Source: Bacilli bacterium (GTDB lineage Bacteria > Bacillota_I > Bacilli_A > RF39 > UBA660). Taken from it: a stretch of DNA of 64,000 bases. Positions 1 to 64,000 of this stretch are shown here, piece by piece (within the stretch, counting starts at the first letter, position 1; each line of letters opens with the position of its first letter). Position numbers and translations under genes: made by a program. The stretch lies in the NCBI GenBank assembly GCA_017450205.1, contig JAFSVF010000009.1:1-64000 (forward strand), read 5' to 3'. Below the pieces are notes generated by a model. That model searched no databases. It saw only the letters and a list, made by a program, of their open reading frames with translations, and had not been told where the DNA came from.

Positions 1-20
1 ATAATAATAATAATAATAAT
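1..20. repeat. AAT trinucleotide microsatellite at window edge
   Basis: Six to seven uninterrupted AAT/ATA units. In the frame of the partial gene they encode a run of Asn. The repeat may extend beyond the window edge. Such tracts can change length by slippage, but three-base steps would keep the frame here. Confidence 0.6.
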
Positions 21-659
21 CATAAAGTTTTAATTGATATAAAGAAACTTCCAATTGATGAAAGAAAAGAATTAGCTGATTTCTTTTCTGAGGGATCAAA
101 AACTTTGGGTATCGCTTTAAGAACATTATGGAATAAGAGGTTATATACAACTGCTTGTTGTAAAGGACATTTATTTGGAGAAAGAGATTGGATGTTTTCA
201 AGAATGTATTCTTATATTGCATTTGATAAAGATATAAATGTATTTCAATATTTAAGTGATGAATTATTGAGTAATCCTTATGTAGCAATTGGAACTTTTG
301 ATTATCATCAAGCTATTTATTTCTTTGGAAGAAATAAAGATGATTATATGCTTAAATTTATAAATGATATTATGAATAAAAAAGTTATTAATAGTAAATA
401 TTTATCTTCTAAAATGAATAGACCTTTAGATTATGAAATTATGAAAGAAGTAAAAAGAGAATACTATTTAGATTCTGGGTTTACTGAAGATGAAATAAAA
501 AAATTAAATGATATTGATATGAAATATAAGATATTAAAAGCAAATAAAGATAATGTTTACATACCTGATGAAGAGTATGACAAATTATTTAATGAAAGTG
601 CTTTAATTTATGATAAACTAAAGATGAGAAAAAAGAGTAAGAAAAGAAGAGGAAAATAA
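3..659 (+). CDS. Hypothetical protein, 5' end missing
   Basis: The reading frame is open to the first base of the window, so the gene starts upstream; an internal TTG at 105 is not a convincing start. The visible part is 218 residues and begins with six Asn codons from an AAT trinucleotide repeat. It continues with a charged soluble sequence (motifs CCKGH, GTFDYHQAIYFFGR) and ends in a very basic tail (KMRKKSKKRRGK). No signal peptide or membrane segment is visible. I do not recognise the family. Its stop codon overlaps the ATG of the next gene by one base, so the two are probably co-translated. The basic tail could bind nucleic acid, but that is a guess. Confidence 0.6.
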   Translation, partial: NNNNNNHKVLIDIKKLPIDERKELADFFSEGSKTLGIALRTLWNKRLYTTACCKGHLFGERDWMFSRMYSYIAFDKDINVFQYLSDELLSNPYVAIGTFDYHQAIYFFGRNKDDYMLKFINDIMNKKVINSKYLSSKMNRPLDYEIMKEVKREYYLDSGFTEDEIKKLNDIDMKYKILKANKDNVYIPDEEYDKLFNESALIYDKLKMRKKSKKRRGK

Positions 660-1051
660 TGAAAGAAACACAAGAATTTTTAAAGTCAGCTGGAGTATAT
701 TTTATAGCTACAATTGATGGAGATAAACCAAGAGTTAGACCTTTTGGTACTGCTGAAATATTTGAGAATCATTTATATATTCAAACTGGAAAATCAAAAG
801 ATGTATCTAAGCAAATTGAAAAGAATCCTAATGTTGAAATATGTGCATTTAAAGATGGAAAATGGATTAGAGTTTCAGGTAATTTAGTTAGAGATGATAG
901 AGTAGAAGCTAAAAAAGATATGTTAGATAAAAATTCTGATTTAAGAAGTATGTATAATGAGTTAGATGATAATACTGAAGTATTATATTTTGAACATGCA
1001 AAAGCAGTTATATCATCATTTACTGAAGCTCCACAAACTTTTGAATTTTAA
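659..1051 (+). CDS. Pyridoxamine 5'-phosphate oxidase-like FMN-binding protein
   Basis: A 130-residue protein with the layout of the small FMN-binding split-barrel (PPOX-class) family: GVYFIATIDGDKPRVRPFG at the N-terminus, then NHLYIQTGKSKDVSKQI and WIRVSGNLV. In this family the PRVRPF and TGKSKDV regions line the flavin phosphate site. Single-domain members of this size are usually putative flavin or F420-type oxidoreductases, not true PdxH, which is about 200 residues. The start ATG overlaps the previous stop (TAATG). A hairpin terminator follows directly. The exact substrate cannot be told from sequence. Confidence 0.75.
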   Translation: MKETQEFLKSAGVYFIATIDGDKPRVRPFGTAEIFENHLYIQTGKSKDVSKQIEKNPNVEICAFKDGKWIRVSGNLVRDDRVEAKKDMLDKNSDLRSMYNELDDNTEVLYFEHAKAVISSFTEAPQTFEF

Positions 1052-1056
1052 AATAT

Positions 1057-1084
1057 TAAAAGGACTTTTTATAGTTCTTTTTTT
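1057..1084 (+). terminator. Rho-independent terminator
   Basis: Stem AAAAGGACT with AGTTCTTTT (one G-T pair), loop of about five bases, then a T-run. Confidence 0.7.
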
Positions 1085-1100
1085 ATGAAAAAATATATTG

Positions 1101-1106
1101 TATAAT
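1101..1106 (+). promoter_or_regulatory. -10 box of exporter operon promoter
   Basis: TATAAT directly after TTG. Transcription would begin near 1112. That argues against translation from the ATG at 1111 and favours the ATG codons at 1126 or 1132, which follow the AGGGAG ribosome site at 1116-1121. Confidence 0.6.
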
Positions 1107-1131
1107 TTTTATGATAGGGAGATTGATGAAC

Positions 1132-1974
1132 ATGAAGAAATTTTTAAAAATAATAATTGTATTATTAATTATTGCAGGTGCTTGCTTTGGATTATATTTA
1201 TATATATCTGGTAAAGTAAAAAAGAACATGGAAGATTATAATTCTGCATGGAGTGCATTTAATAAAGAGTATGTAGCTAAGACTGAAAAAGTCGTAGATT
1301 ACGTTAAAGGTTCAGGTGAAATTACATCATTTAATATTAAGTATTTAAATGATGAAAATTATCCAATTAAAGATAAATATGTTAAAGATGGAGATACTGT
1401 TACTACAAAACAAAAAATCATGAAAATTGGTGGAGACTACGAAACTAAGACATTAACTTCATCAATTAACGGAATTTATTTTGAAATTCCTGGTGATATG
1501 AATCGTATGACTTATACAATTTATGATACAAGTGATATTGGTATTGAATTTAGTGTTGATGAAAGAGATGTAGTTAAATTAAGCATTGGTCAAAAAGCTA
1601 TAGTTAAAATTGTTGTTCTTAATAAAGAAGTTGAAGGAACAGTAAATTATATTTCAAAATTACCTCAAAGTGGTAAATATAAAGTAAGAGTAAATATACC
1701 ATTTGGTGAAGATATTAGGTTTGGATTTGGTTCAACTGTAAAAATAACTGTCGAAGAAAAAACAGTATTAACAGTTCCATACTCATGTATTGAATTTAGA
1801 GATAATAAGTATTATGTATTAAAGAAAGAAAATAAAGCGGCTTATGATGCTAATGAAGATTATTGGAATGAAACTCGTTATTTCACTGAAGTACAAATTG
1901 GTACTATTAATGGTAACTCTGTAGAAATCGTTTCAGGATTAGCTGAAGGGGAAATAATAATGGGGGATGAATAA
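1132..1974 (+). CDS. Membrane-fusion (MacA/YknX-like) exporter subunit
   Basis: An N-terminal membrane anchor (MKKFLKIIIVLLIIAGACFG) is followed by an extracytoplasmic region of about 250 residues typical of HlyD/MacA adaptors: a split biotinyl-lipoyl-like segment (VKDGDTVTTKQKIMKIGG; GQKAIVKI) and beta-barrel parts. The C-terminus (NSVEIVSGLAEGEIIMGDE) is the usual end of this family. The ATG at 1132 was chosen because it lies at good distance from AGGGAG at 1116-1121; the ATG at 1126 is also possible. It is followed by its ATPase and permease, as in the B. subtilis YknXYZ exporter. Without an outer membrane it probably assists export or protection against peptides. The substrate is unknown. 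Confidence 0.8.
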   Translation: MKKFLKIIIVLLIIAGACFGLYLYISGKVKKNMEDYNSAWSAFNKEYVAKTEKVVDYVKGSGEITSFNIKYLNDENYPIKDKYVKDGDTVTTKQKIMKIGGDYETKTLTSSINGIYFEIPGDMNRMTYTIYDTSDIGIEFSVDERDVVKLSIGQKAIVKIVVLNKEVEGTVNYISKLPQSGKYKVRVNIPFGEDIRFGFGSTVKITVEEKTVLTVPYSCIEFRDNKYYVLKKENKAAYDANEDYWNETRYFTEVQIGTINGNSVEIVSGLAEGEIIMGDE

Positions 1975-1976
1975 TC

Positions 1977-2663
1977 ATGATTAAATTACATGATTTAAAC
2001 AAGACATACTTCTTAACCAAAGATAATTCAGTTAATGCACTTAAAGATATTAATTTAGAAATTAATGAAGGAGAATTTGTAGCAATTATAGGTAAAAGTG
2101 GATCAGGTAAATCTACACTTTTAAATATAATTTCATGTATGGATTCTAAATATACAGGAAGTTATAAATTTGATGATAAAGAAATAAGTAAAAAGAGTAA
2201 AAGAGAACTGGCTAAGATTAGAAATACCAACTTTGGTTTTATATTTCAAAGTTTTAATCTTTTAAATAAGTTAACTGCTTACGAAAATATTGAACTACCA
2301 CTTGTTTATAAGAGAGTAAGAAAGAAAAATAGAAGAGCAATTATTGAATCTATTGCTGAAGAACTAGAGATTAAAGATAGACTTAAACATAAACCTATCG
2401 AACTTTCAGGTGGAGAACAACAAAGGGTAGCAATCGCAAGAGCATTAGTGACAAATCCAAAAGTAATCTTAGCCGATGAACCAACTGGTGCATTAGATCA
2501 AAAAACAGGGAAACAAATATTAAATATTCTTAAAAGTTTAAATAATAAAGGTCAAACTATTATTATGGTTACTCATGATTTAGAACTTGCAAAGAATGCT
2601 AAAAGAATAGTTACTATCTCAGATGGTAAGATAATTTCAGATGAGAAGGTGAAGACAAAATGA
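1977..2663 (+). CDS. ABC transporter ATPase, MacB/LolD type
   Basis: A 228-residue ATPase with Walker A GKSGSGKST (about 39-47), Q-loop in FGFIFQSFNLL, signature LSGGEQQRVAIARAL, Walker B ILADEPTGALD and switch His in MVTHD. The TGALD pattern and the spacing match the MacB/LolD/YknY subfamily, which powers mechanotransmission by FtsX-like permeases and not classical substrate channelling. It sits two bases after the adaptor gene and overlaps the permease start by four bases (ATGA), so the three proteins form one complex. Confidence 0.92.
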   Translation: MIKLHDLNKTYFLTKDNSVNALKDINLEINEGEFVAIIGKSGSGKSTLLNIISCMDSKYTGSYKFDDKEISKKSKRELAKIRNTNFGFIFQSFNLLNKLTAYENIELPLVYKRVRKKNRRAIIESIAEELEIKDRLKHKPIELSGGEQQRVAIARALVTNPKVILADEPTGALDQKTGKQILNILKSLNNKGQTIIMVTHDLELAKNAKRIVTISDGKIISDEKVKTK

Positions 2664-3886
2664 TAATTGAATCAATTAAAACATCATTTAAAGTACTTAC
2701 TACAAATAAATTAAGAACTATTCTTACAATGTTAGGTATTGTTATTGGAATATTTTCTGTATCAATTATATTTGCAATTTCTACTGGTACTAGAAAATCT
2801 ATGAAAGATTCTTTTTCAGATTTTGAACAAGATACAGTTGAAGTACTTGTTAGTAAGGTTTCATCAATTGAAAGAGAATTACTTGAAAAAGATTTAAATA
2901 AATATGTAAATGAAAATGATAAAGTTGATACTATGGGTAAAACGATAAGTGTTAAATTTAATGAATATGAATATGCACTTAGTGTTAAGAATTATGATAA
3001 TCCTGATTATGGACATGGTTATAATAAAGCTATTGATGAGAATTACACAGAAGTTCAATATAAGGCTATGGAGAAAATTAAAATCAAAAAAGGTAGGTTT
3101 TTATCTAAAAAAGATATAGTTTTCAAAATACCATATATTGTTTTAAGAGAAGATGTAGCTGAAGCTTTACTTGGATCAAGTGATGTTGTTGGTAGAAAAG
3201 TTAATGTTAACAATTATGAATTTGAAATAATTGGAATTATGAATTGGGGATTTGATGAAGATGTACCTAATATGTTTATTTCATATTATTTCGTCAATGA
3301 TGAGTTTATAGATGTAGAAACTCCTCCTGTATATATTATAAAAGTAAAAGATGTTAAAGATATAAAGGAAGTTGAAGGTCAGTTAAAGAATATTTTAGGA
3401 GAATACACTTCTGCCGATCACTATGTTGTTTATTCCATGGATTTAGATGAAATAATTAAAGAAACTAGTAGTGTTATTAATCTAATAGAACTTGTATTTG
3501 TTGGGATTGCTAGTCTCTCAATTATTGTTGGTGGTATTGGTATTATGAATATAATGCTTGTATCAGTTAGTGAAAGAATTAAAGAAACAGGTATAAGAAT
3601 TGCCCTTGGTGCAAGAAATATAGATATTGTTTTTCAGTTCTTAATTGAAGGAATTATGTTAACAATATTTTCTGGCATAATTGGACTTTCTTTAGCTTAT
3701 GTAGCAACTTTAGTTGCTAATAATATAATAGCTGGTTATGAAGATATAACATTAAAATTATTATTAGATTTTAAATCTTGTATATATATTGTATTATTTT
3801 GTGGAATATTAGGAATAATTTTTGGTATTTATCCTGCAATAAAAGCTGGAAAGTTAGATCCTGTAGATGCATTAAAATATGAATAA
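2660..3886 (+). CDS. FtsX/MacB-like ABC permease
   Basis: 408 residues with the MacB layout. There is one membrane helix near residues 17-40 (TNKLRTILTMLGIVIGIFSV), then an extracytoplasmic MacB-core-like domain of about 220 residues. Three C-terminal helices follow, starting at about 270 (LIELVFVGIASLSIIVGGIGIMN). The motif SERIKETGIRIALGAR is characteristic of this permease superfamily. It overlaps the ATPase stop by four bases, and a strong terminator follows. Together with the two upstream genes it makes a YknXYZ-like exporter. Confidence 0.9.
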   Translation: MIIESIKTSFKVLTTNKLRTILTMLGIVIGIFSVSIIFAISTGTRKSMKDSFSDFEQDTVEVLVSKVSSIERELLEKDLNKYVNENDKVDTMGKTISVKFNEYEYALSVKNYDNPDYGHGYNKAIDENYTEVQYKAMEKIKIKKGRFLSKKDIVFKIPYIVLREDVAEALLGSSDVVGRKVNVNNYEFEIIGIMNWGFDEDVPNMFISYYFVNDEFIDVETPPVYIIKVKDVKDIKEVEGQLKNILGEYTSADHYVVYSMDLDEIIKETSSVINLIELVFVGIASLSIIVGGIGIMNIMLVSVSERIKETGIRIALGARNIDIVFQFLIEGIMLTIFSGIIGLSLAYVATLVANNIIAGYEDITLKLLLDFKSCIYIVLFCGILGIIFGIYPAIKAGKLDPVDALKYE

Positions 3887-3916
3887 AAAGAAACTAATTA
3901 AATAAATTAATTTAGG

Positions 3917-3944
3917 AAAAGTAGTTAATTAAAACTACTTTTTT
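3917..3944 (+). terminator. Rho-independent terminator
   Basis: Stem AAAGTAGTT with AACTACTTT, loop AATTAA, T-run. Confidence 0.8.
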
Positions 3945-3947
3945 CTA

Positions 3948-3956
3948 TGTTATAAT
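3948..3956 (+). promoter_or_regulatory. Extended -10 promoter
   Basis: TG-t-TATAAT, ending 19 bases before the ATG at 3976. This implies a leader of only about 12 bases that begins at the AAGGTGAT ribosome site. Confidence 0.7.
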
Positions 3957-3975
3957 AAGTTTTAAAGGTGATAAT

Positions 3976-5316
3976 ATGATAAAAGATGATGCTAAGAATT
4001 TTGCAATTGATGCACATGATGGACAAAGAAGAAAAAGTGATAAATCTAAACCAATGATTATTCATCCAATTAATGTTGCTAATATTTTAAATGAATATGG
4101 TTTTGATGAAAATGTAGTTGCTGCTGGTTACTTACATGATACTGTTGAAGATACTAAAGTTACTTTAGACGATATAAGAAACAGCTTTGGTGAAGACATT
4201 GCATCACTTGTTAATGGTGCAAGTGAACCAGATAAGAGTTTAAGTTGGGAAGAAAGAAAAAAACATACTATTGAAACTATTAAGACTTTAGATTTAAGAC
4301 ATAAAGCTGTAATTGCCGCTGATAAAATAAGCAATCTTGAAGATTTAAGAATTCTTTTTGAAATTAAAGGTGAATGTGATTTTAGTGCTTTTAAAAGAGG
4401 ATATGATGATCAAAAATGGTATTATACTGAAGTATATAAAAGTTTAATTTCTAATGGAGATACTCACACAATGTTTGATAGATTAAAAGAACTTATTGAT
4501 TATATATTTTATGATAAACGTAATGATTCATATCTTGTTAATAATATATTTAATGACTCCTTAGATGAATATAAAGAGTTAAAGAAATTACATTATAAGT
4601 TAGAAGAAATTACTAAACTAAGAAGCTTTGTTAGTAATGAACCATATGTTATTGAGTTTACTGGTACACCTAGAACTGGTAAAACTACTTTGATTGGTAA
4701 TTTAAGAGATTTCTTTAAAAAGAAAGGCTATAATGTCGATGTAGTAGAAGAATTTACTACTTCAAAAAAATATAAAGAAGAGATATATCCAAAGTTAAAT
4801 GATAAATCAAAGAAAACTTTAAATATTGAAATACCTAAATATGTACTTGCTAATTTAAATACGAGTATTCTTAGGAAACCAGATATCATAATCGTAGATA
4901 GATGTCTTTTTGATAGACTTATTTGGTTTAATAGACTTTTCTTAAAAGATGGATTAACTAAAGATGAATATAATGATTTATTAGAAATGTATATGAGAAT
5001 TATAAAAGAAAATGAAGATATAATTATTGCTACATATGCTGATTCTATTACATCTTTAAAGAGAGACTATAAAGCTAATTTATCTTTAGCACCTAGAAAC
5101 TTTTTAAATGAGACTAATTTAGGTGAATATAATAGATCTTTATTTAGTTTAGAAAGAGAAGCTAATAAGAATAATATAAACTTTAATTTATTTGATACAA
5201 CTGAAAAATCTGAAAGAGAGATTTCTATAGATGTATGTAATTCAATACTAAATGATATGAGAAATAAATTAATAAATAAGGTTAACGACAAAAAGGAACT
5301 AAAACTTAAAAAATAG
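3976..5316 (+). CDS. SpoT-like HD hydrolase fused to P-loop kinase-like domain
   Basis: Two domains in 446 residues. Residues 1-175 resemble the HD phosphohydrolase of RelA/SpoT and small alarmone hydrolases: H30, H54-D55, then E58-D59 (YLHDTVED) and the downstream Asp in AADKISNLED. No synthetase domain follows. Residues 220-430 form a P-loop NTPase with Walker A GTPRTGKT (230-237) and a Walker-B/DR region IIIVDRCLFDRLIWF, similar to nucleoside/nucleotide kinases and the NadR-type ATPase. A role in clearing or phosphorylating an alarmone or nucleotide is plausible but inferred. It is transcribed alone from an extended -10 promoter. HD domain: fairly sure; C-terminal assignment: moderate. Confidence 0.7.
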   Translation: MIKDDAKNFAIDAHDGQRRKSDKSKPMIIHPINVANILNEYGFDENVVAAGYLHDTVEDTKVTLDDIRNSFGEDIASLVNGASEPDKSLSWEERKKHTIETIKTLDLRHKAVIAADKISNLEDLRILFEIKGECDFSAFKRGYDDQKWYYTEVYKSLISNGDTHTMFDRLKELIDYIFYDKRNDSYLVNNIFNDSLDEYKELKKLHYKLEEITKLRSFVSNEPYVIEFTGTPRTGKTTLIGNLRDFFKKKGYNVDVVEEFTTSKKYKEEIYPKLNDKSKKTLNIEIPKYVLANLNTSILRKPDIIIVDRCLFDRLIWFNRLFLKDGLTKDEYNDLLEMYMRIIKENEDIIIATYADSITSLKRDYKANLSLAPRNFLNETNLGEYNRSLFSLEREANKNNINFNLFDTTEKSEREISIDVCNSILNDMRNKLINKVNDKKELKLKK

Positions 5317-5344
5317 TATAATCCTTTATATTAGAATTAACTTA

Positions 5345-5353
5345 TGTTATATT
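5345..5353 (+). promoter_or_regulatory. Extended -10 promoter
   Basis: TG-t-TATATT, followed by a full AAAGGAGG ribosome site and the ATG at 5378. No clear -35 box. Confidence 0.5.
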
Positions 5354-5377
5354 TAAAAAGTTAAAGGAGGATGAAAT

Positions 5378-6133
5378 ATGATTGAAATTAAAAATATAAC
5401 AAAAAAATTTCAAAAGCTTGATGAGAATAAAAAGAAAGTAACGTTCTTAGCTGATAATGATATTTCTTTTAAAGTAAAAGAAGGAGAGATAGTTGGTTTA
5501 CTTGGACCAAATGGTGCTGGTAAAACAACACTTTTAAGAATTATTGCTGGTATTATGACACCTAATGAAGGTGAAGTAAGTATTGATGGAATGAATTATA
5601 AAAATAATGATTTAGAAATAAAGAAAATTATTGCATTTTTATCGGGTAATACTAAACTTTATAAAGAGTTATCTCCAAATGAATTAATGGAAATGTGTGG
5701 TAATTATTATAAAGTTGAAAAGTCTGTATTAGACAAAAGAATTAAAGATATTATTAAGAGATTTAGCATGGAAAAATTTCAAAATCAAAGAATTGAAAAC
5801 TTATCTACTGGTCAAACTCAAAGGGTAGGTATCGCTAGATGTTTAGTGCATAATCCTAAATATTATATCTTTGATGAAGCTACTTCTGGTTTAGATATTA
5901 TTTCTTCAAAAGTAATATTAGATTTTATTAAAGAAGAAAAGAAAAATGGTAAAGGTGTAATTTATTCTACACACTATATGGAAGAAGCTGAAAACATATG
6001 TGATAGAGTAGTTCTTGTAAATAAGGGAGAAATAATTGCTACTGGAACACCTGCAGAGATTTTAAAGAAGACTAAAACATCTAATTTAAGAGATGCATTC
6101 TTTAGCTTAATTGGAGGTGTTAGTAATGAATAA
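5378..6133 (+). CDS. ABC exporter ATPase (NatA-like)
   Basis: A 251-residue ATPase with Walker A GPNGAGKTT, signature LSTGQTQRVGIARCL, Walker B YYIFDEATSGLD and switch His in THYMEEAE. The signature has Thr where most relatives have Gly (LSGGQ); the NatA and drug-export group accepts LSTGQ or LSKGM. The C-terminal NKGEIIATGTPAEILKK is typical of ATPases that work with ABC-2 permeases. Its stop lies downstream of the next gene's start (eight-base overlap), so the pair is translationally coupled. By family it acts as the motor of an exporter for Na+, drug or peptide. The substrate is unknown. Confidence 0.88.
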   Translation: MIEIKNITKKFQKLDENKKKVTFLADNDISFKVKEGEIVGLLGPNGAGKTTLLRIIAGIMTPNEGEVSIDGMNYKNNDLEIKKIIAFLSGNTKLYKELSPNELMEMCGNYYKVEKSVLDKRIKDIIKRFSMEKFQNQRIENLSTGQTQRVGIARCLVHNPKYYIFDEATSGLDIISSKVILDFIKEEKKNGKGVIYSTHYMEEAENICDRVVLVNKGEIIATGTPAEILKKTKTSNLRDAFFSLIGGVSNE

Positions 6134-7268
6134 TATATTTATAACTGCTAAAAAAGAATTAAGAGCAATTTTTAGAGATAAAAAGTTTATAGCTGTTATC
6201 TTCTTAATGCCTTTAATTATTCCTTTATATATTGTTTTTATGGGATTCTTATATGAAGATATGGATTCTATGGACAAGTTTAAGATTGGTGTTAATTACC
6301 AAATGAGTGATGTTGAAAAAGAAATCATGAAGAATATAGGTAATGATCTTGAACTTGTTGAAAGTGAAAATTTAGATGAATTAAAAAATAAATTTAATGA
6401 AGGAGAAATTAATGCATATCTTACTTTAGAAGATGGTATTTATAATTTATATGTAGATACTTCTAATACTGAAGGTATGAGTATTACTTCTTTAATGAAT
6501 GCTTATTATGAAGCATATAATAATTATTTGGCTTCTAACTTTTTAGGAGAAAAAGGAATTAATCCTGATGATGTATTTAATAGAATTAAATATGAAGTTA
6601 AAGATCAAGCAAAAGAAGGTTCTAGTTTATTTATTAATATATTAATGTCATTTGCTTTATGTTACTTTATTATGATTATTACAGTAACTGCTATGAATAC
6701 TTCAACTGATATTATTGCTGGTGAAAAAGAAAGAGGTACTTTTGAAACATTACTTACTTTCCCAATTACTTCAAATGAAATTATTGGTGGTAAATTAATG
6801 GCTATAGTTATTTCTTGTATTCTTTCATCATTAATTGGAATAAGTACATCTATACCTGCTTTCTATATTGTTAAAACTCAAACTAAAATGTTTAAAACTA
6901 TGTCTATTGATTTTAGTTTAACAACAATCTTAGCATCTATATTAGTTCTTGTATTAGTATCTTGTTTAGTAGGTGTAATAAGTATATTCTTATGTGGTAA
7001 AGCTAAGACATTTAAAGAAGCACAAGGTAAAGTTTCAATACTTTCATTCTTCTCAATGATTCCAATGTTTACGGGATTATTAAATGTTTCAAGTGATATT
7101 TTATATATGCTACCAATTGCAAATGGTGGAAGTGTACTTAATGATTTATTCTTGAAAGGATTTGATCCAAGAACATATACATTATTTGTTGTATCATCTT
7201 TAGTAGTTACAATAGTTGTAGCTGCTATTGTAAGTAGTCAATATAAAGATGAAAAAGCATTATTCTAG
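6126..7268 (+). CDS. ABC-2 type exporter permease (NatB-like)
   Basis: The start is the ATG at 6126 after GGAGGTG; an in-frame TTG at 6111 lies upstream of that ribosome site and is rejected. The 380-residue protein has one N-terminal membrane helix (FIAVIFLMPLIIPLYIVFMG), an extracytoplasmic region of about 130 residues, then five C-terminal helices. The motif AGEKERGTFETLLTFPITSNEIIGGK is diagnostic of ABC-2/NatB permeases. It forms a two-gene transporter with the overlapping ATPase gene. A terminator follows whose stem begins inside the stop codon. Confidence 0.88.
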   Translation: MNNIFITAKKELRAIFRDKKFIAVIFLMPLIIPLYIVFMGFLYEDMDSMDKFKIGVNYQMSDVEKEIMKNIGNDLELVESENLDELKNKFNEGEINAYLTLEDGIYNLYVDTSNTEGMSITSLMNAYYEAYNNYLASNFLGEKGINPDDVFNRIKYEVKDQAKEGSSLFINILMSFALCYFIMIITVTAMNTSTDIIAGEKERGTFETLLTFPITSNEIIGGKLMAIVISCILSSLIGISTSIPAFYIVKTQTKMFKTMSIDFSLTTILASILVLVLVSCLVGVISIFLCGKAKTFKEAQGKVSILSFFSMIPMFTGLLNVSSDILYMLPIANGGSVLNDLFLKGFDPRTYTLFVVSSLVVTIVVAAIVSSQYKDEKALF

Positions 7269-7291
7269 GAAAGTTTTATCTTTCCTTTTTT
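7267..7291 (+). terminator. Rho-independent terminator
   Basis: Stem AGGAAAG with CTTTCCT, loop TTTTAT, T-run. The last bases of the TAG stop form the foot of the stem. Confidence 0.8.
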
Positions 7292-7293
7292 AG

Positions 7294-7302
7294 TGTTATA
7301 AT
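7294..7302 (+). promoter_or_regulatory. Extended -10 promoter
   Basis: TG-t-TATAAT, ending 17 bases before the ATG at 7320 and partly continuous with the preceding terminator. Confidence 0.7.
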
Positions 7303-7319
7303 TTAAATGGTGAGTGTAT

Positions 7320-7712
7320 ATGAATAAAGAAGTTATTAGAACAATTAAATTTACATTATTTAGTTTATCTGCTGGTTTGATAGAAATGGGAGTGTTTGCA
7401 TTACTTTATGATTTGTTTAAGTTCCCTTATTGGCCAAGTTATTTAGTAGGTTTAACTTTATCAGTTTTATGGAATTTTACTTTAAATAGAGAGTTTACTT
7501 TTAAGAGTGCAAATAATGTACCTAAAGCTATGTTTCAAGTGTTTATATTTTATTTAATATTTACTCCATTAAGTACATATTTAGGTAATTATCTTGAGGC
7601 AAGTGGTTGGAATGGAAATTTGGTTACTGTAATTTTAATGATATGTAATTTTATTACTGAATATTTATATGATAGATTTTATGTATTTAGAGATTCAATA
7701 GATACAAAATAA
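7320..7712 (+). CDS. GtrA family membrane protein
   Basis: 130 residues with four predicted membrane helices and GtrA family hallmarks: KFTLFSLSAGLIEMGVFALLY at the start, VGLTLSVLWNFTLNREFTFK in the middle and ITEYLYDRFYVF at the end. GtrA proteins help move polyprenyl-linked sugars across the membrane for cell-surface glycan decoration. The start follows GGTGAG at good distance; a GTG six bases earlier is rejected. No glycosyltransferase is adjacent; the nearest is at 42676. Confidence 0.8.
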   Translation: MNKEVIRTIKFTLFSLSAGLIEMGVFALLYDLFKFPYWPSYLVGLTLSVLWNFTLNREFTFKSANNVPKAMFQVFIFYLIFTPLSTYLGNYLEASGWNGNLVTVILMICNFITEYLYDRFYVFRDSIDTK

Positions 7713-7742
7713 GTTAAGTATATTTACTTAATTTTTATTTTG
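7713..7742 (+). terminator. Rho-independent terminator
   Basis: Stem TTAAGTA with TACTTAA, loop TATT, followed by a T-rich tail. Confidence 0.7.
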
Positions 7743-7768
7743 TTTCATAATTGTATTAGGTGTATGTT

Positions 7769-8416
7769 ATGAGATCAGATATTAGAGAAAAAAATCCATT
7801 ACATGAATTTTTAAAAACAGTTAGTGTTGCTTTTGTTTTAGTAATAATTGTTTTTTGTGTTGCTTTTATAACTAAATTAAAAGAAAATGAAAATAACTCT
7901 AGTGATGATGTTATTACTAGTTCTACAACATCTTTGATTGATTCGATTATTCCTATTACAAAATCTAGTAAGTCTTCGATTGAAGAAATAGAAAAAGTAT
8001 TTGAATCTTCAGGTGATGCATTAGTAGAAGAGCAATCTAATAAATATACTTTTAATAAATATATGAAGAATTTTAGTTATTCACATTTAGAGAATACTAA
8101 AATATATTCTTATGATTTACTTGAAATAATATATTATGATGATTTAAGTGGTATAGTGAAGTTATTTATATTTAATAAACAAAATCTTAATCATATAAAA
8201 ACAATTAAAACTATTCAACCAATATCGGATAAGTATGAATTATCATTTAAGATAATAGATTCTAATCTTTATTATTTAGATGCATCAACATCAAGAGATG
8301 ATAATAATTGTTTAATAATGAAGAGTGCTAAAATGAAATACTTTAATTTACTTGATTATGAGATAGAAGATTATAAAGAGTATGAATTTAGTGAAGAAGT
8401 TAATTTAACTTGTTAA
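7769..8416 (+). CDS. Unknown single-pass membrane protein
   Basis: About 215 residues: a short cytoplasmic N-terminus, one membrane helix (FLKTVSVAFVLVIIVFCVAF), a Ser/Thr-rich linker and an extracytoplasmic domain with alternating beta-type sequence. I recognise no family. The ATG at 7769 is preceded by TAGGTG; the in-frame GTG at 7760 overlaps that ribosome site. A CATAAT near 7746 might serve as a -10 box. It precedes a lipoprotein gene by 40 bases, so both may be one small envelope transcript. Confidence 0.6.
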   Translation: MRSDIREKNPLHEFLKTVSVAFVLVIIVFCVAFITKLKENENNSSDDVITSSTTSLIDSIIPITKSSKSSIEEIEKVFESSGDALVEEQSNKYTFNKYMKNFSYSHLENTKIYSYDLLEIIYYDDLSGIVKLFIFNKQNLNHIKTIKTIQPISDKYELSFKIIDSNLYYLDASTSRDDNNCLIMKSAKMKYFNLLDYEIEDYKEYEFSEEVNLTC

Positions 8417-8456
8417 GACTACTTGGTATTCTTTTTTGCTATAAAGGTTGTGAGTT

Positions 8457-8900
8457 ATGAAAAGGGTTATACTTATACTTTGTTTATTACTATTATTAGT
8501 TGGTTGTAAAAAAACAGAAATTGAAAATCAGAATGGAGATACAAGTAAGCAAGTTGAGGAGATAAGTAATATGAAAGTTTTAATTGATAATAAAGAATAT
8601 ATAATTAATCTTGAAGATAATGAAACTGTGGATAAATTTAAAGATAAGTTACCACTTGATTTAATAATGAATGATTTAAACGATAACGAGAAGTATGTTT
8701 ATTTAGATTTTAATTTACCAACTAATGAAAAGAAATTTAATACTATTAATAAAGGCGATGTAATGCTTTTTGGAAATGATTGTTTAGTCATATTCTACAA
8801 GACTTTTAACACAACTTATAGTTATACTAAGATAGGGCATATAGATAATTTAGATATTTCACATAATAATAGTATTAATGTTAGATTATTAAATGAATAA
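8457..8900 (+). CDS. Unknown lipoprotein, cyclophilin-like size
   Basis: 147 residues with a clear lipoprotein signal: MKRVILILCLLLLLVGC, lipobox LVGC with Cys17 as the expected lipidation site. The mature part is about 130 residues and begins with a polar linker. The sequence IDNKEYIINLEDNETVDKFKDKLPL is reminiscent of the cyclophilin-like fold of secreted DUF proteins, but that assignment is weak. Probably anchored on the outer face of the membrane. A strong terminator follows. Confidence 0.65.
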   Translation: MKRVILILCLLLLLVGCKKTEIENQNGDTSKQVEEISNMKVLIDNKEYIINLEDNETVDKFKDKLPLDLIMNDLNDNEKYVYLDFNLPTNEKKFNTINKGDVMLFGNDCLVIFYKTFNTTYSYTKIGHIDNLDISHNNSINVRLLNE

Positions 8901-8907
8901 TATTATA

Positions 8908-8937
8908 TAAAGCAAATTTATAAAATTTGCTTTTTTT
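8908..8937 (+). terminator. Rho-independent terminator
   Basis: Ten-base stem AAGCAAATTT with AAATTTGCTT, three-base loop, T-run. Confidence 0.85.
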
Positions 8938-8983
8938 ATTCTCTTATAGTATTATACACGTCAATGAAAGAGGAAAAGGGATT

Positions 8984-10180
8984 ATGGGAGATACATTAAA
9001 TGTTAATAATTACAACTACTTATTTCCACTTAGATTGATTAGAATTGTTAGAAATCAAAGTGTTCCTGATTTTGCAATATCTTTAGGTGCATCTAGGGAT
9101 TTTTTATGGTCTTTAGAAGCAGGTAGAATACTTCCATCTGATTCATTTTTAAGTGAGAATATTGGTAATTTAAATATTAGTTATGAAGATTATAAAATAT
9201 TTGAAAATGAAATAGCAAAGATTAAAAAACTAAAAGTAAATAATTCTACTAAATATCAAATGGCTTTGTTTAAAACATTAGCGCTTGTTTATTCTGATAT
9301 AAAAATAAATAATAATAGTAATAATGTAAAAACAGATGAAATAAATGCATATCAAAATGTTAATGATTCTAATCAATTACTTCCATTTAAATTGATTAGA
9401 ACTGTTAGAAATCAAAGTATTTCTGGTTTTGCAACATCTTTAAGAACATCTAAGAGTTTTATATGGAGGATAGAAAGAGGTATAAAAGTTCCTTCTGATT
9501 TATTTTTAAGCGAGAATATTGGTTATTTAAATATTAGTTATGAAGATTATAAAATATTTGAAAATGAAATAGCAAATATTAATAAATTAAAAGTAGATAA
9601 TTCTACTAAATATCAAATGGCTTTATTTAAAGCATTAGTACTTGTTTATCCGGAATTAAATAGTGAAAATAAAAGTAATGATTTAAGGAATTATAAAATA
9701 AAAGCTAATAGAATGGATAAATCAATCTACTCAAGTTTTTTAGGAGATGATAGTGAAATTTTTTTTGTTGCTGAAAAGTGTAGTTATGATATGCTTATAA
9801 GAATATTTGGTACTATGGAAGAAGAAAGTATTTTAGATAATATCTTTTTAGATAATTGTATTATAAGTAGTAATTATTTATATGCTGTATACAATAGAAT
9901 TGTTAAGTTTCCAATAGATTTAGTTAATGCAAAGAAAGATATGCCTGGTTTAATTTTTGATCCTTTTTATTTAAGTGATGCATTAGTTGAAGGCTATACT
10001 TTTGGTATTGTTAATAGAATAATTAATTATTGTAAAAATGAAAATATACCATATAATTTTGAAGATAAAATACTTATGGTTGAAGATGAAGTAGTAGCTG
10101 TTAACAATGAATTACTTGTTAGTGTATTTGAAATTAATAAGAAATTAAGCGGAATAAAAAGAAGAAATAAAGTAAAATAA
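8984..10180 (+). CDS. Putative regulator with duplicated XRE-type HTH domain
   Basis: 398 residues. Two consecutive copies of a segment of about 92 residues (13-104 and 132-223) each begin with an XRE-like helix-turn-helix pattern: LRLIRIVRNQSV then FLWSLEAGRILPSD, and FKLIRTVRNQSI then FIWRIERGIKVPSD. Each ends with an almost identical helical module (ISYEDYKIFENEIA, STKYQMALFK). Residues 240-398 form a third domain that I do not recognise. Start: ATG at 8984 after AGAGGAAAAGGG; the frame is open further upstream but lacks a ribosome site there. DNA-binding is inferred from the HTH pattern. It lies just before the AAA+ operon and could regulate it. A terminator separates the two. Confidence 0.6.
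   Translation: MGDTLNVNNYNYLFPLRLIRIVRNQSVPDFAISLGASRDFLWSLEAGRILPSDSFLSENIGNLNISYEDYKIFENEIAKIKKLKVNNSTKYQMALFKTLALVYSDIKINNNSNNVKTDEINAYQNVNDSNQLLPFKLIRTVRNQSISGFATSLRTSKSFIWRIERGIKVPSDLFLSENIGYLNISYEDYKIFENEIANINKLKVDNSTKYQMALFKALVLVYPELNSENKSNDLRNYKIKANRMDKSIYSSFLGDDSEIFFVAEKCSYDMLIRIFGTMEEESILDNIFLDNCIISSNYLYAVYNRIVKFPIDLVNAKKDMPGLIFDPFYLSDALVEGYTFGIVNRIINYCKNENIPYNFEDKILMVEDEVVAVNNELLVSVFEINKKLSGIKRRNKVK
9020..9652 (+). repeat. Tandem intragenic duplication (two units)
   Basis: Unit 1 is about 9020-9295 and unit 2 about 9377-9652, offset by 357 bases (119 codons). The second half of each unit (about 9161-9290 versus 9518-9647) is close to identical at the DNA level. The HTH-coding first half has diverged more. 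Confidence 0.85.
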
Positions 10181-10207
10181 AGTATACATTTTTATATACT
10201 TTTTTTA
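10179..10207 (+). terminator. Rho-independent terminator
   Basis: Stem AAGTATA with TATACTT, eight-base loop, long T-run. Confidence 0.75.
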
Positions 10208-10232
10208 GTTGAATAAGTCTTGTATATTTTTA

Positions 10233-10261
10233 TTGCAAATGGGTATTTATAGTGTTATAGT
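10233..10261 (+). promoter_or_regulatory. Promoter of the AAA+ operon
   Basis: -35 TTGCAA, 17-base spacer, extended -10 TG-t-TATAGT. This is one of the best-formed promoters in the window. The start codon at 10288 is 26 bases downstream after AGGGGAG. Confidence 0.75.
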
Positions 10262-10287
10262 ATGAATTAATTTAGGGGAGATTATTG

Positions 10288-11619
10288 ATGAAAGTTAATA
10301 GTATGGATGAAGAAAGAATATCCATAAGTAAAATAAAAAATATAGTATCAATAGGCTTTAGTGATTTAGCTCTTGCAAGGATTGAAAATGCTGGAACAGA
10401 ATTTAATGATAGACTAGTTGACGATGGCAATACTTTAGTAAAACCTATGCTTACTGTATGTTATGATGGAACAAATATTATTTGTTTATCAAGTGATGAT
10501 AAGAACTTTAATTACTTAGTTCAAAAGACAAGGGAAGTATATTTAAAAGAAAAAGATAAAATTATTGAAGGCTCAATTTTAAAAAGAAAAATATTAATTG
10601 ATGATAATTCTAAAAGAATACTTTTATCTGATACTGCTTTACAAACTAATAATTTATATAAGAAATATTCAAATATGGAATTCTTTAATGAATCTTTAAT
10701 ATCAGGTGATCATGAATTAAAAGCATTGTTACCTTTGATTGAATATATTATAAAGAGTAATTTAAGGAATATTGATTGCAGTTTTAATTTAGAAGATGGA
10801 ATACATGGATATTCTCCATTAGGTAATTATACTTTATATGGGAAGAAGAATGGTATTTATATTTCTATTCCTATTAAAATAGAAAGATTAAATAATTCTT
10901 ATAATATAAGTATAGGTAATGTATTTGGAGAATTAAAACCTTTAAACGTCCATATTAATTTTAATAAAACTAGCTTAGATATTATAAGTAATAGTGAAGA
11001 ATTTAATTATTTTACTTTTGAAAACTTTGAATATAATAATGGCTTTTTAGTTAATAATAAAGATATTTATGTTAATAAAAAAAGTGTATATACTAATTCT
11101 ATTATTAGTAAAGATGGAAACTCACAACCAAGTATTTCAAAACTTGATAAAGAAGATATACTTGATTGGTTTAGACTACCTTGGGGTGCATCAATTGGAT
11201 TTAAAATTGAAACAAAACCAATAGATGATTTATCTAGTATTACTTATAGAGAGATTGAATATGTAGATACATATAAAGATGATTTAATTGATATTAATAG
11301 TGCTGAAAAAAGATTTAAGAGAAAAACTAAGGAATTAAAAACAGTTAGAGATTTAATTTTTGATGATGTAGATAAAAGAATTGTAGCTTTTAAAGATTCA
11401 GGCTTAGTATATTTAGAAACAACATTTGGTGAAAATAATGTTGGTGGTGAATATAACGAAAATTATGCTAATAAATATTTTTATCAAGTATCAAGTAGTG
11501 ATGTTTTTAATTTAATTAATAAAGATAATACATATCCAGTTATGAGAGACTATGATGTATTCGAACCTGGTGATTTAAAAGGAAATTATAAAATAAGAAA
11601 AAAAGTTATGGGGAATTAA
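10288..11619 (+). CDS. Unknown protein, first gene of AAA+ operon
   Basis: 443 residues, soluble, no signal peptide or membrane helix. The N-terminal 230 residues are rich in beta-type and Asn-rich sequence; the centre has a repetitive NNGFLVNNKDIYVNKKSVY pattern. The C-terminal 150 residues include DWFRLPWGASIGFKI and a charged helix (NSAEKRFKRKTKELKTVRDL). I recognise no family. The start follows AGGGGAG; a TTG three bases earlier is rejected. Two bases separate it from the ATPase gene, so it is very likely a functional partner, perhaps a substrate or target-recognition subunit (inference). Confidence 0.6.
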   Translation: MKVNSMDEERISISKIKNIVSIGFSDLALARIENAGTEFNDRLVDDGNTLVKPMLTVCYDGTNIICLSSDDKNFNYLVQKTREVYLKEKDKIIEGSILKRKILIDDNSKRILLSDTALQTNNLYKKYSNMEFFNESLISGDHELKALLPLIEYIIKSNLRNIDCSFNLEDGIHGYSPLGNYTLYGKKNGIYISIPIKIERLNNSYNISIGNVFGELKPLNVHINFNKTSLDIISNSEEFNYFTFENFEYNNGFLVNNKDIYVNKKSVYTNSIISKDGNSQPSISKLDKEDILDWFRLPWGASIGFKIETKPIDDLSSITYREIEYVDTYKDDLIDINSAEKRFKRKTKELKTVRDLIFDDVDKRIVAFKDSGLVYLETTFGENNVGGEYNENYANKYFYQVSSSDVFNLINKDNTYPVMRDYDVFEPGDLKGNYKIRKKVMGN

Positions 11620-11621
11620 TT

Positions 11622-13871
11622 ATGGGAATTTTCAATAAAACAGATGAAGAATTAAGAATAATAAAAGAGAGAAAAGATCTTAAAGAATTAAAAGAAGCAA
11701 TAAAATCTAATAAAGAATTAGCAAATGATAAAACTGGCCAAGAGTTTTTAATTAAATATATAGAGGATGTTATTGATGGAAAAGATAATGCTTTCTTTGA
11801 AAGTGATTTTCTAATTAGAGCATTTCTTAAATTTGATAATGTACTAGATTTAACTAATGCTATTTATGTAGTTAGAAATTTACTTCCATATGGATTAAAT
11901 ACACCTAATTATAACGCTATTAAAGAAGTTATTTTAAGTGATTTTTTAGGGAATGGTGGTTATGTTACTGAAGGTATATTTGATCATGAAGTATATGCAT
12001 TATTTAAGGATTTTGATAATTATCTAAGAATAATGAAAACTGTTCAAGCAAAACCATCTACAAGAAATAACTTTAAATTAATAGCAAGTTATATAAAAGA
12101 ATCTGCTAAGTATTCAATTGATGAAGATACATTTACTAAATCCATTATTTCTACAATTGATAATTTAGATGATAGTGTTTTAGATATACCTGCATATTTT
12201 AAGAATGAATTAGAAAAAGATAAAAAACGTGCTGGTATTTATTCTATTAGTCATGATGATGTAATTAGTGCTTCTAGTTCTTTAAGAAGAATTGATTCTC
12301 AAATTGAAAAAATAGATAATTATATTTTAAATCTTGAAGAAAAAGCTAGAGATGCAATCAATGAAGCGGATAATGGAGTTAAAAAAATAAATGAAAGACA
12401 TAGTATTGCAATTAGAGAATTAAAAGAATATAAAAGTTCTTTAGAAAAAGAACTTAAGAACATTTTAGAAAGACATTTAGAAGATTCTAAGATTGAAATT
12501 AATAATAAAGCAGATGCAGTATTTAGTGAAATTCTAAAGAAGTATCAAGAACAACTTGATGAATTTAGAAAAGTATCTCAAAATTTATCTCTTCAAAATA
12601 CTAGAGAATTAACTATATTAAAAGAAGAAACTAATAAGAGTTTAAATGAATTAAGAGAATATGTTTCAAATAATCCTGAATTAAAAGAATATTTAAAACA
12701 AGCTGAAGAAAGTGCAGTTATTAGAAAAAAAATTATAGAGATAGTTAATGAAGAAAAGAAAAATGAACCTTTAGAAGAAACTGGTATTGATGCAAAAGTG
12801 GTTAAAGGTATAAGTAGAATAGTTGTTCCTCATTCTTTAAGTGTTGAAGTTCCAGATAGTGTTGTACTTCCTAAGGATGTTAAAATTATAAAACCATATG
12901 CTTATAAGAATGCTAAAGATTTTGCAAAAATAATGCGAAACATTAAAAATAAAATTGAAGAAAATAAATCAAAAGGTGTTATTTATAATGATGTGATTGA
13001 GGAAATAATTGCTTGTTTAATTCTTGGAGATTGGCCATATATTTATGGTCCTTCTGGAGCTGGTAAAGGGGTAATGGTTAATCAAATTGGAGAACTTTTA
13101 TGTCAAAAAGTTATTGATAATGGTAAGATTACTGAAGTTCACACTGTATTTGGTTTTATTGATGCTCAAGGTAGATTTAGGGCTCCTGCTTCTGTTGAGG
13201 CCGTAACTAATGGTGGTATTTTATTTTTGGATGAGTTTGATAATAGTTTTGAAGATACTATGGTTGCTATTAATACTATGTATTCTAATTTAAGAGATAA
13301 AATAAATCATCCTGAAAAAGATTATTATATAAAGTTTGCTGGAGAAATAGATATACCAATTAATCCTAATATGAGAATGATTGCAGCTGCAAATACAGAT
13401 GGTTCTGGGCGTAATTTAAATTATAACGCTAGAGGTAAAATTGATGAATCTATTCAAGAAAGGTTTAAACCAATATATGTTCCTTATAATGACGAAGTTG
13501 AAAAGATGATTTTAAATGAATATGAAAATTGGTATACATTCTTTGTCCGTTTTAGAAACGCTTGTGATGAATATGCTAAAACACAAAATAAAGATGAAGC
13601 TCAAGGTAATGCTAGTACAAGAGATGCTGCTGACCTTTTAAGGGATATAAAGTTAAATGCTAAAACTCTTGATCAAATTATGCGTCAATATTTTGTTCAA
13701 ACTAAAGATTCTGATTATAGAAATTCACTTATTAGATATATGTGTAATGCTTATGGTATATCTGATTCTTTTGAACCTGATGTATGTTATGAAGGTACAC
13801 TTGCAGAAGCACAAGAAGGAGATATAGTTGGTTATTTCTTAAAAAGAGCTCGTAAAGGTAAAGAATTATAA
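11622..13871 (+). CDS. AAA+ ATPase (MoxR/dynein-like) with coiled-coil arm
   Basis: 749 residues. Residues 1-205 are helical. Residues 215-370 form a charged coiled coil (RRIDSQIEKIDNYILNLEEK onward). Residues 430-720 form an AAA+ module: Walker A GPSGAGKG (476-483), Walker B ILFLDEFDN (Asp537-Glu538), sensor-1 Asn in MIAAANTDGSG and a likely arginine finger in IDESIQERFKP. The helix-2-type insert region (GFIDAQGRFRAPASVEAV) recalls MoxR and dynein-related ATPases that remodel protein complexes. Walker A ends in Gly where Ser/Thr is expected. The next gene overlaps its stop by one base, as MoxR ATPases commonly pair with a vWA-type partner. Confidence 0.8.
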   Translation: MGIFNKTDEELRIIKERKDLKELKEAIKSNKELANDKTGQEFLIKYIEDVIDGKDNAFFESDFLIRAFLKFDNVLDLTNAIYVVRNLLPYGLNTPNYNAIKEVILSDFLGNGGYVTEGIFDHEVYALFKDFDNYLRIMKTVQAKPSTRNNFKLIASYIKESAKYSIDEDTFTKSIISTIDNLDDSVLDIPAYFKNELEKDKKRAGIYSISHDDVISASSSLRRIDSQIEKIDNYILNLEEKARDAINEADNGVKKINERHSIAIRELKEYKSSLEKELKNILERHLEDSKIEINNKADAVFSEILKKYQEQLDEFRKVSQNLSLQNTRELTILKEETNKSLNELREYVSNNPELKEYLKQAEESAVIRKKIIEIVNEEKKNEPLEETGIDAKVVKGISRIVVPHSLSVEVPDSVVLPKDVKIIKPYAYKNAKDFAKIMRNIKNKIEENKSKGVIYNDVIEEIIACLILGDWPYIYGPSGAGKGVMVNQIGELLCQKVIDNGKITEVHTVFGFIDAQGRFRAPASVEAVTNGGILFLDEFDNSFEDTMVAINTMYSNLRDKINHPEKDYYIKFAGEIDIPINPNMRMIAAANTDGSGRNLNYNARGKIDESIQERFKPIYVPYNDEVEKMILNEYENWYTFFVRFRNACDEYAKTQNKDEAQGNASTRDAADLLRDIKLNAKTLDQIMRQYFVQTKDSDYRNSLIRYMCNAYGISDSFEPDVCYEGTLAEAQEGDIVGYFLKRARKGKEL

Positions 13872-14866
13872 TGGAAGAATGGAAAGTAATACAATTAATA
13901 TTAAAATGGATAGAATTACTAAAGAAGGAAAAAGAAATGGAAAAGATTAATCATGATAGATTTCCAGATATAGTTCTCCCTCCTAAAAAGGTGACTGTTA
14001 AAGATTATGAGTATACTTTATATAAATTTATTTTTTCTGGTTTAAGTGATCTTTATAATTATTTGAAAGCTGAACCAATAATCAACAAAAAAATTTTTAA
14101 ACGCTTAGAAAGTATCGAAAATAGTTATGATTTTGCAGGTAAAGAATATGATGAAGCTCTTGAACAACTTATTAGTTATAATGATCCAAAATATAAAGAG
14201 TTTTTAAATTTAGCTTCTAAAAGCGAAGTTAAAAATTTGAAACTTGGAAGAACTTATCAAACTGTCTATAGTGTAGCTGGTGGTGTAGTAAGACCGGAAG
14301 CTATTGCTACTGGTAGTCCTTATATTTATAGAACTACAAGAATTAAAAGCGATTATAATGTAGCCAAGTTTCATGTAGCTGCTAGTTACAATTTTAGTAC
14401 TACTAAAAAGCAAGTTTATAATCGTGCAGTTATTTTAACTAATATTATTCATGCGCTCGAAGAAGAAGGAGTGGATGTAGATGTTAATGTATTTGAAACT
14501 TCTTATTGTAAAAATGAGTTATTAGATATTATTCTAAACATTAAAAAAAGTGGTCAATATACTAATTATCAAGCATTATATAGATCTTTATGCGATGTTG
14601 AGTTTTTAAGAAGAATATTATTTAGGGTTCTTGAAACTGCCGATGTTAAAAGAAATTGGAGTCACGGTTATGGAAGAACTTGTGATGAAGAATTTATGCG
14701 TGAATATTTAAAAGCTGACAAAAACGATTTTTTTGTAGGTGAACCACAAAAAATGGGAATTAAAGGTAAGAGTCTTCCTGATGATTTTGAAACTGCAGTT
14801 AAAAAGTTAAAACTAGAAAAATCAATTGATGTTGAAAAGGCAAAATTTTATTTAAAAGATAAATAG
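13871..14866 (+). CDS. Putative vWA-like partner of the AAA+ ATPase
   Basis: 331 residues, start overlapping the previous stop (TAATG). The N-terminal 110 residues are helical. About residues 160-300 show alternating strands and helices: KFHVAASYNFSTTKKQ, then RAVILTNIIHALEEEGVDVDVNVFE. That resembles a von Willebrand A-type fold in order and spacing, but the metal-binding DxSxS motif is absent. Position after a MoxR-like ATPase is the usual place for a vWA partner (MoxR-vWA, RavA-ViaA). The fold call is inference; the close coupling to the ATPase is seen in the sequence. Confidence 0.55.
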   Translation: MEEWKVIQLILKWIELLKKEKEMEKINHDRFPDIVLPPKKVTVKDYEYTLYKFIFSGLSDLYNYLKAEPIINKKIFKRLESIENSYDFAGKEYDEALEQLISYNDPKYKEFLNLASKSEVKNLKLGRTYQTVYSVAGGVVRPEAIATGSPYIYRTTRIKSDYNVAKFHVAASYNFSTTKKQVYNRAVILTNIIHALEEEGVDVDVNVFETSYCKNELLDIILNIKKSGQYTNYQALYRSLCDVEFLRRILFRVLETADVKRNWSHGYGRTCDEEFMREYLKADKNDFFVGEPQKMGIKGKSLPDDFETAVKKLKLEKSIDVEKAKFYLKDK

Positions 14867-14871
14867 TATAT

Positions 14872-14905
14872 AAAAAACTTGTAAGATTATCTTACAAGTT
14901 TTTTA
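14872..14905. terminator. Bidirectional terminator between convergent genes
   Basis: Stem of about 15 pairs: AAAAAACTTGTAAG pairs with CTTACAAGTTTTTT, loop TTA. The A- and T-runs serve both strands. The stop codon of the minus-strand aminotransferase gene is the loop itself. Confidence 0.9.
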
Positions 14906-16413
14906 GTTGATTCATTCATTAAAGTAGAAACTTCAATTAAATCTTCATAAGGTTTAGCAAATGTAAATCTTCCTATTAAGTCTTCATTATTAGGCCATAA
15001 ACAACCACTACCTAATATAAATCTAAGTTTTATATCTTGATATAAATATTTTAATAAATCAAATTCGTTATTAATAGTAATATCTTTATAGTGAAGTCCT
15101 TTTAATTCATTAAAGTTTAGAAGTAAGAAGAAACCTGCCTCAGGTTCAAGATTATTCATTATATTAACACCATTTATACCTTTATCTAGAAGGCTATAAT
15201 AATCTTTATTAGTTGAGTGTTTAATAAGGAGATTAAAAATATTCTCTCTATCTTCATAATCAATTGAATCTATTCCCATAATTAGAGATTTAAATACTTT
15301 ATATCTATTTATATATTCTTGTCTTAAATTATTAAAATATTTTTTATATTCTTCATTTCTTTCTGGTGTATTATTAAATGCTCCTCCAAGAGATTCACCA
15401 ATAATAGCAGGAATTGCATCCATTTCTTGGAATATTCTATTAACTATTTCTCTAATTATAACTTCATCAGCAACTACAAAACCACTACGAAGAGACGCAA
15501 GTCCATAAGATTTACTTAATCCAAATAGACTAATTGTATTTCTAAACATTCCTGGAATTGTAGACATAGGTAGTGCTTTTTCTTCTTCTGAATAACTAAT
15601 ATCTCTATAAACTAAATCATCAATAATAAAGACACCATTATTTTTACATACTGTACCAATTGCTTTTAGTCTATTATATTCAGATTTACCCATTACTTTA
15701 CCAGTAGGGTTTGAAGGATTAGCATTTAGGAATCCTACTACTTTTGGAGTATATCCTAAATCTTTATATTTATTTTTTAAATTCTCATTAGTTTCTTTAA
15801 TTATTTTTTCTAAACGTTCTGGATTAGGTAGGTAGTTATCTTCTTCTTTTAATGGAAGTACTACGACATCTGCATTCATTCTTTCTGGTCTGATTGCAAA
15901 TAATCCATAGTTAGGAGCCGGTACTATAATTACATCTTTAGGTCTAGTAATAATATCCATTATACATTGAAAAGCATGAGATGTTGCGATAGTAAAAGTT
16001 AAGTTATATTTTGATAGACCAACATCATTAATATCTGAATAGTTATAAGGATCAGTATTTATAACTCCTTCTTGTTTAAGATAGTTAACTAGAATTTCTC
16101 TAATTCTATCATCACCTTCTGAATAAGGATATTTATAACTAAATTCTGATTCAATATATTTATGCATTGCATCTTTGATAGGAGGAAATGCTTCATATTG
16201 AAGTGGGTCTCCACTAGTGAAATTATATTCTTTTCTTGAATCATTAAATCTAGTTGCTATTAAGCTATCATAAAGTGAAAAACCATCAGCGATTTTTCTT
16301 ACTGGATTTGAAAATTCAGATATATTTTTTCCAACTGAGGGAAATCCATCATGTCTTTTTGAAAGGTAAGGATATTCTTCTAAAATTCTATTTATACTTT
16401 TTATTTCTTCCAT
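14887..16413 (-). CDS. PLP-dependent aminotransferase, class I/II
   Basis: 508 residues with fold-type I landmarks: substrate region FTSGDP, Asn235 in NANPSNPTGKV, Asp265 and Tyr269 in FIIDDLVYRD, PLP lysine Lys301 in LFGLSKSYGLASLRSG and Arg309. The protein is longer than the usual 380-400 residues, with extra sequence before the small domain, as in the group that includes aspartate 4-decarboxylase-like enzymes. The exact amino acid substrate is unclear. It is a single-gene transcript on the minus strand with its own consensus promoter. A perfect palindrome on the -10 box suggests repression by an unseen regulator. Confidence 0.8.
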   Translation of the reverse strand: MEEIKSINRILEEYPYLSKRHDGFPSVGKNISEFSNPVRKIADGFSLYDSLIATRFNDSRKEYNFTSGDPLQYEAFPPIKDAMHKYIESEFSYKYPYSEGDDRIREILVNYLKQEGVINTDPYNYSDINDVGLSKYNLTFTIATSHAFQCIMDIITRPKDVIIVPAPNYGLFAIRPERMNADVVVLPLKEEDNYLPNPERLEKIIKETNENLKNKYKDLGYTPKVVGFLNANPSNPTGKVMGKSEYNRLKAIGTVCKNNGVFIIDDLVYRDISYSEEEKALPMSTIPGMFRNTISLFGLSKSYGLASLRSGFVVADEVIIREIVNRIFQEMDAIPAIIGESLGGAFNNTPERNEEYKKYFNNLRQEYINRYKVFKSLIMGIDSIDYEDRENIFNLLIKHSTNKDYYSLLDKGINGVNIMNNLEPEAGFFLLLNFNELKGLHYKDITINNEFDLLKYLYQDIKLRFILGSGCLWPNNEDLIGRFTFAKPYEDLIEVSTLMNESTKKLVR

Positions 16414-16435
16414 ATTAATCCCTTTTTCTAGCTAG

Positions 16436-16449
16436 TTATACTAGTATAA
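16436..16449. promoter_or_regulatory. Palindromic operator over the -10 box
   Basis: TTATACTAGTATAA is a perfect 14-base palindrome that covers the -10 box of the aminotransferase promoter. It is a likely repressor site (inference). A second inverted repeat, ATTATGAAT (16466-16474) with ATTCATAAT (16498-16506), lies just upstream of the -35 box. Confidence 0.55.
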
Positions 16450-16466
16450 ATTAGTGTAGTTGTCAA
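16438..16466 (-). promoter_or_regulatory. Aminotransferase promoter
   Basis: Read on the minus strand: -35 TTGACA (16461-16466), 17-base spacer, -10 TAGTAT (16438-16443). Confidence 0.75.
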
Positions 16467-16573
16467 TTATGAATATTTAATATTAGTTTAATAATCAATT
16501 CATAATATATATCTTGTTACAAATATTTACACATATATTTTTTAAATATATTTAATTTATTGATTTTTTAAAA

Positions 16574-16579
16574 TATAAT
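16574..16579 (+). promoter_or_regulatory. Candidate -10 box
   Basis: TATAAT, 43 bases before the GTG start at 16623. No good -35 box, so this is tentative. Confidence 0.4.
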
Positions 16580-16622
16580 GTAAATAGGATAAAAGTTTAT
16601 GTGTAGGAAAGGAGAATGTTTT

Positions 16623-16847
16623 GTGAAAGAAAAAATCTTTTTATTTGTTATAGGTGTTTTATTAGGTGCTGTTATTGCAACGGGTGCTTTCTATGTATAT
16701 ACAACTACAAATAACAGTAGCAGTTGTACAACTCAAAGTACATCTTCAACAGGTAATGAACCACCTGAAATGCCAGGTGGTCAAAGTGGACAAACTGGAA
16801 CTCCACCAGAAAAACCTGGTGCAGCAACTACTCAAAGTAGTAATTAG
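16623..16847 (+). CDS. Small anchored Ser/Thr/Pro/Gly-rich protein
   Basis: About 74 residues: a GTG start eight bases after GGAAAGGAG, one membrane helix (IFLFVIGVLLGAVIATGAFYV), then an extracytoplasmic tail of low complexity (NEPPEMPGG, GTPPEKPGAATT). The ATG at 16599 lies upstream of the ribosome site and is rejected. I recognise no family. It is followed 15 bases later by a much larger anchored beta-helix protein, and the two are probably one surface-protein operon. Confidence 0.6.
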   Translation: MKEKIFLFVIGVLLGAVIATGAFYVYTTTNNSSSCTTQSTSSTGNEPPEMPGGQSGQTGTPPEKPGAATTQSSN

Positions 16848-16862
16848 AAATAAGGTGATTAT

Positions 16863-18212
16863 ATGGAAAAGAAAAAAGATATCATATATATTCTAATAAT
16901 TATATTTTTAATTCTATTATTAACAGTATTATGGATTTTTATTGTAAAAAACACAAATAAGAATAATAGTACAATAACTAATAATAATAATTCTATTCCA
17001 GGAGGAAATAGTTCTACTAATATCAGTTATTCTGCAGTTAAAGAAATAACTAGTGATGAAAGTATTACAAGTGGAGAATACTCATCAACTACAAAAGATG
17101 AAAATGCTATCTCAGTAACTGGTAATATAACTGCAAGTTTATCTAATATAAATGTATTTAAGACAGGAGACTCAGATGGAGGAGATAATACTTCATTCTA
17201 TGGAACTAACTCTGCAATTATTGCAAAAGGAGGAGCAACATTAAATATTAAAAATATTAATGTTAATACAAATGCAACAGGTGCTAATGGAGTATTTAGT
17301 TATGGTGGTTCTGCAACTACTAATAACTCATCATCAGATAATACTATAGTTAATATAAGCGATTCTACTATTACTACTTCAAAAGATAATTCAGGCGGAA
17401 TTATGACTACTGGTGGTGGTATTATGAATGCTACTAATTTAACTATTACAACAGCTGGTACCTCAAGTGCAGCTATTAGATCTGATAGAGGTGGAGGAAC
17501 TGTAATAGTTGAGAAAGGAACTTATAAAACAACTGGTAAAGGTTCACCTGTGGTTTATTCAACAGCAGATATAACAGTTAAAAATGCAACATTAATTGCT
17601 ACTACTTCTGAAGGTGCTATCATTGAAGGGAAGAATAGTATAGTTTTAGAAAATGTAGATTTAACAGATACTAATAGTGAATTAAATGGACAATCAACTA
17701 CTTATAAGAATATATTCCTATATCAATCTATGAGTGGAGATGCTGCAAGTGGAGAAGCTAAGTTTACTGCTAAGAATTCTAAGATAACTACAAATAAAGG
17801 TGATACTTTATATGTAACTAATACTACTGCATCTATTAATTTAGAAAATAATACTTTTGTTAATAATGATTCAACAGGAAACTTCTTAAGAATTCAAAAA
17901 GATTCTTGGGGTAATAGTGGTTCAAATGGTGGAGATGTTACTTTAACTTTAACTAATCAACAAGTTGAAGGTAATATTGTAGTAGATTCTATTTCTAAAT
18001 TAACTATAAATATGAGTAATTCATCATCATTTAAAGGAATGATTAATAATAGCAATGAAGGAGAGGTTAATTTAACACTTGATAAAACAAGTACTTTAAC
18101 ATTAACTGGTAATACTTATATTAAATCATTAACCGATGCAGATTCTACTTACGGTAATATTAATTTAAATGGATATAAACTATATGTTAATGGTGTAGAA
18201 TTTACAAAATAA
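16863..18212 (+). CDS. Membrane-anchored beta-helix (adhesin-like) protein
   Basis: 449 residues. The N-terminal helix (IIYILIIIFLILLLTVLWIF) anchors a Ser/Thr/Asn-rich linker and a long parallel beta-helix. Short repeats such as TLNIKNINVNTNATG, IVNISDSTITTSKDNSGG and LTITTAGTSSAAIRSDRGGG show the regular Asn/Ile/Val/Thr ladder and Gly-rich turns of carbohydrate-binding or adhesin-like proteins. The fold is clear in pattern; the ligand is not. It is exported and displayed on the outer face, by inference. It follows the small anchored protein, and its AAGGTGAT ribosome site is well placed. A terminator follows. Confidence 0.7.
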   Translation: MEKKKDIIYILIIIFLILLLTVLWIFIVKNTNKNNSTITNNNNSIPGGNSSTNISYSAVKEITSDESITSGEYSSTTKDENAISVTGNITASLSNINVFKTGDSDGGDNTSFYGTNSAIIAKGGATLNIKNINVNTNATGANGVFSYGGSATTNNSSSDNTIVNISDSTITTSKDNSGGIMTTGGGIMNATNLTITTAGTSSAAIRSDRGGGTVIVEKGTYKTTGKGSPVVYSTADITVKNATLIATTSEGAIIEGKNSIVLENVDLTDTNSELNGQSTTYKNIFLYQSMSGDAASGEAKFTAKNSKITTNKGDTLYVTNTTASINLENNTFVNNDSTGNFLRIQKDSWGNSGSNGGDVTLTLTNQQVEGNIVVDSISKLTINMSNSSSFKGMINNSNEGEVNLTLDKTSTLTLTGNTYIKSLTDADSTYGNINLNGYKLYVNGVEFTK

Positions 18213-18216
18213 TAAA

Positions 18217-18250
18217 TAAACTACAAGAAAAAACTCTTGTAGTTTTATTA
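18217..18250 (+). terminator. Rho-independent terminator
   Basis: Eleven-base stem AAACTACAAGA with TCTTGTAGTTT, six-base loop, short T-rich tail. Confidence 0.75.
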
Positions 18251-18285
18251 TGCCTAAAAGACAGTGACGTTTATAGTGACAATCA

Positions 18286-18294
18286 TGTTATAAT
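18286..18294 (+). promoter_or_regulatory. Intact extended -10 in front of a broken gene
   Basis: TG-t-TATAAT, ending 17 bases before the ATG at 18312 with GGTGAT between. Signals are intact although the coding sequence is not. Confidence 0.6.
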
Positions 18295-18311
18295 TTTAAT
18301 TGGTGATAATC

Positions 18312-18659
18312 ATGAATGAGATATATAGTGATATAAAATTAAGACTTAATATGATTTTACTGAAGATGATATACATGTATTTGATGAAGGTAAAACAGAT
18401 GCTTATGTATTTAGTATCAAAGATGAATACTTAATTAAAAGTTCTACTAAACAAGAACTAGATGTATTTAAAGAATTTTTTCTGATAATAAAAGTATTTT
18501 TTTCAAAAACTATATTATATAAATTATGAATTAAGTTATGCATGTTTATCATTCTTAAAAGTTAATAAATTTAATGAAGTATATGATAAATTATCTTATC
18601 AAAGTTTAAAGACTGTTTGGGATGCAGTTAAAGATAAAGTATTAAGTTATTTTGACTAG
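18312..18659 (+). pseudogene. Frameshifted remnant, possibly phosphotransferase-like
   Basis: Translation from the ATG stops after about 40 codons, but conserved-looking protein continues in other frames. Pieces are MNEIYSDIKLRLN; then FTEDDIHVFDEGKTDAYVFS, continuing IKDEYLIKSSTKQELDVFKE; then after another shift YELSYACLSFLKVNKFNEVY, ending VWDAVKDKVLSYFD and TAG. At least two frameshifts and a probable internal deletion are needed. The middle piece is reminiscent of the N-lobe of aminoglycoside/choline phosphotransferase-like kinases, but this is weak. Promoter and ribosome site survive, so decay may be recent. Confidence 0.6.
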
Positions 18660-18713
18660 GTTTAACCTTGTTTTTTTAATTAATTAAAATTTTTAAAAAA
18701 AATAAAAAAATAG

Positions 18714-18742
18714 TTGACTTTTATAAATGTTTTTAATAAAAT
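18714..18742 (+). promoter_or_regulatory. Promoter of the NAD salvage regulon
   Basis: -35 TTGACT (18714-18719), exactly 17-base spacer, -10 TAAAAT (18737-18742). The -10 box lies in the middle of the first inverted repeat. Confidence 0.75.
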
Positions 18743-18751
18743 GTTAATAAC
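18729..18751. promoter_or_regulatory. NrtR-type operator candidate, site A
   Basis: Half-sites GTTTTTAAT and GTTAATAAC around spacer AAAAT. It overlaps the -10 box, so a bound protein would block transcription. Confidence 0.6.
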
Positions 18752-18785
18752 AGATGAGGAAAACATCTGATTTATTAAAATATTT

Positions 18786-18808
18786 GTTATTAACAAAATG
18801 ATAATAAC
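18786..18808. promoter_or_regulatory. NrtR-type operator candidate, site B
   Basis: The best copy: half-sites GTTATTAAC and GATAATAAC around spacer AAAAT, a near-perfect inverted repeat. It lies 38 bases before the first start codon. Confidence 0.65.
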
Positions 18809-18845
18809 ATAAAAGAAAAAGAAACAGCAGATAGGAAGAGATAAG

Positions 18846-19208
18846 ATGAATGTAACATTAACAGAAAAACAAACAAGAGAATTAATAAAAAAATATTATG
18901 AAGAAGTTGAAAGGATTCAAGTAGAAGTACAGTTTTCAAAATATCAAGACGATTCATTTATAGAAATTACTCCAATTATATCTAAGGAAATAGTGCTTGG
19001 TGGAATAAAATTAACTGCAAGCGAAGAGGTATCAATGATGAAGATAACGGAGATATTTAATCATTATCTACCAACAGATTATAGTTTTAAGAAAGCATCG
19101 TTTAGTATTCATAAAGAATACGATAGACCTGGAGATTATATAGAATATGTTAATACTTCAGTTGAATTTGAACCAGTTGATCAAAAAATGAGAGAAAGAA
19201 GATTTTAA
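18846..19208 (+). CDS. Unknown small protein, first gene of NAD regulon
   Basis: 120 residues, soluble, alternating helix and strand (TEKQTRELIKKYYEEVERI; YIEYVNTSVEFEPVD). I recognise no family. It is placed between operator pairs and directly downstream of the regulated promoter, 58 bases before the nicotinamidase gene. By guilt of association it belongs to NAD metabolism, as an accessory or sensor protein (inference). The start follows AGGAAGAGATAAG. Confidence 0.6.
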   Translation: MNVTLTEKQTRELIKKYYEEVERIQVEVQFSKYQDDSFIEITPIISKEIVLGGIKLTASEEVSMMKITEIFNHYLPTDYSFKKASFSIHKEYDRPGDYIEYVNTSVEFEPVDQKMRERRF

Positions 19209-19225
19209 TTTTTTATTTAATATTT

Positions 19226-19248
19226 GATATTAACAAAATGATAAAAAG
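19226..19248. promoter_or_regulatory. NrtR-type operator candidate, site C
   Basis: Half-sites GATATTAAC and GATAAAAAG around the same spacer AAAAT, between the first gene and the nicotinamidase gene. No convincing promoter is associated, so it may act as a roadblock or serve a weak internal promoter. Confidence 0.5.
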
Positions 19249-19266
19249 AGAAAGAAGGAATTTAAA

Positions 19267-19878
19267 ATGAAAAGAGAAGAAAAATTAAATGAATTAAAAA
19301 ATATTAAAAATATGTTAGTAGTAATAGACATGGTAAAAGGATTTGTTGATGAAGGTGCACTTGCAGCTCCATCAATTAAAAGGGTAATTCCAAGACAACT
19401 TGAGTTACTTGAAGAATATAAAAATGATGAATATGGAATCAATGTATTTGTTAGAGATACACATGATGAAACTTCAGTTGAATTTAACACATTTGGTAAA
19501 CATTGTATAAGAGGTACAGCTGAAACAGAAGTAACTGATGAGTTAAAAACTTATACAGAAGATGCATTAGATTTTGAAAAGAATTCAACTAACTTTATGT
19601 TAGTACCTGGAGTAATTCAATTATTTGAAAAATTAACAAATTTAGAAAAGGTTGCATTTGTTGGATGTTTATCAGAAGTATGTGTTAAGAATGCTGCAAT
19701 TACTGCAAGAAATTATTTCGATGAAGTAAATAGAAATGTTGAAGTTGGAGTTTATGAAGATGCAATTGATACATTTAATGCACCTAATCATGATGCAGAT
19801 CAAGTTACACAAAATGCTTTAAATGATATGAGAGCTAATGGTGTAAAAGTATATGAAAGAAAAAGAGGTAATAAATAA
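19267..19878 (+). CDS. pncA: Nicotinamidase-like cysteine hydrolase
   Basis: 203 residues of the isochorismatase/nicotinamidase superfamily. The catalytic triad is visible: Asp21 in VVIDMVKGF, Lys105 in FEKNSTNF and Cys139 in FVGCLSEVCVKNAA. The stretch VRDTHDETSVEF (His66) corresponds to the metal-binding part of nicotinamidases. Expected reaction: nicotinamide to nicotinate, feeding PncB, whose gene starts at the last base of this stop codon. That neighbour makes nicotinamidase much more likely than isochorismatase or a ureido hydrolase. Confidence 0.85.
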   Translation: MKREEKLNELKNIKNMLVVIDMVKGFVDEGALAAPSIKRVIPRQLELLEEYKNDEYGINVFVRDTHDETSVEFNTFGKHCIRGTAETEVTDELKTYTEDALDFEKNSTNFMLVPGVIQLFEKLTNLEKVAFVGCLSEVCVKNAAITARNYFDEVNRNVEVGVYEDAIDTFNAPNHDADQVTQNALNDMRANGVKVYERKRGNK

Positions 19879-21344
19879 TGAGAACTTATAATGGACATGA
19901 AAGATTAACTAGAAACTATACTCTTATGAGTGATGAATATGAATTTTCAATGGCAAATGGCTATTTACAAAATGGAAAAGAAAATGAAGAAGCAGTATTT
20001 GATATCTTCTTTAGAAAAGTTCCTAATAATGGTGGATATGCTATTATGGCAGGAATTGATAAGATCATTCCTTATATTGAAAATTTAAAATTTGGTGAAC
20101 AAGAATTAAATTATTTTAGAAGAAAAGGATATCCTGAAGAATTTATTAATTATTTAAAGAATTTTAAATTCCATGGATCAATTTATGCAATTCCAGATGG
20201 AACTCCAGTATTTCCAAATGAACCACTTGTTACAGTTAAAGCTCCTTTAATTGAAGCCCAAATTGTTGAAACAGCACTTTTATCAATTGTTAATGGTGCA
20301 ATGGAACATGCAACTGGTGCTAGAAGAATAATTGAAGCTGTACCTAAGAATGTAGGAGTTATGGAATTTGGTGCTAGAAGAGCAGATGGTATGGAAGCAG
20401 CAATTGATGCATCTATTTATGGAATTATGGCAGGATGTGTTGGAACTAGTAATATGATTGCAGCTGATATGGTAAATCTTAAAGGTATGGGAACTCAAGC
20501 TCATAGTTGGATTGAATCTTATGAAAATGAGTTAGAAGCATTTAAAGCTTATGCTAGAACATATCCAAATAATTGTATTCTACTAGTTGATACTATTGAT
20601 ACTTTAAGAAGTGGTATTCCAAATGCTATTAAAACTTTTGAATATATGAAGGAAAATGGTTTACCTGTAGATCACATCAGTATAAGAATTGATTCTGGAG
20701 ATTTAGCTTATCTATCTAAAGAAACAAGAAAGATGTTAGATAATGCAGGATTCCCTCAAGCAAAGATTTGCTTAAGTAACGGTTTAACTGCAGAAACTAT
20801 TGAAAGTTTAATTAACCAAGGAGCTAAGTTCGATAGTTTAGGAGTTGGAGATAATATTTCTAAACCTGAAGGAAGAATGGGTTGTGTTTATAAAGAAGTA
20901 GCACTTAACTCTAAAGGAAATTGGGAACCAAAGATTAAATTAAGTAACGATACTATTAAAATCGTTAATCCAGGTTATAAAAGATTATATCGTGCTTACG
21001 ATAAAACAATTGGTTATGCAATCGCAGATATTATGGATCTTTATGATAAAGATATTAAGAAACATGATTTAAATATTGTATCAGTTACAGATTATTTAAA
21101 ACAAACTACAATTGATAATTTTGATTTAGTAGAACTTCAAAAACCAATTTTTGAAAATGGAGTACTTGTATATGATGATCCAGAATTACTTGTTAAACAA
21201 AACTATTGTAATGAACAAATGAATACATTATATCCAGAAGTTAAAAGACCAGTTAATCCAACTGAATACTATGTAGATGGTACTGAAGACTATGTTAATT
21301 TCAAAAATGATTTAATTGTAAAAATAAGAAAATTAGTTAAGTAA
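19878..21344 (+). CDS. pncB: Nicotinate phosphoribosyltransferase
   Basis: 488 residues, the usual length for the long Firmicutes PncB. Typical segments are LMSDEYEFSMANGYLQNG at the start, VMEFGARRADGMEAA, FKAYARTYPNNCILLVDTID and ISIRIDSGDLAYLSK. It converts nicotinate and PRPP, with ATP, into nicotinate mononucleotide, the entry step of the Preiss-Handler route. Start ATG overlaps the nicotinamidase stop (TAATG), so the two are translationally coupled. Confidence 0.95.
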   Translation: MRTYNGHERLTRNYTLMSDEYEFSMANGYLQNGKENEEAVFDIFFRKVPNNGGYAIMAGIDKIIPYIENLKFGEQELNYFRRKGYPEEFINYLKNFKFHGSIYAIPDGTPVFPNEPLVTVKAPLIEAQIVETALLSIVNGAMEHATGARRIIEAVPKNVGVMEFGARRADGMEAAIDASIYGIMAGCVGTSNMIAADMVNLKGMGTQAHSWIESYENELEAFKAYARTYPNNCILLVDTIDTLRSGIPNAIKTFEYMKENGLPVDHISIRIDSGDLAYLSKETRKMLDNAGFPQAKICLSNGLTAETIESLINQGAKFDSLGVGDNISKPEGRMGCVYKEVALNSKGNWEPKIKLSNDTIKIVNPGYKRLYRAYDKTIGYAIADIMDLYDKDIKKHDLNIVSVTDYLKQTTIDNFDLVELQKPIFENGVLVYDDPELLVKQNYCNEQMNTLYPEVKRPVNPTEYYVDGTEDYVNFKNDLIVKIRKLVK

Positions 21345-21348
21345 GTGT

Positions 21349-22008
21349 ATGAAAATGGAATCAAACGTTATAGATGAATTTAATTATTGCTCTTCTGATA
21401 ATAATAGAACAAATCTTTATACAAAAGATAATTATACAAAGGAAGAAATAGAAAAAACTAGAGAAATAAGAGATTCTTTATTAGAGTTTATAAAAATAGT
21501 TTCGGAAGATGAGAACTATCGTAATGAGTTATTAGAATCAGATATAGTTTATGATAGAGTAACTGATTTAAATGCTTATTATATAATTCATTATTTAGAA
21601 AATTTTGGATATATATCAAAAGGTAATTATGATAGAGATATTGTTCAAGTATATCATTATGGTGATACTTTCGAAGAAGCTTTTAGAAGTGCAACTTATG
21701 AATTCGTAATGAATGAATCTCAATTTTTTGAAGCATGGAATAGAGAAGATTTAAATAAAGATTTTTCTAATAGATTTAAAGATGGATTAGTTGAAGAAGA
21801 TGACTGTTATGGTCCTTTCTTCTTTGCTGAACATTCACTTCAATTATTAAGAAAATACTATGGAGATAATATCCCAGAAGATATTATTAAAGAATTCGAA
21901 GAATATGTAAAAAGATTTGAAAAAATGGATGTAATATTCAGCTATGAAACAAATAGATTTGAAAAAAGAGAATTAGGTAAAATTTTAAATAGAAAAAAAG
22001 GTGAATAA
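21349..22008 (+). CDS. Unknown acidic protein inside NAD operon
   Basis: 219 residues, acidic and soluble, without signal peptide or membrane helix. Motifs include YDRVTDLNAYYIIHYLENFG, HYGDTFEEAFRSATYEFV and GPFFFAEHSLQLLRKYYG. I recognise no family. Only four bases separate it from pncB and its stop is followed one base later by the Nudix gene, so it is a full operon member. Its start lacks a good ribosome site, and the ATG at 21355 is an alternative. Confidence 0.55.
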   Translation: MKMESNVIDEFNYCSSDNNRTNLYTKDNYTKEEIEKTREIRDSLLEFIKIVSEDENYRNELLESDIVYDRVTDLNAYYIIHYLENFGYISKGNYDRDIVQVYHYGDTFEEAFRSATYEFVMNESQFFEAWNREDLNKDFSNRFKDGLVEEDDCYGPFFFAEHSLQLLRKYYGDNIPEDIIKEFEEYVKRFEKMDVIFSYETNRFEKRELGKILNRKKGE

Positions 22009-22009
22009 G

Positions 22010-22585
22010 ATGATTAAGAAAAAACTTGAACAAATAGACAAAATAATCGAAGAGTTTAAACCGATAAGTCGTGAAGAAACTGAACCATCGTTTGTTAAAG
22101 TAAAAGCTTATAACTTCACACTTAATAATGGACAAGTTCAAAAAAGAGAACAAATTATTAAAGGCAGTAAAGAAGGATCTGCAGTAATAATAGTTCCTTA
22201 TGTAGGTAATAACCTTCTATTAGTAATTGAACCTAGAGTATTTACTAAAAAGGGTGTATGTGTTGGTTTTCCTGCAGGTTACATTGAAAAAGACGAATCT
22301 CCTGAAATGGCAGCTTTAAGAGAATTAAAAGAAGAAACAGGATTAGTTCCAAATAGACTTGTTGAAGTAGATGCATTCTATCAAGATGAGGGATGTTCAA
22401 GTGCTTATAATCATATATTTATTGCTTATGATTGCAAAAGATTATATGAACAAAACTTAGATGAAGGTGAATATATTAAATATATGGAATTTACTAAAGA
22501 AGAAGCTTTTGAACTAGAAGAGTTGGGTTATATTAATAGTTCTAATTCAAAACTTGCTTTATCAAAGGTAAGAAAGCAGGTGTAG
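22010..22585 (+). CDS. Nudix hydrolase, ADP-ribose pyrophosphatase type
   Basis: 191 residues with an intact Nudix box: Gly90, Glu96, Arg104-Glu105 and Glu108-Glu109 in GYIEKDESPEM / AALRELKEETGL. The order and the neighbours fit ADP-ribose pyrophosphatase (NudF-like), which cleaves ADP-ribose made by NAD-consuming reactions into AMP and ribose 5-phosphate. The start chosen is the ATG at 22010 after AAAAAAGGTGA; an in-frame GTG at 22001 is part of that ribosome site. The ADP-ribosylglycohydrolase gene downstream fits the same salvage logic. Confidence 0.8.
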   Translation: MIKKKLEQIDKIIEEFKPISREETEPSFVKVKAYNFTLNNGQVQKREQIIKGSKEGSAVIIVPYVGNNLLLVIEPRVFTKKGVCVGFPAGYIEKDESPEMAALRELKEETGLVPNRLVEVDAFYQDEGCSSAYNHIFIAYDCKRLYEQNLDEGEYIKYMEFTKEEAFELEELGYINSSNSKLALSKVRKQV

Positions 22586-22602
22586 GAATATATAAGATTG
22601 GA

Positions 22603-23076
22603 ATGTATGGTGGAAAGTTTATGCCTTTCCATAAAGGACATAGGTATTGTGTTGAAACAGCTTGTAGTGAATGTGAAAAGGTATATGTAATACTTTTCTA
22701 TGGAGGCTCTGATGAAGTAGAGATTCTTAAAAATAATAAAGCTTTATATTTATCAGTAGAAGAAAGAAAAAAGAAAGTATTAGAACTTACTAGTAATTAT
22801 GAAAATGCTATTCCAGTATTTATTGATGTTACTAATTGTAGACTTGAAGATGGAAAAGAAGACTGGGATGCAGAAACACCACTTGTAAGAGATGCTTTAG
22901 GTCCTGTACTTAATGCAGTTTACTCTAGCGAAGAAAGTTATGGAGATTATTTTGCTAGAGCTTATCCTGAAGCAATACATAGACTTGTTGATGTTAAAAG
23001 AATACATTATCCAATAAGTGGAACAATGATAAGAGATATGAAAAGAAAAGAGGAAAGAGAAATATGGATGGTTTAA
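22603..23076 (+). CDS. NMN adenylyltransferase-like protein (NadR/NadM N-domain type)
   Basis: 157 residues of the HxGH nucleotidyltransferase superfamily: GGKFMPFHKGH at the very start, and the C-terminal SGTMIRDMKRK corresponds to the ISSTKIR-like motif. It resembles the N-terminal adenylyltransferase domain of NadR; the kinase domain is absent. Expected reaction: NMN plus ATP to NAD. The ATG at 22603 cuts close to the first strand. The frame continues upstream as IYKIG without any ATG, GTG or TTG, and the ribosome-like sequences AGGTG/AGGA lie at 22578-22587, so a non-AUG start (ATT at 22597 or ATA at 22588) is possible. Confidence 0.75.
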   Translation: MYGGKFMPFHKGHRYCVETACSECEKVYVILFYGGSDEVEILKNNKALYLSVEERKKKVLELTSNYENAIPVFIDVTNCRLEDGKEDWDAETPLVRDALGPVLNAVYSSEESYGDYFARAYPEAIHRLVDVKRIHYPISGTMIRDMKRKEEREIWMV

Positions 23077-23822
23077 AATTAAGATTTAAAAAACGTGTTG
23101 ATAGTATAAAAAACCTTAAAAATAGTTTTAAAGAATTAAAGTGGTATGAAATTATAATGATTATAATAATGGTATTTATTGCTGGACTTGCAGTTTATAA
23201 AGCGATTGCAAATCCAACAAGTACAACTAGTCCATTATGGTTAACACTAGTAAATTTCGTTAGTGCAGTATGTGGAATAATTTGTATATTCTTCTGTGCT
23301 AAAGCTAATGTATCAAATTTTATATTTGGTTTAGTTAATACAGTCGTATATGCTATATATTTATTGTATTATAAGATTTATGGAACGTTCTGTTTAGAAG
23401 TATTATTCTATTTACCAATGAATATAGCTTCTTGGATTAATTGGGCAAGACATAGAGACAAAAAGATGCCAGAAAAGACAATGGCAAAACATTTAACTAT
23501 AAAACAACATATTATTAGTGTTATTGGTGTTCTTGTTACAACATTTGTTACTTATGAAATTTTAGTTAGAGTTGGTGGTACAGTAGCATTCTTAGATGCT
23601 TTAACAGTAGCGATTGGAATTATTGCGACTATCTTAGAATTATATAGATATGCTGAACAATACATTTGGTGGATCATAACTGATATAATTGCTGTTATAA
23701 TGTATATAGTACATTTTGATACAGTATATTTAACAAAGAAAACAATTTACTTAATAATGGCAATTATTGGATTAAGAAATTGGATTAAGCTTAATAAAGA
23801 AAGGAACAAGAAGAATGTATAA
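23064..23822 (+). CDS. pnuC: PnuC family nicotinamide riboside/NMN transporter
   Basis: 252 residues with about seven membrane helices. Family features include the aromatic helix FIFGLVNTVVYAIYLLYYKI, FYLPMNIASWINWARH and YIWWIITDIIAVIMYI with conserved Trp and Asn. PnuC carries nicotinamide riboside (or NMN) by facilitated diffusion and needs intracellular phosphorylation to trap it. No separate riboside kinase is visible in the window. It overlaps the adenylyltransferase gene by 13 bases and NadE by eight. Confidence 0.9.
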   Translation: MDGLKLRFKKRVDSIKNLKNSFKELKWYEIIMIIIMVFIAGLAVYKAIANPTSTTSPLWLTLVNFVSAVCGIICIFFCAKANVSNFIFGLVNTVVYAIYLLYYKIYGTFCLEVLFYLPMNIASWINWARHRDKKMPEKTMAKHLTIKQHIISVIGVLVTTFVTYEILVRVGGTVAFLDALTVAIGIIATILELYRYAEQYIWWIITDIIAVIMYIVHFDTVYLTKKTIYLIMAIIGLRNWIKLNKERNKKNV

Positions 23823-24585
23823 ATTTGATGCAAAAAAAGTAAAAGAAGACCTTGTAAAATGGGTTAGAGATTGGTTTAACGAAAATGGAAATGGATGTAA
23901 TGCTGTAATTGGTATATCTGGTGGAAAAGATTCAACAGTTACTGCTGCTTTAATGGTTGAAGCATTAGGTAAAGATAGAGTTATTGGAGTTCTTATGCCA
24001 AATGGTATTCAGGCTGATATTAGCGATTCTAAAAAAGTTGTTGAATTTTTAGATATTAAAAATACTACAGTTAATATTAAAGATACCGTTGATGCAGAAA
24101 CAAAAAAACTTAAGGAATCATTTAAAGAACTTGGGCATTATGAATTAAGTGAACAAACAATTATTAATCTTTCTCCAAGAATTAGAATGGCTACGCTTTA
24201 TGCTATTAGTCAAAGTGTTAATGGAAGAGTAATTAATACATGTAATTTATCTGAAGATTGGGTAGGTTATTCAACTAGATATGGAGATTCAGCAGGTGAT
24301 GTTTCACCACTAGCTAATTTAACTGTAGATGAAGTCAAAAAATTAGGGATTGAATTAGGACTTCCTAAAGAATTAGTTTATAAAACTCCTAGTGATGGTT
24401 TGTGTGGAAAAAGTGATGAAGATAATTTAGGTTTTACATATGCTATTTTAGATAATTATTTAAGAACTGGTATATGTGAAGATGAAAATATTAAAAATAT
24501 AATTGATAGAAAACATAAGATTAATAAGTTTAAATTAGAACTTATGCCTTCATTTAAATATGGTGAGGTAAAAATAGAAAAATAG
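23815..24585 (+). CDS. nadE: NAD synthetase, ammonia-dependent
   Basis: 256 residues with the ATP-pyrophosphatase loop GISGGKDST (34-42) and the NadE motif NLSPRIRMATLYAIS. NTCNLSEDWVGYSTRYGDSAGD is likewise typical of the family. The short length and the lack of a nitrilase domain mean it uses ammonia and not glutamine. It converts nicotinate adenine dinucleotide to NAD, the final step. It is coupled to pnuC by overlap and followed closely by nadD. Confidence 0.95.
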   Translation: MYKFDAKKVKEDLVKWVRDWFNENGNGCNAVIGISGGKDSTVTAALMVEALGKDRVIGVLMPNGIQADISDSKKVVEFLDIKNTTVNIKDTVDAETKKLKESFKELGHYELSEQTIINLSPRIRMATLYAISQSVNGRVINTCNLSEDWVGYSTRYGDSAGDVSPLANLTVDEVKKLGIELGLPKELVYKTPSDGLCGKSDEDNLGFTYAILDNYLRTGICEDENIKNIIDRKHKINKFKLELMPSFKYGEVKIEK

Positions 24586-24594
24586 GTGAATAGT

Positions 24595-25137
24595 ATGAGA
24601 CTTGGTGTTTATATTGGATCTTTTAATCCTGTTCATAATGGTCATATTAAGTTAGTTAATTATTTATTAGATAATAATTATGTAGATAAAATTTTAATAG
24701 TTACTACGAATGGTTATTGGGATAAAACTAATTTAGTAGATGTTAATGATAGAATTAATATGTTAAAGTTTTTTCAAAATGAAAGAGTATTAATAGATGA
24801 AACTCATAATAATATTCCTTATACTTATGAACTTATGAGAAGTTTAAGTAATGAATATAAAAATGATGAATTATATTTAATAATTGGTGCAGATAATATT
24901 ATTAATTTTGATAAATGGAAGAATTATGAAGAATTAATTAAATATAAAATAATTATTATGAATAGAGATAATATAGATATTAAGTCTTATACAGACACTT
25001 ATAAAGATTCTAATTTTATAATTGTAAGTAACTTTGATTATCTTGATGTTTCTTCAACAAAGATTAGAAATGATTTAAGTAATGAGTATTTAGATAATAA
25101 AGTGTTTAATTATATAAAGATGCATAATCTATATTAG
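24595..25137 (+). CDS. nadD: Nicotinate-nucleotide adenylyltransferase
   Basis: 180 residues beginning MRLGVYIGSFNPVHNGH, the signature (G-x-F-x-P-x-H-x-G-H) of NadD. The C-terminal DVSSTKIRNDL matches the SxTxxR motif. It makes nicotinate adenine dinucleotide from NaMN. The start is the ATG at 24595 after TAGGTGA; the in-frame GTG at 24586 lies inside that ribosome site. The usual yqeK/rsfS neighbours of Firmicutes nadD are absent, showing a regrouping into the NAD regulon. Confidence 0.93.
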   Translation: MRLGVYIGSFNPVHNGHIKLVNYLLDNNYVDKILIVTTNGYWDKTNLVDVNDRINMLKFFQNERVLIDETHNNIPYTYELMRSLSNEYKNDELYLIIGADNIINFDKWKNYEELIKYKIIIMNRDNIDIKSYTDTYKDSNFIIVSNFDYLDVSSTKIRNDLSNEYLDNKVFNYIKMHNLY

Positions 25138-25148
25138 GAGGTGTATAT

Positions 25149-25997
25149 ATGTTAGGAGCTATAATTGGTGATGTTGCAGGTTCATATTATGAGGTACTAG
25201 AAATAAGAAATCGTAATCGTGGGTTTAATGAAAGAGTAAAAATACTTGATAAAAATACTCCTTTATTTACAGAAAACTCTACTTATACTGATGATTCTAC
25301 ATTAACTTGTGCAATATATGATGCAATAGTTAATGGTAATAAAAATTATGAAAAGTACTTAAGAAGTTATGGACTTAAGGAATTAAGTTTAGGTGGAGAT
25401 AAATTTGGCAGAAATAGATTTGGAAGTGGATTTGTTGATTGGCTTTTAGGTAACGGAAGATGTGATAGTTATGGTAATGGATGTGCAATGAGAGTAAGTC
25501 CAGTTGGATATCTATTTGATACTCTAGAAGATGTAAAAAGAGAAAGTAAGAATGCTACAATTCCATCTCATAATCATAAAGATTCAATTAAGGCTAGTGA
25601 AGCAGTAGCAGTTGCTATATTTAAACTAAGAAATGGTGAAAATAAAGAAGATGTAATTGAATATATAAAGAACAACTATTATGATTTAGATTATGATTTA
25701 GAAGATCTACAAAGAAATAATAAGTTTTCTAGTAAAGCTTCTATTACTGTCCCTCAAGCATTTTATATATTTTCTATAGCTAATGGTTTTGAGGATACAA
25801 TTAGAAAAGCTATTTCTATTGGTGGAGATACGGATACAATTGCAGCAATTGCTGGTTCTATTGCTGAAAGTTTTTATGGTATTCCAGATAATATTAAGGA
25901 AGAGGTTAAAGAGTATTTAACTAAAGAACAAATAGATTTAATTTATAATTATAAGAGATATGGTGGTAAAGAATGCAAAAAGTTGTTGAAAGATTAA
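25149..25997 (+). CDS. ADP-ribosylglycohydrolase family protein
   Basis: 282 residues of the DraG/ARH family. The N-terminal GAIIGDVAGSYYE and STYTDDSTLTCAIYDAI and the C-terminal SIGGDTDTIAAIAGSIAESF supply the acidic residues for the two-magnesium site. It removes ADP-ribose from proteins or hydrolyses ADP-ribosyl compounds. In this operon it would work with the Nudix ADP-ribose pyrophosphatase to recycle NAD breakdown products. A perfect TAGGAGGTG precedes the start; it overlaps the next gene by 25 bases. Confidence 0.88.
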   Translation: MLGAIIGDVAGSYYEVLEIRNRNRGFNERVKILDKNTPLFTENSTYTDDSTLTCAIYDAIVNGNKNYEKYLRSYGLKELSLGGDKFGRNRFGSGFVDWLLGNGRCDSYGNGCAMRVSPVGYLFDTLEDVKRESKNATIPSHNHKDSIKASEAVAVAIFKLRNGENKEDVIEYIKNNYYDLDYDLEDLQRNNKFSSKASITVPQAFYIFSIANGFEDTIRKAISIGGDTDTIAAIAGSIAESFYGIPDNIKEEVKEYLTKEQIDLIYNYKRYGGKECKKLLKD

Positions 25998-26440
25998 AAG
26001 AATTAAATTTACATATTGCGACTATGGAATCGTGTACTGGTGGAGGAGTTGCTAATGCTATTACTAATGTTCCTGGTGCTAGTGAAGTACTTTTATTTAG
26101 TGCTGTAACTTATTCTAATGAATATAAAATTAAAATGGGTGTTAATAGTGAAACTATTGATAAATATAGTGTTTATTCAATGGAAGTTGCTAGAGAAATG
26201 AGTAAATCTATTAGTGATTTTGCTCATTCTGATATTGGTGTAGGAGTAACTGGTAAAATGGGTGTATTAGATCCAGCTAATCCATATGGAGATGATAATA
26301 CTATTTATGTAAGTATTTATAAAAAAGATGATGATACTTATCATACATTTAAGATGAATACTAAATATGAAGAAAGAAAAGACAATAAGGAATTAATTAT
26401 TGAAAGAATTCAAGATGTACTTTTAACATTATTAGATTAA
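25973..26440 (+). CDS. pncC: CinA C-terminal domain, NMN amidohydrolase
   Basis: 155 residues covering only the CinA C-terminal domain: LHIATMESCTGGGVANAITN, VTYSNEYKIKMGV and GVGVTGKMG. In bacteria this stand-alone domain (PncC) deamidates NMN to NaMN, linking NMN recycling to NadD and NadE. That fits its place at the end of the salvage operon. There is no N-terminal molybdopterin-like domain. Confidence 0.88.
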   Translation: MQKVVERLKELNLHIATMESCTGGGVANAITNVPGASEVLLFSAVTYSNEYKIKMGVNSETIDKYSVYSMEVAREMSKSISDFAHSDIGVGVTGKMGVLDPANPYGDDNTIYVSIYKKDDDTYHTFKMNTKYEERKDNKELIIERIQDVLLTLLD

Positions 26441-26455
26441 ATAGAGATACGAATA

Positions 26456-26464
26456 TGTTATAAT
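26456..26464 (+). promoter_or_regulatory. Extended -10 promoter of nrtR
   Basis: TG-t-TATAAT, ending 18 bases before the ATG at 26483. No copy of the 23-base inverted repeat is seen here, so autoregulation is not obvious. Confidence 0.65.
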
Positions 26465-26482
26465 TATTATAGAGGTGTAGTT

Positions 26483-27304
26483 ATGAAAGAATATAAAAGT
26501 GAAGAAGAATTTTTAAAAGATTATAATCCTGATGAATTCAAAAAATTATCTTTAACAACTGATATTTTAGTATTAAGTGTATCAAGTACTGATTCTTCTA
26601 ATTATCGTAAGACTGATGAAAAGAGTATGAGTGTATTACTTGTTAAAAGAGATAATTATCCTTTTAAAGATATGTGGTGCTTACCTGGTGGATTTGTAAT
26701 GTATGATGAAGATTTAGATGAGGCTCCTAAACGTATTTTAAAAAGAGAAACTAATTTAGATAATATCTACTTAGAACAATTATATACTTTTGGAAATCCT
26801 AATAGAGATCCTAGAATGCGTATTGTATCTACATCATATATGTCTTTAATTGATAAGAATAAGTTAAATGAGAATTTAAATAAAAATGCTTCTTGGTTTG
26901 ATATAACACTTTATGAAGAAAAGAATAATTTAGTTACTATTTGTTTAGATAATGGTGTTGATACTTTAAAATTTAGTATTAAAAAAGTTTTAAGAGAAGA
27001 AACTACAGATAGATATTCTTTTGAAGTAGTAGATAATAAATCAATTGCATTTGATCATCCACTTGTTATTCTTGCTGGTTTAGAGCGTCTTAGAAATAAA
27101 CTTGAATATACTGATATTGTATTTAATATGATGCCAAAGTATTTTACACTTGGAGAACTTCAAAAAGTATATGAAGTAATATTAGGCAAAAAATTACTTG
27201 ATCCTGCTTTTAGAAGAATTATTAAAGATAAAGTAAAGAAAACTAATAAAATGAAAACAGGTGAAGGACATAGACCTTCTGTGTTATTTGAATATAAAAA
27301 ATAA
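26483..27304 (+). CDS. nrtR: NrtR-type regulator with degenerate Nudix domain
   Basis: 273 residues. An N-terminal Nudix fold (SVLLVKRDNYPFKDMWCLPGG) is followed by a C-terminal winged helix (FTLGELQKVYEVILGKKLLD, FRRIIKDKV), the NrtR architecture. The Nudix box reads R84-I-L-K-R-E89 instead of R-E-x-x-E-E: two catalytic glutamates are replaced (Ile85, Arg88), so it should sense a ligand and not hydrolyse it. NrtR binds ADP-ribose or NAD-related ligands and represses NAD genes. It sits directly after the NAD operon, whose promoter carries matching inverted repeats. It has its own promoter and terminator. Confidence 0.85.
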   Translation: MKEYKSEEEFLKDYNPDEFKKLSLTTDILVLSVSSTDSSNYRKTDEKSMSVLLVKRDNYPFKDMWCLPGGFVMYDEDLDEAPKRILKRETNLDNIYLEQLYTFGNPNRDPRMRIVSTSYMSLIDKNKLNENLNKNASWFDITLYEEKNNLVTICLDNGVDTLKFSIKKVLREETTDRYSFEVVDNKSIAFDHPLVILAGLERLRNKLEYTDIVFNMMPKYFTLGELQKVYEVILGKKLLDPAFRRIIKDKVKKTNKMKTGEGHRPSVLFEYKK

Positions 27305-27332
27305 AAAGTACTCAATAATGAGTATTTTTTTT
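27303..27332 (+). terminator. Rho-independent terminator after nrtR
   Basis: Stem with core TACTCA/TGAGTA extended by A/T pairs, loop ATAA, T-run of eight. Confidence 0.8.
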
Positions 27333-27395
27333 ACAAAATAAATTTAAATTTTGAAAATAAAATTTTAAAATATAGAATTCTACAAAAGTAGTAAT

Positions 27396-27424
27396 AAAAC
27401 CATTAGAAAACTAATGGTTTTTAT
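27396..27424 (+). terminator. Second terminator, no gene in between
   Basis: Eleven-base stem AAAACCATTAG with CTAATGGTTTT, loop AAAA, T-rich tail. About 60 bases of A/T-rich sequence between the two terminators contain no gene that I can see. Confidence 0.75.
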
Positions 27425-27432
27425 TTATTTTA

Positions 27433-27441
27433 TGATAAAAT
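27433..27441 (+). promoter_or_regulatory. Extended -10 promoter of recD2
   Basis: TG-a-TAAAAT, ending only 16 bases before the ATG at 27458, so the leader would be about 10 bases. Confidence 0.6.
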
Positions 27442-27457
27442 ATATATTGTGATTAAA

Positions 27458-29650
27458 ATGGAATATATTAAAGGAAAATTTAAAAGTACTATTTTTGAAA
27501 ATACATCAAGTGGATATACAGTTGGTCTTTTTAGAGTGTCTGAAGTTAGTGATAACTTAAAAAGTATGATTGCTGTTCCTTCGACTATTTCATTTACTGG
27601 TTATTTTGCAGGATTAAATAGTGATGATAATTATTTATTTAATGGTGAATATATTAAACATGAAAGATTTGGATATCAGTTTAAAGTAGAAAGTTATTCT
27701 AAAGTTGAACCTACTGGTGAAGATCAAGTAATAGATTTTTTAACTTCATCTTTTGTTAAAGGATGCGGTAAGAAGACTGCTGAAAAGATTGTTAAAGCAT
27801 TAGGTGAAAATGCTTTAGAGTTAATAAAGAAAGATAAGAATAACTTAATTAAAGCTGGAGTATCTTTAAAGACTGCTACTACAATATATGATTCTTTAAT
27901 GGACTATTATGGACAAGATGAACTTATAATGTATCTAAAAGGATTAGGTTTTTCTGTTAAAGAGATTACTAAACTTATTTCTAGATATGGTAAAAGAATA
28001 AAAGATATATTAACTAATGATTTATATAGTTTGATTGATATAGTAGATTTTAAAAAGTTAGATGAGGTATTCTTTAATCTTTTTGATGAAACTAATGATA
28101 TGAGAGTACTCGGTTGCTTTATAGAAACTTTAAAAAGATTATCTTTTGAAAATGGAGATACTTATTCTACTAAAGATGAAATATATGAATATATGATGAA
28201 TGTATTTAAAATTGATTTATATGATAGATTTGATTTCTACGAAAAGATACTTAAGAATAATTATTTAATTAAAGTTAAAGATGATAGATATTATTTATAT
28301 GAAATTTATCATGATGAAAAAAATATTGCAGATAATCTTTATAGAAGAGTTAATTTTGATGCTACTCCAATTAAGAATATAGATAATAAGATAGAGTTAA
28401 TTGAAAGAGATTATTCTATTGAATATAATAAAGAACAAAAAAGAGCTATTAAAGAAGCTCTTCAAAATCAAATAACTATTATTACTGGAGGTCCTGGTAC
28501 TGGAAAGACTACAATCATTAATGGAATTATAAGACTTTATCAAGAAGTTGAGAATGTTCCTATGCATAAAATGAAAGATAGAGTTCAATTACTTGCACCA
28601 ACTGGTAGAGCATCTAAAAGAATGAGTGAAACCACATGTTTTCCTTCTTCTACAATTCATAGATATTTAAAATGGAATCATGATACTGGTGATTTTGCGG
28701 TTAATGAATATAATAAAACTAAACATGATTTAATTATTATTGATGAGTTATCTATGATAGATACTAATCTTTTTTCATCGCTTCTTGATGGTATAAATGA
28801 TTATGCAAGATTAATACTTGTAGGAGATTCTAATCAACTTCCTTCAGTGGGAGCTGGTAATATATTAAAAGATTTAATTGATTCTGATATGATACCTCAT
28901 ATTGATTTAAAAAATATTTATAGACAAAGCGCTAATTCATTTATTCCAACACTTGCAAGTGAGATAAAAAATGTTTTTATTGAATCAGATTTAAGTTTAA
29001 AAAGAGATGATTATAACTTTATTAAATGTGATCGAACTCAAATAAAACAAATGATTTATGAAATAATTCAAATGGCTAAGAATAAAGGATTAAATGAAAA
29101 AGATATGCAAGTACTTATTCCTATGTATAAGGGAGAAAATGGTATAGATAATATAAATCAATTATTACAAGATATATTTAATCCAAGTAGTGATTCTAAA
29201 AAAGAAATAACTATAGGTACGACTGTATTTAGAGAGAAAGATAAAATTATTAATTTAGTTAATAATGTAGATAATAATATATTTAATGGAGATATTGGTT
29301 ATATAACAAAGATTAATCCTAAAAAGAATGATGAGATAATGGAAGTAGACTTTTATGGTAATAAAGTTACTTTTAAAAGAGAAGAGTTAAGTGCTAATAT
29401 AATTAAGCATGCTTATGCTATGTCTATTCATAAGAGTCAAGGTAGTGAATTTAATCATGTTATTATGCCTGTATCTAGAGAGTATTCTAGAATGCTTTAT
29501 AATAAACTTTTATATACTGGAGTATCTAGAGCAAAGAAGTCTTTACTACTTATTGGAGATGAAAGTGCGTTTATTAGTGGTGTTAATAATTCATATTCAG
29601 AAGTTAGAAAAACAAGTTTAAAAGAGTTATTATTAGAACATATAAAATAG
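27458..29650 (+). CDS. recD2: RecD2-type DNA helicase
   Basis: 730 residues. An N-terminal OB-like region (TIFENTSSGYTVGLFRV) is followed by helix-hairpin-helix segments (FVKGCGKKTAEKIVKALG; SLKTATTIYDSL). The SF1B helicase core has Walker A GGPGTGKTT (344-352), LAPTGRASKRMSE, Walker B LIIIDELSMID, VGDSNQLPSVGAGN and C-terminal AMSIHKSQGSEF. This is the RecBC-independent RecD2 of Firmicutes, a 5'-3' helicase active in repair and replication stress. Start: ATG at 27458, with GTG at 27449 as an alternative; neither has a strong ribosome site. Confidence 0.92.
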   Translation: MEYIKGKFKSTIFENTSSGYTVGLFRVSEVSDNLKSMIAVPSTISFTGYFAGLNSDDNYLFNGEYIKHERFGYQFKVESYSKVEPTGEDQVIDFLTSSFVKGCGKKTAEKIVKALGENALELIKKDKNNLIKAGVSLKTATTIYDSLMDYYGQDELIMYLKGLGFSVKEITKLISRYGKRIKDILTNDLYSLIDIVDFKKLDEVFFNLFDETNDMRVLGCFIETLKRLSFENGDTYSTKDEIYEYMMNVFKIDLYDRFDFYEKILKNNYLIKVKDDRYYLYEIYHDEKNIADNLYRRVNFDATPIKNIDNKIELIERDYSIEYNKEQKRAIKEALQNQITIITGGPGTGKTTIINGIIRLYQEVENVPMHKMKDRVQLLAPTGRASKRMSETTCFPSSTIHRYLKWNHDTGDFAVNEYNKTKHDLIIIDELSMIDTNLFSSLLDGINDYARLILVGDSNQLPSVGAGNILKDLIDSDMIPHIDLKNIYRQSANSFIPTLASEIKNVFIESDLSLKRDDYNFIKCDRTQIKQMIYEIIQMAKNKGLNEKDMQVLIPMYKGENGIDNINQLLQDIFNPSSDSKKEITIGTTVFREKDKIINLVNNVDNNIFNGDIGYITKINPKKNDEIMEVDFYGNKVTFKREELSANIIKHAYAMSIHKSQGSEFNHVIMPVSREYSRMLYNKLLYTGVSRAKKSLLLIGDESAFISGVNNSYSEVRKTSLKELLLEHIK

Positions 29651-29674
29651 CGAGTAATTTACTCGCTATTTTAA
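29645..29674. terminator. Bidirectional terminator
   Basis: Twelve-base stem AAAATAGCGAGT with ACTCGCTATTTT, five-base loop. The TAG of recD2 (29648-29650) and the TAG of the minus-strand gene (29666-29668) both lie inside the stem. Confidence 0.9.
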
Positions 29675-30589
29675 TTCTAAATAAACGTTTTTATCAAATG
29701 TATGTGAAGTAGTATCTAATTCATGTAGTTCTTCAGTAGATATCATAAAGAACTTATCACTAATGGTACCTAATATATTATTTGTAGGGTCATCCCATGT
29801 TGCATCTATATGATAGTATGAACCATCAATTTTAACTACATTCCAAATATGAGTTTCACTTGCTACTTTAAAGTTTTCTACACCAAGTTTATCAAATAGA
29901 AGGGCAAGTGTATCGGCATAACCAGTACATATTGCTAGTTTATTTTTAAATAAACCGTAAGATGTATTTGATTGATGTAATCCTTTTCCGTATAGAGCAA
30001 GTTCGCCTTCATAGTTTGTATCATATTCACTATATTGAACTACATAATCATGTATTGCTTTAAGTTTTTCTGTAATAGTCATTTCTTTAGTAACTGTATT
30101 CTTTAAAACTTCATCTAAGTATTTTTCTGTTTCTACTACCATGTCATCATCATAAAGATAACTAAATGATAGATTAACTTTTCCTGAAGTATCATAATAA
30201 ATAGAGATATTAGTAAAATTATTATATGGACTTACTAAGTTACCAATTATAGTTAATTCTTCATCATTATCTTTACTAGTTGCTTTTGATATATCATTAT
30301 AGCATTCTTTATATTCTAGAGGACAATAAAATGTAACAGTTGAAAATCTTTTATCAAGAGATGTATAAATTATATTTAGTATATCTTGATAATTATGTGG
30401 AGTTAATTCATTAGTAATTGAAATGTATTGATAATTCTTATTTTTAGAATATAAATTCTTTGTTGTTGTGTATGAAGGTTGTCTAATATTATTAATTATA
30501 TAAATAGTATTATCAATAATAATATCTTGATATGCGTATACAAGAACTGCAGCAAGTAAGAATAAAAGTAGAGTAATTATTTTTCTCAT
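29666..30589 (-). CDS. Exported transglutaminase-like cysteine protein
   Basis: 307 residues. The N-terminus MRKIITLLLFLLAAVLVYAY is a signal anchor. The C-terminal transglutaminase-like domain has the full triad: Cys221 in LAICTGYADTLALLFDKLG, His247 in ETHIWNVVKIDG and Asp262 in YHIDATWDDP. This is the protease-like form found in bacterial cell-surface or wall-associated proteins. Substrate unknown. It is the last gene before a bidirectional terminator and is transcribed alone from a minus-strand extended -10 promoter. Confidence 0.82.
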   Translation of the reverse strand: MRKIITLLLFLLAAVLVYAYQDIIIDNTIYIINNIRQPSYTTTKNLYSKNKNYQYISITNELTPHNYQDILNIIYTSLDKRFSTVTFYCPLEYKECYNDISKATSKDNDEELTIIGNLVSPYNNFTNISIYYDTSGKVNLSFSYLYDDDMVVETEKYLDEVLKNTVTKEMTITEKLKAIHDYVVQYSEYDTNYEGELALYGKGLHQSNTSYGLFKNKLAICTGYADTLALLFDKLGVENFKVASETHIWNVVKIDGSYYHIDATWDDPTNNILGTISDKFFMISTEELHELDTTSHTFDKNVYLELK

Positions 30590-30604
30590 ATTATCACCAA
30601 TTTA

Positions 30605-30613
30605 AATATATCA
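30605..30613 (-). promoter_or_regulatory. Extended -10 promoter (minus strand)
   Basis: Read on the minus strand: TG-a-TATATT, 15 bases before the ATG of the transglutaminase-like gene. Confidence 0.5.
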
Positions 30614-30635
30614 TATAAATACTTAAAAAAAAGAA

Positions 30636-30670
30636 TAAAAAAAAGAAATGTTATTATTTAGACATTTCTT
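30636..30670 (-). terminator. rpsT terminator
   Basis: On the minus strand: stem AAGAAATGT with ACATTTCTT, loop containing the rpsT stop codon, long T-run. Confidence 0.8.
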
Positions 30671-30920
30671 TAACTTTTTTATTTAATCTAGACTTTTCTC
30701 TAGCACAAGTATTTTTCTTAACAATACCTTTAGAACAAGCTTTATCGATATCTGGAATGAATTTCTTTAATTCAGCTTGAGCTACATCTTTTTCACCTTT
30801 AGCTACTGCAGCTTCAATTCTTTTCATATCGTTTTTAATTCTAGATCTGATTGCATGATTAGCAATAGCTCTTTTAGCATCAGTCTTAATAGATTTTTTA
30901 GCGCTTTTAATATTAGCCAT
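30654..30920 (-). CDS. rpsT: Ribosomal protein S20 (bS20)
   Basis: 88 residues starting MANIKSAKKSIKTDAKRAIA, the standard S20 beginning, with the typical Lys/Ala-rich helical body (FIPDIDKACSKGIVKKNTCA). It binds 16S rRNA early in 30S assembly. The start was set at the MANIKSAKK methionine after GGAAGGAGCG; upstream in-frame codons are leader sequence. Isolated monocistronic rpsT is usual in Firmicutes. Confidence 0.97.
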   Translation of the reverse strand: MANIKSAKKSIKTDAKRAIANHAIRSRIKNDMKRIEAAVAKGEKDVAQAELKKFIPDIDKACSKGIVKKNTCAREKSRLNKKVKEMSK

Positions 30921-30955
30921 GAGTTCTATTCGCTCCTTCCTTAAATACATATAAG

Positions 30956-30984
30956 ATTGTACCAAAAATAATTTTAAAAATCAA
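30956..30984 (-). promoter_or_regulatory. rpsT promoter
   Basis: Minus strand: -35 TTGATT (30979-30984), 17-base spacer, extended -10 TG-g-TACAAT (30956-30961). Leader of about 30 bases with a full GGAAGGAG ribosome site. Confidence 0.75.
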
Positions 30985-31041
30985 ATAATTTTTACTAATT
31001 TGTTAAAATAGTTAGATTTTATAGTTTAAAGTTTACTAATA

Positions 31042-31050
31042 TGATAAAAT
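31042..31050 (+). promoter_or_regulatory. Extended -10 promoter of yqeG-yqeH-mutL
   Basis: TG-a-TAAAAT, 22 bases before the ATG at 31073, which follows TTGGAGGT. Confidence 0.65.
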
Positions 31051-31072
31051 TATATTGATTTGGAGGTACTTT

Positions 31073-31597
31073 ATGTTTGATAAATTAGTCCCTGATAAAT
31101 ATTTTAAAAGCATATATAATATTAAATATAAAAACTTAAAACAATCAGGAATAAAGTGTTTAATTTTTAGTATAAATAATACATTGGTAGCTGATTCTTT
31201 TAAGAAACCTACTAATAAAGTTAAAGACTTATTTGAAGATTTAAAGAATATGGGTTTTAGAATTCTTTTAGTAAGTAATCAATCTAAAAGAAAAGTTACA
31301 CCATTTAAAGAATTATTATGTGTAGATAGTGCTTATTTTGCACTTAAACCACTTAAGTTTAAGTATAAAAAAATACTTAAGATATATAATTTAGAAAGTC
31401 ATCAAGTAGCATGTATTGGTTCATCTCTTTTATTTGATGTATTAGGTGCGAATAGAATGGATTTTACATCAATTTATGTTAATCCAATTAGTGAAGATAT
31501 TAATGCTTTATCTAAAATAAGTAGAAAAGTTGAAGATCATTTTTCAAAGAGATTAACTAAAAAAGGATTATTTAGAAAGGGTAGATATTATGAATAA
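31073..31597 (+). CDS. yqeG: YqeG-like HAD protein, catalytic residues lost
   Basis: 174 residues. The YqeG family is clear from MFDKLVPDKYFKSIYNIKYKN, LVSNQSKRKV, LKPLKFKYKK and VLGANRMDF, and from the partner gene yqeH directly downstream. The HAD nucleophile motif DxDNTL is here S33-I-N35-N-T-L, so both the nucleophilic and the acid/base Asp are gone. The motif IV Asp in GDQ is Ser117 (IGSSLLFDVLG). Phosphatase activity is therefore unlikely; a structural or ribosome-assembly role remains possible. It overlaps yqeH by eight bases. Confidence 0.85.
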   Translation: MFDKLVPDKYFKSIYNIKYKNLKQSGIKCLIFSINNTLVADSFKKPTNKVKDLFEDLKNMGFRILLVSNQSKRKVTPFKELLCVDSAYFALKPLKFKYKKILKIYNLESHQVACIGSSLLFDVLGANRMDFTSIYVNPISEDINALSKISRKVEDHFSKRLTKKGLFRKGRYYE

Positions 31598-32549
31598 GAT
31601 TTGTTATGGTTGTGGTGCTAAATTACAAACTAAAAATAAAGATGAAGTTGGATATATTCCACCACATAAAAGTGATTCAACTTATTGTATGAGATGTTTT
31701 CGTATGATTCATTATGGTGAATCTAATAAAGGGTATTTACCTAAAACTAAAGAACAAATTATTAAAAGAGTTAATGGTGATAAAAAGTTTGCAATCTTCT
31801 TAGTTGATTTTCTTAATTTAAATCAAGAAGTAATTGATATTTATAATTCTATTAAGTGTGAAAAGTTACTCGTTATTAATAAATGTGAACTTATACCTAA
31901 TGAAATTTATAAAAGAAAACTAATTGATTATGTTAGAGACGAATATCATGTAGATGGTGATATTAAAATTAAAGGTGGTACTAAGAATCATGGTATTAAT
32001 AGTATTTATAGATATTTAACTGAAAGAGGAATTGAAGAAACTTTTGTTTTAGGCTTATCTAATTCAGGTAAATCTACATTTATTAATGATTTAATTCATA
32101 TTAATAAATCTAAAGCAAAACCTATAAATACTAATTCAAAAGCTAATACTACTTTAGATTTTATTAAAGTTAAAATTGATGAAGATTTAATTGTATATGA
32201 TTCTCCTGGATTTATTTTAGAAAATAATGCCGATAGTGATGCATATGATCAATATATAAAAACACTTACATTTAATATGAAGTCTGGTGAAGTTATCTCA
32301 CTTATAAATGGTAAATATTATTTTAAATTTAGTGAAGATACTCCAATTAATATATTTATAAATGGTAAGGGAAAACATAAAAAGTATTATAAAGAGATTG
32401 AACTTAGAAATAATGTTGAATTAGATAATGATAATATGGATATTGTTATTCTAGGTGTAGGTTTTATTAGAATAAAGAATAAAGGGATTGTTAAGACAAA
32501 TGTTGATACTAAATATATTGAAATAAGAAATTCAATGTTTGGAGAATAA
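31590..32549 (+). CDS. yqeH: Ribosome biogenesis GTPase YqeH
   Basis: 319 residues, somewhat shorter than the usual 360-370. The N-terminal zinc finger has Cys pairs CYGCG and CMRCFRMIHYG. The circularly permuted GTPase order is G4 (NKCEL) before G1 (GLSNSGKST) and G3 (DSPG). The C-terminal domain is compact (DIVILGVGFIRIKNKG). YqeH assists 30S subunit assembly. The yqeG-yqeH pairing is conserved in Firmicutes, but the usual followers (aroE, yhbY, nadD, yqeK) are replaced here by mutL. Confidence 0.92.
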   Translation: MNKICYGCGAKLQTKNKDEVGYIPPHKSDSTYCMRCFRMIHYGESNKGYLPKTKEQIIKRVNGDKKFAIFLVDFLNLNQEVIDIYNSIKCEKLLVINKCELIPNEIYKRKLIDYVRDEYHVDGDIKIKGGTKNHGINSIYRYLTERGIEETFVLGLSNSGKSTFINDLIHINKSKAKPINTNSKANTTLDFIKVKIDEDLIVYDSPGFILENNADSDAYDQYIKTLTFNMKSGEVISLINGKYYFKFSEDTPINIFINGKGKHKKYYKEIELRNNVELDNDNMDIVILGVGFIRIKNKGIVKTNVDTKYIEIRNSMFGE

Positions 32550-32551
32550 TC

Positions 32552-34348
32552 ATGAGTAAGATACATGTAATGAGTGAAAATCTTGCAAATAAGATAGCTG
32601 CTGGTGAAGTTATTGAAAGAATTGCAAGTGTTGTTAAAGAGTTAGTAGAAAATTCAATAGATGCTAATTCTAAAGTAATTTCAGTTGATTTAGTAGATTG
32701 TGGTTTAAAAAAAATCAAAGTAACTGATGATGGAATTGGTATGGATAAAGAGGATGCGCTTTTATCTTTTCAAAGACATGCTACTTCTAAGATAAAAAAA
32801 GAAGATGATTTATTTTTTATTCAAACTTTAGGATTTCGTGGTGAAGCCCTAGCATCTATTGCTAGTGTATCTAAAGTTGATTTAAAAACTAGTCAAGGAA
32901 GTATTGGTACTCATATAGTAATTGAAGGTGGTAAACTTATTACTAATGAAGAAAGTGATGCTAAAAAGGGTACTACTATAAGTGTTAAAGATTTATTCTT
33001 TAATACTCCAGCTAGACTTAAGTATTTAAAAAGTAATACTACTGAACTTGCAGGTGTAACATCTTTTATTGAAAGACTTTCACTTTCACACCCAGAAATT
33101 AGTTTTACTTTAACTAATAATGAAAAAAGAATAGTATTTACTAGTGGATCAAATGACTTACTTAAAACTATTCATGAGTTATTTGGTTATGTAGTATCTT
33201 CTAATATGATTGAAGTAAATGCATCTTCAGATGACTATGATATAAGAGGATATATCTGTAAACCAGTTGTACTTAAAAGTAATAGAAATTATATGTTAAC
33301 TTTTGTTAATGATAGAATGGTTAAAAATATAGATATTAATAAAGCTATTAATGAAGGTTATAGAGATTTTAAACCAGATATTAAATATCCTGTTGTAGTC
33401 TTAAAAATAGATACAGATCCAACTTTGGTAGACGTTAATATTCATCCATCTAAAGCAGATATAAAGATATCTAAGATAGATGAACTTATATTTATGCTTG
33501 AATCTATGATAAACAAGAGTCTAAGAAAAACATTACTTGTTCAAGATATGAAAGTTAATACTAATGTATCGGCTCCTTCAGTAATCGAGAAAGATAAGAA
33601 TGTTTTAATTGAAGCAAGTGATGAAGTAGTTAAAAGTGAAGAACAAATGACTTTTGACTATACTAAAATGACTATCGAAGAAGAATCAGCACATGGTTTT
33701 AGTGAAGTACAATCTCAAGTTGCTAAACAAAGTGAAGATAAAAAAATAAATGAAGATATTAAAAGATTAGAGTTACATCCGGTTGGAATAATTATGCAAA
33801 CTTTTATAGTTGCTGAAAATGAAGATGGTTTATATTTAATAGATCAACATGCTGCACATGAAAGAATTAATTATGAAAAAGTTCAAAAGCAAATGAAGAA
33901 TGCTGAAAATTATAAAATGAAGATTTTAGTACCTCTGACTTTAGAATTTTCTCCTTCAGATTATTTAAAAGTTGAAGAACATAAGGAAACATTAGAAAGT
34001 ATTGGTATTGTTTTTGAAAATTTTGGAGTTAATACAATTGTGGTTAAAGAACATCCTACTTGGTTAAGAGAAGGAATGGAAGAGACTTTAATTAAACAAA
34101 TATTTGATATGTTAATTGAAGATTCAGTTAAGTTTGATAAAATGAAGTTTTTAAAAAGAGTAGCACAAACTACTGCTTGTAAGATGAGTATTAGAGCTCA
34201 TGAAGTAATTTCACTTGATCAAGCAAAAGAGTTACTTAAACAACTATTTCAATGTGATAATCCATATAATTGTGCTCATGGAAGACCTACAATTATACAT
34301 TATTCAGAATATGAGTTAGATAGAATGTTTAGAAGAATTATGAATTAG
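32552..34348 (+). CDS. mutL: DNA mismatch repair protein MutL
   Basis: 598 residues. The N-terminal GHKL ATPase has IAAGEVIERIASVVKELVEN, DDGIGM, TLGFRGEALASI and TTISVKDLFFNTPAR. The C-terminal endonuclease domain has LIDQHAAHERINYE (the DQHA-x2-E-x4-E metal motif) and the zinc-site motifs ACKMSIRAHE and CAHGRP. It therefore belongs to the nicking type, as in organisms without MutH. It starts two bases after yqeH. mutS is not adjacent. Confidence 0.96.
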   Translation: MSKIHVMSENLANKIAAGEVIERIASVVKELVENSIDANSKVISVDLVDCGLKKIKVTDDGIGMDKEDALLSFQRHATSKIKKEDDLFFIQTLGFRGEALASIASVSKVDLKTSQGSIGTHIVIEGGKLITNEESDAKKGTTISVKDLFFNTPARLKYLKSNTTELAGVTSFIERLSLSHPEISFTLTNNEKRIVFTSGSNDLLKTIHELFGYVVSSNMIEVNASSDDYDIRGYICKPVVLKSNRNYMLTFVNDRMVKNIDINKAINEGYRDFKPDIKYPVVVLKIDTDPTLVDVNIHPSKADIKISKIDELIFMLESMINKSLRKTLLVQDMKVNTNVSAPSVIEKDKNVLIEASDEVVKSEEQMTFDYTKMTIEEESAHGFSEVQSQVAKQSEDKKINEDIKRLELHPVGIIMQTFIVAENEDGLYLIDQHAAHERINYEKVQKQMKNAENYKMKILVPLTLEFSPSDYLKVEEHKETLESIGIVFENFGVNTIVVKEHPTWLREGMEETLIKQIFDMLIEDSVKFDKMKFLKRVAQTTACKMSIRAHEVISLDQAKELLKQLFQCDNPYNCAHGRPTIIHYSEYELDRMFRRIMN

Positions 34349-34368
34349 GCTAGTGATGGCCTTTTTTG
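34344..34368 (+). terminator. Weak terminator after mutL
   Basis: Short stem AGGC with GCCT (extendable by a G-T pair), eight-base loop, strong T-run. The stem starts in the stop codon. Confidence 0.55.
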
Positions 34369-34420
34369 TTTGTATAAAAACTAATTTTATATATAAAATG
34401 TTTTAAAAATAAATGATTGA

Positions 34421-34429
34421 TGATAAAAT
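34421..34429 (+). promoter_or_regulatory. Extended -10 promoter
   Basis: TG-a-TAAAAT, ending 17 bases before the ATG at 34447; AGGTGAAT lies between. Confidence 0.65.
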
Positions 34430-34446
34430 GATAATAGGTGAATAAT

Positions 34447-36585
34447 ATGTTAAAGTTGATTTTAAAGATGAAGAAAAAATTAAAGGAAAGTGGGTTTACA
34501 TTAGTTGAGTTACTTGCTGTTATTGTAATACTTGCTATCATTATGCTTATTGCAATTCCTGCTGTTTTAAATACATTACAATCAGCAAGGAAAAAAACAT
34601 TTGAAGAATTTGTTGATAAAAGTGTAAATCAAGCAACAAAAAAACTTATGGAATCGCAACTAGCTGGTGAACAAGTAAGTGGTTGTGTTGTTTATAATAT
34701 AAAGAATAATTTAGATTTATCATCTGTTGGAGACTTTAATGGTTATGTTTTAATAGATTCAAAAAACGAAGCATATATAACTCTTTGGAATGATGAACTA
34801 ATGGTTATAGGTTTAAATTATAGTAATGAAAAAATTGAAGATAAATTAGTTAATAGAAAAACGGATGAAGAAACTAATAATATGTTAACTAGTTCTTATT
34901 TGTGTAGTTTAAGTTCTAATTGTACAAAGTGTAATGATTTATCTACGGGAGAAACTATTGATAATGAAAATAGTATGCTACCTTCTGCTGCATATTTAAA
35001 GACTGGACTTGAAATTAATGCTATCTTTAAATCTGTAGCAAAAGGGGAAGATGTTGAATATAGTAAAACTGATGAATTAGTTACATCAATAAAATATGTT
35101 AATGAAATCAATGAAGCTGGTAGGATTATATCTTTAGATGATTCACCTAATCCAGTATATACTTGGTTTGATAATGGTATTCTTTATGTAGGTTCAAAAT
35201 CTGATAAAATATTTTTAAATGGCAATAGTATTCTTACATTCTATGGATTTACTAAAATGACTTCACTTGATTTATCTCATTTTGATTTTAAAAATGTTAA
35301 AAATCTTGATTCGATTTTTTATTATAATCAATCTTTACAAAGTTTAGATTTATCTAATTTAAAAGGTATTAAATTTGAAAGCATGACTGGAATGTTTGGA
35401 TATTGTTCATCAATAACTAATTTAGATGTTAGTGGTTTTGACTTAAGTAATATTACATCTTTAGGTGGAGTATTTATTGGAATGTCATCTCTAACAAGTT
35501 TAGATTTATCTAGTTGGAATATTTCAAATGTTACTGAATTAGCAAGTATATTTAATGATTGTTCTTCATTAAGTTCTATTAATATGAATGGATGGAATAC
35601 TAGTAATGTTACAAATATGAATGCTATGTTTTATTATTGTGAAGGATTAACAAGTTTAGATTTAAGTAATTTTAATTTTTCATATGTTAAAGATATTGCA
35701 TATATGTTTTGTGGAACAAGTAAACTTAAAACTTTGAATCTTGGTAATAGTAAATTTGATAAGCTAGAATCGATTATTTATGCTTTTGCTGGATGTTCAT
35801 CAATAACTTCACTTGACTTAGGTAATTTTAATACTTCTAGAGTAAGTAGTTTTAAAGATTTATTTGCAAATTGTACATCTTTAACAAATTTAAATCTATC
35901 GAGTTTTGATGTTCATAATGTTGAAGATATGTCTTATATGTTTTATAAATGTACATCATTAACAAATTTAGATTTATCTAGTTTTGTTACAAGTAGTGTA
36001 ACTACTTTTGAAGCCTTTTTATATGGTTGCAGTAAATTGAAAAATATTAATTTATCTAATTTTGATACTAAAAGTGCAACTACTTTTAAATATATGTTTG
36101 CACAAACTGGTATAGAATATATAAACTTAGAACATTTTAATACTTCGAATGTTACAAGTTTTGAGTCTATGTTTAATGCATGTAGAAGTTTAAAAACGTT
36201 AGATATTAGTTCATGGAATGTTAGTAGTTTAACATCAATGTATTATATGTTCGCTGCTTGTAATAATCTTGAATCTGTTGATTTATCTCAATGGGAATTT
36301 GGAAAACCTTGTAGTTTTTCATTTACTTTTAGTAATTGTGCAAAACTTAAAGAGATTGTAATTGGAAAATCTTCAGTTCAAGGAAATTACGTTCTAAACT
36401 ATACTTTTAGAGGATGTGGAGAATTAACAATGATTGATCTTTCTGCTATAAGATTTCCTGTTTCATGGGGTGGGGAATTCTTATACTTAAACAAGATAGA
36501 AGTTATTTATGTAAATAGCGATTATTCAGGAAACATGTCAATTAATGCTGAAGGTTGTGCAGTAAATACATTTACAAAAAAATAA
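34447..36585 (+). CDS. Type IV pilin-like head fused to BspA-type leucine-rich repeats
   Basis: 712 residues. The N-terminus has a class III signal: basic leader, then SGFTLVELLAVIVILAIIM with cleavage expected between Gly16 and Phe17 and Glu21 at mature position 5. A pilin-like stretch of about 120 residues follows. From about residue 270 to 690 there are roughly 15 repeats of 26 residues with the pattern SLDLSxFNTSNVTxMxxMF. They are typical of BspA/DUF285 surface proteins of gut bacteria and mycoplasmas. The protein should be inserted in the membrane or a pilus and display an adhesive solenoid. No pilus assembly gene is in the window. Single-gene transcript. Confidence 0.8.
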   Translation: MLKLILKMKKKLKESGFTLVELLAVIVILAIIMLIAIPAVLNTLQSARKKTFEEFVDKSVNQATKKLMESQLAGEQVSGCVVYNIKNNLDLSSVGDFNGYVLIDSKNEAYITLWNDELMVIGLNYSNEKIEDKLVNRKTDEETNNMLTSSYLCSLSSNCTKCNDLSTGETIDNENSMLPSAAYLKTGLEINAIFKSVAKGEDVEYSKTDELVTSIKYVNEINEAGRIISLDDSPNPVYTWFDNGILYVGSKSDKIFLNGNSILTFYGFTKMTSLDLSHFDFKNVKNLDSIFYYNQSLQSLDLSNLKGIKFESMTGMFGYCSSITNLDVSGFDLSNITSLGGVFIGMSSLTSLDLSSWNISNVTELASIFNDCSSLSSINMNGWNTSNVTNMNAMFYYCEGLTSLDLSNFNFSYVKDIAYMFCGTSKLKTLNLGNSKFDKLESIIYAFAGCSSITSLDLGNFNTSRVSSFKDLFANCTSLTNLNLSSFDVHNVEDMSYMFYKCTSLTNLDLSSFVTSSVTTFEAFLYGCSKLKNINLSNFDTKSATTFKYMFAQTGIEYINLEHFNTSNVTSFESMFNACRSLKTLDISSWNVSSLTSMYYMFAACNNLESVDLSQWEFGKPCSFSFTFSNCAKLKEIVIGKSSVQGNYVLNYTFRGCGELTMIDLSAIRFPVSWGGEFLYLNKIEVIYVNSDYSGNMSINAEGCAVNTFTKK
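35240..36450 (+). repeat. BspA/DUF285 78-base repeats
   Basis: About fifteen degenerate repeats of 78 bases (26 codons) within the pilin-headed gene. Conserved protein positions are LDLS, a Phe or Trp two residues later, NVT and MF. Confidence 0.75.
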
Positions 36586-36593
36586 GTTTTTTT

Positions 36594-36620
36594 CAAAGAC
36601 TGTTTTTCACAGTCTTTTTT
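36594..36620 (+). terminator. Rho-independent terminator
   Basis: Stem AAAGACTG with CAGTCTTT, seven-base loop, T-run. Confidence 0.85.
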
Positions 36621-36660
36621 ATTTGACGTAAAATAATAAAAATGTGGGTTAAGTACTTGA

Positions 36661-36690
36661 TTACATGTACGGTAAATAGTATATTATAAT
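36661..36690 (+). promoter_or_regulatory. mraZ promoter
   Basis: -10 TATAAT at 36685-36690; best -35 match TTACAT at 36661-36666 (18-base spacer). Heads the division and cell-wall cluster. Confidence 0.6.
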
Positions 36691-36696
36691 CATACA

Positions 36697-36726
36697 GTGG
36701 TAGATTGTGGTAGAAAGTGGGGAACT
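36697..36726 (+). promoter_or_regulatory. MraZ operator: three direct repeats
   Basis: GTGGTAGATT, GTGGTAGAAA and GTGGGGAACT lie head to tail with GTGG every ten bases, one helical turn. They are directly downstream of the -10 box and just before mraZ. MraZ proteins are known to bind short direct repeats of this kind and repress their own operon. Confidence 0.75.
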
Positions 36727-36729
36727 ATC

Positions 36730-37161
36730 ATGCTAATGGGTGAACATCATCATAATATTGATGAAAAGAATCGTTTAGTCATACCAAGTAAATTTAGGGC
36801 TGAACTTGGTAAAGAGTTTATTATTACTCGTGGCTTAGAAAAATGTTTATTTGTTTATCCTAAAGAATCTTTCGAAAAGATTGTAGGTAAACTTGCTACA
36901 TTACCATTCACTCAAAAGGATGCTCGTAACTTCACACGTTTCTTCATGTCTGGCGCTGATATTGCTTCACTTGATTCGCAAGGTCGAGTTAGCATTTCCT
37001 CCCCATTGATCGAATACGCCGATATAACTAAAGAAACTGTTATTATCGGCTCTATCGATCATTTAGAAATATGGTCAGAAGTCCTATGGAATAAGTTCTT
37101 TAATGACAACTTAGAAAATTTCTCAGATATAGCAGAAAACTTATTTAAAGCAGGTGAATAA
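36730..37161 (+). CDS. mraZ: Transcriptional regulator MraZ
   Basis: 143 residues with two AbrB-like halves: MGEHHHNIDEKNRLVIPSKF and SGADIASLDSQGRVSISSPL. MraZ is the usual first gene and autoregulator of the division/cell-wall cluster. The start was chosen at MLMGE, where family members begin; in-frame codons upstream (GTG at 36697) lie in the operator repeats. rsmH starts immediately after its stop. Confidence 0.95.
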   Translation: MLMGEHHHNIDEKNRLVIPSKFRAELGKEFIITRGLEKCLFVYPKESFEKIVGKLATLPFTQKDARNFTRFFMSGADIASLDSQGRVSISSPLIEYADITKETVIIGSIDHLEIWSEVLWNKFFNDNLENFSDIAENLFKAGE

Positions 37162-38079
37162 ATGCATTATAGTGTTTTATTAAATGAGTCTATAGAAGGT
37201 TTAAATATTAAACCTGATGGCATTTATATTGATTGTACTTTAGGTTATGGAGGACATTCATCAGAGATTTTAAAACGTATTCCCCAAGGTTTTTTATACA
37301 GTTTTGATCAAGATGAAGAAGCTATTAAATATAGTACAGATAGATTATCAAAAATAGGTAATAATTTTAAAATAATATATTCTAACTTTTCTAATTTGAA
37401 AGAAAAACTAGAAGAGTTAGGAGTAAATAGTGTAGATGGAATTGTATTTGATTTAGGATTTTCTTCCCCACAAGTAGATGATGAATCAAGAGGATTTTCA
37501 TTTATGAAAGTTGCTCCTTTGGATATGAGAATGGATTTAAATCAAGATTTCAGTGCTCAAAATGTAGTTAATGAGTATAGTGAATCTGATTTAAGATTAA
37601 TCTTCTTCAAATATGGAGAAGAAAAGTTTTCTGGATCAATTGCTAAAAACATAGTTAAGAAAAGACCTATAAATACTACAATGGAGCTTGTTAAAGTGAT
37701 TGAAGAAAGTGTTCCTTATAAATACTTTAGAGAACATCATCCAGAAAGAAAAATATTTCAAGCAATTAGAATTGAAGTAAATCATGAATTGGATGTACTT
37801 GAAAGTGTACTTCCTGATGCAATAAGTTTACTTAATAAAAACGGAAGAATAAGTATTATTACATTTCATTCTTTAGAAGATAGAATTGTAAAGCAAGTGT
37901 TTAAAAAAGAAAGTGAAATTAGTGAAATATTCTCAGGATTAAGGGAAAGTGATATTCCACTTGAATATAAACCAAAAATTAAATTAGTAAATAAGAAACC
38001 AATACTTCCATCTGAGGAAGAATTGAGAGAAAATAGAAGAAGTGCTAGTGCAAAACTTCGAATAGTAGAAAGGGTGTAA
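37162..38079 (+). CDS. rsmH: 16S rRNA m4C1402 methyltransferase
   Basis: 305 residues. SAM-binding GIYIDCTLGYGGHSSEIL, FDQDEEAI, FDLGFSSPQVDDESRGFSF and LDMRMD are RsmH hallmarks; the C-terminal ITFHSLEDRIVKQ completes the family pattern. It methylates N4 of C1402 in the 16S decoding centre. Placed second in the cluster as in most Firmicutes, with no gap after mraZ. Confidence 0.96.
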   Translation: MHYSVLLNESIEGLNIKPDGIYIDCTLGYGGHSSEILKRIPQGFLYSFDQDEEAIKYSTDRLSKIGNNFKIIYSNFSNLKEKLEELGVNSVDGIVFDLGFSSPQVDDESRGFSFMKVAPLDMRMDLNQDFSAQNVVNEYSESDLRLIFFKYGEEKFSGSIAKNIVKKRPINTTMELVKVIEESVPYKYFREHHPERKIFQAIRIEVNHELDVLESVLPDAISLLNKNGRISIITFHSLEDRIVKQVFKKESEISEIFSGLRESDIPLEYKPKIKLVNKKPILPSEEELRENRRSASAKLRIVERV

Positions 38080-38081
38080 AT

Positions 38082-38375
38082 ATGAAAAAGACAACAGGTC
38101 CGGTAATTAAACTCTATAAGAGTGAAAAAATATTACTTACTTTGGTTGTTTTATTCTTTATTGCTTCATTAGTGGTAACAGTATTTTCTAATGCTAAGTT
38201 ATCAAGTTCTAATATTGAAGTAGAAAGAATGAAATCTAAGATTGAAAAACAAGAAAATGTTAACCTTTCACTTTCGATGCAAGTTGACGAACTAGCAAGT
38301 CTATCAAATATACAATCAGTTGCGGAAAACTATGGTTTAAGTTATAATAATGATAATATTATAGTAATAAAATAG
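38082..38375 (+). CDS. ftsL: FtsL-like cell division protein
   Basis: 97 residues: a short basic N-terminus, one membrane helix (ILLTLVVLFFIASLVVTVFS) and an extracytoplasmic coiled coil ending in an FtsL/DivIC-like segment (SNIQSVAENYGLSYNNDNII). Position between rsmH and pbpB is the FtsL position. It would recruit and activate the septal synthase together with DivIB and DivIC. Confidence 0.8.
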   Translation: MKKTTGPVIKLYKSEKILLTLVVLFFIASLVVTVFSNAKLSSSNIEVERMKSKIEKQENVNLSLSMQVDELASLSNIQSVAENYGLSYNNDNIIVIK

Positions 38376-38386
38376 AAGGTGACGAG

Positions 38387-40570
38387 ATGAAAATTAAGGA
38401 CAGTAAAATAAGATTAAATATTCTTCTTATCTTATTTATTGTTCTTTTTTTTGCTTCTGTAATTTTAAAACTTGTTTACGTTGGATTAAATAAAAAAGTA
38501 GAGGGAATAGATTTACAAGCACTTGCTGCTAGTAGATCAACTGTTACTAAAACTATTCAAGCAGAGCGTGGTAATATTTACGATAATAGTGGTAATTTAC
38601 TTGCTCAAAATATGAATTCTTATATAGTAATTGCTTTTTTATCTTCTAGTAGAACAGTAGATGATAGATATCCTAAACATGTAGTAGACAAAGATTATAC
38701 TGCAAGACAACTTGCTACTGTATTAGAGCCTCTTAGTCCAATTATGACATATGAATATATATTAGGACTTTTAAGTCAAAATAAAGTTCAAGTTGAGTTA
38801 GGACCAGGTGGAAGAAATATTAGTGAGTATACTAAAGAAAAAATTGAAAAACTTACTTTACCTGGAATCTCATTTTTAAAGACTACTAAGAGATATTATC
38901 AAAATGGAGATTTTGCATCCTATATAGTTGGGTATGCTAAAAAGTATGAAAATGAAGAAACTGGAGATAGCGATACTAAGGGTGAGTTAGGTATTGAAGG
39001 TTATTGTGATGAATTTTTAAGAGGACAAGATGGTAAGATAACTTATTCTAAAGATGCTTATGGTTATCAAATGGCTAATAGTGTTTCTTATAGAGAAGAT
39101 GCTCAAGATGGTTATGATGTTTATTTAACTATTGATAAACAAATACAAATATTTATAGATAATGCTGTTAATTTAATTAATCAAAAGGGTGCTACTTGGA
39201 TAACATTTACAGTAGCTGATGCTAAGACTGGTGCAATTGTAGGTTCTGCTACTAGTCCATCATTTAATCCAAATAAACTTAATATTACTAATTATAATAA
39301 TCCACTTACTTCTTATGCTTATGAACCTGGTTCTACAATGAAAATATTTTCATTTATGTCTGCTATTGAAGAAGGTAAATATAATGGTGATGCTAAATAT
39401 AATTCAGGTACTATTACAGTAGGTGATTATAAGATTAAAGATTGGAATAACTTTGGATGGGGAAGTATTTCATATGATGTAGGATTTACTTATTCATCAA
39501 ATGTAGCTGCTGTTAATTTAGCTAGATCAATAGGTAAAAATAAATTAGTTGATTATTATAAGAAACTAGGATTTGGTGAAAAAACTGGGATTGAGCTTGC
39601 TAATGAGTATACTGGTTCTTTAAAGAACTTAACTGGTTCAGTATCAGAAGTAGAACTTGCAACTTCTTCTTTTGGTCAAGGTGTTACAGTTACACCAATT
39701 CAAATGATTCAAGCACTTACTACACTTACTAATGATGGTACTCCATTAAGACCATACGTTATTGAAAAAGTAGTTAATCCAAATGATGATAAAGTTGTAT
39801 ATCAAGCTAAGAAAAAAGAGTTAGAACGTATTTATTCAACTGCTACAGTTAATAAGATGATTGAACTTATGGATTTAACTGTTAATAGTGATGATAAGAC
39901 TATAACTGGTAAACCATATCATTCTGATAATGTAAGAATTATTGGTAAGACTGGTACTGCAAATTATACTGATGCATCTGGTAATTATTTAACGGATACT
40001 TATAAAACAATTAGATCATTTGCTGGTATATTTCCTAAGGAAAATCCTGAATATATAATTTATCTTGCTGTAAAAGATTTCCAAGGAAGTACAAGTGATA
40101 TGGGTAATGCTGTTAAACAAGCTGTTGAAAGTATTTCTAAATATAAAAATATTGATAATAGAACTAGTGATGCAGATGAAACTAAGATTGTTAATATTTC
40201 AAATTATATTAATAAAGATATAAATGTTAGTGTTGAATCTTTAAAAACAGTTAAATTAAATCCAATTGTTATTGGTAATGGTACTAAAGTTGTTAGTCAA
40301 TATCCTAAGAAGGGTACAACTGTTAGTGCTAATACTAAAGTATTTATTATTACAAATGGATTAAGTTATACTATGCCTGATATGACAGGCTGGAGTAGTA
40401 CGGAATTTGTTGATTTCTGTAATATATTAGGTGTAGAATATAATTTGAATGGATATGGTTATGTTACTAGTACGAGCATTCCAGCAGGTAGTGTAATTGA
40501 TATAACACAACCAATAGATGCAACTTGTACAACTATTGATCCAGCAAGTTTAGTTACAATAAGGGAGTAA
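38387..40570 (+). CDS. pbpB: Division transpeptidase PBP2b with PASTA domains
   Basis: 727 residues. Anchor helix 9-33, PBP dimerisation domain starting TIQAERGNIYDNSGNLLAQN. Transpeptidase motifs: Ser316-x-x-Lys319 (GSTMK), Ser370-Ser-Asn372 (SSN) and Lys521-Thr-Gly (KTG). The C-terminal 120 residues form two PASTA modules (VVSQYPKKGTTVSANTK; SIPAGSVIDITQP). By family it makes the septal peptidoglycan cross-links with FtsW. A preceding AAGGTGACGAG ribosome site fits. Presence of this enzyme means the organism builds a peptidoglycan wall, unlike Mollicutes. Confidence 0.93.
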   Translation: MKIKDSKIRLNILLILFIVLFFASVILKLVYVGLNKKVEGIDLQALAASRSTVTKTIQAERGNIYDNSGNLLAQNMNSYIVIAFLSSSRTVDDRYPKHVVDKDYTARQLATVLEPLSPIMTYEYILGLLSQNKVQVELGPGGRNISEYTKEKIEKLTLPGISFLKTTKRYYQNGDFASYIVGYAKKYENEETGDSDTKGELGIEGYCDEFLRGQDGKITYSKDAYGYQMANSVSYREDAQDGYDVYLTIDKQIQIFIDNAVNLINQKGATWITFTVADAKTGAIVGSATSPSFNPNKLNITNYNNPLTSYAYEPGSTMKIFSFMSAIEEGKYNGDAKYNSGTITVGDYKIKDWNNFGWGSISYDVGFTYSSNVAAVNLARSIGKNKLVDYYKKLGFGEKTGIELANEYTGSLKNLTGSVSEVELATSSFGQGVTVTPIQMIQALTTLTNDGTPLRPYVIEKVVNPNDDKVVYQAKKKELERIYSTATVNKMIELMDLTVNSDDKTITGKPYHSDNVRIIGKTGTANYTDASGNYLTDTYKTIRSFAGIFPKENPEYIIYLAVKDFQGSTSDMGNAVKQAVESISKYKNIDNRTSDADETKIVNISNYINKDINVSVESLKTVKLNPIVIGNGTKVVSQYPKKGTTVSANTKVFIITNGLSYTMPDMTGWSSTEFVDFCNILGVEYNLNGYGYVTSTSIPAGSVIDITQPIDATCTTIDPASLVTIRE

Positions 40571-40574
40571 GGTT

Positions 40575-41168
40575 ATGAAAAAAGAAAAGAAAAAAAATAA
40601 AAACAAGAAAGATAATAAGATTGTTGTTTTCTTTAAAAGAAATGAACCTGAATTAAAAAAGTTTTTTAATGATCCAAGACCAATTATAATTGTATTAATA
40701 ATATTGGTTGTATTATATACTTTTGCTTTTGCTAATTTTAAATCAAAATATAAAGTATATAATGGTTCATTTGCATCTGATCAAGTTACAATAAAGAAGA
40801 TAAGTGTATATTTCCATCCTAGAATTAGTTCTTTTTATTCTAGCGGTGCTGTTTATACCGGAGAAGAAAAGAAAGTGTATCAATATAGAATTGGATACTA
40901 TTATGATTCAGGTAATGGAGAATATAATTTTATTAGAGAGTCTACAGAATCATTAGACAATGCGGTTGATTTAGCTGATATAGTTAATAAAACTACTTAT
41001 TTTGACTATTCTGAATTTGCTAATAGTGGAGAATCTGTAGTACTCACTTTAAATGCTAAAAAGAATATGGATAAATTACATTTTATGATATTTGCTAGTA
41101 CTACTAAAGAAACAGATGATGATTATGATGTAATTATCGATTGTCCAATTGACTTTACAGTATTCTAA
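40575..41168 (+). CDS. Unknown single-pass membrane protein after pbpB
   Basis: 197 residues. A strongly basic Lys-rich N-terminus (KKEKKKNKNKKDNK) is followed by one membrane helix at about 38-53 (IIIVLIILVVLYTFAFANF) and an extracytoplasmic beta-rich domain with many Tyr residues. I recognise no family. It starts four bases after pbpB, where mraY or other wall genes would normally follow, so a division or wall role is likely by context only. The cluster ends here with a terminator. Confidence 0.6.
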   Translation: MKKEKKKNKNKKDNKIVVFFKRNEPELKKFFNDPRPIIIVLIILVVLYTFAFANFKSKYKVYNGSFASDQVTIKKISVYFHPRISSFYSSGAVYTGEEKKVYQYRIGYYYDSGNGEYNFIRESTESLDNAVDLADIVNKTTYFDYSEFANSGESVVLTLNAKKNMDKLHFMIFASTTKETDDDYDVIIDCPIDFTVF

Positions 41169-41197
41169 AATAATAAGAAAACTCTTATTATTTTTTT
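41167..41197 (+). terminator. Rho-independent terminator
   Basis: Stem AATAATAAGA with TCTTATTATT, loop AAAC, T-run of seven. Confidence 0.8.
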
Positions 41198-41198
41198 A

Positions 41199-41207
41199 TG
41201 ATATACT
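41199..41207 (+). promoter_or_regulatory. Extended -10 promoter
   Basis: TG-a-TATACT, 23 bases before the GTG start at 41231. Confidence 0.6.
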
Positions 41208-41230
41208 TTATTTAAGGGTAGGTGTTACTT

Positions 41231-42196
41231 GTGAAGAAAGATAATAAAGAAATTACTTTAACTGCTAAAGAAAAAAAGAAAATTAAAGATTCTATTTATG
41301 ATGAGATTAAAGATGATTTAACTGTTGAACTTTCTAAATCATTAGTAGATGAAGTAAATAAACAATTTGACAAAGAATATAAAGAAGAACTTAAAGATAA
41401 AATATCTGATGAAATTAAAAGTGATATTAAGACTAATATTAGAAGGGAAGAAACTAAACTTTCTCATAGTAAAAGTTTAAAGATATTTAGACTATATATT
41501 TATATTATTTTATTACTTGGTTTATTTGGATTTGTATTATATAAGTTATATGTTACTAATAATTTAAATGTTATTGTTCCTGATAATATTCCACTTCCAA
41601 CTATTACAAGAGAAGCTACAACAATTGTTACTAAACAGGAAGAAGATTTAGTTAAGAAGTATGAATACTTAATGAATAACGTTGTAATCAATGATTTAAG
41701 TCTTTTAGACGGTCAAAATAAGATGAGTAATGTAAATATAACTGAAAAGCTTAAACTTGCTTATAACATGCTAAAAAGTGATTCAATTTCTATCGAAGGA
41801 ACTATATATATGGTTTCATCTAATAACTTAAAAGAATCTTATAATAAACTATTTAGTAGTGATGATTATAAACCAGTTGATTTTACTGTAAGTAATTTAG
41901 AATATAAATATTCAACTAAGACTGATTCATTTATTGCTATTAAGAATAAAGATATAACTAGTGATGATATTATATTTGAAATAGATAATGTTTTCGAAGA
42001 TGATACATATGTCTATATAGAAGTAATTACAGCTTTAAAGAAAAATGATTATATATATAATATTCTTGATACTGAGAATTCTGTTATAAAAGATAAAGGA
42101 AATATATCTTTATCTAAATATAAATCTAATTTAACTAAGAATAGATTTGTATTCGAAAAAGAAAAGAATACTTTATATGCTATATTAAAAATATAA
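41231..42196 (+). CDS. Unknown anchored protein with cytoplasmic coiled coil
   Basis: About 322 residues, GTG start six bases after GGGTAGGTG. Residues 1-80 are highly charged and helical with repeated Asp/Lys/Glu heptad-like pattern (YDEIKDDLTVELSKSLVDEV). Residues 88-106 form a membrane helix. The outer 210 residues contain a Thr/Pro linker and a mixed domain. I recognise no family. The arrangement, a cytoplasmic coil joined to an external domain, suggests a bridge between cell interior and envelope (inference). Confidence 0.55.
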   Translation: MKKDNKEITLTAKEKKKIKDSIYDEIKDDLTVELSKSLVDEVNKQFDKEYKEELKDKISDEIKSDIKTNIRREETKLSHSKSLKIFRLYIYIILLLGLFGFVLYKLYVTNNLNVIVPDNIPLPTITREATTIVTKQEEDLVKKYEYLMNNVVINDLSLLDGQNKMSNVNITEKLKLAYNMLKSDSISIEGTIYMVSSNNLKESYNKLFSSDDYKPVDFTVSNLEYKYSTKTDSFIAIKNKDITSDDIIFEIDNVFEDDTYVYIEVITALKKNDYIYNILDTENSVIKDKGNISLSKYKSNLTKNRFVFEKEKNTLYAILKI

Positions 42197-42226
42197 AATA
42201 CAAGAGTAATCTTGTATTTTTATTTG
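42194..42226 (+). terminator. Rho-independent terminator
   Basis: Stem AAATACAAGA with TCTTGTATTT, loop GTAA, T-rich tail. Confidence 0.8.
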
Positions 42227-42237
42227 TTTTTATATAA

Positions 42238-42265
42238 TAAAAAAACTCAACTTATGTTGAGTTTA
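42238..42265 (-). terminator. Terminator of the tRNA cluster
   Basis: On the minus strand: AAACTCAAC with GTTGAGTTT, loop ATAA, T-run. It follows the tRNA-Glu gene. Confidence 0.8.
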
Positions 42266-42275
42266 GTGTACTAAA

Positions 42276-42352
42276 TGGTGACCCGTACGGGATTTGAACC
42301 CATGAATGCATGCGTGAAAGGCATGTGTGTTAAACCACTTCACCAACGGGCC
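42276..42352 (-). tRNA. tRNA-Glu (TTC)
   Basis: Minus-strand cloverleaf: acceptor GGCCCGT with ACGGGTC, anticodon stem CATGC/GCATG around loop CTTTCAC (anticodon TTC), T-arm GGGTTCAAATCCC, CCA encoded. The first acceptor pairs include one G-T. Confidence 0.93.
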
Positions 42353-42359
42353 ATTTAAA

Positions 42360-42436
<77 letters not shown>

Positions 42437-42443
42437 ATTTAAA

Positions 42444-42519
42444 TGGTGTCCCCTTAGGGATTCGAACCCTAGACCCACTGATTAAGAGTCAGTTGCTCTA
42501 CCAGCTGAGCTAAGGAGAC
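42444..42519 (-). tRNA. tRNA-Lys (CTT)
   Basis: Minus-strand cloverleaf: acceptor GTCTCCT with AGGGGAC, anticodon stem ACTGA/TCAGT around loop CTCTTAA (anticodon CTT), T-arm AGGGTTCGAATCCCT, CCA encoded. First of the three tRNAs to be transcribed. Confidence 0.95.
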
Positions 42520-42546
42520 ATCTTGTTTTCTCGCAAGTACTCATTC

Positions 42547-42555
42547 ATTATAACA
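42547..42555 (-). promoter_or_regulatory. Promoter of the tRNA cluster
   Basis: Minus strand: TG-t-TATAAT about 30 bases before the tRNA-Lys 5' end. No good -35 box at 17 bases. Confidence 0.65.
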
Positions 42556-42642
42556 TAAAATTTAACAAAATCTACTATTTTTTTGAAAAAAAATGAAAAA
42601 ATTTAATTTTTTTTATAAATTAGCGTATTTTAGGGATAAATA

Positions 42643-42651
42643 TGATATATT
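42643..42651 (+). promoter_or_regulatory. Extended -10 promoter
   Basis: TG-a-TATATT, 24 bases before the ATG at 42676. Confidence 0.55.
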
Positions 42652-42675
42652 TATATAGTAAAAATAGGTGATTTT

Positions 42676-43512
42676 ATGAAAATTTGCTACATAATTGTTA
42701 ATAAAAATGACTATTTATCTACAAAACATTTAGTAGATAATATTATAGATTATAAGATAATTGATCATATTTTAATAATAGACAATGCTTCTATTCAAGA
42801 AGAAAGAAGAAAAATAGAATCTATAACTAATGAAAAAATAGAAAAAATATTTAATGGTGAAGATAAAGGTTATTCTTTTGCTATTAATAAAGGATGTAAT
42901 TATCTAATAGATAAATATAATGATTGTATATTTATTATATCTAATTCTGATATTGTTATTGTGTCTGAATCTGATATAGAAAAACTTGTTGAAGATTTAT
43001 CTTATGAAAATATTGGTTTAGTTGGTCCTCAATTACTTGAAAGAGGTAAGATATTAAGGGGAAGAAAAATACCAACTCCTAAACAAGATATTATTAGTAA
43101 TTTAAATATGAGATATTCTAATATTGAATATCCAGAAGAATATTATAAAGACGATACTTCTTTTGTTGAAGTAATTAGTAGTGCATTCTTTTTGATGACT
43201 TCTAAAACATTTAAATTAATTGATGGATTAGATAGTAATGTATTTTTATATTATGAAGATAATATTTTAGCTACTAAGATTAAAGAAAATAAATTATATA
43301 CAATTATAGATAACAGAGTAAAAGTTAAACATAAGTTTTCATCTACGATTGAAAAAGAAATAAAAGATTTAAAGAAATTTAAAATTTTAAGTGAATCTCA
43401 AATGTATTTTCATGAAAAGTATTCTAAAGCATCATCATTTGAATTATCACTTTTAAAATCATCAATTAAATATAGATTTATTAAATATAAAACAAGTAAA
43501 AAGTTTAAGTGA
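42676..43512 (+). CDS. Family 2 glycosyltransferase
   Basis: 278 residues with GT-A layout: ICYIIVNKNDYLSTKHLVDN at the N-terminus, ILIIDNASIQEE, GYSFAINKGCNYLI, and FIISNSDIVI at the metal-binding position (Asn-Ser-Asp where Asp-x-Asp is common, as in rhamnosyltransferase-like GT2 enzymes). VEVISSAFFLMTSKTFKLIDG and FLYYEDNIL complete the pattern. It probably adds a sugar to a surface glycan. Stand-alone gene; its TGA stop is the loop of the following terminator. Confidence 0.85.
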   Translation: MKICYIIVNKNDYLSTKHLVDNIIDYKIIDHILIIDNASIQEERRKIESITNEKIEKIFNGEDKGYSFAINKGCNYLIDKYNDCIFIISNSDIVIVSESDIEKLVEDLSYENIGLVGPQLLERGKILRGRKIPTPKQDIISNLNMRYSNIEYPEEYYKDDTSFVEVISSAFFLMTSKTFKLIDGLDSNVFLYYEDNILATKIKENKLYTIIDNRVKVKHKFSSTIEKEIKDLKKFKILSESQMYFHEKYSKASSFELSLLKSSIKYRFIKYKTSKKFK

Positions 43513-43526
43513 TTAAACTTTTTTTC
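43498..43526 (+). terminator. Terminator containing the stop codon
   Basis: Eleven-base stem AAAAAGTTTAA with TTAAACTTTTT, loop GTGA that includes the TGA stop, T-run. Confidence 0.85.
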
Positions 43527-43538
43527 TTTTATGATTTG

Positions 43539-43567
43539 TTTACTTGAATTTTTATATATAGTATAAT
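43539..43567 (+). promoter_or_regulatory. Promoter of the pilin-LamG operon
   Basis: -35 TTTACT (43539-43544), 17-base spacer, -10 TATAAT (43562-43567). Confidence 0.6.
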
Positions 43568-43593
43568 TTATTAGTAAAGTAGGGTGTTTATAT

Positions 43594-45054
43594 ATGAAGA
43601 ATAGAAAAGGTTTTACTCTTACAGAATTATTAGTTGCTATTGCAATGATTGCAGTAATAGGTACTGTAATAATTGTTAATACAGTTTCTATTAATAAAAG
43701 AGCTAAAGATACTGAATATGATCGTATGGTTGAAAATATTGTTAATTCAGCAAAAACTTATGTAAGTTTATATCCTGAAGAATTTGGAGATTTATATTCT
43801 ACTAAAGCATTTTCATATATCTCTTTAAAAGAGTTAGTTAATAGTGGTTTACTTGATGAAGAAATTATTAATCCTTATACAAATAAACAATTAGATCTTG
43901 AAGATCAATATTTAGGTCATATAAAAGCCTATGTTGATGGTAATTCTTATGAAATAGTTTATAAGTATCCGTTAACAGAAGATGATTATGATACAGAGAG
44001 GTATTTAGTTACTACTACAATTAATACATATGAAGATGAGAAGGGATTTAAACCATTTTATTTATATGAGGGTGTTGAAGGGAAAAAAGCATCTATTGAT
44101 TTTGGTATTAGTGATGAAAATGGTAATTTAATTGAAGATCTTTCTGGTTATGCATATTTAATTGACGGATATAAGGAGGAATTTAAATTAAGTGCAATAT
44201 TAGGTGATAATTTTACTAAATGTTCATCTGAATTAGAAAATTGTACAGAATCAACATTATGGAAGGGAGACGATCCTTCAATAAGTAAAGATGATATTTA
44301 TTTTCCTAATAGCACTGGTACTTTTGAAATAAAATATAAATGGGAATATACTGATAAGAATGGTAAAGTACATAGAAAAGAAACTATAAGAAATGTTAGA
44401 GTAACATCTGCTTCTGAAAGTGAAAAAGAAAAAATAACTGCTAATCCTGCTCAAAATCCTGAAGAAACTACTTCTGCTGATCCTAATGGTATTATTTATC
44501 AATTTGATGGGAAAGAATTTAATGGTGATTCTGTTATTGAAACTATTCCTTTATTAGACGCTGATAATGAAGGAAATAGAAAAGATTTTACTGTATATGT
44601 TCAAGGAATAGCTGATAATAAAAGTTCAGGAAACTCAGAATACTATTTGTTATCTCTTGCAGATAATAGTGGGTTTGGTATACGTTTAGTACGCGGAAAT
44701 TACTCTAATACCTTTTTTAAATTATATTCTTTTAACTCTGGAACCGGTTCATTTTCTAGTCAAATAAATTTTAAAACTGGTAAACGTTATGGATTATATA
44801 TTATGTATAATTCTGATAAAGATAAATATCCAAAAAGATTATTTTATTATTTTATTCCAGATCTTGATAATCCTAGTGAAAGTGATATTTCTACCGGATT
44901 TGTTTGGATACAAGTTGGTACTAGTGATGCTAAGATGTATATAGGTGGCGCAAAAGATGGAAGTCATATATTTTATGGCAATATTGAAAAAGTTATTATT
45001 TTTAATAAAGTCGATAATAATTTATATGATTATTGCGTTGCGAAAAATGTGTGA
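43594..45054 (+). CDS. Type IV pilin-like head with LamG-like C-terminal domain
   Basis: 486 residues. Prepilin signal MKNRKGFTLTELLVAIAMIA: cleavage between Gly6 and Phe7, Glu11 at mature position 5. A pilin-like region to about residue 150 follows. Then comes an Ig/bacterial-repeat-like section (EIKYKWEYTDKNGKVHRKET) and, after a Pro/Thr linker, a concanavalin/LamG-type jelly roll (IYQFDGKEFNGDSVIETIPL; FYGNIEKVIIFNK). This is the second pilin-headed large surface protein in the window. The glycan or protein ligand is unknown. The next gene starts two bases after its stop. Confidence 0.75.
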   Translation: MKNRKGFTLTELLVAIAMIAVIGTVIIVNTVSINKRAKDTEYDRMVENIVNSAKTYVSLYPEEFGDLYSTKAFSYISLKELVNSGLLDEEIINPYTNKQLDLEDQYLGHIKAYVDGNSYEIVYKYPLTEDDYDTERYLVTTTINTYEDEKGFKPFYLYEGVEGKKASIDFGISDENGNLIEDLSGYAYLIDGYKEEFKLSAILGDNFTKCSSELENCTESTLWKGDDPSISKDDIYFPNSTGTFEIKYKWEYTDKNGKVHRKETIRNVRVTSASESEKEKITANPAQNPEETTSADPNGIIYQFDGKEFNGDSVIETIPLLDADNEGNRKDFTVYVQGIADNKSSGNSEYYLLSLADNSGFGIRLVRGNYSNTFFKLYSFNSGTGSFSSQINFKTGKRYGLYIMYNSDKDKYPKRLFYYFIPDLDNPSESDISTGFVWIQVGTSDAKMYIGGAKDGSHIFYGNIEKVIIFNKVDNNLYDYCVAKNV

Positions 45055-45056
45055 TT

Positions 45057-46607
45057 ATGAAAAAAGAACTATTATCCTTTAAAAATTTAATTAAGCTTAT
45101 ATTAATAATTCTTTTTTTATTAAGCATCTCTTTTATCGTGCAATATAATGTAAAAGAATATAATAAACTAAATAAAAATGATTCTAATGTATATAAAGAG
45201 TCCTTACTTTTCTTAAAAGATTTAAATGCATCTGAAGTGGTAGATGTTGATGAGTTTAAAGATGAAATAAAAGTAATTAGTGATATTAAGAATAAACTTA
45301 ATGAAGATATGTTTACAATTGATTCTCCATTAATAATTAATAATCCTTATGGTAATAATCCATTAAGTGCTTATATTGCATTTAAAACTAAGGAAGAAAA
45401 GTCTATTAATGTAGTTATTAATGGAGAATATATTTATTCTTCTAAAGTTACAAATGAACATATATTACCTGTATTTTATTTATATGCTAATGATACTAAT
45501 ATTATAAGTTTAAATGGAATAGAGATTCCTTTAGTAATTACTTATGATGAAAAAACTATAGATAATAATACTAATGATTTATTATATGTTTATAATGAAT
45601 CATTAGATGCTTATAAAAATTCTAAGTTAGTTATGTCTTTAAATATACAAGTAGACGATTATAAAATACTTTCTAATGGATCTTTTTTAGTAAAGAATAA
45701 AAATAGTATTTATATAATTACACCATATGGATTAATTAGTGATATTTACTATTTTAATGATGATATTATAGACTTTAATGCTTATAATGATTATTTATAT
45801 ATATTAACTAGTAATGGTCTTTTAAAACTAAATAAAAGTACCAAAGAAGAAATATATTTTAGTGATATAAAAGGTACTAAAATAGATATAAATAATAATA
45901 TGTTACTTGTTAATAATTTAAATAGTATTTATTTTTATAATACTGGTGGAGAACTTCAATTTATATTTGGAGAAACTAAAATTTTAGAATATAAGGATTA
46001 TTATTTAAGTAAGAATTATTATACTAAATATTTAACTAATATAATTGATATGAAATATAAAGATAATTATTTATATGTATTAGAAAGTAATAATCTTTTA
46101 AGAATATATATAATTAATGAATCTAACAAATCAATTAGAATATATAAAACTATTAATAACATAGATTCAACAAGTATTAGTTATGAAGATAAACTTATTT
46201 TAAATAATTATGAAATTAATGATTTAAAGAAAGTTAATAAGTTAAATATCGAAAGTAAAAAAAGTTATGTTAAATATCCTAATATAGATATAAATGAATC
46301 TATGAATATTTATTATCAAACTAGTAATCAAAAATATAATACTTTATCTGATTCAGAAGTAGCTTCTTTTAAAGATTGTGATGTATTATCACTTAATATA
46401 GCAAAACAAAATAATATATTATTTATAGATAGTGATTATAAAGATATGTCTATAATACTTCTTAATGAAAAGGGAAGTATATATGAATATAAATTAGATG
46501 GAAAACTTGTTGATTTATCTTTAATAAATGATGGTAAGTATTTTATTTATACCAAAGTTGATTCAAAGGTGTATAATGTTAATAGATATATAGTTAAGAG
46601 GAGTTAA
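45057..46607 (+). CDS. Unknown anchored protein, partner of pilin-LamG gene
   Basis: 516 residues. Membrane helix at about 12-31 (LIKLILIILFLLSISFIVQ); the remainder is outside and shows regular short strands (YLYILTSNGLLKLNKSTKEE; NMLLVNNLNSIYFYNTGGEL; YLYVLESNNLLRIYIINES). This suggests a beta-propeller-like domain. No known motif. Start: ATG at 45057; an in-frame TTG at 45033 overlaps the previous gene and lacks a ribosome site. Two-base spacing on both sides links it to the pilin-LamG gene and to the E2-like gene. Confidence 0.6.
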   Translation: MKKELLSFKNLIKLILIILFLLSISFIVQYNVKEYNKLNKNDSNVYKESLLFLKDLNASEVVDVDEFKDEIKVISDIKNKLNEDMFTIDSPLIINNPYGNNPLSAYIAFKTKEEKSINVVINGEYIYSSKVTNEHILPVFYLYANDTNIISLNGIEIPLVITYDEKTIDNNTNDLLYVYNESLDAYKNSKLVMSLNIQVDDYKILSNGSFLVKNKNSIYIITPYGLISDIYYFNDDIIDFNAYNDYLYILTSNGLLKLNKSTKEEIYFSDIKGTKIDINNNMLLVNNLNSIYFYNTGGELQFIFGETKILEYKDYYLSKNYYTKYLTNIIDMKYKDNYLYVLESNNLLRIYIINESNKSIRIYKTINNIDSTSISYEDKLILNNYEINDLKKVNKLNIESKKSYVKYPNIDINESMNIYYQTSNQKYNTLSDSEVASFKDCDVLSLNIAKQNNILFIDSDYKDMSIILLNEKGSIYEYKLDGKLVDLSLINDGKYFIYTKVDSKVYNVNRYIVKRS

Positions 46608-46608
46608 T

Positions 46609-47433
46609 ATGAGTAAAGACCGTAGAAGAGTAAAGGGTAGTGCAATGGCACGTTTATTATATGATTTTGTTCCTAATAGAGTAGATGCTACTGTATATAT
46701 GAATCATAAAATCGATGTAACTGAATTTGTTAAGTTTATGAAAAAGATTAAAAAAGATAATCCAAATGTAACAATGTTTCATGGACTAGTTACTATGTTA
46801 GGAAAAACAATTTATTCTAGACCTAAAATGAATTATTTTGTTCAAGATAGAAAATTATATGAACATACTGATGTATCCATTACTTTTGTAGCTAAAGAAA
46901 AATTTGAAGATGAATCTATTGAGTTACAAACAACTGTTAAAGTTAAACCAGAAGATACTCTTTATGATATTTCTGATTTTATTTATAACCAAGTAAAAAA
47001 AATCAGAGCATCTAAAGTATCTGGTATTGACAATGTAGTAGAAACTTTAGGTAATATGCCTAATATTATTAGAATTCCTATTATGGGATTATTTAAATGG
47101 TTAGATAAAAAGAATTTATTACCTAATTCTTTAAGAGAGGGTAATTTATATTATTCTTCTACGATAGTATCTAACTTAGGTACATTTAAGACAGGCGCAA
47201 TTTATCATCACTTAGTTAATTTTGGTACTTGTTCATCATTAATTACATTTGGTGAGATAGTTGAAGAAAATAATAAGTATTATATGGAAATAGGAGCTAC
47301 TATTGATGAGAGAATAGCAGATGGTTTCTATTTTGTAAAAGCTTTAAAACTTATGGAATATATGTTTAAACATCCAGAAGTAATGTTAGAACCTGCTTCT
47401 AAAAAGGTTAGTATTCCTGAAAGTGAAAAGTAG
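46609..47433 (+). CDS. Stand-alone E2/CAT-fold acyltransferase-like protein
   Basis: 274 residues resembling only the catalytic domain of 2-oxoacid dehydrogenase E2/chloramphenicol acetyltransferase folds: MNHKIDVTEFVKFMKKIKKD, VTMFHGLVTMLGKTI, STIVSNLGTFKTGAIYHH and the final ERIADGFYFVKALKLMEYM. There is no lipoyl or subunit-binding domain. At the catalytic position HRxxDG this protein has E234-R-I-A-D-G, so the active-site His is replaced by Glu. It may bind an acyl-CoA without the usual chemistry, or act differently. No E1 or E3 gene nearby; it is the last gene of the pilin-LamG operon. Confidence 0.65.
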   Translation: MSKDRRRVKGSAMARLLYDFVPNRVDATVYMNHKIDVTEFVKFMKKIKKDNPNVTMFHGLVTMLGKTIYSRPKMNYFVQDRKLYEHTDVSITFVAKEKFEDESIELQTTVKVKPEDTLYDISDFIYNQVKKIRASKVSGIDNVVETLGNMPNIIRIPIMGLFKWLDKKNLLPNSLREGNLYYSSTIVSNLGTFKTGAIYHHLVNFGTCSSLITFGEIVEENNKYYMEIGATIDERIADGFYFVKALKLMEYMFKHPEVMLEPASKKVSIPESEK

Positions 47434-47452
47434 AATTCAATTCTACTTTTTT
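47425..47452 (+). terminator. Rho-independent terminator
   Basis: Eleven-base stem AAAAGTAGAAT with ATTCTACTTTT, three-base loop, T-run. The TAG stop is in the stem. Confidence 0.85.
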
Positions 47453-47467
47453 AGTGGAATAATTTTA

Positions 47468-47495
47468 TTGACTTAGAAAATATTGAGTTTATAAT
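47468..47495 (+). promoter_or_regulatory. Consensus promoter
   Basis: -35 TTGACT, 16-base spacer, -10 TATAAT; 25 bases before the ATG at 47521. Confidence 0.75.
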
Positions 47496-47520
47496 AAAAC
47501 CTATTGATAGGTGGATAATT

Positions 47521-48267
47521 ATGCATTTTAAATTAAATGATATTAAAAAAGTAACTTTACCTGCAGTCCAAGGAGAGAAAAATGATATTACTCTTGATGG
47601 TGCTTCATATGAATTGTTTAAGAAAGAATATAATAGTTTTTTTAGAGAAACTCATAAAGAATTTGTATTTTTTATTGATAGAAGTGGATCTATGAGTGGA
47701 ACTGAGGGATTCATGGAAAAGTATTTTGTAAATATGATGAATAAATATAAAAAGTTAGATGAAGAAATATTAATAACAGTTATACTTTTTGATTTTAATG
47801 ATTCAGTATTATATTATCGAAGACCAATAAATGAAATTAATGATTTATTATACATTGCTGGTGGTGGTACAAAACTTTATGATACTATTATTCCTAATAT
47901 TAATAAAATTCTTGATGATCATTTTAAAGATAATGTTTTTTCTTATAAAACATTAGTTACAATTTTAATTGATGGTGAAGATACTGAAAGTAAAGAATAT
48001 ACAAGAAATGATTTAAATAATTTAATTCAATCTACTAAAAAGTTAGGATGGGAATACATATTATTAAGTCAGTGTGAATTAGATAATAATATTGGTATTG
48101 ATAAAGTTGGAATATTCAAGGATAAAAATAGGTTAAATGATTGCTTTGAAAGTATTGATAAAGCAATTGATAGTTTCATGAAGAATGATTCAGTATGTGA
48201 TAATTGGAATGAAAGCTTATCAGAAAAAAGACTTTTATTAACTAAAAAAGGTGATAAATATGAATAG
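47521..48267 (+). CDS. vWA domain protein with intact MIDAS
   Basis: 248 residues, no signal peptide. The metal-ion-dependent adhesion site is complete: Asp53-x-Ser55-x-Ser57 ([10 protein letters not shown]), Thr117 in [10 protein letters not shown] and Asp151 in [10 protein letters not shown]. Intracellular vWA proteins of this type assemble protein complexes through a bound divalent ion. It overlaps the next gene, a J-domain protein, by eight bases, and the two are the only members of the transcript. This indicates a joint chaperone-like task (inference). Confidence 0.8.
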
Positions 48268-49861
48268 TATTGATTATTATAAAGTATTAGGTTTATCACA
48301 AGATGCTACTGATGAAGAAATTAAAAAAGCTTATCATAAATTAGCTAAGAAATATCATCCTGATGAAAATAATAATGAAGAATCTGAAATTTTTAAATTG
48401 ATAAGTGAAGCTTATAGAGTTTTATCTAATAAAGAATCAAGAAGTAATTATAATTCTTCTTACAGTGAAACTAGTGAGACTGATTTTGATGAAGAACTTG
48501 AAAAACAATTTAAAAAATTTATTATAAGACGTAGATATCAAGAAAAGATTGAAGAATTCACAAGAAGTATTGAGGAGTTACTTAATAAAAAATCTGCTTT
48601 TATAAATGATTCTTTAAATGATTTATATTCACCACTTGTTTATAATCAAAAAATAAAAGAAATAGTAATTGAATTTGAAACTATATTGAAACAGATAAAA
48701 CTATTAAAACAAGAAATAGAAGATCATGGTTATTATATATTTATAGAAAAAATTGATAGTTTAATTTTATATTTGGAAGAATCAATTAAAGAATTAGATT
48801 TAGATTTGAATACTTTAAAATATAATAATGAAAATAAAAATCTTATTGATCATTTTAATTATTTTTTGACTATTAGTTCATCTGAGGTATCTTCTACAAT
48901 TGATGAAATATTCAATTTTGCAGAGCAATATTACTTAGGTGAAATTAGTATAACTGAATTTGATAGATTATATAGTTTACTACTTCTTTCTTATAAAGAT
49001 GCTAAAGAAGAGTTCTTTGATTTACAAAAGAAATATAAAGAACATCAAGGTTATTTAAAGTCTGATGTAATAAGTGAAAATATTAGTAAAACATATGTAC
49101 AAATTGATTCATTTGATAAAATTATAGGTGAATATAATAAAGAATCATTTAAGACTCTTGGAGAATGTATTCATTTAGTTAAAAAGTATTTAAATTATCA
49201 ATATGAATGGAATACAATTTATAAAGTTAAATTAGATAAAATTAAAAAAATAATTGGATTATATCCTAATAATAGAAAGTGTGAAATACTTTATAAATAT
49301 GCAATGAGTATTATAGATGATAATTATGATAAACTTCATGGTGATGAGCTTTATCATTTCCATATATATAATTTAGAAAAAGTTTGGAATTTTGATAGAT
49401 TTGATTTAAGTTTTGAAGTAGGTAAATATAAAACTGATTTTATGAATTTTGTATGTCCGCCTTTTATTTTAGAGAATGAACCAATTTCTGATAGTGAAAA
49501 AAAGTATTTATATGGTTTTTCTACTTATAGAGGAAATGATTCTAAACCTTTAAAAGAATTTAGAAAAGTAGTTACTTATGGAGATTATATAAAGAAATAT
49601 AAACAATTAGCTGCGATTTATTATGGATCATTTATGCTTGCAGGTTCTTTAACTTTAACTTCTTTAATTGATACTTTAAACGGAATTAGTGATAGTAAAG
49701 AAGCAACGAAATTATTAATTATATATGGATTAACTTTAGGTTCATATATTAATGCTTGGTTACGTGGTATAGATGCTGATATAGTTAAAGCTGTAAAAAA
49801 AGATATTCAAAGTAAAGATTTATTATATAAAGTATATGATTATAAAAAACATAAAAGATGA
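48260..49861 (+). CDS. J-domain protein with C-terminal membrane segment
   Basis: 533 residues. Residues 1-65 are a full J-domain with His33-Pro34-Asp35 ([29 protein letters not shown]). Residues 80-300 are mostly long charged helices. Residues 448-501 contain two hydrophobic segments ([34 protein letters not shown]). A basic tail follows. It lacks the Gly/Phe-rich region and zinc fingers of DnaJ, so it is a specialised co-chaperone that recruits DnaK, probably at the membrane. Start: ATG at 48260 after AAAAGGTGAT. Confidence 0.78.
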
Positions 49862-49883
49862 TTATTAAAATCATCTTTTTTAT
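49852..49883 (+). terminator. Rho-independent terminator
   Basis: Ten-base stem AAAAGATGAT with ATCATCTTTT, T-run. Confidence 0.8.
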
Positions 49884-49887
49884 TAAA

Positions 49888-49913
49888 TAAAAAACGATAT
49901 CAAATGATATCGT
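49888..49913 (-). terminator. tRNA-Ser terminator
   Basis: Minus strand: stem ACGATATCA with TGATATCGT, two-base loop, T-run. Confidence 0.75.
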
Positions 49914-49924
49914 ATATTTCTTAA

Positions 49925-50015
49925 TGGCGGAGTAGGAGAGATTTGAACTCTCGCGCCAGTTGCCCGACCTACACCCTTAGCAGGGGCGCCTCTTCAGCCT
50001 CTTGAGTACTACTCC
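49925..50015 (-). tRNA. tRNA-Ser (GCT)
   Basis: Minus-strand 91-base tRNA: acceptor GGAGTAG with CTACTCC, anticodon loop CTGCTAA (anticodon GCT, codons AGC/AGT), a long variable arm as expected for Ser, T-arm GAGAGTTCAAATCTCTC, CCA encoded. Confidence 0.95.
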
Positions 50016-50029
50016 ATGCCAACAAGAAA

Positions 50030-50058
50030 ATTATATAAAATTTAGTCTTCTGTGTCAA
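50030..50058 (-). promoter_or_regulatory. tRNA-Ser promoter, perfect consensus
   Basis: Minus strand: -35 TTGACA (50053-50058), 17-base spacer, -10 TATAAT (50030-50035). The -35 box lies inside the last codons of the upstream DHH gene. Confidence 0.85.
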
Positions 50059-50977
50059 CCAAAATTTCTATTTCTTTTGCATCTTTGTAGTAGCTTTCAA
50101 TTATTTTTTTTCTATCATCATCAGTGAATGAAGAACCACTTGCTAGTTTATGACCACCGCCACCATAGATGCTTGCAAATTCAGCGACATTAACATCATC
50201 ACGACTTGCTCTATAACTAATTCTGCTTGATGCATCTATTAGAATAATAAATTCTAATTCAGGATGTTTAAGTGCTAAGTAGTTTCCCAATTCACTTTTA
50301 TTTAATTCAGCAAAACATACTCCAACATTATGTTTATCTATATTATAAGTAAACATGTGTTTTTCTTTTTTTTCTAAATATCTTTGTAATTCTTGTTTTT
50401 TTACTTTAGTAAATCTTTTTTCGAATGAAGTGAATTTAAATGTATCATTCTTTTTTAATCTTCTTGTAATGGTTTTAATAAATTCTTTATTACCATATGT
50501 TCCTTTAAGAGCATCTATTTCTTTAGGAACTTCACTTGTAAATTTATATGTATCAAGTTCACGAACATAATCTACATATTCTTTGATTGATTCTTTATCT
50601 AAATCGTTATAGATAGATTTTAAATAGATGTAGAAGAGTTCAGTTGCACATGTTTGTCTATTTCTATAATCAACTTTAACATCTACATAATCATATACAT
50701 TTGCATATAAATGTGTTTCATGATGATCAAATACCTTAACATTTAATTTATGTTCGTTAATATAATCATATATTTCTTGAGGTGCTGTTAAATCACATAT
50801 ATAAATTAGCTCATATTTTTTTAATTCATCTTCTTCGATTAGTTTATTCCATGTATCTAGAAGATCTGATATTTCTACTGATTTATAATCAAATTTAACA
50901 CCTGCTAAATTAAGTAGAATAACTGGTGAGATTCCATCTAAGTCTGTATGTGTAATAAGTAATGTCTTTTTAGCCAT
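50042..50977 (-). CDS. DHH/DHHA1 phosphoesterase
   Basis: 311 residues. The DHH domain has ITHTDLDGISP (metal Asp residues), LIYICDLTAP and the name motif FDHHETH; the DHHA1 domain ends in YGGGGHKLASGSSF. This is the NrnA/cyclic-di-AMP phosphodiesterase (GdpP-like core) superfamily; the stand-alone soluble form points to an oligoribonuclease or pAp phosphatase-like enzyme, but the first motif (HTDLDG, not H-x-N-P-D-xD) differs from standard NrnA, so substrate is open. It follows the ZnuA-like gene by one base and has its own TAGGAGG-type ribosome site. Confidence 0.8.
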   Translation of the reverse strand: MAKKTLLITHTDLDGISPVILLNLAGVKFDYKSVEISDLLDTWNKLIEEDELKKYELIYICDLTAPQEIYDYINEHKLNVKVFDHHETHLYANVYDYVDVKVDYRNRQTCATELFYIYLKSIYNDLDKESIKEYVDYVRELDTYKFTSEVPKEIDALKGTYGNKEFIKTITRRLKKNDTFKFTSFEKRFTKVKKQELQRYLEKKEKHMFTYNIDKHNVGVCFAELNKSELGNYLALKHPELEFIILIDASSRISYRASRDDVNVAEFASIYGGGGHKLASGSSFTDDDRKKIIESYYKDAKEIEILVDTED

Positions 50978-50978
50978 T

Positions 50979-51839
50979 TTAATAAACCTCCTGTTTTAAA
51001 TTTTCTATAAAGTCATTCATAATTGTTACATAGTCAACATTATTAACTCTTTCTTCATCTGAAAGGTTACCAAGTTTTTGTACTGTAACTATATTTAAAC
51101 CAGAATTTTTTAAAGTTTTAACTTTTTCAGTTTCTTCATCTCCTTCAAGAGTAAAGATATAACTAATTTTCTTTTCATTAGCTAATGTAATAGCAGTGTT
51201 ATATGCAGATGATGAATAATTTTCTCCTTCTTGAAGCGAATATACAGTAAATCCATAACGTTCTAGGAATTTAAATGTATCGTTTGTAACTATGATGTTT
51301 TTTTCTTTAGCATTATCAGCAATATTATTAAGTTGTGCATCATATGTTGAAATAGTTAGTTTTAATTTTTCATAGTTTGTATCAATATTTTGTAATATAA
51401 CTGTTGAATTAATATAACTTTCAAGATCATTTTTTAAATTTTGAGCAATCATCATATAATTTGAAGGATTTAACCATAATTCTTCTTCATTATTTTTAAT
51501 TTCTAATCCTTTAGATACATCTATTAGTTTGATTTTAGAATTATTATTTAAAAATTTGATTGCAGTATCTGTTTCTGATAATCCATTATATATAAACATA
51601 TCGTTTTTTGCACTTGTGTTAATTTTTTTATCTGTTAATTCATATGTGGATGGATCAATACCGTTTGGATATATTGGTATAATATTTGAATAATCTTTAT
51701 ATAAAATATTTATTGCATATTCGATTGGATACTTAGTAACTACAATATCAATGTTTTCCATAGTATCTGTTTTAAAACATCCTGTAACCATTAATAACCC
51801 TGAAAAAATGATAAGTAAAATTTTAATATTCTTTTTCAT
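50979..51839 (-). CDS. ZnuA/TroA-like lipoprotein lacking metal His ligands
   Basis: 286 residues. Lipoprotein signal MKKNIKILLIIFSGLLMVTGC (split: lipobox MVTGC, Cys21). The rest matches the metal-binding substrate-binding family: IDIVVTKYPIEYAINILY, NGIDPSTYELTDKKI, NDMFIYNGLSETDTAI and IVTNDTFKFLERYGF. The three histidines that bind Zn/Mn in the family are replaced: Ser64 (DPS for DPH), Glu120 (EEELWLNP) and Asn186 (TND for FHD); only Glu232 may remain. No ABC ATPase or permease is adjacent. It is co-transcribed with the DHH gene. Confidence 0.78.
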   Translation of the reverse strand: MKKNIKILLIIFSGLLMVTGCFKTDTMENIDIVVTKYPIEYAINILYKDYSNIIPIYPNGIDPSTYELTDKKINTSAKNDMFIYNGLSETDTAIKFLNNNSKIKLIDVSKGLEIKNNEEELWLNPSNYMMIAQNLKNDLESYINSTVILQNIDTNYEKLKLTISTYDAQLNNIADNAKEKNIIVTNDTFKFLERYGFTVYSLQEGENYSSSAYNTAITLANEKKISYIFTLEGDEETEKVKTLKNSGLNIVTVQKLGNLSDEERVNNVDYVTIMNDFIENLKQEVY

Positions 51840-51863
51840 AATATGCTCCTTTTTCTAAAATAA

Positions 51864-51892
51864 AGTATACTATTTTAAGGTATTTTTGTAAA
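51864..51892 (-). promoter_or_regulatory. Promoter of ZnuA-like/DHH operon
   Basis: Minus strand: -35 TTTACA (51887-51892), 17-base spacer, -10 TATACT (51864-51869). Confidence 0.7.
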
Positions 51893-51922
51893 TTATAACT
51901 AGAATAAAGAATGGCTATCTTG

Positions 51923-51928
51923 TATAAT
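51923..51928 (+). promoter_or_regulatory. -10 box of rnc-smc operon
   Basis: TATAAT after CTTG, 17 bases before the ATG at 51946; divergent from the ZnuA-like promoter. Confidence 0.6.
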
Positions 51929-51945
51929 TATAAAAGGTGATTATT

Positions 51946-52587
51946 ATGAAGTTTTTAACTGATTTGGGAATAACTGTTAAAAATGAAGATTTACTTATGG
52001 AAGCATTAACTCATTCTTCTTATGCAAATGAACATAGTAATACTAAGTATTATGAAAGATTAGAATTCTTGGGAGATGCTGTATTACAACTTGCATCAAG
52101 TGATTATTTTTATAAGAAGTATGATTTAAGCGAAGGTGAAATGTCAAAGGTAAGAGCATCTTATGTATGTGAGAATGCTTTATTTGAATATTCTAATGCT
52201 ATCGGTTTAACGCCAAATATTAGAGTAGGTAATGGTACTGAAAAGACTCCTTCGATTGTTGCTGACTGCTTTGAATCTGTTTTAGCTGTTATTTATTTAG
52301 AACATGGTTTTAGTGTTGCTAAAAAATATGTATTAGGTATTATTTCTCCATATGTAGATAAGCGTATTAAGTTTATAACTGATTATAAATCTTATTTACA
52401 AGAGATGGTTCAACCAGAAAGAACTAATATTGAATATACTGTAGTACATGAGGAAGGACCTCAAAACGATAAAGTATTTACTGTTGAAGTTATTATTGAT
52501 GGTATACATTATGGTAGAGGTACTGGTAAATCTAAGAAACAAGCAGAACAAAATGCTGCTAAAGATGCAATAGAGAAAATAGCTTAA
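51946..52587 (+). CDS. rnc: Ribonuclease III
   Basis: 213 residues. The signature ERLEFLGDAVLQL carries the catalytic Glu/Asp residues and ADCFESVLAVIYLEHG the second Asp-Glu pair. The C-terminal double-stranded RNA-binding domain ends GRGTGKSKKQAEQNAAKDAI. It processes rRNA and cleaves double-stranded RNA. The start is the ATG after AAAAGGTGATT. The rnc-smc order is conserved in Firmicutes. Confidence 0.96.
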   Translation: MKFLTDLGITVKNEDLLMEALTHSSYANEHSNTKYYERLEFLGDAVLQLASSDYFYKKYDLSEGEMSKVRASYVCENALFEYSNAIGLTPNIRVGNGTEKTPSIVADCFESVLAVIYLEHGFSVAKKYVLGIISPYVDKRIKFITDYKSYLQEMVQPERTNIEYTVVHEEGPQNDKVFTVEVIIDGIHYGRGTGKSKKQAEQNAAKDAIEKIA

Positions 52588-52599
52588 GGTGTTGATTAA

Positions 52600-55545
52600 A
52601 TGAAATTAGTAAGTATTGAAGCACATGGTTTTAAATCATTTGCAGATAAAATTGAAATTAGTGTTAATGATGGTATTACATGTATTGTAGGTCCTAATGG
52701 TTCTGGTAAGAGCAATATTGTTGATGCAGTAAGATGGGTATTAGGTGAATCTAGTTTAAAAGAGATTCGTGGTGGTGATACTCAAACTGATATTATATTT
52801 AGTGGTTCTCAATCAAGAAAAGAAGAATCTCGTGCTTGGGTTTCTCTAACTTTTGATAATAGTGATCACTATTTATCTACTGATTTAGAATCAGTTGAGA
52901 TTAAAAGAGAAGTTTATAGATCTGGTGAATCAGAATATTATATAAATAATGCTAAAGTAAGAAAAAAAGATATAACAGATCTATTTATTGATAGTGGAGC
53001 TAATCCTGATAGTTATTCAATTATTGGACAAGGTAAGATTCAAGAAATACTTAAAGGTAGACCAATGGATAGAAGAACTATTATTGAAGAAGCTGCAGGG
53101 GTTCTTAAATATAAGAAAAGAAAAGAAGATTCTTTAAGAAAGTTAGATAATACTAAAGATAATATTGAAAAAGTAGATTTAGTAATAAAAGAACTTATGG
53201 TAAGTTTAGAACCTTTAAGATTAGAATCTATTCAAGCAAAAAAGTTTGTTGAATATAGAGATGAACTTAAAGATATAGAAATTAGTTTACTTGCAAAAGA
53301 TATAAAAGATATTAACGATTCTTTTGTATCTTCTAAAGATAAATTAAAGATTCTTAATGAAGAAATATTAAAAATGTCTAATGCTTCTTCGATAGATTCT
53401 ACTAATATAGAAAAGTTAAAAGCTAAACATATGTCTTTTGAAGAAAAGATTAATAAAACTCAAGATGAGTTACTTGAATTACAAGAAACTTTAAGTAATT
53501 TAGAAATGCAAAAACAAGTATTATCTGAAAGAAAGAAATACGAAGTTGATGATCAAAAATTACAAAATAATATTTTAGCCTTAAAAGAAAGTGAAGTTGA
53601 ATTAAAGAAAAATATTAATAGTTTTAAATCTAATATTGATATATTAAATGAAGAAGTAGATAAGTTAAAGAAAGAATTTGAAAATAAGACTTTAGAGTAT
53701 AATACATTAATTGAAAAAAGAAATATTTTAAGTGATACTTTAAATAAAACTAATAGAGATATTTTAATTCTAAGAAACAAAATAGATGTATTAAAGTCTG
53801 ATATCGAACATGATGTAGGGGTTCCTTATGCTGCTAAAAGTATAATTAGTAATCCTAAGCTTAATGGTATTCATAATGTATTATGTAAGTTATTTGAAAC
53901 TAAGAATGAGTATGCTAATGCTATTAATATTTCTCTAGGTGCAAATACAAATGTAGTAGTAGTTAATGATACTACTTGTGCAACTCGTGCAATTGAATTC
54001 TTAAAGAGTAATAGTTTGGGAAGACTTACATTCTTTCCTATTAGTGTAATTAAACCTAGATTTGTTGACCCAGATACAATGGATATTGCAGCATCTTTTG
54101 ATGGATTTATAGATACAGCATCTAATCTTGTTAATACTGATCCTTTATATCAAAATATTATTGATAATCAATTAGGCAATATTTTAGTAGTTAAAGATAT
54201 TGAAACTATGAAAGCACTTGGATCTAAGATTAAATATAGATATAGAGTAGTAACACTAGATGGAGAAATACTTCATACTGGTGGTGCTATGACTGGTGGT
54301 AATGTTAATACTAAACAATCTAATGTAATTAATAATAAATTGTTATTAGATAAACATAATAAGGATTTAGATAGTTTACAAGAAAAGCTAAAAATGACTG
54401 AAAGTGAGTATAATATTACTAATGAAGATGTAAGAATATTAGAAACTGAGCTTATTTCAAAAAGAAGTGATATAAGTGCTAAAGATGCAATTATAGATGC
54501 TAAAAATAATGAACTTAATGAATTAAATTCTAGATTAGATCAAATAGTATCTGAAATTAAAGGTACAGATAATGTTATTAAGAATGAAGTAGATAAAGAA
54601 CTTGATAAAGTATTATCTGATATAGTTAAGATTTCTAAAGAAAAAGAAGAAACTAATAATAAACTTATTAAGTTAAGAAGTGAAAGAAATGATGTTTCTA
54701 GTGAGATTGAGGAATTAGAACTTCTTAATAAGAAAAAGAATAGTGAATATAATAAAAAGTTAGATGAAGCTAAAACACTAGAAGTAGAAATAGGTAAGAT
54801 GGATATTAAATTAGATACACTGCTTAATAAGTTAAGTGATGAATATGAAATGACTTATGAAAGAGCTAGTCAAGAATATATTCTATCTCTAGATGAAAGT
54901 GTTGCACGTTCTAAAGTTAATAGCTTAAGAAAATCAATTAATGAACTTGGCGATGTAAATGTTGGTTCAATTAAAGAGTTTGAACGTGTAAATGAAAGAT
55001 ATACATTCTTAAATACTCAAAGAGAAGATCTTGTTAAAGCAAGTGATGATTTACTTTCTATTATTACTGATTTAGATGATACTATGAAGAAAAGATTTAG
55101 TGAAACATTTAAGAAAGTTAATGAAGAATTTGGCAGAGTATTTAAAGAACTATTTAAAGGTGGTAAAGCTGAGTTAAAACTTACTGATCCTGAAGATATG
55201 CTTAATACTGGAGTAGAGTTAAATGCTTGCCCTCCAGGTAAATCTTTAAAGAATTTGACTGCACTTTCTGGAGGAGAAATGACTTTAACTGCAATTGCAC
55301 TTTTATTTAGTATTTTAAATATAAGAACTGTTCCTTTCTGTATATTAGACGAGGTAGAAGCCGCACTTGATGATGCTAACGTTGCATCATTTGGTGAATA
55401 TATTCAAAAATATAAAGATAAATCACAATTTATAGTTATTACACATAAAAAGAAGACAATGGAATATGCAAATACTTTATATGGTATTACAATGCAAGAG
55501 TCTGGAGTATCTAAACTAGTAAGTGTTAGATTAGAAGACAAATAA
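52600..55545 (+). CDS. smc: Chromosome segregation ATPase SMC, short arms
   Basis: 981 residues, about 200 fewer than the usual 1150-1190. Head: Walker A GPNGSGKSNI (31-40), signature LTALSGGEMTLTAIALL (about 888) and Walker B FCILDEVEAALDDAN (about 918). The hinge spans roughly 405-570 (VPYAAKSIISNPKLNGIHNV; LDGEILHTGGAMTGGN). Each coiled-coil arm is therefore about 240 residues instead of about 330. It should form condensin with ScpA/ScpB. Follows rnc by 12 bases. Confidence 0.95.
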   Translation: MKLVSIEAHGFKSFADKIEISVNDGITCIVGPNGSGKSNIVDAVRWVLGESSLKEIRGGDTQTDIIFSGSQSRKEESRAWVSLTFDNSDHYLSTDLESVEIKREVYRSGESEYYINNAKVRKKDITDLFIDSGANPDSYSIIGQGKIQEILKGRPMDRRTIIEEAAGVLKYKKRKEDSLRKLDNTKDNIEKVDLVIKELMVSLEPLRLESIQAKKFVEYRDELKDIEISLLAKDIKDINDSFVSSKDKLKILNEEILKMSNASSIDSTNIEKLKAKHMSFEEKINKTQDELLELQETLSNLEMQKQVLSERKKYEVDDQKLQNNILALKESEVELKKNINSFKSNIDILNEEVDKLKKEFENKTLEYNTLIEKRNILSDTLNKTNRDILILRNKIDVLKSDIEHDVGVPYAAKSIISNPKLNGIHNVLCKLFETKNEYANAINISLGANTNVVVVNDTTCATRAIEFLKSNSLGRLTFFPISVIKPRFVDPDTMDIAASFDGFIDTASNLVNTDPLYQNIIDNQLGNILVVKDIETMKALGSKIKYRYRVVTLDGEILHTGGAMTGGNVNTKQSNVINNKLLLDKHNKDLDSLQEKLKMTESEYNITNEDVRILETELISKRSDISAKDAIIDAKNNELNELNSRLDQIVSEIKGTDNVIKNEVDKELDKVLSDIVKISKEKEETNNKLIKLRSERNDVSSEIEELELLNKKKNSEYNKKLDEAKTLEVEIGKMDIKLDTLLNKLSDEYEMTYERASQEYILSLDESVARSKVNSLRKSINELGDVNVGSIKEFERVNERYTFLNTQREDLVKASDDLLSIITDLDDTMKKRFSETFKKVNEEFGRVFKELFKGGKAELKLTDPEDMLNTGVELNACPPGKSLKNLTALSGGEMTLTAIALLFSILNIRTVPFCILDEVEAALDDANVASFGEYIQKYKDKSQFIVITHKKKTMEYANTLYGITMQESGVSKLVSVRLEDK

Positions 55546-55560
55546 AATTTGTCTTTTTTC
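55534..55560 (+). terminator. Rho-independent terminator
   Basis: Stem AAGACAAAT with ATTTGTCTT, three-base loop, T-run; the stop codon is in the stem-loop. Confidence 0.8.
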
Positions 55561-55582
55561 TATGTACAATTTTTTTTAAAAA

Positions 55583-55591
55583 TGATAAAAT
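55583..55591 (+). promoter_or_regulatory. Upstream extended -10 promoter
   Basis: TG-a-TAAAAT, 88 bases before the start at 55680. Confidence 0.5.
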
Positions 55592-55618
55592 GTATTTAGA
55601 ATAGTGAGTTTTTATGGA

Positions 55619-55647
55619 TTGACATGATTAACATTTATACATATACT
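55619..55647 (+). promoter_or_regulatory. Consensus promoter with flanking inverted repeat
   Basis: -35 TTGACA, 17-base spacer, -10 TATACT. An inverted repeat, ATTGAC (55618-55623) with GTCAAT (55649-55654), brackets the promoter. Start codon 55680 follows GGAGGAATTTT. Confidence 0.75.
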
Positions 55648-55679
55648 AGTCAATTATAAAAACGAAATGGAGGAATTTT

Positions 55680-58112
55680 ATGGACACATCGTTAATGACA
55701 AGAGAAGAAATTGACAACCGTTTACAAGAATTAGAACAAAATATAACTGCTTTACAGTTAGAAAGAAACAATGGAAGTTTAACTCCAGAAATTCAAGAAG
55801 GGTTACAACAAGCATATCAAGAGATAGAAACATTTAGAAACGCTACACAACAAACTATAACTAACGATAATAGAATTAAAGAACTTGAACAAATGATTCA
55901 AGAAAAACAAAATACTATTAATTCTATGGATCAAGCTATTGGTTTCGTTTCTATGGGTAGTGATTCAACACCTGATTCTATTAATGATGAAGTAGAAACT
56001 AGAAATAACGAAGAAAGTCTTCAAAATGAATATAAAGAAGAATTAAATAAATTATTAAGTGATTTACAAAACTTAACTTATGATAATTTAACTAAAGTTA
56101 AAGATATAAATTCAAAGAGAATTGAAGAACTTGCTGATAAAAATAGAACTCCTGAAGAAGAAGCTGAATATAAAGATCTTAATAATAAAGCGATGAAAAT
56201 CGAAACTGAATTCTTAAGAAGATATGCAAATAATAATATTTACAAAAATCAAGAAGTAAACGGATTAGTTGAACAAAAAAGAAATGCCCGTGTTTCATTA
56301 AGTTTATTAGCTCAAAGAAATACAAATACTAGGTCAGAAGAATATGAATTAGAAAAAGCATATGCTGAAGAACTAGTAAGAAATTTAAATTTAATTGAAT
56401 GTGAAATTGAAAGACAAAGACCACTTGAATTAGCGGTTATGACTGATGAACAATTGGGAAATGAACTTGATAGATTATTAGATTTAATGGAAGTTCAAAA
56501 CGAAAAGAACCCATATGATTCATCTAGACCATTTGCTCCTGGTAGAAATAATGAATTATATAATTTATATATTGAAAAAGCTAACTCAATAAACGAAGAA
56601 TTAACAAATAGAAGAAATAATGTTAATACTCATCAAAATCAAAATCAAGATACTCAAGACCGAGGAAACCAAGGCCAAGGAACACAAGATCAAAATTCTG
56701 AAAATGATCAAAATCCAGAAAATGATTCAGACAAAAATAAAGCTAATGATCAAAATCGCGATTTAGATATGAAAGCTCCTCATTTGAATAATACAATTGG
56801 TCTTGCTGGAAGTGAAAGCGCTAGAGAATGTATTAGAAGCAGAAAGAGAAGAAATAAAACTGGTGTAAAAGTTGCTATGGCAACTATGACAGCTCTTTCA
56901 TTATTAGGTGGTGCCGCTCTTGTTCCAGCTTTAGCTGCTGGTGTTGGTGCTGCTACATCAACTGTTGCTATATCTACTGCTGTTGATTTAATTCAAAAGG
57001 AAATATTTGATGACAAATTAAAGAAACTTGCTCATAAAGCTGGTACAGAAGTTATTTATGACTATGAAGCTGGTACTGTTGGATTTGGTAAACGTGGTGA
57101 TAATGGTAAAATTGAATATGTTTCAAGTTCTGATGAATTAAAAGACATGATGATTAATGATTTAATGGATCAAGGAATTGAAAAAGCAAATGCTGAAAAA
57201 GAAGCTAATACTACTTTCAATTTATTCGCTAAAGATTTCAAAAAAATGAGTAAAAAGTCTTTATTAGATAATGGATTAGATTTTTCAAAAATTAATTTAA
57301 GTAAAGATTTAACTAATGTTTATGATATGAAATTTGGTGGTGTTACACCTGCTGGTACATTAGTGAAACAAAAGATAAATGAAATTGGAAATTCATTAGA
57401 AAATGGTTATAAGAATTTTGGTGAACGTGCTAGTGGTTTTTCTGAATTCCTTTCAAATACTAAAGTAGCTCAACTTATTCAATTAGGTGATATAAGAATT
57501 AAAAACAATTTAACAAAATTACAATCACTTAGAAGTTCTACTGATTCATTATCAGATGTACAAAAAGCAGTTATTGATGATGCAATTGATAAAGAAAATG
57601 ATTTAATTAATAAAGAACCATCTAAGCTTATCGATAAAGCTAATGATTTAAATGATATTGTTACATCTTATACAGGTCAAAAATTAAATAATAAAAATGA
57701 TAAGACTGATGATTTAACAAATAGTGATAAACAAGATGTACCTCAAGATGTTGAACCTATAATTCCTGATGTACCTCAAGAACCACAAGATGTAGATCAT
57801 TCTGTTGATACTCCAAGTGATTCATTTGTAGGTATCCCTGATGATATTTTATATGCTGATGACTTATCACAAGATCCATCACAAAATATAGATATTAATA
57901 ATCAAGATATTCAAAACATGAGTAATGGTTCTAATGAACCTAGTTCTTTAGAAGATCAAATTAATGGTATGACGTTAGATGAACAAAAAGATGCCTTAGA
58001 TCAAGCAATTCAAACATATCAAGCAAATGGTATGGAAGAAGAAGCTGAAGCGTTAAGACAACAATTAGATTCATTAAATTTAGATGATAATTCTATGAGT
58101 TTAGGAAGATAG
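55680..58112 (+). CDS. Large coiled-coil, Gln/Asn/Asp-rich protein of unknown function
   Basis: 810 residues without signal peptide. Residues 1-330 are coiled coil (TREEIDNRLQELEQNITALQ; EEYELEKAYAEELVRNLNLI). Residues 330-375 are a disordered linker of Asn/Gln/Asp (QDTQDRGNQGQGTQDQNSEN). Residues 398-438 are a Gly/Ala-rich hydrophobic segment (MTALSLLGGAALVPALAAGV) that could cross or associate with the membrane. Residues 440-640 are helical, and the tail is acidic and repetitive (DVPQDVEPIIPDVPQEPQDV). No family recognised. It has the strongest promoter arrangement in this part of the window, so it is probably abundant. Confidence 0.65.
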   Translation: MDTSLMTREEIDNRLQELEQNITALQLERNNGSLTPEIQEGLQQAYQEIETFRNATQQTITNDNRIKELEQMIQEKQNTINSMDQAIGFVSMGSDSTPDSINDEVETRNNEESLQNEYKEELNKLLSDLQNLTYDNLTKVKDINSKRIEELADKNRTPEEEAEYKDLNNKAMKIETEFLRRYANNNIYKNQEVNGLVEQKRNARVSLSLLAQRNTNTRSEEYELEKAYAEELVRNLNLIECEIERQRPLELAVMTDEQLGNELDRLLDLMEVQNEKNPYDSSRPFAPGRNNELYNLYIEKANSINEELTNRRNNVNTHQNQNQDTQDRGNQGQGTQDQNSENDQNPENDSDKNKANDQNRDLDMKAPHLNNTIGLAGSESARECIRSRKRRNKTGVKVAMATMTALSLLGGAALVPALAAGVGAATSTVAISTAVDLIQKEIFDDKLKKLAHKAGTEVIYDYEAGTVGFGKRGDNGKIEYVSSSDELKDMMINDLMDQGIEKANAEKEANTTFNLFAKDFKKMSKKSLLDNGLDFSKINLSKDLTNVYDMKFGGVTPAGTLVKQKINEIGNSLENGYKNFGERASGFSEFLSNTKVAQLIQLGDIRIKNNLTKLQSLRSSTDSLSDVQKAVIDDAIDKENDLINKEPSKLIDKANDLNDIVTSYTGQKLNNKNDKTDDLTNSDKQDVPQDVEPIIPDVPQEPQDVDHSVDTPSDSFVGIPDDILYADDLSQDPSQNIDINNQDIQNMSNGSNEPSSLEDQINGMTLDEQKDALDQAIQTYQANGMEEEAEALRQQLDSLNLDDNSMSLGR

Positions 58113-58121
58113 GTGAGAATA

Positions 58122-58415
58122 ATGACAGAGGTTGGAAATATTGTTACTTTAGATGATAATAAAGAATATTTGATTCTTGAAGAACAATTTAAAGATGATG
58201 TTAGATACTTATATGCAGTTAGAGTTTTAATTGATGATACTTTAACTGATGAATTTACAATTTTTAAAACTATAAAAAAAGATAACAGTGAATTTTTATT
58301 ACCTGTTGATGATAAAACATTATATGATGAACTTGCTGAAGGATTCCTTGATATAGCAAGTGAAAAGTTAATGGAAATTGATAAATCAGAATTAGAAGAA
58401 GGAAGTAACGAATAG
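58122..58415 (+). CDS. DUF1292 family small acidic protein
   Basis: 97 residues: GNIVTLDDNKEYLILEEQF, RYLYAVRVL and a strongly acidic C-terminus (LDIASEKLMEIDKSELEEG). This matches the DUF1292/YrzB-like family of Firmicutes, whose function is unknown. The start chosen is the ATG at 58122 after TAGGTGAGA; the in-frame GTG at 58113 is part of that site. Co-transcribed with the 810-residue protein gene. Confidence 0.75.
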   Translation: MTEVGNIVTLDDNKEYLILEEQFKDDVRYLYAVRVLIDDTLTDEFTIFKTIKKDNSEFLLPVDDKTLYDELAEGFLDIASEKLMEIDKSELEEGSNE

Positions 58416-58431
58416 TTACTTCTTTTATTTT
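58400..58431 (+). terminator. Rho-independent terminator
   Basis: Stem GAAGTAAC with GTTACTTC, loop GAATA, T-rich tail; the stop lies in the loop. Confidence 0.75.
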
Positions 58432-58438
58432 AAGAAAA

Positions 58439-58465
58439 TTAGCACTAACTATTGACGAGTGCTAA
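58439..58465. promoter_or_regulatory. CIRCE element (HrcA operator)
   Basis: TTAGCACTA, nine bases, GAGTGCTAA: the 9-9-9 CIRCE arrangement with a single mismatch in the left half (final A for C). It is bound by HrcA and released on heat shock. Confidence 0.95.
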
Positions 58466-58480
58466 TTTTTGAGTTATATT
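58453..58480 (+). promoter_or_regulatory. Heat-shock operon promoter
   Basis: -35 TTGACG lies inside the CIRCE element (its last bases are in the right half); 16-base spacer; -10 TATATT at 58475-58480. HrcA binding would cover the -35 box. Confidence 0.7.
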
Positions 58481-58517
58481 TAATATGCACTGGTAAAGTG
58501 TTAGGATGTGATTATTT

Positions 58518-59522
58518 ATGCAAGAAAGACAAGAGGCTATTTTAAGAGAAATTGTTGAGTCTTATATAAAAACATTTGAACCAGTTCCATCAAAAGCTTT
58601 AGTCGAAAAGTTTAATTGTAGTTCTGCTACTATTAGAAATGATATGTCTAGTCTTGAAGAAATGGGTTTACTTGAAAAAGAACATACATCAAGTGGAAGA
58701 ATTCCTTCAGAAAAAGGATATAAGTATTATGTAGATCACTTAATGAAACCTAAAGATATTACAGGTGAAGATGTTCTTAAACTTCAAACTATACTTAATA
58801 ATAATAATTTAGTTATTAGTGATGCTGTTGAGAAATGCATGGAAATTATTAGTGATATTACACATTATACTACTGTAGTAATTGGACCTAATAAAAGTAA
58901 TAATACATTAAAACAAATTAATATTATTCCACTTGATATTAAACAAGATGGTGATTCAACAGTAGTTGCAGTACTTGTTACTAATCAAGGTGTAGTAGAA
59001 AATAAACAAATAGTAGTTTCTAATGAAATAAACATGAATGAACTTACTAAAACTTGTGAGATTATTAATAAAGCACTTGTAGGAACTCCTTTAGATAAGG
59101 TAATTGAAAGACTTGAACTTGAAATTAAACCTAAGATTAGAGATGTTGTTAAGCAATATGAACAAATTTATAATTTCTTCTCAAATGCATTTCAAGATTT
59201 TGCAATGGAAAAGACTGATGTAACATTTGGTGGTAAAACAAATTTACTAGATTTTAAAGAATATGAAGAACCTAGCAAATTAAAAGAAATGGTTGCAAAA
59301 TTAGAAGATATTGATTTAGTAAAAAGAATAGATACTAAAGATAAAGAAGTTAAGGTTTATATTGGTGAAGAAAATGAGTTTGATCCAGATACAACAATAA
59401 TTAAAACTCATTATGAAGCTGATGGAAATGAAGGAACAATAGCTATTATTGGACCAAAAAGAATGGAATATGAAAAAGTTGTTACACTTTTAAATTTCCT
59501 TAAAGATTATATAGAAAAATAG
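58518..59522 (+). CDS. hrcA: Heat-inducible repressor HrcA
   Basis: 334 residues. The N-terminal winged helix (MQERQEAILREIVESYIKTF; SSATIRNDMSSLEEMGLLEK; HTSSGRIPSEKGYKYYVDHL) is characteristic, followed by the GAF-like dimerisation domain. It binds the CIRCE element directly upstream and is the first gene of the operon, the standard class I heat-shock arrangement of Firmicutes. Confidence 0.97.
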   Translation: MQERQEAILREIVESYIKTFEPVPSKALVEKFNCSSATIRNDMSSLEEMGLLEKEHTSSGRIPSEKGYKYYVDHLMKPKDITGEDVLKLQTILNNNNLVISDAVEKCMEIISDITHYTTVVIGPNKSNNTLKQINIIPLDIKQDGDSTVVAVLVTNQGVVENKQIVVSNEINMNELTKTCEIINKALVGTPLDKVIERLELEIKPKIRDVVKQYEQIYNFFSNAFQDFAMEKTDVTFGGKTNLLDFKEYEEPSKLKEMVAKLEDIDLVKRIDTKDKEVKVYIGEENEFDPDTTIIKTHYEADGNEGTIAIIGPKRMEYEKVVTLLNFLKDYIEK

Positions 59523-59530
59523 GTGAATAT

Positions 59531-60163
59531 ATGAAACATAAAGATAAAGAAGAAAAATGCTGTTGTGGCGAAAACTGTAATTGTGAAGAAAATTGTAATT
59601 GCGATGAAACTTGCACATGTGGTTGTAAGAATGGTGAAGAATGCACTTGTGGAGATACTTGCAATTGTGGTGAAGAATGTGAATGCCATAAAGAAAAATC
59701 ACATCATAGCAATTCACATCATGAAAAAATAGAAAAGCTTGAAAATGAATTAAAAGAAGAAAAAGAAAAAAGTTTAAGAATTCAAGCTGAAATGATGAAC
59801 TTCAAAAGAAGACAAGAAGAAACGCTTGCGACTTATAAAAAATATGCTAACGAATCTATATTAAAAGAATTACTTTTAATCAAGGATAACTTTGAAAGAG
59901 GTTTATCATTAGAAAATGATGAAAATAAAGAAATATTCAAAGGATTTAGAATGATTTATCAAAATATTGATAAAATTCTAGAAGAAAATCAGGTTGTTGA
60001 AATCAATGCAATTGATGTTGAATTTGATCCTGCTGTTCATCAAGCTGTTATGACTGAACATAAAGATGGTGTTAAAGCTGGAATGGTAATTGATTGTTTA
60101 CAAAAAGGATATAAATATAAAGATAGAGTACTTAGACCTGCCATGGTTAAGGTATCTGAATAA
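59531..60163 (+). CDS. grpE: GrpE with cysteine-rich metallothionein-like head
   Basis: 210 residues. The GrpE part (about 65-210) has the long coiled coil ([20 protein letters not shown]), [22 protein letters not shown] and the C-terminal [17 protein letters not shown]. It is the nucleotide exchange factor of DnaK. In front lies an extra domain: residues 10-52 contain 16 cysteines, mostly as C-x-C pairs (positions 10, 11, 12, 16, 18, 22, 24, 28, 30, 32, 38, 40, 44, 46, 50, 52), then a His-rich stretch ([12 protein letters not shown]). The head resembles a metallothionein. The start follows TAGGTGA and the Cys-rich part is in frame with GrpE without interruption. Confidence 0.95.
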
Positions 60164-60183
60164 TAAGAAAGAAGGAATTAAAA

Positions 60184-62001
60184 ATGGCAAAAATTATAGG
60201 TATTGACTTAGGTACAACTAACTCATGTTGTGCAGTATTAGAAGGAGGTTCTCCAGTAGTTATCGCTAATAGTGATGGAGATAGAACTACACCTTCTGTT
60301 GTAGCATTTAAAAATGGCGATGAAATTGTAGGTATTCAAGCTAAAAGACAAGCTGTTACAAATGCAAATAATACTATTTCATCAATTAAAAGATTAATGG
60401 GTACTAGTGAAAAAGTAAAAGCTGAAGGAAAAGAATATACTCCAGAAGAAATTTCTGCAAAAGTACTTATGAAAATTAAAAAGGATGCTGAAAGTTATTT
60501 AGGTGAACCTGTTACTCATGCAGTAATTACAGTTCCAGCATACTTTAATGATGCTCAAAGACAAGCTACTAAGAATGCAGGTAAAATTGCAGGATTAGAA
60601 GTAGATAGAATTGTTAATGAACCAACTGCTGCTGCATTAGCATATGGTTTAGATAAACAAGATACAGCTCAAACTATTCTTGTTTACGACTTAGGTGGAG
60701 GTACATTCGATGTATCTATCCTTGAACTTGGTGATGGAGTATTTGAAGTTAAATCTACATCTGGTAATAACCATTTAGGTGGTGATGACTTCGATAAGAG
60801 AGTAGCTGACTTTATTACTGAAGAAATTAAGAATCAAACTAATGCTGATGTATCTAAAGATAATATGGCATTACAAAGAATTAAAGATGAAGCTGAAAAA
60901 GCTAAGAAAGCTTTATCAACTCAAACTACTACAACTATTAGCTTACCATTTATTGGTATGGTAGATGGATCTCCAGTTAACTTTGAAATGGATCTTTCTA
61001 GAGCTAAATTTGAATCATTAAATAAAGACCTTTTTGATTCAACATTAGTACAAGTTAAGAATGCACTTAAAGATGCTGGATTAAAGAGTAGTGATATTGA
61101 CCAAGTTGTATTAGTTGGTGGTTCTTCAAGAATTCCATACATTCAAGAACTTGTTAAGAAAGAATTAGGAAAAGAACCAAATAAAGGTGTTAACCCTGAT
61201 GAAGTAGTTGCTATGGGTGCTGCTATTCAAGGTGGTGTATTAACTGGTGAAGTTGCTGACTTAGTATTACTAGATGTAACACCATTATCACTTGGTATTG
61301 AAACTTTAGGAGATGTAATGACAGTATTAATTCCAAGAAATACTACAATTCCTACAAGTAAATCACAAGTATTCTCAACTGCTCAAGATAATCAACCAGC
61401 TGTTGATGTTCATGTATTACAAGGTGAAAGACCAATGGCTTCTGATAATAAGACATTAGGAGAATTCCAATTAACTAACATTCCACCAGCAAGAAGAGGT
61501 GTACCTCAAATTGAAGTTACATTTGATATTGATGCTAATGGTATTGTTAATGTTAAAGCTAAAGATTTAGGAACTGGAAAAGAACAAAAGATTACAATTT
61601 CTAATAATACTAACCTAAGTGATGAAGAAATTGATAAGATGATGAAAGAAGCTGAAGCTAATAAAGAAGCTGATGAAAAGAAGAAAGCATTAGCAGATGC
61701 TAAGAACGAAGCTGAACAAGCAATCTTTGCTGCTGAAGGTGCAATTAGAGACCTTGGTGATAAAGTTAAGGATGATGAAAAGAAAGATGTTGCAGAAAAA
61801 ACTGAAGATTTAAGAAAAGCACTAGCTGAAGAAAATCCATCAGTAGATTCAATTAAAGATAAAACTAAAGCATTACAAGATGTTGCTATGGCTTTAGCTG
61901 GTAGAGTATATGAAGAAGCTTCTAAGAATACTGACAATGGTTCAACTGATTCAACTGAAGATGAAGGACCTGCTGAAGCTGAATTCGTAGATAAAAAGTA
62001 A
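60184..62001 (+). CDS. dnaK: Hsp70 chaperone DnaK
   Basis: 605 residues. ATPase domain: [35 protein letters not shown] and [14 protein letters not shown]. Linker [16 protein letters not shown] leads to the substrate-binding beta-sandwich ([16 protein letters not shown]) and the helical lid, with acidic tail [14 protein letters not shown]. Uses ATP to bind and release unfolded proteins with GrpE and J-proteins; three J-proteins or GrpE partners occur in this window. Start after AAGAAGGAATTAAA. Confidence 0.98.
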
Positions 62002-62016
62002 GATAATTAAAGAGAA

Positions 62017-62046
62017 TTAAAAGTTCTAGGAAACTAGAACTTTTAA
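62017..62046 (+). other. Perfect hairpin with GAAA loop between dnaK and pepF
   Basis: Thirteen perfect pairs, TTAAAAGTTCTAG with CTAGAACTTTTAA, loop GAAA, without a following T-run. More likely an mRNA-stabilising or processing hairpin than a full terminator; it may lower expression of the downstream genes. Confidence 0.7.
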
Positions 62047-62063
62047 CTAGTGAGGAAGATTTT

Positions 62064-63848
62064 ATGCAAACTTATAATAATAGAAGTGAAGTTCCAGATA
62101 AATATAAATGGAATTTAAATGAATATTTTAAAAATGAAGATGAATTAAAAGAAACTATTAAAAAAACAGAAGAAATGATTAAGATAATTCCTGAATACAA
62201 AGGTACTCTTAAAGATTCTAACAAAGTATTAGAATGTATGGATTTAATATTTGAGACTGGTTTTAATGTAGAAGATATTTATGTTTATACATATTTAGTT
62301 AATGATCAAGAATTAGGTAACTCTAATAGTATGAAGAATAAATCAATTGCTGAAAATTTATATGCTAAATATTCTAGTAGTTTATCATTCTTTGATCCTG
62401 AAATACTTTCTTTAAATGAAGAAGAATATAAAAGCCTTTTTAAAAATAAAGGCTTAGATAAATATAAGTTTGCATTAGATCAAATTTATAGAGCAAAATC
62501 ACATGTTTTAAGTGAAAATGAAGAAAGAATTATTACTGAGATTACTCATGCTGCTGATCACTTTGATGATATGTCATCAACTATGTTAAATAGTGAACAT
62601 GATTATGGTGAGGCTGAAATAGATGGAGAAAAAAGAGTAATTACTCCAACTAATTTAAGAAGTTTTTTAAAGAATAAAGATGCTTCTAAAAGAAAAGAAA
62701 TTAGAGAATCTTATTCAAAAACACTTGAAAACTATGGTACAACTTCTGCTCAATTACTAAATGGTTATGTTTCACTTTCTGAAACTGTATCAAAGATAAG
62801 AAAATATGAAAATTCATGGGATGCTAAATTATTTAATCTAAATATTCCTAATAAAGTATTTGAAACATTAGTTAATGTTGTTGAAAATCATGTTTCTAGC
62901 TTACAAGAGTATTTTAAACTTTATAAAAGTGAATTAGGATTAGATGAATTAACTTTAAATGATTTATCATTAGAAATGAGTAAAAATGAAAAGAAGTATT
63001 CTATTGAGGATGCTCAAAAGTTATGTTTAGATGCATTAAAACCACTTGGTAATGATTACTTAAATCATTTCAAAAAAGTATTTGATAATAATTATATTGA
63101 TTATTGTACTTACAAAGGAAAATGTTCTGGTGGATATTCATTTAATACTTCTACTAAAGACTCAAGAATTTTACTTTCATTTAATGGAGATTTAGAAGAT
63201 GTTTCTACAATTATTCATGAAGGTGGACATAATGTACATCATCAATATGTTAAAGAAAATAATCCTGCATATTATAGAGAAATAAGCTCACTTGTTTGTG
63301 AAGTTGCTAGTTTAACTAATGAATGCTTACTTTCTAGTTATCTTGCTAAGAATGGTGAATCTATTACTGAAAGAAAAGCAGGAATTGATAATATACTAGG
63401 TGTAATTATTTCTAATTTATTTGGTGCCGTTAGAGAAGGTAAAATGGAACAAGATTTCCATAATGAATATTTAGATACAGGATCAATAACTAAAGATTAT
63501 ATGGATAAATTAACTGTTGATTCTTTAAAGAAATATTATGGAAATACAGTTAAATTAGATGAATATGCTAATGTATCTTGGATGAGAAGAAGTCACTATT
63601 ATATGGACTTTTACTTATATAGTTATGCAATTTGTATTTCTGTTGCATCATATGTTGCAAAAAATATTTTAGATGGAGATAGTGAAATGTTAGATAAGTA
63701 TATTAAATTCTTATCTACAGGTGGAGATACATGGCCAATTGATGCTTTCAAAGTATTAGGTATAGATTTAACTGAAAGTAAAGTATATGAAGAAGCTATT
63801 AATTATTTTGATAGTTTAATTGAAGAATATAAGAAAATAAATAATTAG
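62064..63848 (+). CDS. pepF: Oligoendopeptidase F (M3 family)
   Basis: 594 residues with the M3 zinc site HEGGH ([13 protein letters not shown]) and the family motifs [29 protein letters not shown] and [11 protein letters not shown]. Downstream comes the Tyr-rich region [16 protein letters not shown]. It cuts small peptides inside the cell. It stands between dnaK and dnaJ, an unusual place that suggests coupling of peptide clearance to the heat-shock response. Confidence 0.92.
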
Positions 63849-63862
63849 AAAGGTCGTTTATT

Positions 63863-64000
63863 ATGGCTGATAAAAAAGATTATTATGAATCGCTTGGTGT
63901 TAGTAAGACTGCTACTGATGCTGAAATAAAATCTGCATTTAGAAAACTTGCTAAGAAGTATCACCCAGATAATAAAGAAACTGGTGATGAAGCTAAATTT
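63863..64000 (+). CDS. dnaJ: Chaperone DnaJ, 3' end beyond window
   Basis: The first 46 codons are present: [20 protein letters not shown] and then the J-domain motif His34-Pro-Asp36 (KKYHPDNKE). It starts 14 bases after pepF behind AAAGGTCG. Its place in the hrcA-grpE-dnaK operon supports the canonical DnaJ, but the diagnostic zinc-finger part lies outside the window. Confidence 0.9.

Follow-up and report, generated by a model that had tools for sequence, protein, structure and literature searches.

Cu(I), cadmium and zinc poison cells partly through protein unfolding, and the metallothioneins of bacteria are represented by SmtA/BmtA in cyanobacteria and pseudomonads and by MymT in mycobacteria. 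Regulators of the ArsR/SmtB type control the known bacterial metallothioneins (PMC8790569), and for the mycobacterial protein the literature describes control by RicR, a member of the CsoR family. A metal-binding tail also occurs on a folding factor, SlyD, in which the disordered tail stores nickel and the nickel inhibits the isomerase (PMC7055735). GrpE, the exchange factor of DnaK, has disordered N-terminal tails of its own, and in E. coli they use a hydrophobic motif to bind the substrate site of DnaK and accelerate the release of substrate (PMC12915176). The GrpE described here has a 16-cysteine array in place of such a tail.

The window, by which we mean the whole 64,000-nt stretch analyzed, comes from a genome in a family of AT-rich, uncultured Bacilli; its close relatives are recorded as metagenome bins under the labels Bacilli or Bacillales, and several of these bins come from animal guts. 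It contains a heat-shock operon with the order CIRCE-hrcA-grpE-dnaK, the arrangement expected of HrcA/CIRCE control. The CIRCE operator, a predicted HrcA site at 58439..58465 on the plus strand, reads TTAGCACTA-N9-GAGTGCTAA with one mismatch to the consensus, and is the only match in the window to the CIRCE pattern, where 0.03 would be expected by chance. It is followed on the same strand by the heat-shock repressor gene hrcA (58518..59522; PF01628, 4.9e-45, with a match also to HrcA_DNA-bdg), by grpE (59531..60163), which codes for 210 residues comprising a cysteine-rich head and a GrpE body, and, as the next gene, by dnaK (60184..62001; PF00012, 4.9e-241), encoding the Hsp70 partner of GrpE. 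Elsewhere in the window, a 357-bp unit occurs twice in tandem at positions 8998-9702, the two copies being 83% alike.

The head spans residues 1-64 (59531..59722, plus strand, as are all features within grpE), and its 16 cysteines, at positions 10, 11, 12, 16, 18, 22, 24, 28, 30, 32, 38, 40, 44, 46, 50 and 52, form an array (residues 10-52; 59558..59686) that is followed by a 12-residue His-rich stretch (residues 53-64; 59687..59722). There are thus 16 cysteines in 43 residues, with no aromatic residue in the head and no hydrophobic residues in the array tail. The body (59723..60163) has the long helix, four-helix part and beta domain of GrpE, and its assignment to the family is carried by PF01025 (residues 54-210, 3.7e-47), by NCBIfam NF010738 (167 bits against a cut-off of 137) and by the AlphaFold model, which is confident for residues 57-210, with pLDDT mostly above 88 in the body, and predicts the apo head to be disordered (residues 1-56, pLDDT below 50). 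The closest solved relative by sequence is PDB 4ani (1.4e-31), which we take to be the GrpE of Geobacillus, and the window protein is like this Firmicutes GrpE in family, operon place and body, and in having a disordered tail that precedes the long helix.

An earlier note made from the DNA alone had described these 16 cysteines and the His-rich stretch as lying in frame with a complete GrpE, and translation together with PF01025 and NF010738 confirms this. It had named a frameshift truly separating the head from GrpE as grounds for giving up the idea, and none is present. A frameshift or wrong start was ruled out by the translation and by a start-codon check: there is no ATG, GTG or TTG codon between Met1 and Met88, so that a GrpE made from any usual start carries the head, and the grpE ribosome site, AGGTGA, overlaps the hrcA stop codon. 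An assembly chimera or error was likewise ruled out, as GrpE in two further species of the genus has a Cys-rich head in the same N-terminal position. The translated gene shows an intact, otherwise ordinary GrpE with a metallothionein-like module joined in frame at its N-terminal tail. No published GrpE-metallothionein fusion, and no Cys-rich or metal-binding extension of GrpE, was found in the part of the literature that our search covered.

With one such head as the query, a search among relatives turned up similar proteins that stand free and are 30-90 residues long; when these are aligned with GrpE heads, the CxC positions are invariant and a CGCQEGKECTC core is common to both. The module signature is CxCxxxCxCGCQ[ED]GK[EP]CTC, and its 13-residue core lies at 59612..59650 in the window. 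The window head matches a profile of the module at 3.9e-14, the head itself being one of the profile's 12 rows. A DNA pattern search for CxCGCxxGxxCTC across all species genomes, from which evident chance reading frames, mostly in GC-rich genomes, were removed by eye, placed the module on many hosts; among the matches listed these are GrpE, HisRS, ferredoxin, an FKBP-type isomerase (L195, from a Bacteroidales bin), SIMPL proteins, CopZ-like HMA proteins (L125, L135, L168 and L208), ArsR, peroxiredoxin, aquaporin, DapF, peptidase C69, methylmalonyl-CoA mutase, PFOR and DUF1292. With the right spacing the motif was matched in 36 genomes, and a control pattern with the spacing one base shorter was matched in none of 386 family genomes. 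The non-cysteine residues Q, E/D, K and E/P are common across hosts at positions that the pattern left free, which points to one homologous module rather than to recurring chance. The GrpE head is one copy of a general, transferable metallothionein-like module that is not specific to GrpE. The module also forms a C-terminal tail on HisRS in many Bacilli bins (L148, L151, L154, L178, L183, L189, L206, L210, L212-L214 and L239), and it lies inside enzymes as an insert between domain parts in DapF (L124 and L200), methylmalonyl-CoA mutase (L169) and PFOR (L198).

The head and its free copies are like SmtA, BmtA and MymT in being a short Cys-rich array that is disordered, or predicted to be so, without metal. 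However, they have a different C-x-C signature and are fused to GrpE and many other proteins, and neither the GrpE heads nor the free copies tested match any Pfam model, including that for prokaryotic metallothioneins, or any NCBIfam model above its cut-off. Matches to Metallothio_5, an insect metallothionein family, lie below the cut-off for the head (0.26) and the free copies (0.06-0.39), and one related protein (L157) passes it. Against PDB sequences the module profile returned nothing beyond weak matches to mammalian metallothioneins (E 0.34), and no description of the module as a named family was found in the portion of the literature searched. The likeness to SlyD of E. coli and H. pylori is that of a folding factor with a disordered, variable, Cys/His-rich tail that binds metal, putatively so for GrpE. 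SlyD differs in being an FKBP isomerase with a C-terminal tail that delivers nickel to hydrogenase; the window protein has no FKBP domain, GrpE being the only domain found above cut-off. SlyD is not known to have the CxCGCQEGKECTC signature in common with the module. The window GrpE is thus not a SlyD, but by analogy it may work in a SlyD-like manner.

The neighbours of the free copies give an indication of what the module may do. The window genome carries one such copy itself, on the minus strand at G000:C18, 85842-85946 (L089), with the sequence MEEKKCNCGPDCKCGCQEGKECTCQDENCKCGCQEEKDK. It begins 10 nt past the stop of a gene for a CsoR-type repressor (PF02583, 2.4e-27), whose Cys-His-Cys pattern aligns with the copper CsoR structures. 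Another free copy also neighbours CsoR (L194), two neighbour cation-efflux genes (L107 and L132), and in genome G002 a single reading frame encodes ArsR and the module, so that the module adjoins regulators of the ArsR and CsoR types, by which known metallothioneins are controlled. In two further species of the genus a module gene is associated with htpG (Hsp90), directly behind it in G010 and two genes behind it in G004 (L086/L306 and L308), so that a link to chaperones exists there in the absence of any fusion. For many free copies no neighbour is metal-related or otherwise telling, and the metal and chaperone links thus recur but are not universal. The head shows two features expected of a functional metallothionein, namely cysteine richness in C-x-C arrays with few aromatics, and kinship with a free protein encoded beside metal regulators. 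The view in the earlier note that such C-x-C arrays bind metal is well supported by analogy, through the free copies beside CsoR, ArsR and cation-efflux genes, the fusions to CopZ-like HMA domains and the conservation of the cysteines, and we consider it very likely on these grounds that the head binds soft metals.

GrpE heads occur in many genera of the family, as well as in two Clostridia (L142 and L192), and the survey of related gut-type genomes that the earlier note had advised did find N-terminal Cys-rich heads on GrpE. Among 57 family and genus genomes whose grpE was read regardless of a head, the tail has at least 6 cysteines in 13 and at least 9 in 11. In a larger set of 119 GrpEs, which is not a fair sample because the genomes beyond the 57 were picked from high-scoring GrpE matches, 48 tails have at least 6 cysteines, the top counts being 23 and 25; cysteine makes up 0.63% of the bodies in this set versus 9.9% of the tails, and the tails have a strong 2- and 6-residue periodicity, for which reasons we dismiss a chance origin of the array. 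Thirteen GrpEs taken from other Bacilli families have no more than 3 cysteines. Poly-His or mixed His/Cys tails replace the Cys array in several species (L018, L253, L256, L264 and L288, in addition to L014 and L263, which are Cys/His-mixed, and L023 and L287, which are nearly pure His, with 24 His and no Cys and with 27 His and 1 Cys, respectively). Head length and cysteine number differ widely between close species, and an 18-bp tandem repeat within the array (59570..59609; Tandem Repeats Finder, 2.2 copies, 86%), encoding a six-residue C-x-C unit, is a likely source of the change in length.

A tree built from the GrpE bodies has at least 19 changes of the trait, a count that is approximate and in which gain and loss are not distinguishable, the tree being a quick one with many weak inner branches. 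The window species and two others group together (SH-aLRT 99), and the clade around them has nine other members, all with Cys-free tails. The module is present in nine of the 11 genomes of the genus; three have the GrpE head (the window genome, G001 and G007) and seven have a free or differently fused module, the window genome having both forms. The earlier note had held that sister genomes lacking the cysteines would refute it, and in part this is so, the GrpE tail being Cys-free in eight of the 11 species; however, six of those eight carry the module elsewhere.

Within genera, DNA alignments of pairs with at least 9 cysteines and similar bodies show that 110 of 127 head Cys codons are kept versus 279 of 455 other codons (p = 2e-8), and that in the window's genus alone the figures are 32/39 and 59/123 (p = 0.0002), these p-values being guides only, as the pairs were picked with the data already in view and some of them have a species in common. 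The Cys codons differ by 40 silent TGT/TGC changes versus 17 losses of cysteine, and retention is lower in mixed Cys/His heads. This shows that the head cysteines are under selection.

The explanation that we favor, with somewhat better than even confidence, is that the head is a heat-shock-induced buffer for soft metals, tethered to DnaK through GrpE. The thiolates, and perhaps the histidines too, would hold soft metal ions, of which Cu(I), Zn(II) and Cd(II) are the likeliest. Given the CIRCE operator of the operon, the level of the head should rise on protein unfolding, as under metal stress, and a high-capacity metal and thiol buffer would be kept close to DnaK and its client proteins. Should GrpE be dimeric as in other bacteria, each DnaK complex would hold two heads with 32 cysteines, placed where ordinary GrpE tails contact the DnaK substrate-binding domain. 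The kinship with free copies, one of them in the window's own genome, the metal-related and htpG neighbours of such copies, the CIRCE operator and the selection on the cysteines all count in favor of a buffer, and a portable buffer would be in keeping with the many unrelated proteins that carry the module. Against it, the identity of the metal is uncertain, with CsoR indicating Cu(I), cation efflux Zn, Co or Cd, and ArsR As or some other metal; many free copies lack a metal-related neighbour; most members of the genus have no head on GrpE; and a pure buffer would have no need of GrpE, which nonetheless often serves as a host in the family.

In a rival reading, which makes the idea of the earlier note specific, the head would be a metal- or redox-gated regulator of Hsp70, with its apo and loaded states altering access of the tail to the DnaK substrate-binding domain, such that substrate release or nucleotide exchange would depend on metal. 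The action of the E. coli tails on substrate release through their hydrophobic motif (PMC12915176), the inhibition of the SlyD isomerase by tail-bound metal (PMC7055735) and the recurrence of GrpE heads in the family and in Clostridia are in keeping with gating, and a hydrophobic pair is present in only 2 of 48 Cys-rich versus 23 of 57 Cys-poor family tails (p = 7e-6), so that the usual tail function has probably been replaced. However, the loss of the pair may merely mirror the composition of the module, head length and cysteine number vary widely between close species, His-only heads occur too, and the many unrelated hosts argue against a GrpE-specific switch; we therefore regard gating as possible but unlikely. 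Slightly more doubtful is its most specific form, in which the module was captured repeatedly, a metal cluster replaces the substrate-mimicking tail and its occupancy by soft metal directly determines how DnaK releases substrate; if true, the Hsp70 cycle would be gated by copper or zinc. Since the module is general on unrelated proteins, a buffer borne by a stress protein is at least as likely as a regulator of GrpE. A thiol or redox device near DnaK with no metal role, serving for oxidant sensing or buffering or for sulfur storage, would suit closely spaced cysteines able to form disulfides, the module copies on a peroxiredoxin and on ferredoxins and PFOR, and lineages whose sources suggest anaerobic gut types; it is improbable, because those neighbours of free copies that can be interpreted are metal regulators and cation exporters, and because heads of the poly-His or Cys/His type take the place of Cys heads in sister species, which fits metals but not thiol chemistry. 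We give least credence to a functionless low-complexity tail grown by slippage: although the 18-bp repeat, the fast change in head length, the disorder predicted by AlphaFold and the 19 or more state changes would all be expected of one, Cys codons are kept far better than their neighbours with mostly silent change, cysteine is rare elsewhere in these GrpEs, and the same motif recurs on a range of unrelated proteins and in free genes that neighbour metal regulators.

The signature CxCGCQ[ED]GK[EP]CTC marks a transferable, predicted metal-binding module that is present in several bacterial phyla and is unnamed in Pfam and NCBIfam as searched, and the sister species that combine a Cys-free GrpE with a free copy of the module provide natural controls for its role on GrpE. 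With a metallothionein-like module on the exchange factor of Hsp70, encoded in a heat-shock operon, metal capture would sit where damaged proteins are repaired, and this suggests that protein-folding repair and the control of toxic metals are physically linked in this family of Bacilli.
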